This document shows, in pieces, positions 1 to 28,177 of a stretch of 28,177 nt of DNA. The notes under the pieces are model-generated. The model was not told where the DNA came from, ran no database searches, and saw nothing but the letters and a program-made list of their open reading frames with translations. This DNA is from a virus. The stretch covers positions 10,398-38,574 of the IMG/VR virus record IMGVR_UViG_3300030380_005777. One strand, given 5' to 3'. Positions within the stretch are counted from its first letter, which is position 1, and each line of letters begins with the position of its first letter. The position numbers and the translations under genes were made by a program.

Positions 1-998
1 CCGTAGGCGAAGCAAAAATAGTTGCAGCTTACACAGACGGAACAAATTTAAATGAAATTGCTCTTAATACTTTAGGTGGTACAATCGGAACTGCTCAAAT
101 TGCAGACGATGCAATCACAGCTGCAAAAATTGCTGATGATGCGGTACTAGCTGCAGCACTTTCAAACAATGCGGTAACAGCACCAGCTATTGCAGCTAAC
201 GCGGTTACTACAGCAAAAATTGCAGATGACAATGTTACTACTGCAAAAATTTTAGATGACAACGTAACTGCAGCAAAATTAGCAAACACTGCTGTAACTG
301 CAGGCTCATATACAAATGCAGGATTTACTGTTGATGCTCAAGGAAGACTAACTGCAGCATCTTCAGGTGCAGCGGCAGGTGGAGACTCTTTTGATTACAC
401 ACTTGCTATTGCAAGTCCAGGACCCGTATCAACAACTTACTCACCACTAACTCCAGGCGTTACGGCTGGAATTGGTTATGCAGGTGGAGGAGCAGGAAAC
501 GGTGGTACTAGAAATGATCCAGTAAGACCAGGAGGCCCAGGCGGTAATGGTGGGGTTGGTTTCTTTGCAGTATCAGTACCTGGAGGATTATCTGGTCAAA
601 CAGTTAACATCGGTGGCGGTGGAGGATCATCTCAATTTGCAAACGTTACAATAGGTGGCGGTGGAAATGGGGGACCTAACGGTGGTGATGCAGGCGGAAG
701 AGGATCGCCTTTCTCTCCTTATCCTAACCAACCAACTACTGGTGGTTTATCAGGATTAGATCCAAGTGTTAACCAATTTAATCAAACAAATTTATATGAT
801 TTAAAAGTTGTGTTTCCAGTTGTAAAAGCACAAGGTGTAAACACAGATGCTTTATCAAACTCATTCCCAGCGGCAAACTCTGGTTTCTTCCAATTAGCAA
901 AAACTATGGGTGGCCCAGGTGGAAGCCCTAACCAATCTGCACAAAATGGTGGACCAGGTTATATGTTCTTCTGGGAGAAAAATGGAGGTGGATTCTAA
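1..998 (+). CDS. Tail fibre / receptor-binding adhesin, C-terminal part (5' end outside window)
   Basis: This frame is open from the left edge (first full codon at position 3) to the TAA at 996-998, so the N-terminus is missing. About 330 residues are visible. The first third holds seven back-to-back 10-residue units of the type DDxVTAAKIA. They are followed by a segment resembling YTNAGFTVDAQGRLTAASSG, which I recall from many phage fibres. The remainder is very rich in glycine, with repeated GGGG, GGPGG and GPGG stretches, and ends in an aromatic patch (YMFFWEKNGGGF). Poly-glycine-rich tips are known from T-even-type adhesins, so this end probably contacts the host receptor. The next gene starts on the last base of the stop codon (TAATG). 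The fibre role is well supported; the receptor is unknown. Confidence 0.8.
   Translation, partial: VGEAKIVAAYTDGTNLNEIALNTLGGTIGTAQIADDAITAAKIADDAVLAAALSNNAVTAPAIAANAVTTAKIADDNVTTAKILDDNVTAAKLANTAVTAGSYTNAGFTVDAQGRLTAASSGAAAGGDSFDYTLAIASPGPVSTTYSPLTPGVTAGIGYAGGGAGNGGTRNDPVRPGGPGGNGGVGFFAVSVPGGLSGQTVNIGGGGGSSQFANVTIGGGGNGGPNGGDAGGRGSPFSPYPNQPTTGGLSGLDPSVNQFNQTNLYDLKVVFPVVKAQGVNTDALSNSFPAANSGFFQLAKTMGGPGGSPNQSAQNGGPGYMFFWEKNGGGF
105..314 (+). repeat. Seven tandem 30-nt (10-residue) repeats in the tail fibre
   Basis: The repeat is in frame with the fibre gene. The seven units read DDAITAAKIA, DDAVLAAALS, NNAVTAPAIA, ANAVTTAKIA, DDNVTTAKIL, DDNVTAAKLA and NTAVTAGSYT. The strict period and the alternation of hydrophobic and small residues suggest a regular beta or coiled shaft. 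The copies have diverged at the DNA level. Confidence 0.85.
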
Positions 999-1468
999 TG
1001 GCAGCGGTAATTTGGAATGTTGAAGGAGTAAGTCCTATTGTTTTTTGTAAAGACGATGCGGCAAGAGATTATGCTTTAAAACATGAAACTGGAGCAAGTG
1101 CTACTGAAATTTCAGATGAAGATTTTAATGCTCTTGTAAGAGGTGAAAAAGTAATTGATTTTGATTCAAGACATAATGCAATTACATACACTGACAGACC
1201 TGGTGCATGTGCAAATCTTGATAGATTTAAAGATGAACTTGAAAACTGTAAGAAAAAAATTCAAGAACATTTACAATTTCACAATGAAGAAGTAGATCAA
1301 CCACACAACACTAGATATCAAGCACATCTTACAAACATTGAAACTGTGAAAGCTGAAGCTGATGGTGGTGCGTTAAGTGACAACCCATCTTGGCCAATGG
1401 ATTCTTTCTATAAATATATGGAAGGAAGATTTGGATCTGCTGTAAGTCACATGGAAATTCCAGTATAA
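998..1468 (+). CDS. Uncharacterised protein downstream of tail fibre
   Basis: This is a 156-residue protein of unknown function. Its ATG overlaps the fibre stop by one base, and a GGAGG-type ribosome site lies inside the fibre end, so the two are translationally coupled. No signal peptide or membrane segment is visible. Residues 73-99 are a charged, probably helical stretch (LDRFKDELENCKKKIQ), and the C-terminus is aromatic (NPSWPMDSFYKYMEGRFGS, about 129-147). A gene directly behind a phage fibre often encodes a fibre assembly chaperone or a distal fibre subunit. That is a positional inference only; I recognise no motif that proves it. Confidence 0.7.
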   Translation: MAAVIWNVEGVSPIVFCKDDAARDYALKHETGASATEISDEDFNALVRGEKVIDFDSRHNAITYTDRPGACANLDRFKDELENCKKKIQEHLQFHNEEVDQPHNTRYQAHLTNIETVKAEADGGALSDNPSWPMDSFYKYMEGRFGSAVSHMEIPV

Positions 1469-1509
1469 TTTACTAGAACTCCTTTTCATTTAGTATATAC
1501 ATACTCTGT

Positions 1510-2271
1510 ATGTTTGAAAATAAGATTGTCTTTAGGGCACTCAATGAATACATTGAATGGTCAGATGTCAAACCTGAACCAGTTTCTGTAAATGTACCAG
1601 AATGGTATAAAAAATTGGAACACAAATTAGGGCATTTTACAGTAAAAGGTTGTTTACCTTTTATGGATACTCTAACAACTGGATATATTCTAAGAACTCC
1701 ACAAGACTATTATGTGGATATGAAACCCAAAGAAAACCCAGAAAATGATGAAGATAAATGGGAATATAAAATTCAACAGGGTTTTTCAATGGCTCCTCCA
1801 TTTTTACAATCACAATGGAATTATTTAGGTATAGGAGCTGAAGCATCTTTTCATCCTTTCAAACAATTACATGGCTCTCCTCTTAAAGAAAGAAATTTAT
1901 CAAACAATTTTTTTAAGTTTGAAAACCCATGGTTTATTGAGACACCAAAAGGTTATTCATGTTTGTTTTTACCAGTATTAAATAACAATGATGATAGATT
2001 CGAAATATTAGCAGGTATAGTAGATACTGATATGCACTCCCATAGAGTGCAATTTCCATCAGTATTTAACGGTTGGAAATATAAAAATGGTTATCAAGGT
2101 ACCATCAAAAAAGGTACACCCTATGCTCAAGTAATACCCTTCAGAAGAGAAAAATGGAAAATGGAAATTAAACCAATAACCAAAAAAGAAATAGATGAAA
2201 AGGATTTTAAAATCTCTACAATAAGATATAAATTTATAAGAAGTGTATGGAACAAAAAAATAACAAAATAA
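1510..2271 (+). CDS. Uncharacterised phage protein (DUF6065-like)
   Basis: This is a 253-residue soluble protein with several motifs I associate with an uncharacterised family common in marine phages. They are KGCLPFMD (46-53) then TTGYI, NPWFIETPKGYS (139-150), GIVDTD (169-174) and GTPYAQVIPF (202-211). The family label DUF6065 is from memory. Function is unknown. The gene begins a run with two oxygenases and overlaps the first of them by 25 bases. No Shine-Dalgarno sequence precedes the ATG; instead a TATATA hexamer sits at 1494-1499, ten bases before the start. Confidence 0.75.
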   Translation: MFENKIVFRALNEYIEWSDVKPEPVSVNVPEWYKKLEHKLGHFTVKGCLPFMDTLTTGYILRTPQDYYVDMKPKENPENDEDKWEYKIQQGFSMAPPFLQSQWNYLGIGAEASFHPFKQLHGSPLKERNLSNNFFKFENPWFIETPKGYSCLFLPVLNNNDDRFEILAGIVDTDMHSHRVQFPSVFNGWKYKNGYQGTIKKGTPYAQVIPFRREKWKMEIKPITKKEIDEKDFKISTIRYKFIRSVWNKKITK

Positions 2272-2852
2272 TTCTAAACGATACTCAAAAAAATTTATCT
2301 GAATACGTAAAGGTATACGACAATGTAATACCAATACAAAAATTACAAAAGTTATTGAAATGGCTTAATACAGTTCAACCTGATTATTGGGAAGCAGGAA
2401 AAATTGGAGATACTGGTGATGGTGGTAAACTTGATAAATCTTTTAGAGTTGTTGATTGTTTACCTTTATGCACTCATCATAACTCCATGACAAATGTTCA
2501 TTATACATATTTTTTTCATGAAGTGGTTATGCAAATAGTAAGAAAATACGTAAAGGATACAGGCATAGAGTTTTGGGATTGCAATGTTTCACAGCTAGAA
2601 ATTTTAAGATACACAGTTGGTGGTAATTATAAACCGCATGTTGATGCTAGTCTTCTATATCCAAGAAGACTAAGTTTTATATATTTATTAAATAATGATT
2701 ACGAGGGAGGTGAATTACATTTTCCAGATATTGGAAAAGTTGATTTGCAACCAAACAGATGTGTTATTTGGCCAAGTAATTTTATGTATCCGCACGGAGT
2801 CAAACCAGTTACAAAGGGAGTAAGGTATAGTTTAGTATCATGGATAAATTAA
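2247..2852 (+). CDS. 2-oxoglutarate/Fe(II) oxygenase, prolyl 4-hydroxylase-like
   Basis: This is a 201-residue protein with the full facial triad of the 2OG-Fe(II) dioxygenase fold. H131 and D133 lie in NYKPHVDAS, H183 lies in MYPHGVKPV, and the 2-oxoglutarate-binding R193 sits ten residues later in KGVRYSLVSW. The strand segment RLSFIYLLNNDYEGGELHFP (141-160) is the typical core of the prolyl 4-hydroxylase alpha-subunit-like branch. Such enzymes hydroxylate proline or other side chains using O2 and 2-oxoglutarate. The substrate cannot be read from the sequence. The start overlaps the upstream gene by 25 bases and the end overlaps the next oxygenase by 13 bases, which indicates one operon. 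Confidence 0.85.
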   Translation: MEQKNNKIILNDTQKNLSEYVKVYDNVIPIQKLQKLLKWLNTVQPDYWEAGKIGDTGDGGKLDKSFRVVDCLPLCTHHNSMTNVHYTYFFHEVVMQIVRKYVKDTGIEFWDCNVSQLEILRYTVGGNYKPHVDASLLYPRRLSFIYLLNNDYEGGELHFPDIGKVDLQPNRCVIWPSNFMYPHGVKPVTKGVRYSLVSWIN

Positions 2853-3388
2853 AAACACCAATACTTGTAAAAGATTTTATAACTCCAGAGGAGGCTTTTT
2901 TCTTTCATAGTTATGCAAAATTAAATTTAAGAAATAACGCAGGTGGGTTGTCTATGGCTGATGATGTTGTGACTAATTTTGATGCATCTCATTATGCTGA
3001 TCCAGCTACAGAGATTTTATTAGTGCAAAAATGGAAACGTATGGAAGAAATATGTGGTGTAAAATTGTGGCCTACTTATTCATTTTATAGGATGTATGTA
3101 AACGGATCTGAATTAAAAAAACATAGAGATAGACCATCTTGTGAGTATTCTGTTACCTTACATTTAGGATCTGATAGTGTGCCATGGAAAATGTGTGCTG
3201 ATGGCAAGTGTTTTGATTTAAAACCTGGAGAAGCAATAGTTTATAAAGGTATTGATTGGGAGCATTACAGAGAGGGACCTTATGAAGGAGATCAATACAG
3301 CCAAGTATTTATGCATTATGTTAATCAAGAAGGTCCTCATAAAGATTGGAAATTTGACAAAAGACTTCGGATAGGTTTAAGAAGATAA
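2840..3388 (+). CDS. Second 2OG-Fe(II) oxygenase-like protein
   Basis: This is a 182-residue protein. HRD (H95, D97) in the segment ELKKHRDRPSCEYSVTLHLG gives the first two iron ligands. WEHYREGPYEGDQYSQVFMHY supplies the distal histidine, H142. The expected arginine about ten residues after the distal histidine is not there (Q152); R144 or another residue may take its place. The layout 'HRD, strand, KPGEAIVY, H.RE..G....QVF.HY' matches a bacterial and phage subfamily of small 2OG dioxygenases that I recall. Substrate is unknown. It overlaps the preceding oxygenase, so the two are probably made together and may act on the same target. Confidence 0.75.
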   Translation: MDKLKTPILVKDFITPEEAFFFHSYAKLNLRNNAGGLSMADDVVTNFDASHYADPATEILLVQKWKRMEEICGVKLWPTYSFYRMYVNGSELKKHRDRPSCEYSVTLHLGSDSVPWKMCADGKCFDLKPGEAIVYKGIDWEHYREGPYEGDQYSQVFMHYVNQEGPHKDWKFDKRLRIGLRR

Positions 3389-3395
3389 GCTTTTA

Positions 3396-3404
3396 TGCTA
3401 TAAT
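3396..3404 (+). promoter_or_regulatory. Extended -10 promoter element immediately before the structural gene
   Basis: The bases read TGCTATAAT, a perfect extended -10 (TGnTATAAT). No convincing -35 is visible 17 bases upstream, which extended -10 promoters do not need. Transcription would be predicted to start at about the ATG at 3410, giving a leaderless or nearly leaderless mRNA. Confidence 0.5.
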
Positions 3405-3409
3405 CTGGC

Positions 3410-5560
3410 ATGCCATTAACTAACATACAGATACGACCAGGATTTAACAAACAAGTAACTGAAACAGGTGCAGAAGGTCAATGGGTTGACGGAGACTTTG
3501 TTAGATTCAGATACGGACTACCTGAAAAAATAGGTGGTTGGGAACAGATTTTAAACTCAACAATTGTTGGAGCAGTAAGAGAACAGCTTATTTGGGCTGA
3601 CTTAGATGGTAGAAAATATGTTGCTTTAGGAACAAACAAAGTATTGGTTATATATTTTGAAGGTGCTTTCTATGATATTACACCTCTAGATACTCCAATT
3701 ACAGGTGCAACATTTACAACCGTAAATACAAGTGCCACTGTTACTGTAAATAAAGTTGGACATGGACTGACTGAGGGAGACTTATTTACTTTTACAAGTG
3801 TTACTCCTCCAGTAGGAGCTGGATACACAGCTTTAGATTTTACAACTAATACTTTTCAAGTAGTAACGGCCACCGTAGACACCTTTACTATTACAATGGC
3901 TTCAGCAGCAGGCACTACAGTAGCTGCTAGTGGATCAGCTGTACTTAATCCTTATATTGAAGTTGGTCCACTTAATCAAACAGCTGGTTATGGTTGGGGA
4001 ACATCTTCGTGGGGAGGTCAATCAGGACTTGTCACAACTCTTAATGGATCATTGGCTGATGACACTCAAGGTAACAATGGATCGGCAACCAACATAACAG
4101 TTACATCTACAGTTGGTTTTCCAACTAGCGGAAGTGTTAAAATAGGAACAGAATTTATATCATACACAAACATTTCAGGAAACGATCTCACTGGCATTAC
4201 TAGAGGATCTGGAGGTACAAGGACAGCTCATTCAAATGGAGCTTCTGTAGAATACTTTACTGCTTGGGGACAAGCTTCAACTTCTACAACAGTATTACTA
4301 GACCCTGCTTCTTGGTCATTAGATCATTTTGGAAGCACTCTTGTTGCAACAATTAAAAATGGACAAACATTTCAATGGGAAGCAATATCTTCTCTTCCTG
4401 CTGCATTAAGCACACGAGCATCAGCTATAACAGGTGCTCCATCCACATCTGTAATGTCAATTGTATCTGAAAGAGATAGACATTTAATTATTTTAGGAAC
4501 AGAAACGACCATAGGAACTGAGGCTACACAAGATAAAATGTTTATAAGATTTTCTGACCAAGAAAGTTTAAACACTTATTTACCTACATCTACAAATACT
4601 GCGGGAACTTTTAGATTAGACTCTGGTGTAAAAATAGTTGGAGCAGCAAAAGCTAAAGATTACATATTAATTCTAACTGATACTTCTGCGTATATCATGC
4701 AGTTTGTAGGTCCTCCATTTACTTTTTCTATTAGACAGGTGGGATCTAATTGTGGATTGATTGGCCAACACGCTGTTAAATATGTTAATGGTAAAGTTTT
4801 TTGGATGGGTCAAGCAGGTGGGTTTTTTGTTTACGATGGTACAGTAAAATCATTACCATGTTTAGTAGAAGATTTTGTATTTACAAGTAAAGGAAATAAC
4901 TTAGGAATTAATTATACAGCAGGAGAACAAGTATATGCTGGACTAAATCATTTGTATGAAGAGATAACTTGGTTCTATGCGAAGAATGGACAAGAACAAG
5001 TAGATAGAGTTGTAACTTACAACTATACTGAAAACACTTGGACTACAGGATCACTAGCCAGAACTTCTTGGGCTGATGCAACATTATACGATAATCCTTA
5101 TGCAACTGAATTTGAACCAACATCAGTGCCTACATTCCCTATTGTACAAGGAGCAACTAATGTAAATGGAGCTTCAGTATATTATGCACATGAGGTGGGA
5201 AACAATGAAGTAGATGCTCTTGGTAACAAAACAGCAATACCTGCATTTATAACATCAGGAGATTTTGATTTGTCAGCAGGTGGTGATGGACAATTTTTTA
5301 TGAGCATTAGAAGATTTATACCAGATTTTAAATTACTTACGGGCGATGCACAGATAACAATAAACTTAAGATCATATCCACAAACTAGTTCTGCTTCTTC
5401 TCCGTTAGGTCCATTTACAATCAGTGCGTCAACTGATAAGGTGGATACACGTGCTAGATCAAGATTTGCAAGTCTCAAGGTTGCTAATACCTCTACAGAC
5501 CAAAATTGGAGATATGGGACGTTTAGAGCAGACGTACAACCAGACGGTATGAGAGGATAA
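3410..5560 (+). CDS. Large phage structural protein (tail/stabilisation-type)
   Basis: This is a 716-residue protein. Its N-terminus follows the pattern IRPGFNKQVTETGAEGQW, then DGDFVRFRYGLPEKIGGW (about 28-44). I recall this opening from a widespread family of podovirus virion proteins thought to sit in the tail or the packaged-DNA stabilisation complex. The rest is Thr/Ser/Gly-rich and strand-forming with few charges. It includes a GTEFISYTNISGNDLTGITR segment (about 243-262) and propeller-like FVYDG blades, consistent with an extracellular virion part. The ATG has no ribosome site but follows an extended -10. The stop overlaps the next ATG (TAATGG). Virion location is likely; the exact position in the particle is uncertain. 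Confidence 0.75.
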   Translation: MPLTNIQIRPGFNKQVTETGAEGQWVDGDFVRFRYGLPEKIGGWEQILNSTIVGAVREQLIWADLDGRKYVALGTNKVLVIYFEGAFYDITPLDTPITGATFTTVNTSATVTVNKVGHGLTEGDLFTFTSVTPPVGAGYTALDFTTNTFQVVTATVDTFTITMASAAGTTVAASGSAVLNPYIEVGPLNQTAGYGWGTSSWGGQSGLVTTLNGSLADDTQGNNGSATNITVTSTVGFPTSGSVKIGTEFISYTNISGNDLTGITRGSGGTRTAHSNGASVEYFTAWGQASTSTTVLLDPASWSLDHFGSTLVATIKNGQTFQWEAISSLPAALSTRASAITGAPSTSVMSIVSERDRHLIILGTETTIGTEATQDKMFIRFSDQESLNTYLPTSTNTAGTFRLDSGVKIVGAAKAKDYILILTDTSAYIMQFVGPPFTFSIRQVGSNCGLIGQHAVKYVNGKVFWMGQAGGFFVYDGTVKSLPCLVEDFVFTSKGNNLGINYTAGEQVYAGLNHLYEEITWFYAKNGQEQVDRVVTYNYTENTWTTGSLARTSWADATLYDNPYATEFEPTSVPTFPIVQGATNVNGASVYYAHEVGNNEVDALGNKTAIPAFITSGDFDLSAGGDGQFFMSIRRFIPDFKLLTGDAQITINLRSYPQTSSASSPLGPFTISASTDKVDTRARSRFASLKVANTSTDQNWRYGTFRADVQPDGMRG

Positions 5561-6387
5561 TGGACGATATACTATTACAAAATTATAACCAAGACCTTGC
5601 ACTTCAAGCTAAATACCCCTCTTTTGAAGCGTATAGAAGCTTTATGACTAATCCTGAAAGAGTTCAGGGCGGAGGTATTAATTTAATAAGAGATCAATTA
5701 AACAGAGACTTTCTTCAAGGTGGACTGCTAACAGATGCTAAACAAAGTTTAGGAGAAAGTTTTGATACTCTGACTAACAGAATGGGTAATGTTGGACAAA
5801 ATATAAATCAGTTTGTTACAGAAACTGTTCCTTCTGGATTACAACAAATAAAAGATTTTTACAGAAAATTACCAACTCCTGGTAATTTGGTTATGGGTGC
5901 AATTGATGCTGCAGATAGATTTGATGATTTACCAATGCAAGATAGAGAATATATAACCTCTATAATGGAAGGAGCAAAAGCTCCAGGAGGACTTGAGGGT
6001 TTTTATACTGATCCAGGAAGCGGACTTTTGAAAGATGCCATGGGTAAAAATGTTAGAAGTTTAAGAGGTAATTATGCAGAGTATATTAGAAAAGAATACG
6101 ATAGAAGATTTAATGAACAAAATCCTAAGTATGTAAATTACACTACACCTTTACAGTTAGCTAAAAATTCTTTCATACAAAAACAATTCCAAAAACAAGA
6201 GGAGTTAGCAGCAAAAGAAAAAGAAAAACTTGCAGCTGAAAATAAAGTGAGACTTGGAGATTATCTGGTACAAGATAAAAGTTATAAATCAGATCCAGCT
6301 TTATCTGCTTTAGGTAGAGAAAAATACACAGGTCCAGGTATGGCATTTGAAGCAAGGAATACGGGGACTGGTAAAGGACCTAAATAA
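5560..6387 (+). CDS. Hypothetical protein in structural cluster
   Basis: This is a 275-residue protein with no motif I recognise. It is mixed polar and probably largely helical. A short Gly-rich stretch (QGGGINLIRDQ) lies near residue 40, and a Lys/Glu/Gln-rich helix (KQFQKQEELAAKEKEKLA) lies at about 208-225. There is no membrane segment or signal peptide. It is coupled on both sides: its ATG overlaps the large structural gene stop and its TAA overlaps the next ATG. Its position between virion genes makes a minor virion or assembly role plausible, but this is not shown by the sequence. Confidence 0.7.
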   Translation: MDDILLQNYNQDLALQAKYPSFEAYRSFMTNPERVQGGGINLIRDQLNRDFLQGGLLTDAKQSLGESFDTLTNRMGNVGQNINQFVTETVPSGLQQIKDFYRKLPTPGNLVMGAIDAADRFDDLPMQDREYITSIMEGAKAPGGLEGFYTDPGSGLLKDAMGKNVRSLRGNYAEYIRKEYDRRFNEQNPKYVNYTTPLQLAKNSFIQKQFQKQEELAAKEKEKLAAENKVRLGDYLVQDKSYKSDPALSALGREKYTGPGMAFEARNTGTGKGPK

Positions 6388-6551
6388 TGGCTAGAGTAGA
6401 TATACAAATACCAGAACCAACACCTGAATATACTGAAGAAAACCAAAGACAGGTTGCTCAATCTTTACAAACATTAAAGGATAAGCTAAACACATCCTAC
6501 CAAAGAGAAATTAAAAATGAACAAGATGCATTCAATTATTTTTTAACATGA
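6387..6551 (+). CDS. Small 54-residue phage protein
   Basis: The ATG sits on the last base of the upstream TAA (TAATGG). The stop TGA overlaps the next ATG in an ATGA quartet, so the frame fits exactly between two coupled genes. The product starts MARVDIQIPEPTPEYTEENQ and continues with a helix (about 21-50) ending in FNYFLT. It has no transmembrane segment. I recall similar short proteins beside virion genes in marine phages, but no function is established. The double overlap is the main evidence that it is real. Confidence 0.7.
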   Translation: MARVDIQIPEPTPEYTEENQRQVAQSLQTLKDKLNTSYQREIKNEQDAFNYFLT

Positions 6552-6898
6552 CCATACAATATAAAAATCAAGGTTTTAAACAGACTGATACAAGCAAGAC
6601 TACTGCACTAACATGTCCTAGTGATGCAACAATAATAGTTAAAAGCATTTATGTTGCAAACAATGATGCATCATCAGCTATTTTAGTAAACATGAATTTA
6701 GTAGATTCTTCTGATTCGAGTGCTGAGTATGAATTTTTTAGAGATGACGTTGCAGCCAAGACACAAGTTAATGCTGCACCACAAGGTTTAAATTTAGAAG
6801 CAAGTGATGCAATAACCATACAAGCAGCAACAGGTAGTAGTAAAATTCAAGGTGTTATTAGTTATGCTCAAATAGACAGATCTCAGGAGAATGGCTAG
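6548..6898 (+). CDS. Small beta-rich virion-type protein
   Basis: This is a 116-residue protein of alternating short strands, poor in charge and rich in Ser, Ala, Asp and Val. The C-terminal segment (LEASDAITIQAATGSSKIQG) and the repeated 'VKSIYVANNDASSAILVNM' style are typical of small beta-sandwich virion or head/tail decoration proteins. It is coupled by ATGA to the upstream microprotein and overlaps the next basic gene by eight bases. Assignment to the virion is inference from composition and neighbourhood. Confidence 0.7.
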   Translation: MTIQYKNQGFKQTDTSKTTALTCPSDATIIVKSIYVANNDASSAILVNMNLVDSSDSSAEYEFFRDDVAAKTQVNAAPQGLNLEASDAITIQAATGSSKIQGVISYAQIDRSQENG

Positions 6899-7031
6899 AC
6901 AAAAATTTACACATTTTGTACCCAGAGATAAACCTAAAAAAAGAGGTCCTGGTCAACATAAAAAAAATAAAAATAAACACGAAAAACGGCAACAGAAACA
7001 TCAACGCTACAAGGGCCAAGGCCGTCCATGA
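6891..7031 (+). CDS. Very basic 46-residue protein
   Basis: The ATG follows a strong CAGGAG ribosome site lying inside the end of the previous gene, and the TGA overlaps the next ATG (ATGA). The product begins MARQKFTHFVPRDKPKKRGP and contains an NKHEKR core. It carries 17 Lys/Arg and 4 His in 46 residues, so it should bind nucleic acid or acidic protein. I recall the FTHFVPRxKPKKR...HEKR pattern as recurring in marine phage genomes without known function. It could condense DNA, bind RNA or ribosomes, or serve as a basic internal particle peptide. Confidence 0.75.
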   Translation: MARQKFTHFVPRDKPKKRGPGQHKKNKNKHEKRQQKHQRYKGQGRP

Positions 7032-7606
7032 GAAATCCTCATCAACAATCTTTTCAAAAATTTAATGAGTTTTTAAGCACCCATCAAGTAAATTTAAAAG
7101 AATGGGATATGTTTGATTTGTTAAAAATATCAAAAAGATTTCCTTATCAGTTTCACCATGGGCATGAAAGTATTTGTCTCATAGATAATCTAGGAACAAA
7201 ACTAAGAAAAGAATTATTTGATATATACGGCTTTTTAGATTTTGATAAGTTTAAAAATTTTTATGATAAAGGATTTTCATTTATTATAAGTGATGTGCTT
7301 GATATAAGTGATGAACTTAAGGAGATTGAAAAGGTTGCTTTAGAAACATTTGGTGTAAGAATATGTGGTAATTTTTATTTTTCTAAAGGACTCAATAATC
7401 AAAATGTTTCTTTTCCAGAACATACAGATGATTATCCTTTATTTATAAAAAACATATATGGAGAATCTCTTTGGAGTATTGGTAATAAAGAGGTAGTGGT
7501 TAAAGATCAAAATGTTCAGTTCATAAATAGAATGACTCCACATTGTGTAACTTCTATAAAAGAACCTAGACTATCTTTAAGTTTAGCTATATATAAACAA
7601 GATTAA
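7028..7606 (+). CDS. 2OG-Fe(II) oxygenase/cupin-like protein (third of the set)
   Basis: This is a 192-residue protein. The C-terminal half shows an iron-binding pattern: H132 and D134 in PEHTDDYPLFI, H172 in MTPHCVTSIKEPR, and R181 nine residues later, ahead of LSLSLAIY. This spacing fits a small double-stranded beta-helix oxygenase. The N-terminal 110 residues are helical and unlike the other oxygenases here (LKEWDMFDLLKISKRFPY), so it is a distinct lineage rather than a recent duplicate. It starts by ATGA coupling to the basic microprotein. A two-base gap separates it from the methyltransferase. Substrate is unknown. Confidence 0.65.
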   Translation: MRNPHQQSFQKFNEFLSTHQVNLKEWDMFDLLKISKRFPYQFHHGHESICLIDNLGTKLRKELFDIYGFLDFDKFKNFYDKGFSFIISDVLDISDELKEIEKVALETFGVRICGNFYFSKGLNNQNVSFPEHTDDYPLFIKNIYGESLWSIGNKEVVVKDQNVQFINRMTPHCVTSIKEPRLSLSLAIYKQD

Positions 7607-7608
7607 TT

Positions 7609-8430
7609 ATGAAAATTGAAACCACAAAAACAACACTTAACTTGTTATTTTCAAATGATGAAATAGAAAAAATTAAACAAGAGGGTGTAATGACTATTCG
7701 AAATGCAAATAAAAAACATTTTATAAATGCCATGGTTGATCAGATGATGAACATTTATAAAACAATGCAGGATAGTGAATATGCAAATTTATTTACAAAA
7801 GGGAATACTATAGAAGAGGAAGATACTACTCATGAATACAAAGCTGAATTAAATGTTATTGATAGAATTTTAGAAAATAATAAACATTATACTAACGTTA
7901 TACAGCTTGCAAAGTTTGCTAATTTTAAATGGAAAGGACTTAAGTTATTAAAAGATCCTATGAGTTTAACTATATATCAACAGATGCTGCAGGATATTAA
8001 ACCGAAAACAATATTAGAATTTGGTTCAGGAGAAGGTGGTTCTGCTTCTTGGTTTTCTGACATGACAAAAACATTAGGTTTAGATACAAGAGTTATTACT
8101 GTAGACAATCAGGAGATCCAAGACATACCGAATGTTGAATTTATAAAATTAGATGTTAACAATATAGACTCTCATGAGTTTGAAAAATACGAATCCCCTA
8201 TGATAGTTATTGAAGATTGTCATGTTAATATGCAAGGAATTATTAATAAGGTGTCGCCTATGATGGCTCCTGGTGATTCTTTAGTTATAGAGGATACCAT
8301 AGAACCAGAAAAGTATGATATACTTAAATCTTGTAATTTAACTTCATTTAGTAGAGATAGTAAATATTGTGACTTCTGGGGAAAAAATAATTCTTGGAAC
8401 TACGATTCATTTTTAAGAAAGGAGAAATAG
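7609..8430 (+). CDS. CmcI-like (cephalosporin hydroxylase family) SAM methyltransferase
   Basis: This is a 273-residue protein with a Rossmann-type SAM site: TILEFGSGEGGSA (134-146), an acidic strand end in VITVDN (162-167), and later IEDCH (201-205) and LVIEDT (225-230). This arrangement matches the CmcI / rhamnosyl O-methyltransferase family, which despite the name 'cephalosporin hydroxylase' is mostly found as sugar O-methyltransferases in polysaccharide clusters. It stands upstream of two glycosyltransferases, which supports methylation of a glycan. The N-terminal 110 residues are a helical extension. No ribosome site is seen; the start lies two bases after the previous stop. Confidence 0.75.
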   Translation: MKIETTKTTLNLLFSNDEIEKIKQEGVMTIRNANKKHFINAMVDQMMNIYKTMQDSEYANLFTKGNTIEEEDTTHEYKAELNVIDRILENNKHYTNVIQLAKFANFKWKGLKLLKDPMSLTIYQQMLQDIKPKTILEFGSGEGGSASWFSDMTKTLGLDTRVITVDNQEIQDIPNVEFIKLDVNNIDSHEFEKYESPMIVIEDCHVNMQGIINKVSPMMAPGDSLVIEDTIEPEKYDILKSCNLTSFSRDSKYCDFWGKNNSWNYDSFLRKEK

Positions 8431-8431
8431 T

Positions 8432-8635
8432 ATGACTTTAAGAAAAATACCAGCTGAAGCTAAAGAAATAATTAAACATAAAAGAACAGGAAAAGTTTAT
8501 GATAGCAAAGCTGATTTTGACGCTGATGTTGCTGATCCCAACACTGATACTACTGCTGATGATTTTAGACAAGACTTGGAAATCAAAGTTACGAAAGTAT
8601 CTATGGAAAGTCTAACTAAGGATAATGATAGCTAA
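8432..8635 (+). CDS. Small acidic phage protein
   Basis: This is a 67-residue protein behind a strong AAAGGAG ribosome site at the end of the methyltransferase gene. It begins MTLRKIPAEAKEIIKHKRTG, then reads VYDSKADFDADVADPN followed by a Thr/Asp-rich stretch. The first half is basic and the rest acidic. I recall similar short genes among marine phages, without function. Its last eleven bases overlap the next gene. Confidence 0.7.
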   Translation: MTLRKIPAEAKEIIKHKRTGKVYDSKADFDADVADPNTDTTADDFRQDLEIKVTKVSMESLTKDNDS

Positions 8636-9137
8636 GCAGGTTGAAGATTTTATTCCTAGGTTAGATTTTATTTTACCTGAATTAAAAAAGATTAAATTGT
8701 ACGATCAGGAGTCTCTTAATTCTTTAAGAGGAACTACTGAGACATTTCCAGGCTTCAGAAGCTTACCATTGGTTGAAACAAATCCTTTTTTATTTGAATA
8801 CATTAATTTTTTGATGTTTTTTAATAGGTTGATCAAGCCAGAGGAAGTTAAATTTATTACCCATTTTATACAGCTAAGACTAGAAGAAGATAACAAAAAA
8901 GAATTTATACATAGAGATTTTTATGAACTCGCTTCTTTAGTATATTTGTCAGAAACAAATTTAAATTCTGGGACACGTTTATATGATATTAACAAAAATA
9001 TTATTAATGATTTTAAGTTTGTAAAAAATAGATTAATAATGTATTCTGGCATTTATTTACATATGGGTTATGGACATCATGGTACAGACATTGAAAATGG
9101 TAGACTTACCCTAAACAGTTTTATAACATTAAAATAA
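8625..9137 (+). CDS. Fourth oxygenase-like protein (2OG-Fe(II), DUF6445-like)
   Basis: This is a 170-residue protein. FIHRDFYELASLVYLSE (95-110) gives the HxD pair H96/D98. NRLIMYSGIYLHMGYGHHG provides candidate distal ligands (H146, or H151/H152), and R160 in ENGRLTLNSF may bind the cosubstrate. The sequence 'H.D......VYLS...N...GTRLYD....RL..Y.G..LH' resembles the uncharacterised 2OG-type family DUF6445 (name from memory). An AAGGA ribosome site precedes the ATG. The stop overlaps the next ATG (TAATG), linking it to the glycosyltransferase. The substrate is unknown; its position suggests a glycan or a virion protein. Confidence 0.65.
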   Translation: MIAKQVEDFIPRLDFILPELKKIKLYDQESLNSLRGTTETFPGFRSLPLVETNPFLFEYINFLMFFNRLIKPEEVKFITHFIQLRLEEDNKKEFIHRDFYELASLVYLSETNLNSGTRLYDINKNIINDFKFVKNRLIMYSGIYLHMGYGHHGTDIENGRLTLNSFITLK

Positions 9138-10072
9138 TGAATCCTAGAGGTGCAACAGAAATTCAAATGGAAATGCTTCATAAGCATGTATCCAAAGATT
9201 TGCTAGACAAAGTACAAATATGTACATCAATACCTGGTAAAGTTCCATTAGACCCTAATAAAGTAAATATCTTATGGCAAAAAAATTCTTGGGATCAACC
9301 TAATCTTCAAGCTTTTTTCGGAAACAAAGAAAGGCATAAAGAATATGATTGGTACGTATTTAATAGTCATTGGAACTATGAGAAGTTTAGATATTTTTTT
9401 GATATTCCAACAGAAAAATCATTAGTAATTAAAAACGGTATTGATTCTTTTCCACAAAGAAAAGTATATAAAAAAGGTGACCCTATAAAATTAATCCATC
9501 ATTGCACTCCATGGAGAGGCTTAAACCTTGTACTGAGGGCCATGCAAGAAATAAAAGATCCTAATATTACTTTAGATGTTTACAGCTCCACACAAGTTTA
9601 TGGAGATAACTTTAAAAATAACAATGATGAACAATTCAAACCTTTGTATGACCAGGCAGAGAAATTACCAAATGTAAATTATATTGGCTACAAACCAAAT
9701 GAGTATATAAGAGAGGTGATGCCAAGTTATGATATGTTTGTTTACCCAAGCATATTTGAGGAAACCTCTTGTGTGTCAGCATTAGAAGCCCTAGCAGCAG
9801 GAGTTCATGTAATTACAAACAACTTTGGTGCTTTATATGAAACATGTGCTGAATGGCCTGTATATATTACATACAGTAAAAATTACAACAGCATGGCAAG
9901 AGATACTGCAGCAGCAATACAAATGGCAGCAACTTACTTACATACAGATTACATACAAGACCATTTAGAGGAACAACAAAAATTTTATAAAAGATTTTAT
10001 AATTGGGACAAAAAAGGTCATGAGTGGTCTGGCTTTTTGGAAGGGGCTATAAATGAAAGAAACAATAAATAA
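9137..10072 (+). CDS. GT-B glycosyltransferase, family 4-like
   Basis: This is a 311-residue protein with a typical GT4 C-terminal half. KLIHHCTPWRGLNLVLRAM (118-136) is the start of the second Rossmann domain, PNVNYIGYKPN lies at about 178-188, and EETSCVSALEALAAG carries the EX7E donor-site motif (E209 and E217). The N-terminal domain is short: it lacks the usual long acceptor domain and begins with GATEIQMEML, which resembles the Gly-rich acceptor loop of GT4 enzymes. It would transfer a nucleotide-activated sugar to a glycan, lipid or protein. It overlaps the following glycosyltransferase by 20 bases. Confidence 0.8.
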   Translation: MNPRGATEIQMEMLHKHVSKDLLDKVQICTSIPGKVPLDPNKVNILWQKNSWDQPNLQAFFGNKERHKEYDWYVFNSHWNYEKFRYFFDIPTEKSLVIKNGIDSFPQRKVYKKGDPIKLIHHCTPWRGLNLVLRAMQEIKDPNITLDVYSSTQVYGDNFKNNNDEQFKPLYDQAEKLPNVNYIGYKPNEYIREVMPSYDMFVYPSIFEETSCVSALEALAAGVHVITNNFGALYETCAEWPVYITYSKNYNSMARDTAAAIQMAATYLHTDYIQDHLEEQQKFYKRFYNWDKKGHEWSGFLEGAINERNNK

Positions 10073-10916
10073 AGATACTTATCAAACCTTAAAAGAACTT
10101 AAAATACAACCACCTCCTTACGAAAAATCAATAACTCCAATGTGGAAAGAAGAGGTAGAAACAGTAAAACCTTATTCATTATATGTTGCAACACCAGTGC
10201 ATAGCAATGTTTCAATCCATTACACACAAGCATTACTTGAGCTTCAACAATTGTGTATGAAAAAAAAGATAAGAATAACTTTTTCATTATTAAAATCTTC
10301 ATTAGTAACCCAAGGTAGAAACTTATGCGTATCTGGTTTTTTAGCATCTGACTTTACACATTTATTATTTGTAGATTCTGATATTTATATGGAGCCAGAA
10401 TCAATATTAACTATGATAGAAAAAGACAAAGATGTTATTTCAATTCCTTACCCTTTAAAGACAATGATGTGGGATAAACTATATAAAAGAATGGAGAATG
10501 GAGAAATAAAAGGACCAGGAGATATACCAAAAAATTTAAATTGTTACCCAATGAGAGTTGCAAATGCAAAAGATATACAGATTGAAGATGGTGTTATGGA
10601 AGTAACGCACAGTCCAACAGGGTGTATGTTAATTAAAAGAGGTGTTTTTGATAAGATGATAAAGGCTTATCCAAATCATAATATTGTGCAAAAGACTGTT
10701 ATTAATGGTAAATATATAGATAGACCTCATTTATGGAATTTTTTCGATACCTTACATGACCCAGATACTAAATCATATTTAGGTGAAGATTTTGCCTTTT
10801 GTAAGCGTTGGAAGGACATAGGGGGCAAGTGTTACACATATGTCAATGACTCAATCGTACATGTGGGGGAGCATCAATATGAAGGTCGTTTTGCTGATGA
10901 GTTGAAACCGAGGTAG
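10053..10916 (+). CDS. GT-A glycosyltransferase
   Basis: This is a 287-residue protein with features of the GT-A fold. LYVATPVHSNVSIHYTQALL (43-62) opens the nucleotide-binding domain, SSLVTQGRNLCVSGFL (82-97) follows, and the metal-binding DxD is in THLLFVDSDIYM (D108, D110). SPTGCMLIKRGVF and LGEDFAFCKRWKDIGGKCY form the acceptor-side region with an ED pair often used as catalytic base, and HVGEHQYEGRF closes the domain. The start lies inside the preceding GT-B gene behind an AAGGGG ribosome site. The pair probably builds or decorates one glycan. Substrate is unknown. Confidence 0.8.
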   Translation: MKETINKDTYQTLKELKIQPPPYEKSITPMWKEEVETVKPYSLYVATPVHSNVSIHYTQALLELQQLCMKKKIRITFSLLKSSLVTQGRNLCVSGFLASDFTHLLFVDSDIYMEPESILTMIEKDKDVISIPYPLKTMMWDKLYKRMENGEIKGPGDIPKNLNCYPMRVANAKDIQIEDGVMEVTHSPTGCMLIKRGVFDKMIKAYPNHNIVQKTVINGKYIDRPHLWNFFDTLHDPDTKSYLGEDFAFCKRWKDIGGKCYTYVNDSIVHVGEHQYEGRFADELKPR

Positions 10917-10937
10917 TAAAATGGTATTATTTCATAC

Positions 10938-10949
10938 TTAAGATCTTAA
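10938..10949. promoter_or_regulatory. Perfect 12-bp palindrome before the internal-virion gene cluster
   Basis: TTAAGATCTTAA lies in the 49-base gap between the GT-A gene and the next operon, just upstream of the AGGAG ribosome site. It could be an operator or a short transcript hairpin. The same 10-bp core occurs twice more in the window. Chance is not excluded. Confidence 0.25.
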
Positions 10950-10965
10950 AAGGAGAATTTAAATA

Positions 10966-11916
10966 ATGCTAAATCTAATACCCTACGCATTAGCTGCATA
11001 CGGTGGTTATCAAGGATACAAAGGTGCTAAACAACAAGGAGCTTCAGGAATAGGAAGCCTATTAAGAGGAGCTTTGGGTGCCTACGGTGGGTATACAGCA
11101 GGTTCTGCAGGCTTACAAACATTTGCACCAAACGCATATAAATCTTTTGCAGCAACACAACCTGCGTTTTTATCAAGATTCCCAGGCACACCAGGACCTA
11201 ATTTCAATGTACCAGATTCAATAAGTGGTGGAAAAACAGTAGGAGATAAAAGTTTATTAGATTTACTAAAAAAAGGTGGTGACCCAACTGCAGAGTTTTC
11301 TGGAGGAAGAGTAGCTACAGCAATTGGACTAGGAACTTATTTATCTGGAGCATTCGATCCAGGGCCAACTGATATTTTTATGCCAGGTTATAATATGAGT
11401 TATCTAGATTTAAAAGAACAAAGACCTGGATATACTTATATTGATCCAACAACAGGACAAGAAAAAGCATATGAAAAAGTTTATTCACCAGAAGAGGCAG
11501 GACTAGGACAAAGAAGAGTTGGTCCGTATTCATTAAATCAAACAAGATTAAAAACAGGTGGATTAGCAGAAATTAAAAAATTCAATCAAGGTGGTATAAA
11601 TTATTTACCATCAAAAGTTTCCCATGATGAAAATGATGCAAACAATTATGTAAGAGCATCTGGTTATGTGGAGGATGGTGCAGGAGCAGGAGATAAAGAC
11701 GAGGATACAATGTTAGCTCAATTAGCAGACGGAGAGTTTGTAACAAGAGCAGATGGAGTATTAGGTGCTGGGATTTTAGCTGGGGCAAATCCAAAAAGCA
11801 TGAAAGACATGCGAGAAAAAGGTGCTCAATATTTCTATGAACAACAAAAAAGATACAAACGTATTTTTGATTTACTAGAGGATAGAAATGGCGACAGCAA
11901 ACAAAAAATCAATTAA
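10966..11916 (+). CDS. Glycine-rich virion/internal protein
   Basis: This is a 316-residue protein with a strong AAGGAG ribosome site. The first 50 residues are Gly/Ala-rich and weakly hydrophobic with small-residue spacing (YALAAYGGYQGYKGAKQQGA, then GALGAYGGYTAG), like membrane-inserting glycine zippers in phage ejection proteins. The C-terminal 70 residues contain LADGEFVTRADGV (253-265) and a basic helix (QKRYKRIFDLLE). I recall this DGEFV module from the ends of marine phage virion proteins. It overlaps the following gene by 29 bases. An internal virion or DNA-ejection role is likely but not proven. Confidence 0.7.
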   Translation: MLNLIPYALAAYGGYQGYKGAKQQGASGIGSLLRGALGAYGGYTAGSAGLQTFAPNAYKSFAATQPAFLSRFPGTPGPNFNVPDSISGGKTVGDKSLLDLLKKGGDPTAEFSGGRVATAIGLGTYLSGAFDPGPTDIFMPGYNMSYLDLKEQRPGYTYIDPTTGQEKAYEKVYSPEEAGLGQRRVGPYSLNQTRLKTGGLAEIKKFNQGGINYLPSKVSHDENDANNYVRASGYVEDGAGAGDKDEDTMLAQLADGEFVTRADGVLGAGILAGANPKSMKDMREKGAQYFYEQQKRYKRIFDLLEDRNGDSKQKIN

Positions 11917-12352
11917 GCCCCTAGTAAGCATTCTTCCGCTTGAGCCAAAAGATATAGAAAGATTTTGGCCACTAGCAGAGTTTATGGTTTCGGAAGCTTT
12001 AGCTTTCTCTGGTAAGTATGCTGATGCTACTTGGATTATGAATGAGCTAAAAAAAGATGTAATGCAGTGTTGGATTATGTTTGGCTCAGACGAAAGTGAA
12101 GAGAACAAAGTTTTTGGTATTTGTATTGGTAGAATAGGTGTAATGCCAAATTATAACCAATACGAAATTATTATTTGCACAGGTAAGAGAAGAGAACTGT
12201 GGGAAGATAATTTGATTAAGGATGTTACTAATTTTGCTACTGCAAATGAATGTAAAAGATTAAGTATTTTAGCTAGACCCGGTTGGGAAAAAGTTTCTAA
12301 AAAATGGGGCTGGAAAAAGAAACATGTGCAATTAGAAAAATGGATAGGATAA
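11888..12352 (+). CDS. Acetyltransferase-fold protein, gp13-like internal virion candidate
   Basis: This is a 154-residue protein preceded by an AGAGGAT ribosome site. The length and the order helix (FWPLAEFMVSEALAFS), strand (CWIMFG), strand (KVFGICIGRIGVM), strand (YEIIICTG), helix, strand (RLSILARPGW), then an aromatic C-terminus (KKWGWKKKHVQLEKWIG) resemble a GNAT acyltransferase fold. A clear acetyl-CoA-binding R/QxxGxG/A loop is absent (the equivalent reads CTGKRRELWEDN), so enzyme activity is doubtful. Short GNAT-like proteins at this position in podoviruses are usually labelled internal virion protein A (T7 gp13-like). That label is by analogy. Confidence 0.6.
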   Translation: MATANKKSIKPLVSILPLEPKDIERFWPLAEFMVSEALAFSGKYADATWIMNELKKDVMQCWIMFGSDESEENKVFGICIGRIGVMPNYNQYEIIICTGKRRELWEDNLIKDVTNFATANECKRLSILARPGWEKVSKKWGWKKKHVQLEKWIG

Positions 12353-12356
12353 ATAT

Positions 12357-13220
12357 ATGAGTTTTTTAGGTTTAGGAGGAGGCAGATCACAACAACCATC
12401 GACACCGGCCACTCAAACACAATTTGTTAGAGAAGCTCCTGGTATAGAGGAAAGAAAAATTGAGTTGATGGACATTGCAAGACAGGTTGCACAAAAACCT
12501 ATCAACTTGCCAAACTATCAAGTATCTCCTTTAACAGCATTAGAACAAGCAGGTTTAACGGCTTCTGGAACAACAGGTGTTGGAGCAGGAACAGTAAACC
12601 AAGGTATTGCACAAATTCAAGGAGCAGCAGCTCCAATAGGTGCTTCACAAATAGCACAATACTTAAATCCTTACCAAGCTTATGTTACTAATGAAATCGC
12701 AAGACAAGGACAGATGATGCAAAACCAACTTTCAGCACAAGCAGTTCAATCAGGTGCGTTTGGTGGTGGAAGAGAAGGGGTGCAACAAGCAGAATTACAA
12801 AATAGAACTTTAGAAGCTATGGGCAGAGCACAACAACAAGGATTTGGTACTGCTCTGTCAGCTGCACAAAACCAACAACGATTAGGTTTGAGTGCTGGTC
12901 AACAATTATCTAACATTGGAGCTGGACAACAACAGATGGCTCAAGCAGATATAAATCAATTGATGCAAGCAGGTGGTGTTCAAAGACAATTAGCTCAACA
13001 AGTTTTAGATGCTCAAAGACAATCAACATTACAACAACAATATGAACCTTATCAAAGAGCTGAGTTCCTTGCTAACCTTTATGCTTCAGGTCCTAAATCA
13101 TCTTCACAGGTTACGATGGGTACACAGCCATCAACGAGTCCATTAGCTCAAGCTGTAGGAACAGGGCTAGGTGCATTTGCTGCTTACCAAGGATTAAATA
13201 AACCAGCCGGAACAAATTAG
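12357..13220 (+). CDS. Gln/Ala-rich internal virion protein (gp14-like position)
   Basis: This is a 287-residue protein, extremely rich in Gln, Ala and Gly. Recognisable pieces are SFLGLGGGRSQQP at the start, AQYLNPYQAYVTNEIARQ (100-117), QSGAFGGGREGVQQAEL (131-147), long Gln/Ala helices, and a final hydrophobic GTGLGAFAAYQGL. The YLNPYQ...GAFGGxR pattern is one I recall from internal or tail-tube proteins in marine podoviruses. Length and position fit a T7 gp14-like DNA-ejection component. Its TAG stop overlaps the AGGAGG ribosome site of the next gene. Confidence 0.7.
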   Translation: MSFLGLGGGRSQQPSTPATQTQFVREAPGIEERKIELMDIARQVAQKPINLPNYQVSPLTALEQAGLTASGTTGVGAGTVNQGIAQIQGAAAPIGASQIAQYLNPYQAYVTNEIARQGQMMQNQLSAQAVQSGAFGGGREGVQQAELQNRTLEAMGRAQQQGFGTALSAAQNQQRLGLSAGQQLSNIGAGQQQMAQADINQLMQAGGVQRQLAQQVLDAQRQSTLQQQYEPYQRAEFLANLYASGPKSSSQVTMGTQPSTSPLAQAVGTGLGAFAAYQGLNKPAGTN

Positions 13221-13228
13221 GAGGTCTA

Positions 13229-15391
13229 GTGTCTTTAAACAAAGTATTAAATAGACCTATGTTTCGTAAAGAGGCTTTAAAAAAAGGTCATCTAAAAACT
13301 ATTAATGCAAACACAGGTGTTATGGTTGGACAACCAACTACAGCAGCACCTGTTCCAGCTTTACGAAAACCACCTAACTTATTTGAAAGAATGTCAGTTA
13401 GTGGTCCAGTAAGATTTTTAAAATCAGGTATAAATATTCCTACAGTAGGTGGTTACTATGCTGGAGATAAAGTGGCTCAAGCCTTAGGTATTCAAGATCC
13501 TATTGGAAGAACTGCATTTGGTTTAGGAGGATCATATATAGCAACAAAAGCATTACCAGGATTAGCAAGTTTACCTGCTGCTACTTCTATGGCACTTATG
13601 GCAGGACCAGCATATCTAATGTATGCAGGTGACAAAGAGAGAAAAAGAATTGCTAAAATGAGTCCAGAAGAAAGAGCAGCCCATAGACAAAAATCTATGC
13701 AATTTGGAACAGAAGGTTATTTAACTGATGATATGTTTGAAAAACAATTTGGTAAGTTTGTACCAAAACCACCTGAGGAATTTAAACCAAGAAGCTCAGC
13801 AGCTCCTAAAGAAGGACCTGGTTCTGGGAGATTCAATTTTGGTCAGAACAGAAAAAAAGAATTAAAAGCTGAAGGAGATCCATTACTACAGGATGATGTA
13901 ACAACATCTGATGACATAGCTAATTTAGATACAGTACAAGAGAATTCTATTGGTGCAGGTAAACCATCTATTCCTCCAGGAGAAAAAGGTGGACCTGGAT
14001 TTGTTGAAAAAACAGAAAAAGATATGCCAAAAGAGGAGAAGAAAAATATTCAAAACCAAAACACAGCTCAGGGCACTAATGAAATTACCTTAGGAGGTCC
14101 TTCTGATGATCCAGACTTTAATAAAACAATAGCTCTAGCTAAAAAATATCAGGAAGAAGTATTTAAAAATGAGGGTTCACAAGCAGGCTTAGTATTTTTA
14201 GCTAACCTTGCTTCAGGATTATTAACTGGTACTACTAAAAAAGCTGGTGTTGCTGGTGCTATGGAAGTGTTTGGTCAAGCTATTGGACCTGCTGTAAATA
14301 ACTACGCGACAATAAAATTAAAAGAAGGTGAACTAAGAGCAAGTAATAGAGAGGCATCATTGAATGCAGCTCTTGATCATATGAAGTTTGTAAATGATAA
14401 TGCTACAGCAGAAAGACCTGAACAAACTGGTGGTATAGTTCAAATAAGAGGAGCTGATGGTAGACTGAGAAATTACAAAGCTTATCAAATGAAAGACGGC
14501 ACAGTTACTATGGCTGCAGGTGTTGTAGATGGAAGAGAACAATTTGTTCCTATACAACAAGGTGCACCTATAACTGATAGTGCAGGAAATGTAATCGGTA
14601 ACTTCGAAAACTTCTTAGAACAAAAAAATGTTGATAAGAGATTATTTGATATTCAAGATGTTCTAGGTAACAGATACAATGCTTTATCTGTAACAAGAGA
14701 TGTACTTAAAACTTTAGGACAGATGGATGAGTCTGGCGAACAGGTTAAAGCCGGTGCTGCTTTATCTATAGATGCATTTACAAGAAGATTGAGTGGAGTT
14801 GCAAAAGAGGTATTAGGCTTTGAAGTATCAGGAATGTCATTAGATGCTTTAGAAAGAAAAGTAGCTGAATTACAAGCAGATGAATACGCAGCAATCGATA
14901 GAGATCCAAATTTAGATGATGCAGGTAAAGAAGCAGCTAAAAAATTATTAGATAGTAAAAATTTAATTAAACAAGCAAAAGCTAAATTAAATAAAAGAGG
15001 ATTATTATCTGGTCTATCTAGAGAAGAACAAGAAAAACTTGCTGTACAAGAAGTTACATTAACTTATGCACTTGCAAACACATTTAAAGATCAAGACAGA
15101 TTAACTCAACGAGACGTTAATGCTGCAAAAGAAATTGTAAATATTTTCTCACTTACAAGATCTTCAAAAGATGTAAAAGCTTCTATTGAAGCAATTGGTA
15201 GACAATTAGAATCTGATATTAGAAGACAAGAGGCATTATATACAACAGCTGGTGGATTAGAAACGACTCTAAGAGATTTAAGAAGATTGAAAAACTTTGA
15301 AGTATTTGAAGGTGAAGGTGGCGTTGCTTCACAACTTGCAGAAGATTTAAGTGTAGAGGAAATTGAGAACATTATTGAAGGGATAAACTAA
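13229..15391 (+). CDS. Large internal virion protein (720 residues)
   Basis: The GTG start is fixed by a perfect AGGAGG at 13219-13224, four bases ahead. Residues 98-133 form a Gly/Ala-rich hydrophobic stretch (GLGGSYIATKALPGLASLPA, then MALMAGPAYLMYAG). A polar, proline-rich linker lies at about 180-290, and a second Ala/Gly-rich hydrophobic region at about 315-345. The C-terminal half is helical and charged (DKRLFDIQDVLGNRYNALS, TRQRD-like repeats, ESDIRRQEALYTTAGG). No lysozyme or transglycosylase motif was seen. Size, amphipathic segments and position match a gp15-like ejection protein. It ends on the ATG of the next gene (TAATG). Confidence 0.65.
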   Translation: MSLNKVLNRPMFRKEALKKGHLKTINANTGVMVGQPTTAAPVPALRKPPNLFERMSVSGPVRFLKSGINIPTVGGYYAGDKVAQALGIQDPIGRTAFGLGGSYIATKALPGLASLPAATSMALMAGPAYLMYAGDKERKRIAKMSPEERAAHRQKSMQFGTEGYLTDDMFEKQFGKFVPKPPEEFKPRSSAAPKEGPGSGRFNFGQNRKKELKAEGDPLLQDDVTTSDDIANLDTVQENSIGAGKPSIPPGEKGGPGFVEKTEKDMPKEEKKNIQNQNTAQGTNEITLGGPSDDPDFNKTIALAKKYQEEVFKNEGSQAGLVFLANLASGLLTGTTKKAGVAGAMEVFGQAIGPAVNNYATIKLKEGELRASNREASLNAALDHMKFVNDNATAERPEQTGGIVQIRGADGRLRNYKAYQMKDGTVTMAAGVVDGREQFVPIQQGAPITDSAGNVIGNFENFLEQKNVDKRLFDIQDVLGNRYNALSVTRDVLKTLGQMDESGEQVKAGAALSIDAFTRRLSGVAKEVLGFEVSGMSLDALERKVAELQADEYAAIDRDPNLDDAGKEAAKKLLDSKNLIKQAKAKLNKRGLLSGLSREEQEKLAVQEVTLTYALANTFKDQDRLTQRDVNAAKEIVNIFSLTRSSKDVKASIEAIGRQLESDIRRQEALYTTAGGLETTLRDLRRLKNFEVFEGEGGVASQLAEDLSVEEIENIIEGIN

Positions 15392-18300
15392 TGGCTACTC
15401 TAAAAGAAATTCAAGATCAAATAGATAACAAAACTTTTGATCCAAGTAAATTAAATACTAGACAAAAACAAGCACTAGATGAAGCTATAAAAAGAGGATT
15501 AATTACAGGTCCTTCAATGAATGAATTACAATCACAAAGAGCAGGTGCTGCAAAAGATGTGGCTACAATTGAAGAAGCTATAAAAAATCCAATTGGTGTT
15601 AGGTTACAACAAACAGGTAGCTCATTAGATGGTAGATCAGAAGCAGTTCTTGCAGGAGATCTTATTGGTTCTATTACACCTTATGTTTCAATGAGAAAAA
15701 AAATATTTAGTGCAGCTAAATCAAAAGTACCTGGAGATAAATCAACTGGTTTATTTGCTAGAACTAAAATGTTTAGTAACTTTGCTGATAAACTCACAGC
15801 AAGATTACCAGGAAGATTTAAATTACTTGGTGGCTTAGCAAAATTAGTTGCAAAAGTAGCAGACCCTACTGTTGGTAGAGTATTAGCTAGTCCACTTGGA
15901 AAAGCAGAAGTATATTCTGTCTTGGGTGGTACTGCGGGAGCAGGTGCAGGTTCAGTTACTTATGACATGTTAAATGAAACTGTTGGAGTTGCTGCTATGG
16001 ATGCAATAGCTTCTGACATGGAAAACATGAGCCCAAAAGAGGTTGATACAAATTTGATGGCTAACGCTGCAGATTCTATGTTCACAGCTCTAGCTTGGAA
16101 CGCTGGTGCCGCAACACTGACACCGGTAATTACAAAAGGTCTAGGTAAAGTTGGAAGATTAATGATTGGTGCTAAATCAAAAAATGCAAAAGAATTAGTT
16201 AACATTGCAAGAGACAAAGGACTACCACTACCCATGGTAATGACTGCACAAGAAGGAACAGGACTTCTTGGTGGTTTTGCTGCTAAATATTTTAAAGTCC
16301 TTGGTATTATGCCTTTCATCAATGGTATTGGTAAAGAAGCATTACAAGGTGCTGAACAAAAAGCTGGTAGAGAATATTTAAATAATTCTGTGCTTAATTA
16401 TGGTCCATTAATAAAAACAGGTATGCTATCTGCAACCATATGGAAACAGGCAGATGAGGCTTTCAAACAAAATTCAAATTTAATCAATGCTAGTTATAAA
16501 GCTTTCGATACTCTAGCAGATACTATAGGTAACCCAAAAGTAATTCCTACAGGACATGTTAAAAAAGTAGCTGGTGATTACATTGACGAATTAGCAATGC
16601 AGTTTCCTGGCATAAGAGGTTATGCACAAGACAAATTAGGAGATGTCCCTTTAAAAGATTTGCAAAAACTACAAGGAACTGGAGATCCTCTTGCATTATT
16701 CTTTAGATACATGAACGCAGTAGATGACTTTGTAACTCCAAAAGAATACAAAGGTATGATTACAACTCTTAATAGAGCAATTGAAGGAACAACATATCAA
16801 AATATAAGACCTACATTATGGTCAATAAGAGAAGCTCTTGAAAATGATTTAAACTCTTTTGGTGGAAATATTACAAAAGAAACTTTTTTAAAAGATGACA
16901 CAGTTAAAGCTGCTTATGAAACGTTATCAAAAACTAACAAAGCTGCAGCTGATGCTAACATGAATCTAATGATTAATGAATCAAAAAAATTAAAAGATAA
17001 ATTATACGGAGCTAATGATACTTTCTCTACTTTAATGAACTTCTATCAAAGAGCAAATGCTACAAAAATATTTAGAGATTACAATGCAACAACTTTCACT
17101 AATAAAGCACTTGCAGGTATTGGTGGAATGGAGAAAAGAAAAGCACAAAGATTTTTTAATGATCTTGCAAATGATGTATTTACTAGAGGTGATTCAACTG
17201 CAATCAAACAATTTAGACAACTATTAGGTGCTGATAAAATTGTATCTAAAAAGACAGGTCAAGCTATAGGTATTACAAAAGGTGGTGGAGAAGCTTTGTA
17301 TAATGCAGCAAAAGCAAGATGGATGTTTAATTCATTTATAAAAAGTTTTGATTCAGCAACTTCACCAGCAGGTAGAACCATGATTGATGAAATAATGAAT
17401 GAATCATCAGTCAAAGCAGGTATAAATGGTACAGTAGACGTAATGGAATCAATGGTTCAAAGGGGTGATGTAGTAGATTTTAGTATTGATAGAGTTAGAT
17501 CAGGTAATAGTATTTTTGATGCTACAAAAATTAAGTTTAGTCCTAAAGATACATCTGGTTTTAATATTAATAAATTTATGAGAGAGCTAGGAATTGGTGA
17601 CATTACAGATGATGTTGCAAAAGAAAAAATGATTGCAATACTTGGTGGTAGAGGACAATCAAAAGAGTTTGAAAAGTTTTTAACATACATGAAAGCTGTA
17701 TCAGATACTCCTATTGCAGATACATCAACTTTCATGCAAAGAAGATTACAATTAGGTGGTCTTAACTCATTTACAGGAGCTTTAGTTCTTGGAGGTTCTG
17801 CAGCTGTTAATCCGTTTGCACCTGCATTATTCATATTACTTGGTAGACGTGCAGGTCAAATACTTACAGATCCAGTTGCCATGAGAGCCTTCAATGATGC
17901 TTTGAACCCTGATGAACAAATTAGATTGTTGATGGGTAAAAAGGTTGGTGATGGTGTGCCAGGAGTGTTAGGTATTGGAAGAAGATATTTTAAGGGAAGA
18001 GATATTCAAACAGCCGCTAATGTTTTACAATCACCAGGCGTTGTTGGTAGACTTGGTCTTACACAAAAAAGAGAAGCTTTTGCAAGATTAGTAAATTACT
18101 TAAATGAAAATGATGTAGATGTTCCAAGAATTGATCCAAAAACTGTAACACCAGAAGAAATTACTGAAAGAATGCAACAATTAGATGCTAAAGTTCCAGC
18201 ACCTATTTACGATGAAAATACTATACCTAAAAACAATTTTGAAGTAATGTTTGCACAAGATTACTCGGGAACTTCAGGTAACTTGCAAACTGATACTAAC

Positions 18301-18546
18301 GCTGTAAACATGTTATCTACTGCTACACAAAATGAAGCTATGGTAGATGCTGAAGAGGCACCTATTGAAGCTGAAGAAGAAGGATCTATTATGGCTGATC
18401 TACAATTAGAAGACCCTACAGCTCAACCTCCTATAGCACCAGCACCACCGGCTACCGGACAAGTAAACCCACAACAATTTCAAGCTTTGTTTCCTAATGA
18501 TCCAACAGGAGCAGCAATAGCACAAAGAGGAGTTAGACGTGGCTAA
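15391..18546 (+). CDS. Very large internal virion / DNA ejection protein (1051 residues)
   Basis: This is the longest gene in the window, directly coupled to the 720-residue protein. It starts MATLKEIQDQIDNKTFDPSK. It is mostly helical with Ala/Gly-rich hydrophobic patches: VLGGTAGAGAGSVTYDML at about 176-193, and near 788-823 SFTGALVLGGSAAVNPFAPA followed by LFILLGRRAG. These could insert into the host envelope. The C-terminus is acidic and then Pro/Ala-rich, ending in NPQQFQALFPNDPTGAAIAQ, a tail I recall from other phage virion proteins. Unlike T7 gp16, no obvious transglycosylase motif is seen. A gp16-like role in moving DNA across the envelope is inferred from length and order. Confidence 0.65.
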   Translation: MATLKEIQDQIDNKTFDPSKLNTRQKQALDEAIKRGLITGPSMNELQSQRAGAAKDVATIEEAIKNPIGVRLQQTGSSLDGRSEAVLAGDLIGSITPYVSMRKKIFSAAKSKVPGDKSTGLFARTKMFSNFADKLTARLPGRFKLLGGLAKLVAKVADPTVGRVLASPLGKAEVYSVLGGTAGAGAGSVTYDMLNETVGVAAMDAIASDMENMSPKEVDTNLMANAADSMFTALAWNAGAATLTPVITKGLGKVGRLMIGAKSKNAKELVNIARDKGLPLPMVMTAQEGTGLLGGFAAKYFKVLGIMPFINGIGKEALQGAEQKAGREYLNNSVLNYGPLIKTGMLSATIWKQADEAFKQNSNLINASYKAFDTLADTIGNPKVIPTGHVKKVAGDYIDELAMQFPGIRGYAQDKLGDVPLKDLQKLQGTGDPLALFFRYMNAVDDFVTPKEYKGMITTLNRAIEGTTYQNIRPTLWSIREALENDLNSFGGNITKETFLKDDTVKAAYETLSKTNKAAADANMNLMINESKKLKDKLYGANDTFSTLMNFYQRANATKIFRDYNATTFTNKALAGIGGMEKRKAQRFFNDLANDVFTRGDSTAIKQFRQLLGADKIVSKKTGQAIGITKGGGEALYNAAKARWMFNSFIKSFDSATSPAGRTMIDEIMNESSVKAGINGTVDVMESMVQRGDVVDFSIDRVRSGNSIFDATKIKFSPKDTSGFNINKFMRELGIGDITDDVAKEKMIAILGGRGQSKEFEKFLTYMKAVSDTPIADTSTFMQRRLQLGGLNSFTGALVLGGSAAVNPFAPALFILLGRRAGQILTDPVAMRAFNDALNPDEQIRLLMGKKVGDGVPGVLGIGRRYFKGRDIQTAANVLQSPGVVGRLGLTQKREAFARLVNYLNENDVDVPRIDPKTVTPEEITERMQQLDAKVPAPIYDENTIPKNNFEVMFAQDYSGTSGNLQTDTNAVNMLSTATQNEAMVDAEEAPIEAEEEGSIMADLQLEDPTAQPPIAPAPPATGQVNPQQFQALFPNDPTGAAIAQRGVRRG

Positions 18547-18715
18547 AAGATCAGCAATAGATAGAATTGATAATCACGAAAAAATTTGCAGATTAATGCA
18601 AAGACAAACATTTGATAGAATAGATCGTATGGAAGCACGTATTGCTAGAATGGAAAAGTTTATTATTGGTGGACTAGGTGCAATTCTTTTAGCTGTACTT
18701 TCAAATCATATGTAG
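18539..18715 (+). CDS. Small coiled-coil plus membrane-anchor protein, holin-like
   Basis: This is a 58-residue protein starting at GTG behind an AGAGGAG ribosome site that lies in the end of the 1051-residue gene; the two overlap by eight bases. Residues 5-40 form a charged amphipathic helix rich in Arg/Glu/Met heptads (RIDRMEARIARMEK). A single hydrophobic segment (FIIGGLGAILLAVL, 41-54) ends almost at the C-terminus. This layout, a cytoplasmic coiled coil with a C-terminal membrane anchor, is that of XhlA-type hemolysin/holin accessory proteins. No endolysin neighbour is visible here. It could instead be an envelope-anchored ejection factor. Confidence 0.65.
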   Translation: MAKRSAIDRIDNHEKICRLMQRQTFDRIDRMEARIARMEKFIIGGLGAILLAVLSNHM

Positions 18716-18727
18716 TATTAACTTCGT

Positions 18728-19396
18728 ATGAAGTTACTTAGAAAGTATCCTTACAAACATTACAATAGATTCTCAGACACAACAGGACGAAAATACTTAG
18801 TTGATAATGTAAAAGTTCCAAGTGTTACAACAATACTTTCTGCTACCAAAGACAAACGTTTTTTAGATAATTGGAGACGTAAAGTCGGAGATGCAGAGGC
18901 AGATAGAATAATGAGGCAAGCATCAAGTATAGGAACTGAGATGCACCAGGTATTAGAATATCACTTAACAGGCCAAGGTTATTATAATGCTATGGAAGAG
19001 GGATCTAAGCCAAGAATGATGGCTAAAACTATTTTAAATAATATTAAAATAGATGAAGTGTGGGGAAATGAAATAAGTCTAGAATATGAAAATAAATTTG
19101 CAGGCACAGCAGATTTATCATGTGTTGCTTACGGAAAACCAAGTATTGTTGATTGGAAACAATCTAATAAACCTAAAAGAGAAGAGTGGGTTGATGATTA
19201 CAAACATCAGCTGGGTGCATATTACTTAGCACATACAAAAAATTATGGTCCTATAGAACAAGGCGTAATATCAATTTGTACTAGAGATTTACAATATCAA
19301 GAATTCCGACTAAATGAGTCGGAATTGAAAGAATATGGAGATAAATTTTTACAAAGAGTTGAAGATTACAACAAAATTATAACAACCAACTCTTAA
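18728..19396 (+). CDS. PD-(D/E)XK exonuclease, RecB/Cas4-like
   Basis: This is a 222-residue nuclease. The RecB-type core is complete: SSIGTEMHQVLEYHL with H73, the strand containing E115/E119, FAGTADLS with D129, the DWK triad member in SIVDWKQSNKP (D142, K144), and the QxxxY motif in HQLGAYYLA (Q161, Y165). No iron-sulphur cysteines of true Cas4 are present. Such enzymes resect DNA ends in phage replication and recombination or degrade host DNA. It is the first gene of the replication side. Its end overlaps the oppositely oriented helicase by 20 bases. The ATG has no ribosome site and follows a TATTAA hexamer. Confidence 0.85.
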   Translation: MKLLRKYPYKHYNRFSDTTGRKYLVDNVKVPSVTTILSATKDKRFLDNWRRKVGDAEADRIMRQASSIGTEMHQVLEYHLTGQGYYNAMEEGSKPRMMAKTILNNIKIDEVWGNEISLEYENKFAGTADLSCVAYGKPSIVDWKQSNKPKREEWVDDYKHQLGAYYLAHTKNYGPIEQGVISICTRDLQYQEFRLNESELKEYGDKFLQRVEDYNKIITTNS

Positions 19397-20804
19397 GATC
19401 TTCCTCACCCAATGTCTTTGCTGCTAATTTACCTTTATCAGTAAGTGATTTCATAATAGCTTCATCTAGAGTTCCTCTTGCAACTATATCTACATAAACC
19501 ACAGTCCCCTTTTGCCCCATTCTATGAGCACGATCTTCAGATTGCATTCTAACTTCTAGGTTATATGAGTTTGAATAATAGATGACAGTATTGCAAGCAG
19601 TAAGAGTAAGACCAAAACCCCCGGTAGTGGGATTACCAACCAAAAAACGACAATTAGGATCTTTTTGAATACGTTCGACAGCATCTTTTCTATCTTTAAC
19701 ACTAACTTCTCCATAAATACTCACTGTAGATTTGGCCCCATACTTTTCTACAAGAAAATCTTTAATTTCATGTATATTGTATAGGTAGTTAGCCCATATT
19801 ATCACTTTGCCATCAGTCTCTTCAAGAGTCTCCTCAAGAGCTTTTAATTTAAATTTATGTAATTGAAGTAATTCACCATTGTCATCCTTTGTAAAACCAT
19901 TACATACCTGGTGAAGTTTAATAATTTCTGTGAGTTTGTTTGAAAAAGATATTGTACTATCTTCAACTATAGCAAGAGCATGATGTTTAAGTCTTTCATA
20001 AATTTTTTTAGCATCTCCATCTAAATCAATATATCTTTTAGATCTTACTTTTGGCTTTAAATCTAAACATTGATCTTTTCTAATTCTAGTAGAGAAAGTT
20101 TTCATTTTTTCTTCTAATTCTTCTAGTTTTTTGTAGTATTTTGGTACTGAAATGTACCTTCCAGAGCCAACTGGTATATCAGTCATCTCAGCATATCTAT
20201 TCCTAAAAGATAAATAACTACTAAAACCTAATAATTCTGGACTTAAGAATTGGCATTGTGTAAAAAGATCCAATGGAGATTTTGTTATTGGGGATCCTGT
20301 TAGTATACGCTTTGTATGGGATAATCTTCCTAATCCTAAAATGTTTTTTGTTCGTTTTGCTTGTCGGTTTTTTATTGTGGTTGATTCATCCAGTGCTACA
20401 AAATTTAATCTATTTCTAAGTAAATAATCTTTACACGCATCATAACCCCTCTTGGTTGAAAGAGCTTCAACGTTTATTAGAAAGATTCTAAGGTTGGTTG
20501 ATTCGTTTAATTTGTAATATATTTTAGGGTTATCTAAATTCCATTTGTAAATTTGGTATTTTAAAACAGGTGGCATGTGAGTTTCAATTTCAGTTTCCCA
20601 ATTAGTATATACTGATTTTGGTGCAATAATTAATACCGAATCAATTTTACGTTGAAAGTATAAGTATGCAATATTATCAATTGTTACTTTTGTTTTACCT
20701 GTACCCATCTCCATGAAATAGGCCCAATTTAATTTTTCTGCTGATTCATTAAGAGCATTTCTTTGGTGCTCATAAGGTTTAGTCTTATAAGGGTATTTCC
20801 ACAT
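19377..20804 (-). CDS. SNF2-type superfamily 2 helicase/ATPase
   Basis: This gene is read leftward. Counted from the ATG at 20804 (475 residues), the motifs are YEHQ at the Q-motif position, Walker A MGTGKTK near 33-39, LIIAPKSV (Ia), VALDEST (II, DES in place of DEAH), RILTGSPI (III), and in the second domain KVIIWANY, LVGNPTTGGFGLTLT (V) and QSEDRAHRMGQ (VI). This is a compact phage SNF2 translocase without extra domains. The frame also extends upstream to a TTG at 20834, adding ten residues; neither start has a ribosome site. I chose the ATG because TTG is rarer and a TATAAA hexamer (20815-20820) lies just upstream. It is the only leftward gene inside the rightward replication cluster. Confidence 0.85.
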   Translation of the reverse strand: MWKYPYKTKPYEHQRNALNESAEKLNWAYFMEMGTGKTKVTIDNIAYLYFQRKIDSVLIIAPKSVYTNWETEIETHMPPVLKYQIYKWNLDNPKIYYKLNESTNLRIFLINVEALSTKRGYDACKDYLLRNRLNFVALDESTTIKNRQAKRTKNILGLGRLSHTKRILTGSPITKSPLDLFTQCQFLSPELLGFSSYLSFRNRYAEMTDIPVGSGRYISVPKYYKKLEELEEKMKTFSTRIRKDQCLDLKPKVRSKRYIDLDGDAKKIYERLKHHALAIVEDSTISFSNKLTEIIKLHQVCNGFTKDDNGELLQLHKFKLKALEETLEETDGKVIIWANYLYNIHEIKDFLVEKYGAKSTVSIYGEVSVKDRKDAVERIQKDPNCRFLVGNPTTGGFGLTLTACNTVIYYSNSYNLEVRMQSEDRAHRMGQKGTVVYVDIVARGTLDEAIMKSLTDKGKLAAKTLGEEDLKSWLL

Positions 20805-20874
20805 CGGCAAAGTTTTTATATTTTTTTGTTGCAAAGATCAATCAAATAATTTAATAGCCTGGAGGAGGAAAAAT

Positions 20875-21414
20875 ATGGATATAGAAAAAATGTCTAACAT
20901 AGACATTAGTCAGGATAGTGTTAAATCTATTTCTGAAAAATGTAATAAACTCAAAGATCTCAATATCAAAATAAAAGAAGAAGAAGAAAAACTTACTTTG
21001 CTCAAGCATAAAGCTAGAGATTTTGAGGAGAGAATAATTCCAGAGATGATGCAGGAAGCAGGTGTATCTTTGCTAAAACTTAGTGATGGTTCTACTGTAG
21101 AAGTAAAACCTTTCTATGCAGCGAAAATTCCTGAATCACGTGTTGACGAAGCCTTCAGTTGGTTAAGAAATAAAGGTCATGAGGATTTAATAAAAAATAC
21201 TGTGACTGCTTCTTTCAACAGAGGTCAAGACAACCAAGTCTCTGAATTGATAAAAGTCTGTGAAGACCATGGATTCAACTATAATAAAAAAGAAAAAGTT
21301 GAACCTATGACTCTTAAGGCTTTTGTTAAAGAGCAAGTTGAGGGTGGTAAAGAACTACCTTTTGATTTGTTCGGTGTGTACATCGCAAATAAAACGAAAA
21401 TAACAAACAAATAA
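20875..21414 (+). CDS. Coiled-coil phage replication-module protein, function unknown
   Basis: This is a 179-residue protein with a very strong GGAGGAGG ribosome site. Residues 16-54 form a charged coiled coil (KCNKLKDLNIKIKEEEEKL). They are followed by IIPEMMQEAGVSLLKLSDG (54-72), VEVKPFYAAKIPE (75-87), and FSWLRNKGHEDLIKNTV (93-109). I recall this pattern as a conserved phage family that travels with the next gene. It has sometimes been compared with Gam-like DNA-end or nuclease-inhibitor proteins because of its coiled coil, but I cannot support that from sequence. It starts 40 bases from the divergent helicase frame, so both may share regulation. Confidence 0.75.
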   Translation: MDIEKMSNIDISQDSVKSISEKCNKLKDLNIKIKEEEEKLTLLKHKARDFEERIIPEMMQEAGVSLLKLSDGSTVEVKPFYAAKIPESRVDEAFSWLRNKGHEDLIKNTVTASFNRGQDNQVSELIKVCEDHGFNYNKKEKVEPMTLKAFVKEQVEGGKELPFDLFGVYIANKTKITNK

Positions 21415-21425
21415 TAGGTAATAAT

Positions 21426-22217
21426 ATGAAAATAAAAGACGGACAATCGAACGAAGTATCGATTAAAAAAGAAGCAGGTGCAGTTGCCAATATAAATATT
21501 GAGCAATTTGCTGATTCTGGATTTGATAATGTAGATTCAAAAAGTCTAGCATTACCATTTCTGAAAGTTCTTGGTCAGTTATCTCCACAAGTAACACAGG
21601 GAGATAGTCAGTTCATAGCTGAGGCTAGACCAGGAATGATCTACAACACAGTAACGGATGAGCTATATAATGGTGCTGAAGGTATAACAGTTATACCTTG
21701 CTATTATAAATTAGAGTACATCGAATGGAGAGACAGAGATAAAGGTGCTGTTGCTCCTGCAAATGTTTATTCAGCTGATTCGGACATAATGTCTAAAACT
21801 ACCAGAGGAGACGATGGTAAGGACAGACTTGAGAACGGAAATTATATTGAAGAAACCGCTTCTCACTATGTAATGGTAGTGGAACCTGAAAAGTCATCCA
21901 CAGCTATGATCACTATGAAATCTACTCAAAGAAAAAAATCTAAAAAGTGGAATTCAATGATGATGTCCTTAAGACAAAAACGAAGCGATGGTAAAGGTTT
22001 CTTTAGACCTGCACCATTTACTCAACAATACTCTCTTAAAACAGTTCTTGAAAAGAATAATTTAGGATCTTGGTATGGTTGGGAGATTGAACACCTAGGG
22101 ACAGTAGAGAGTGAAGAAACAATTAAAGGTGCCCATGACTTTTATGAGTCTTGCAAGAAGGGTGCAGTTAGAGTTAATCACGGTAAAGAAGAACAAGTAG
22201 AAAAAACTCCATTCTAG
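21426..22217 (+). CDS. Putative single-stranded DNA-binding protein
   Basis: This is a 263-residue protein. The family signature I recall is present: LPFLKVLGQLSPQV (43-56), ARPGMIYNTVT (67-77), GITVIPCYYKLEYIEW (86-101), and a basic stretch (STQRKKSKKWNSMMMSLRQK, about 165-184). The last residues, EEQVEKTPF, are acidic-to-mixed and end in Pro-Phe, as in SSB tails (DDDIPF) and T7 gp2.5, whose terminal Phe recruits partners. It sits between a coiled-coil protein and the primase. An SSB role is an inference from the tail, the basic core and the context. No OB-fold can be proven by eye. Confidence 0.6.
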   Translation: MKIKDGQSNEVSIKKEAGAVANINIEQFADSGFDNVDSKSLALPFLKVLGQLSPQVTQGDSQFIAEARPGMIYNTVTDELYNGAEGITVIPCYYKLEYIEWRDRDKGAVAPANVYSADSDIMSKTTRGDDGKDRLENGNYIEETASHYVMVVEPEKSSTAMITMKSTQRKKSKKWNSMMMSLRQKRSDGKGFFRPAPFTQQYSLKTVLEKNNLGSWYGWEIEHLGTVESEETIKGAHDFYESCKKGAVRVNHGKEEQVEKTPF

Positions 22218-22218
22218 T

Positions 22219-23790
22219 ATGGACCTACTTGACAACACCCTGGAGGAGTTTGTAGAACTCTTCCAGGGCTCTTCTACATATTTTGGATGTTCTGCTCCTA
22301 CTGGAAATAAAAATTCTAAAGGAAAAGCTGAATTTAAACATTGGGTTGAACCTAAACCAATGACGATAGATCATTGGAAACAACATTTAAAAGGAGAAGC
22401 TTACTATGGTTCAGTTCCCATTAGAGATGATAATACATGCAGTTGGGGGGTCATCGATGTTGATCGTTATAATATACAGCATCAGGACGTTATATCGACA
22501 ATTCGTAAAAGGAAATACCCACTCGTCCCGTTCAGATCAAAATCCAACGGACTCCATTTAATTATATTTATTAAAGGAGTTATTCCCGCATCTTCGATGC
22601 GTAAAAAATTAATTGAGATCGCATCTGATCTTGGAATAAATGATACGACTACAGATATTTTTCCTGCACAGGATGAAGTTGATTTAACTCCTGAGGATTG
22701 GAATGCAAAAAGAAAAGGTAACTTTGTAAATCTACCTTATCAAAAAGCTAATTTAGCTACTAGAGTTGCAATGGATGATAATTGTAATTCAATTAAGTTA
22801 GAAAATTTATATGAGTTTGTAAAAAAATTTAGACTTACACCTGCAGAGTTTAAGAAGTTAAAAATATTTCAAGATGATGAAACAAAAGACTACCCACCTT
22901 GTGTAGTAAATTTTATGAAAAATAAAGTTGTAAAAGGTGAAGGTAGAAATGATGCTATGTTTAATGTAGCAGTGCTTGCAAAAAAAATTAATCCAGACCC
23001 TGTCATGTACGAAGAATGGACAAGAGAGATGATGGGTAAAGTTTGTAGTGAAAAATTACATCCAAAAGAATTACAAAATATTTTTAAAGGTGTTGAAAAC
23101 AAAGAGTATGCTTACAAATGTAAAACATCTATTGCTAGAATGCATTGTGTATCTAGTGAGTGTGTAAAAAGAAAATTAGGAATAGGTGCTAATGAAGCTT
23201 TACCTGAAGTTGGAAAATTAATTAAAGTAAATTCATATCCTGAACCATATTGGATTTTACCTATACAAGGAAAGTCAATAAGATTATCAACAAAACAATT
23301 ATACCAACAGCAACTATTAGGAGAACAACTTTTAAATTTTGATATTGTGTGGAGACCATTGAAACCAACTAAAAGAGATCCAGATCCATACAGAGATTGG
23401 CTTGATGAACTTATTACTAACAAACAAGACATGGAAGGTTTTGATGCTTCTGAAGAGAGCAGCGATGTATTTAATTCTAGAATGTCTAGATTCCTTGAAG
23501 ATGTCGAAGACACTACAGAATTTGATCAAATAGATTCTGGTAATATATGGCGTGATGAAACAGAAATGAGATTTAAACTTGAAACGTTTAGAGCTTTTAT
23601 GAAAAAAATGAGTTACAATTGGAATGAAAAAGAATGCACAAGATTTTTAGAACAAGGTGGGGCAAAGCCTAAAGCTAAATTTAAAGGTATACAGTCTAGG
23701 CATTGGGTTGTGATTCTACCAAAACAAAGTGAGCATAAAAATAAAGATGTCAAATTCGTTAAAGCAAAGGCTGCGTGGGAAGACAATTAA
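22219..23790 (+). CDS. Archaeo-eukaryotic-type (AEP) primase
   Basis: This is a 523-residue protein. The AEP active site is readable: CSWGVIDVDRYN with the metal-binding D80 and D82, PFRSKSNGLHLIIFI with the SxH motif (109-113 region), TDIFPAQDE, and GNFVNLPYQ (167-175). Following this catalytic part (about 1-200), four cysteines occur in a pattern like that of the PriL iron-sulphur or PriCT domains: C228 (PPC), C301 (YKC), C310 (MHC) and C315 (SEC), then KRKLGIG. The C-terminal 190 residues are helical and may be a helicase-binding or winged-helix region. It makes primers for the polymerase encoded downstream. The UvrD-like helicase starts inside its end. Confidence 0.8.
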   Translation: MDLLDNTLEEFVELFQGSSTYFGCSAPTGNKNSKGKAEFKHWVEPKPMTIDHWKQHLKGEAYYGSVPIRDDNTCSWGVIDVDRYNIQHQDVISTIRKRKYPLVPFRSKSNGLHLIIFIKGVIPASSMRKKLIEIASDLGINDTTTDIFPAQDEVDLTPEDWNAKRKGNFVNLPYQKANLATRVAMDDNCNSIKLENLYEFVKKFRLTPAEFKKLKIFQDDETKDYPPCVVNFMKNKVVKGEGRNDAMFNVAVLAKKINPDPVMYEEWTREMMGKVCSEKLHPKELQNIFKGVENKEYAYKCKTSIARMHCVSSECVKRKLGIGANEALPEVGKLIKVNSYPEPYWILPIQGKSIRLSTKQLYQQQLLGEQLLNFDIVWRPLKPTKRDPDPYRDWLDELITNKQDMEGFDASEESSDVFNSRMSRFLEDVEDTTEFDQIDSGNIWRDETEMRFKLETFRAFMKKMSYNWNEKECTRFLEQGGAKPKAKFKGIQSRHWVVILPKQSEHKNKDVKFVKAKAAWEDN

Positions 23791-25360
23791 GATCTTTGGA
23801 CCACCAGGAACAGGAAAAACAGAAAACCTTTTGAAACGTGTAAAACGTTTTCTTGAAAAGGGTTATTCACCTGATGAAATTTGTTACGTATCGTTTACGA
23901 ATAAAGCTGTAAATGAATGTGTTACAAGGGTAAGAAAAAAATTTAAAGGTTATGATGAAGATGCATTTAAATATTTTAGAACACTTCACTCATTAGCAAG
24001 ACAACAATTTGCAGAGATACCTGTACTAGATCCCAAAGCTGATTTGTTAACTTTTCATACACAATATGGCACTGTCAAGGTAGGCTATAAAGATGCATGG
24101 GATGATCAAAAAGTATATAATAATTGGTCACTTCAAATTTACGATAGGGCACGGAACATGAAGGTTGATCCTGTTTGGCTCTACAAACAACAACCTAGAA
24201 AAAATGTAAGACTGCAACAGTTCAAATCTATAATTGCAGGTTATGAACAATTCAAAACAATGGAGTTGGAAAATGGACACCGAACACCGGATAGATTAGA
24301 TTTTACAGATATGGTGCATAAATTTATTACAGATGGTCTAGTGGTTCCCTTTAGGGTATTGATGGTAGATGAAGCTCAGGATCTTACACCGTTGCAGTGG
24401 GATATGGTTGTTAAGATGTCTGAAGGAGTAGAGAGAGTATATATCGCTGGAGATGATGACCAAGCAATATACGAATGGAATGGTGCTGATGTAACTTTGT
24501 TTCAAACTTTCCCTGGAAGATCTCTAGTCTTAAAAAAATCTGTGAGACTAAATAAAAATATACATTTTTTTTCTCAATGTTTATTGAATTCTATGGGTGA
24601 CAACCGAGTAAAAAAAGAATTTTATTCTAATGACAAAGTAGGTGCTATTTATAGATGGAATGGATTAAAGAAAGTGCCTTGGGATTTAGAGGGTAGTTGG
24701 ATGGTCCTAGCTAGAATAAATGATGTGAAGAAGGAGCTGCAGCAGGAGGCAAAGAACCTTGGCCTATATTATCAAGATCAAAAAAATAACAAGTCATTTG
24801 ACCCGAATCAATTTTATGCAATTGAGTATTGGAAAAAAATTTGTGAAGGTGGCAGCATAAATCGTGAGGAAGCATGCACAATGTACGAATATTTATTAAA
24901 CATAGATCACGGCTACCGGTCAACGGACAGTAAAAAATGGAGTTTTGCACATCCAAATCAAGTGTTTACATTTGACGAATTACACTTAAGATGCGGTATG
25001 CGTGACGAAAAAGGTCTTTGGAATCAAGTATTTAAAAGAAAATTTAAGGACAAAGATAAGCAGTATTTTCAGAAACTTATGAATGAAGGTGTAGATTTAA
25101 CACAACCACCAAAAATTATTATTGATACGATACACCAGGTAAAAGGTGGAGAAGCTGATAATGTTATCTTAGCAAGTAAATGTAACTTCCCTTCTCATTA
25201 CGATAAAAAAAATTTAACAGATAAAGTAAAAGAACTTAGAGTTTGGTACACAGGTGCCACAAGATCCAAACAAACACTCCATCTGTTGGGCACATATCAT
25301 CAATACAATTTTCCATTAGGAAAATATTTTAAACAATACGAGGCTAATTATGACAGATAA
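23747..25360 (+). CDS. UvrD/Dda-like superfamily 1 DNA helicase
   Basis: This is a 537-residue helicase. Counted from the GTG at 23729, the motifs are Walker A FGPPGTGKT (23-31), YVSFTNKAV (Ia), TLHSLA, DFTDMV, VDEAQDLTPLQW (II, 213-224), AGDDDQAIYEWNGA (III, 240-253), the VRLNKNI motif IV region, DTIHQVKGGEADNV (V) and VWYTGATRSKQTLHLLG (VI). Shift by six for the ATG. It is shorter than cellular UvrD and lacks a long 2B domain, as phage enzymes often do. I prefer the ATG at 23747 over GTG 23729; both lie inside the primase end and neither has a strong ribosome site. It probably unwinds the fork or loads proteins with the primase. Confidence 0.85.
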   Translation: MSNSLKQRLRGKTIKIFGPPGTGKTENLLKRVKRFLEKGYSPDEICYVSFTNKAVNECVTRVRKKFKGYDEDAFKYFRTLHSLARQQFAEIPVLDPKADLLTFHTQYGTVKVGYKDAWDDQKVYNNWSLQIYDRARNMKVDPVWLYKQQPRKNVRLQQFKSIIAGYEQFKTMELENGHRTPDRLDFTDMVHKFITDGLVVPFRVLMVDEAQDLTPLQWDMVVKMSEGVERVYIAGDDDQAIYEWNGADVTLFQTFPGRSLVLKKSVRLNKNIHFFSQCLLNSMGDNRVKKEFYSNDKVGAIYRWNGLKKVPWDLEGSWMVLARINDVKKELQQEAKNLGLYYQDQKNNKSFDPNQFYAIEYWKKICEGGSINREEACTMYEYLLNIDHGYRSTDSKKWSFAHPNQVFTFDELHLRCGMRDEKGLWNQVFKRKFKDKDKQYFQKLMNEGVDLTQPPKIIIDTIHQVKGGEADNVILASKCNFPSHYDKKNLTDKVKELRVWYTGATRSKQTLHLLGTYHQYNFPLGKYFKQYEANYDR

Positions 25361-25598
25361 AGATATGTTCGATGACATATTTCCACAAGACAAACAAGTT
25401 GGAGGATCCCATTATAAAAAATTTAAGATTCAACCATATGAATTTATATCAAAAAATAATCTTTCTTTTTTTCAAGGCAATGTAATTAAGTATGTTTGCA
25501 GGTACCTTTACAAAAATAAAATTGAAGATTTAGAAAAGATAAAACATTATTGTGATTTAGAAATTTTAAAACTTAAGGATGACAAAAAGAAAAAGTAA
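25350..25598 (+). CDS. DUF3310 family protein
   Basis: This is an 82-residue protein preceded by a GAGG ribosome site and overlapping the helicase end by eleven bases. The family pattern is clear: KQVGGSHYKKFKIQPYEFI (15-33), FFQGNVIKYVCRYLYKNK (40-57), and DLEKIKHYCDLEILKLK (60-76). DUF3310 proteins are common in phages next to replication and nucleotide genes and are often annotated as nucleotide-kinase-like, but their activity is not established. There is a Lys-rich tail. Confidence 0.85.
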   Translation: MTDKDMFDDIFPQDKQVGGSHYKKFKIQPYEFISKNNLSFFQGNVIKYVCRYLYKNKIEDLEKIKHYCDLEILKLKDDKKKK

Positions 25599-25752
25599 AT
25601 TAATTATGTGTGAAAACTGCAACAATGTTATTGCTGTAATTGTTCACAACCATACATATTATTGTGCAGATTGTGCACTATTCGAAATGGGGATTCCATT
25701 TAAAAAAATAATGTCTATTGAAGACAAAGGACTAAGTAGGAAAAAACAATGA
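25579..25752 (+). CDS. Zinc-ribbon microprotein
   Basis: This is a 57-residue protein overlapping the DUF3310 end by 20 bases; its TGA overlaps the polymerase ATG (ATGA). It holds two CxxC knuckles, C11/C14 in MCENCNN and C29/C32 in YYCADCALF, spaced as in a zinc ribbon, with basic residues at both ends (MTKRKSK and SRKKQ). The first eight codons are basic and could be bypassed by an internal ATG at codon 10. Its coupling to the polymerase suggests a replication or transcription accessory role. Similar zinc ribbons can bind DNA or RNA polymerase, but no partner is known. Confidence 0.65.
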   Translation: MTKRKSKLIMCENCNNVIAVIVHNHTYYCADCALFEMGIPFKKIMSIEDKGLSRKKQ

Positions 25753-27617
25753 CACATCAATTAAATTTTATATACAACGACAGCGATTGGATTTGTCCAT
25801 CAGAGTATCCAGATCTATCAAAAGCAAACGAGATTGCAATCGACTTAGAAACTAAAGATCCAAATATAAAAACAAAAGGACCAGGTTGGGCAACATTTGA
25901 TGGTCACATAGTAGGTTTTGCAGTAGCAGCACTTGGACAACAATGGTATTTTCCTATAGCACATGATGCAGGTGGTAATATGGATTTATCTATTACCTGT
26001 GCCTGGATGCAGGATGTTTTAAATACACCAGCAACAAAAGTATTTCACAATGCTAGTTACGATGTGGGTTGGTTACTTGTAAATGGTTTTACTATCAAAG
26101 GTAAAATAGTTGATACCATGATTGCAGCAGCTCTAATCAATGAAAACAGATACAGTTTTAGTTTGAATGCCTGTGCTAAAGATTATTTAGGAGAAATAAA
26201 AAACGAAACTTTTTTATCAGAGAAAGCTAAAGAGTGGGGAATAGATGCAAAAGCAGATCTTTGGAAGTTACCTGCAGGATATGTTGGTTTTTATGCTGAA
26301 CAAGATGCAGGACTAACGTTAAGGTTGTGGGATAGATTTAAGTCAGAAATAAGTAAACAAAGCCTTCATGATGTGTGGGAAATGGAGATGGATCTATTAC
26401 CTATATTAATCGAAACTAGAAGGACAGGAATAAGAGTTGACGAAGAGAAGGCAGCTATGCTAAAAAAAGAGTTCAAACTAAAAGAGTCTGAGGTTTTATC
26501 AAGCATAAAATCTCAGACCACGCTTGATGTAGACATCTGGGCAGCAAGATCAGTAGCACAAATTTTTGACAGAATAGGAGTTGAGTATCCACGAACACCG
26601 AAAACCGGTGAGCCAAGCTTTACCCAAAATTGGTTAGTAAACTGTGATAACCCGATAGCCCAACTAATAAGAGAAGCAAGAGAAATAAATAAATTCCATT
26701 CAACATTTATAGACTCAATTCAACGTTATGTTCATAAAGGTAGAATACATTCAGAAATAAATCAACTAAGAAGTGATCAAGGTGGTACAGTTTCTGGAAG
26801 ACTATCATATTCAAATCCTAACTTACAACAAATACCAGCTCGAAACAAAGAGTTTGGTGACAAAATTAGAAGTTTGTTCCTACCTGAAGAAGGTAAACAA
26901 TGGGGTAGTTTCGACTACTCACAACAAGAGCCTAGGCTAGTTGCTCACTACGCTGCATCGGTCAATGATAACTTTGAAGGTGCAGCGGAGTTTATTGAAG
27001 CTTACAAAAATGAGTCTGCGGACTTTCACCAAATAGTTGCAGACATGGCAGGTATCACAAGAACTCAAGCGAAAACAATTAATTTGGGTTTATTCTATGG
27101 TATGGGTAAGGCTAAATTAGGTAAGGAATTAGGTATTTCTAAAGATAAAGCTGAAAATCTATTAAGACAATATGGAGAAAGAGTGCCATTTGTTAAGAAA
27201 TTAGCAACAGATGTATCTAGCTCTGCCTCAAAATATGGCTTTATTCGGACTATAGGAGGCCGTAAATGCCGATTTGACATGTGGGAGCCTGCTACCTTCG
27301 GAATGAATAAGGCAATGCAATATGAAGAGGCTAAGGCCATTTATGGAAATAACATCAGAAGGGCCTTTACATACAAAGCATTGAATAGATTAATACAGGG
27401 ATCTGCTGCAGATCAAACAAAACAAGCTATGATTAAATGCCATCAGGCGGGATTCAAACCTTTGTTACAAATACATGATGAATTATGTTTTTCAATTAAT
27501 GAGGAATCAGATATACATTCAGTAAAGGAGATAATGGAAAATGCAATCGAAAGTCTCAAAGTACCTTCCAAAGTTGATATTGCCCTCGGACGATCCTGGG
27601 GAGAAGCGAAGGAATAG
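25749..27617 (+). CDS. polA: Family A DNA polymerase with 3'-5' exonuclease
   Basis: This 622-residue polymerase is T7/Pol I-like. The proofreading site is intact: D32 and E34 in AIDLETKDP (exo I), D105 in FHNASYDVGWL (exo II), and Y182/D186 in FYAEQDAGLTL (exo III). In the polymerase domain come TVSGRLSYSNPNLQQIPARN (347-366), motif A WGSFDYSQQEPRLVAHYA with D389, motif B RTQAKTINLGLFYGMG with R438 and K442, and motif C LLQIHDELCF with H576, D577 and E578. The motif B position equal to E. coli F762 is leucine (L446). There is no 5'-3' exonuclease domain and no DnaJ-like insert. It is the replicative enzyme of this phage. Confidence 0.92.
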   Translation: MTHQLNFIYNDSDWICPSEYPDLSKANEIAIDLETKDPNIKTKGPGWATFDGHIVGFAVAALGQQWYFPIAHDAGGNMDLSITCAWMQDVLNTPATKVFHNASYDVGWLLVNGFTIKGKIVDTMIAAALINENRYSFSLNACAKDYLGEIKNETFLSEKAKEWGIDAKADLWKLPAGYVGFYAEQDAGLTLRLWDRFKSEISKQSLHDVWEMEMDLLPILIETRRTGIRVDEEKAAMLKKEFKLKESEVLSSIKSQTTLDVDIWAARSVAQIFDRIGVEYPRTPKTGEPSFTQNWLVNCDNPIAQLIREAREINKFHSTFIDSIQRYVHKGRIHSEINQLRSDQGGTVSGRLSYSNPNLQQIPARNKEFGDKIRSLFLPEEGKQWGSFDYSQQEPRLVAHYAASVNDNFEGAAEFIEAYKNESADFHQIVADMAGITRTQAKTINLGLFYGMGKAKLGKELGISKDKAENLLRQYGERVPFVKKLATDVSSSASKYGFIRTIGGRKCRFDMWEPATFGMNKAMQYEEAKAIYGNNIRRAFTYKALNRLIQGSAADQTKQAMIKCHQAGFKPLLQIHDELCFSINEESDIHSVKEIMENAIESLKVPSKVDIALGRSWGEAKE

Positions 27618-27747
27618 CGACCCCTGCAAAACTTGCAAGGGCACTAAACTTATTTTTCAGATTGAGGATCTTGAGATTGTTCAGAAGGATCCTTGTCCTG
27701 ATTGTTCTCCGACTCCTTCTCTTCTTCGATCTTACGGAGCTTTCTAA
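27541..27747 (+). CDS. Putative zinc-finger protein overlapping the polymerase end
   Basis: This is a 68-residue frame with AAAGGAG ten bases before its ATG, inside the polymerase gene (77-base overlap). Two knuckles are seen, C29/C32 in DPCKTCKGTK and C52/C55 in KDPCPDCSPTP, like half of a DnaJ-type CxxCxG zinc finger. The part upstream of residue 25 is dictated by the polymerase frame, so a later start is possible. It is opposed by a leftward frame covering 27650-27784. The metal-binding pattern favours reality, but I cannot exclude chance. Confidence 0.5.
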   Translation: MQSKVSKYLPKLILPSDDPGEKRRNSDPCKTCKGTKLIFQIEDLEIVQKDPCPDCSPTPSLLRSYGAF

Positions 27748-27784
27748 GTTCCGCATAATAACTTGGGTGTTTCCATTCAAACAT
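27650..27784 (-). CDS. Small leftward gene, 44 residues
   Basis: Read on the minus strand, an AAGGAGAG ribosome site sits seven bases before an ATG at 27784. The frame begins MFEWKHPSYYAELRKLRKIE, then turns acidic and Gln/Asp-rich and stops at 27650. An extended -10 (TGGTATAAT) about 30 bases further upstream completes a normal promoter and leader. The N-terminal helix with aromatic and basic residues looks like a true protein. It overlaps the putative zinc-finger ORF on the other strand by 98 bases. Function is unknown. Confidence 0.6.
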   Translation of the reverse strand: MFEWKHPSYYAELRKLRKIEEEKESENNQDKDPSEQSQDPQSEK

Positions 27785-27813
27785 TTTTGCTCTCCTTATT
27801 TTTTTATTTTACT

Positions 27814-27822
27814 ATTATACCA
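27814..27822 (-). promoter_or_regulatory. Extended -10 promoter for the small leftward gene
   Basis: On the minus strand these bases read TGGTATAAT, a perfect extended -10. A start site about seven bases further on leaves a leader of some 20-25 bases that contains the AAGGAG ribosome site of the 44-residue gene. No good -35 hexamer is seen. Confidence 0.55.
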
Positions 27823-27935
27823 TGAGTGTTTTTTCGAAAATTTATTTTATTGAATAGTAGACGACCTACTTCACCAGGGGTTTTATTCTGGATGCGACAC
27901 TGAATGCTTTTCAGGAAAATTTAGAGCATACGACA

Positions 27936-27962
27936 CTTAGGAAAAAAATTGTTTTTTTTAAG
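27936..27962. terminator. A/T inverted repeat, possible bidirectional terminator
   Basis: CTTAGG plus seven A, a TTG loop, eight T and AAG form an inverted repeat with a two-base GG bulge. It lies just after the stop of the leftward 62-residue gene and past the rightward polymerase operon, where a terminator is expected on both strands. The stem is nearly all A-T, so strength is uncertain. Confidence 0.35.
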
Positions 27963-27967
27963 CTAGT

Positions 27968-28156
27968 CTAGCTAGCTATATCTAGAAGACCTTTTTTAGC
28001 GTCTTCAACACTTTGATCATTAATCTTTGTTCTAAGATTTTTGATCTTTATATCGATCCACTTCATATCAGGTGTTACTCTGCCCTGAGATAACGCCTGA
28101 GTTGCCCACTTGGACTCCAACTGAAGTTTCTCCGATATTAACTTTTGTAGTTGCAT
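27968..28156 (-). CDS. Small leftward helical protein, 62 residues
   Basis: Read leftward, AGGAGG stands nine bases before the ATG at 28156. This is the best-placed ribosome site at the right edge. The frame continues upstream to a TTG at 28165, but that codon touches the ribosome site and is unlikely to be used. The product (MQLQKLISEKLQLESKWATQ, then WIDIKIKNLRTKIN) is helical, polar and without a membrane segment. No function is recognised. The stop codon lies in a CTAG-rich palindrome. Upstream sequence, including any promoter, is outside the window. Confidence 0.65.
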   Translation of the reverse strand: MQLQKLISEKLQLESKWATQALSQGRVTPDMKWIDIKIKNLRTKINDQSVEDAKKGLLDIAS

Positions 28157-28177
28157 CTCGGTCAACCTCCTCGAAGG

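Follow-up and report, generated by a model that had tools for sequence, protein, structure and literature searches.

Six tightly coupled genes, five of them resembling enzymes of hydroxylation, methylation and glycosylation, lie among the virion genes of a phage of SAR11 bacteria, and the question that they raise is whether they form one pathway and what they would modify. The initial annotation of the window (a stretch of 28,177 nt of virus DNA, positions 10,398 to 38,574 of IMG/VR record IMGVR_UViG_3300030380_005777) read their order as that of a single pathway, which might place a methylated glycan on a virion protein or remodel the host surface. The window belongs to an HTVC023P-type pelagiphage, with HTVC023P and HTVC027P as cultured relatives. 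Pelagiphages of this type are abundant in the ocean. The features discussed below are the following, all on the + strand:

6548..6898, +, g116: small virion-block protein, left border of the variable region, conserved in 200 relatives
6891..7031, +, g46: basic microprotein (46 aa, net charge +15), conserved, left edge of slot A
7028..8431, +, slot A insertion (OX1-MT), between g46 and ac67
7028..7606, +, OX1: JmjC/cupin-fold Fe(II)/2OG oxygenase-like protein, 192 aa, slot A cargo
7609..8430, +, MT: predicted CmcI-type SAM methyltransferase, 273 aa, slot A cargo
8432..8635, +, ac67: small conserved virion-block protein, 67 aa, dividing slot A from slot B
8620..9136, +, slot B insertion (OX2), between ac67 and GTB
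8625..9137, +, OX2: prolyl-hydroxylase-like Fe(II)/2OG oxygenase, 170 aa, slot B cargo
9137..10072, +, GTB: GT-B fold glycosyltransferase, 311 aa, lineage core
10053..10916, +, GTA: GT-A/Anp1-like putative glycosyltransferase, 287 aa, lineage core
10966..11916, +, g316: first downstream virion-block gene, right border, conserved 3′ of GTA

The locus and its conserved frame

The coupling that had been described for 7028-10916 holds: OX1, MT, ac67, OX2, GTB and GTA are all open, with gaps or overlaps of -20 to +2 nt (OX1 -4, after g46; MT +2; ac67 +1; OX2 -11; GTB -1; GTA -20), and 49 nt separate GTA from the next virion-block gene. The overlaps between genes imply shared transcription; a sigma-70 and terminator scan scored under the shuffle expectation, and no promoter is claimed. 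The placement between virion genes is likewise supported: the enzyme genes sit within the virion block in every relative examined, the comparison set consisting of 200 distinct relatives or loci. A g116 HMM matches ORFs annotated as structural in 023Pt_psg01 (1e-7) and HTVC100P (1e-6). Most relatives have the microprotein g46 in the interval from g116 to ac67, and homologs away from virion genes are present in HTVC100P and 023Pt_psg01.

The small gene ac67, which has no Pfam match, shows 90% identity to HTVC023P gp76 and has a homolog (4.5e-11) in 023Pt_psg01, a phage that lacks both glycosyltransferases and in which a g316 homolog directly follows ac67. Because it is found there without any glycosyltransferase, ac67 is assigned to the conserved virion block; in other phages, its homologs adjoin g116-like genes (2.6e-10). 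We considered whether ac67 is the specific protein on which the glycosyltransferases and MT act, in the manner of a precursor peptide, and rejected this as a main idea, since it is kept in the GT-less 023Pt_psg01 and has other neighbours elsewhere.

The core glycosyltransferase pair

GTB, a GT4-like enzyme, matches PF00534 with 55.9 bits (cut-off 26.4), is also over the cut-off for PF13692, and carries an E-x7-E motif (EETSCVSALE in the translation); its identity is 71% to HTVC023P gp77 and 57% to HTVC027P gp80. GTA matches PHROG 1574 (phrog_1574, 9.5e-37), with a weak Anp1 match (21.0 bits) under the cut-off of 28.8, and its D108-S109-D110 motif (DSD/DxD) is invariant in 11 homologs, two distant phages included. 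With this invariant DxD, GTA is predicted to be a GT-A-like enzyme, and its Anp1 score below the cut-off keeps it from being filed as Anp1/GT62. Both genes are present in 67 of the 67 contigs of the window's subclade that were anchored on a different gene, g287. In the marine virus AG-345-L05 they are flanked by two long ORFs that resemble fibre genes, and oxygenase-like ORFs lie next to them. Neither has a membrane-spanning-like stretch (maximum 19-residue hydropathy 1.14 and 1.19).

Such a pair could act on the host surface: the glycosyltransferases, perhaps with MT and the oxygenases, would alter the LPS or another surface glycan of SAR11 and thereby keep competing phages, or the progeny of the phage itself, from adsorbing to debris or to cells already infected. 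We regard this as rather unlikely, though as a serious contender. Most pelagimyophage glycosyltransferases have been assigned to modification of the host O-chain, their hypervariable island also containing tail fibres (PMC7029224), and polysaccharide diversification has been proposed for cyanophage glycosyltransferase clusters (PMC7824862). The genes considered here, by contrast, are located in the virion operon, and neither nucleotide-sugar synthesis, nor a flippase, nor a membrane-anchored glycosyltransferase is among the Pfam and PHROG matches of the window. Rhamnosyl O-methyltransferases do occur within the family of MT, and some of the slots described below hold a carbamoyltransferase of a family that can act on sugars, as NodU-type carbamoyltransferases can; against this, MT follows the oxygenases rather than the glycosyltransferases, and the oxygenases resemble protein hydroxylases (see below).

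Two insertion slots with exchangeable cargo

Comparison with relatives that lack the tailoring genes delimits two insertions on either side of ac67. In slot A, nucleotide homology with empty-slot relatives stops near 6940-7021 and restarts near 8409-8444; in slot B, it stops near 8596-8619 and restarts at 9131-9137. About 70% of relatives have empty slots, enzyme cargo being found in 61 of the 200 distinct loci, and at least one oxygenase is present in 60 of those 61. The filled slots hold varied oxygenases and, rarely, a carbamoyltransferase (PF16861/PF02543, locus L036), a GT32-like enzyme or a halogenase (PF04820, locus L084). One further cargo protein, ST19, is sulfotransferase-like by eye with no Pfam match, and is not claimed as such. 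Oxygenase presence requires 35 changes on the GTB tree, which indicates fast turnover. OX1 and OX2 have GC contents of 0.26 and 0.27, versus 0.34-0.41 in neighbouring structural genes.

Consequently, the six genes are not a single inherited pathway, as their order had suggested: ac67 belongs to the virion block, the glycosyltransferases are the core of the lineage, and the two insertions, OX1-MT and OX2, are separate from each other. Genes scattered singly among relatives are indeed what is observed for the oxygenases, but not for the glycosyltransferase pair.

These results also bear on the possibility that the product is a metabolite, derived from a sugar or an amino acid by modification, as has been suggested for a cluster in a jumbo cyanophage. 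The toolkit is shared (oxygenases, cupin-like folds and O-methyltransferases, with a carbamoyltransferase and a halogenase in relatives' slots), and in the bacterium Aliikangiella marina a related pair of methyltransferases has two TauD genes and an ORF of NRPS type as neighbours. However, a carrier, a ligase and a peptide-forming enzyme are all missing from the family matches of the window, and most relatives have the glycosyltransferase pair alone, with zero or one tailoring enzyme, so that a small-molecule product seems distinctly improbable.

The oxygenases OX1 and OX2

The functions originally given to OX1, MT, OX2, GTB and GTA are backed by profile, motif and structure-model matches. OX1 matches JmjC_2 below the Pfam cut-off, and its AlphaFold2 model (pLDDT 83) resembles the protein hydroxylases NO66, MINA53 and YcfD (Foldseek 1e-10), with a Z of 16 against NO66/MINA53 in a structural comparison. 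Of its metal triad, H132-x-D134...H172, the two histidines are invariant, and position 134 is D in the clade to which the window belongs and H in relatives that stand alone. JmjC ribosomal oxygenases have additional dimerisation and winged-helix domains, and OX1 aligns only with the catalytic part of their 360-460 aa chains. At 192 aa it is too short to be a member of the ribosomal oxygenases (NO66/MINA53/YcfD), and, as judged from the model, it is filed as JmjC-like.

Among profile families, OX2 matches only DUF6445, barely over the cut-off (24.5 bits against 24), and PHROGs 1644 and 274, with no 2OG-FeII_Oxy family among them; the names of these PHROGs, “minor coat protein” and “DNA endonuclease V”, respectively, are taken as misleading for oxygenases. 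Its model (pLDDT 87) resembles 2OG oxygenases of the PHD2/P4H type with Z of 13-15 (3dkq, PHD2, Pseudomonas P4H and PBCV-1 vCPH), and H96-x-D98, H151/H152 and R160 are invariant. Thus, model and alignment agree on a 2OG-oxygenase fold with the HxD...H motif and the 2OG-binding Arg. The best structural matches of both models include known protein hydroxylases.

Since the best matches of OX1 are ribosomal-protein hydroxylases, and those of OX2 include Pseudomonas P4H in complex with EF-Tu (4iw3), OX1 and OX2 might instead hydroxylate host ribosomal proteins or EF-Tu and steer translation, with the glycosyltransferases acting separately. Nevertheless, the quick change of cargo between near relatives would be expected of a variable surface more than of conserved host ribosomes, OX1 has 192 aa against the 360-460 aa of the ribosomal oxygenases that it matches, and the genes are placed among virion genes. 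We consider this explanation improbable.

The methyltransferase and its association with oxygenases

MT scores 54.3 bits for PF04989 (RMNT_CmcI), for which the cut-off is 23.2, and its profile matches the CmcI crystal structures 2br3/2bm8 (E=5.6e-30). Its SAM-binding and acidic motifs, an EFGxxxGGS region and IEDCH/VIEDT, align with CmcI and are conserved in nine divergent members, in which the acidic residues E202-D203 and E228-D229, by analogy with CmcI taken to be metal-site-like, are invariant. From its sequence, MT is therefore a predicted member of the CmcI/RMNT methyltransferase family (PF04989).

Within this phage group, MT is found solely in the arrangement OX1-MT-ac67-OX2 and has a single origin, together with OX1 and OX2 (1 change on the GTB tree). 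Because of this single origin, the co-occurrence of MT and OX1 in the group counts as one event, and the value of 5e-8 in Fisher's test for their association carries no correction for the tree. A tblastn search of a phage collection with MT, OX2 and ac67 returned ac67 in HTVC023P as its sole match, and a first MT-profile search of genome contigs returned no match; a broader profile found nine loci on these contigs. In 8 of the 13 sequence contexts inspected, an oxygenase lies at most about two genes from MT; a binomial estimate of this proximity, computed with guessed background rates and on 14 contexts in place of 13, is not taken as proof. CmcI-type methyltransferases stand beside oxygenases in independent phage groups (L090; L182; L183/L184/L284/L285/L289/L290; L286; L279-L283/L287) and in two bacteria. 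In the third of these groups, an OX2-type oxygenase is directly upstream of MT. The L282 group has homologs of g116 and ac67 on either side of an oxygenase, MT adjoins ac67, and no glycosyltransferase is seen at that locus. By contrast, no oxygenase is close to the diverged methyltransferases L179, L181, L277, L278 and L275. As MT associates with oxygenases and not with glycosyltransferases, a coupling of methylation to hydroxylation becomes more likely than the methylated glycan of the initial annotation.

An oxygenase and a glycosyltransferase acting on DNA bases are known in some phages, and the enzymes of this locus could likewise serve DNA hypermodification, an oxygenase making a hydroxylated base and the glycosyltransferases glucosylating modified bases. 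PMC9599517 points out that both DNA and protein are possible substrates of glycosyltransferases, and it places DNA hypermodification genes in some clades. However, a thymidylate-synthase-family gene (PF00303), which the same search found in 9 of 14 known genomes used as a control, was not found in the complete HTVC023P and HTVC027P genomes nor in the 41-kb genome of the window; OX1 and OX2 have no Tet_JBP match (a genome search with Tet_JBP is uninformative, since its control gave no match); and MT is of the CmcI type and not a DNA methylase. DNA hypermodification is thus very improbable, and T4-style DNA glycosylation is disfavoured.

Relation to known systems

The initial annotation was aware of no pathway described for this set of genes. 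Part of this has to be revised, as similar toolkits have been reported; gene sets of this kind are known, and, as far as could be found, the present arrangement and its hydroxylase-methylase pairing are undescribed. In HTVC023P-type phages, the same group as the window, Wittmers et al. (2022, PMC9599517) reported three glycosyltransferases and eight non-orthologous families of 2OG-Fe(II) oxygenases, often near one another or by ferrochelatase-like genes. The part of their account considered here contains neither a fixed glycosyltransferase core, nor slots flanking ac67, nor carbamoyltransferase or halogenase cargo at the site, nor a CmcI-type methyltransferase, the word “methyltransferase” itself being missing from its main text. 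Iyer et al. (2021, PMC7824862) described jumbo cyanophage clusters with 2OG and cupin-like DSBH hydroxylating enzymes, O-methyltransferases, carbamoyltransferases and a halogenase, a toolkit that resembles this one and might have a role in glycan decoration. Those clusters comprise 8-12 genes for amino-acid and sugar modification and were read as a secondary-metabolite or capsule system, whereas here single enzymes or small sets occupy slots by a fixed glycosyltransferase pair in the virion operon of a podovirus, and the carbamoyltransferase and halogenase core of the cyanophage cluster is absent from the slots of the window. The host recognition cluster of pelagimyophages (PMC7029224) is likewise hypervariable, with glycosyltransferases, in the structural block of SAR11 phages, but that cluster belongs to T4-like phages, spans about 45 kb and includes tail fibres, in contrast to two short slots in a fixed backbone.

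Glycosylation of virion proteins by phage enzymes has a reported precedent in the mycobacteriophages Che8 and Rita (PMC11256854 and PMC12619734, citing Freeman et al. 2023); the portions of these accounts drawn on here mention no hydroxylase-methyltransferase partners, and place the glycosyltransferases of Maravista near the genome end, unlike those in the virion block here. For the enzyme pairing, the closest likeness is CmcJ/CmcI, which hydroxylate and then O-methylate in the 7-alpha-methoxylation of cephamycin C (PMC6097109). As there, an oxygenase gene adjoins a CmcI-type gene (OX1 and MT are 2 nt apart), but the CmcJ/CmcI substrate is a small beta-lactam, and OX1 and OX2 matched other oxygenase families. 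Finally, mimivirus L230, whose structures (6ax7/9nev) are among the fold matches of OX2, hydroxylates and glycosylates collagen according to the part of PMC9546862 used here, and shares the principle of a viral lysyl hydroxylase with a glycosyltransferase, although in a eukaryotic giant virus and with collagen as the substrate.

A proposed explanation

The gene content, the slots with their empty sites, the folds, the active-site motifs and the linkage of MT to oxygenases across unrelated phages are observations; from them we infer a virion target, a reaction order and a benefit (adsorption or protection). In the explanation that we tentatively prefer, to which we give not quite an even chance, the glycosyltransferase pair glycosylates a virion component, and slots A and B tailor it by hydroxylation and methylation in the manner of CmcJ/CmcI. 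Soluble GTB and GTA, expressed from a late virion operon, would assemble a short glycan, probably in two steps, on one of the virion proteins encoded in that block, and the two slots flanking ac67 would collect tailoring enzymes, in the window lineage OX1-MT in slot A and OX2 in slot B. The oxygenases would hydroxylate side chains of the virion protein; MT would then O-methylate one new hydroxyl, as in cephamycin synthesis, and a second hydroxyl might act as glycan acceptor. Swapped cargo would alter the chemistry of the particle surface.

A more specific version, in which interchangeable protein-tailoring slots of SAR11 phages diversify a virion surface protein through hydroxylation followed by O-methylation (a side-chain methoxy group) together with a two-enzyme glycan, is doubtful and offered as speculation. 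If true, it would be, to our knowledge, the first case in a phage of a protein that is hydroxylated and then methylated. Many of the 2OG oxygenases that phages maintain have no assigned substrate, and oxygenases that turn over at a fixed locus, beside a constant glycosyltransferase pair and virion genes, leave few candidate substrate proteins. As HTVC023P and HTVC027P carry the glycosyltransferase core in culture, the prediction of a virion glycan is directly testable.

Conserved backbone and two insertion slots

The virus record (G000) comprises 40,990 bases, of which the window represents bases 10,398-38,574. At the DNA level, similarity is to two phages of Pelagibacter in culture, HTVC023P (73% over 44% of the query) and HTVC027P, whose virion-block gene order the window shares. 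Other products are tail-fibre-like, virion structural and DNA-ejection-like proteins, followed by a helicase, a primase and DNA polymerase A; the window belongs to an HTVC023P-type pelagiphage. The six ORFs of the initial annotation were recovered where it had placed them, overlapping or almost touching:

7028-7606, OX1, oxygenase-like
7609-8430, MT, CmcI-type methyltransferase
8432-8635, ac67, small acidic protein
8625-9137, OX2, second oxygenase
9137-10072, GTB, GT-B glycosyltransferase (GT)
10053-10916, GTA, GT-A-like GT

In HTVC023P, gp73-gp79 correspond to g54-g116-g46-ac67-GTB-GTA-g316, with no intervening genes. Nucleotide alignments with eight relatives are interrupted twice: homology stops at ~6940-7021 and restarts at ~8409-8444 (the OX1-MT insertion), and stops again at ~8596-8619 to restart at 9131-9137 (the OX2 insertion). 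The backbone of the locus is conserved and has two slots, A (between g46 and ac67, here OX1-MT) and B (between ac67 and GTB, here OX2). The GC content of OX1, MT and OX2 is 0.26, 0.29 and 0.27, that of ac67 and the GTs 0.32, and that of most structural genes 0.34-0.41.

The g46 product (6891-7031; 46 aa, strongly basic, net +15) also occurs in the unrelated pelagiphages HTVC100P and 023Pt_psg01, outside the virion block. A small protein overlapping g316 (11888-12352) has weak acetyltransferase similarity (phrog_1249, E=0.03) and is conserved at 28-89% identity in related phages. Upstream of the virion genes, a 2OG-Fe(II) oxygenase (2247-2852, phrog_61) overlaps a ferrochelatase-family gene (2840-3388, phrog_2954), a pairing previously described in the HTVC023P-type group (PMC9599517).

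Enzyme families

MT exceeds the Pfam cut-off as a CmcI-type methyltransferase (profile against CmcI crystal structures, 5.6e-30), as does GTB as a GT-B enzyme. GTA is GT-A-like, with an invariant DSD motif, a match to PHROG 1574 and a sub-threshold match to Anp1. For OX1 and OX2, sequence matches are weak and fold matches clear. The OX1 model (pLDDT 83) resembles NO66, MINA53 and YcfD (Foldseek 1e-10; VIA Z 14-16); its catalytic residues H132 and H172 are kept, whereas D134 is retained in the clade of the window but is His in stand-alone relatives. The OX2 model (pLDDT 87) resembles Fe(II)/2OG oxygenases including 3dkq, PHD2 and P4H (Z 13-15), and its catalytic residues H96, D98, H151/H152 and R160 are conserved. 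The labels of PHROG 274 ('DNA endonuclease V'), 2297 ('DNA endonuclease') and 1644 ('minor coat protein'), which match Fe(II)/2OG oxygenases, appear to be wrong.

Turnover of the slot genes

Because searching with GTB favours loci that carry GTs, g287 was used as a second anchor. GTB and GTA were present in all 67 g287-anchored contigs with both flanks, a figure that applies to the subclade around the window, since the complete phage 023Pt_psg01 lacks both GTs but keeps g54, g116 and homologs of ac67 (4.5e-11) and g316. The same 67 contigs held OX1-type genes in five, OX2-type genes in four and MT in none. Enzyme cargo was found in 61 of 200 distinct g54-to-GTB loci, at least one oxygenase being present in 60 of these 61. 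This oxygenase cargo forms about a dozen sequence clusters, and Pfam and PHROGs matches confirm several of them. Rarely, the cargo includes a carbamoyltransferase (PF16861/PF02543), a GT32-like enzyme (PF04488) or a protein of the tryptophan-halogenase family (PF04820, 4e-93). The last is the sole slot B cargo of one locus (L084, 6484-8004); in another (L036, 4803-7458), slot B holds an oxygenase, the carbamoyltransferase and the GT32-like gene consecutively.

On the GTB tree, oxygenase presence requires a minimum of 35 changes, OX1-type 12, the two OX2-type clusters 7 and 11, and MT a single one. Cargo turnover is therefore fast, and MT entered once, together with its partners.

Partners of the methyltransferase

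Wider scans turned up relatives of MT in other phages and in a small number of bacteria. Of the 13 sequence contexts inspected (the truncated L288 and the Rickettsia matches fall outside this set), eight have an oxygenase no more than about two genes from MT: L090, L182, L183/L184, L284/L285/L289/L290, L286, L279-L283/L287, L268 and L269. None lies within that distance in L179, L181, L277, L278 or L275. OX2-type genes are immediately upstream of MT in L183/L184 and L284/L285/L289/L290, and the L282 group has the order g116 homolog, oxygenase, ac67 homolog, MT (opposite strand).

The initial annotation envisaged a methylated glycan. Given the oxygenases near MT, and with the ORFs displayed around it in L183/L184, L285, L286 and L282 including no recognisable GT, the comparison lends more support to methylation coupled to hydroxylation, on the model of CmcJ/CmcI, in which the methylation step follows the hydroxylation step (PMC6097109).

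L183 (1463-6186) has seven consecutive oxygenase-like ORFs (most assigned by eye) around one CmcI-type methyltransferase, followed by a coiled-coil fibre-like ORF. In a Prochlorococcus single-cell contig (AG-311-J23; L268, 4266-5582), a 2OG oxygenase and a CmcI-type methyltransferase stand amid TPR-repeat genes. Aliikangiella marina (L269) has two neighbouring ORFs for CmcI-like methyltransferases next to an NRPS-like one, flanked by a pair of TauD-family oxygenases; together they possibly constitute an uncharacterised secondary-metabolite cluster.

Likely function

GTs and eight 2OG oxygenase families were reported earlier in HTVC023P-type phages (PMC9599517), and jumbo cyanophages have a similar enzyme toolkit (PMC7824862). 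Two features are new, as far as the open literature that we searched shows: the fixed GT backbone, with its slots on either side of ac67, and the recurring oxygenase/CmcI-type MT pairing in phages.

T4-type DNA glycosylation is disfavoured, because a search of the complete HTVC023P and HTVC027P genomes found no thymidylate-synthase-family gene. The main rival is a change of the host surface by the GTs, as proposed for those of pelagimyophages (PMC7029224); the virion-operon position, soluble GTs, protein-hydroxylase-like folds and fast cargo turnover favour virion-protein decoration. Phage GTs have been reported to glycosylate mycobacteriophage virions (cited in PMC11256854 and PMC12619734). 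Pointing the same way, in the marine, myovirus-like AG-345-L05 (L092, 954-11782), GTA and GTB (sequence matches) are flanked by fibre-like ORFs of 968 and 916 aa, with four further ORFs alongside, three of them oxygenase-like and one sulfotransferase-like; everything but GTA and GTB was assigned by eye. The products of g116 and ac67 are candidate substrates, only because oxygenases remain beside these genes in two unrelated phage groups. Decoration of a virion protein is the most likely role of this locus.
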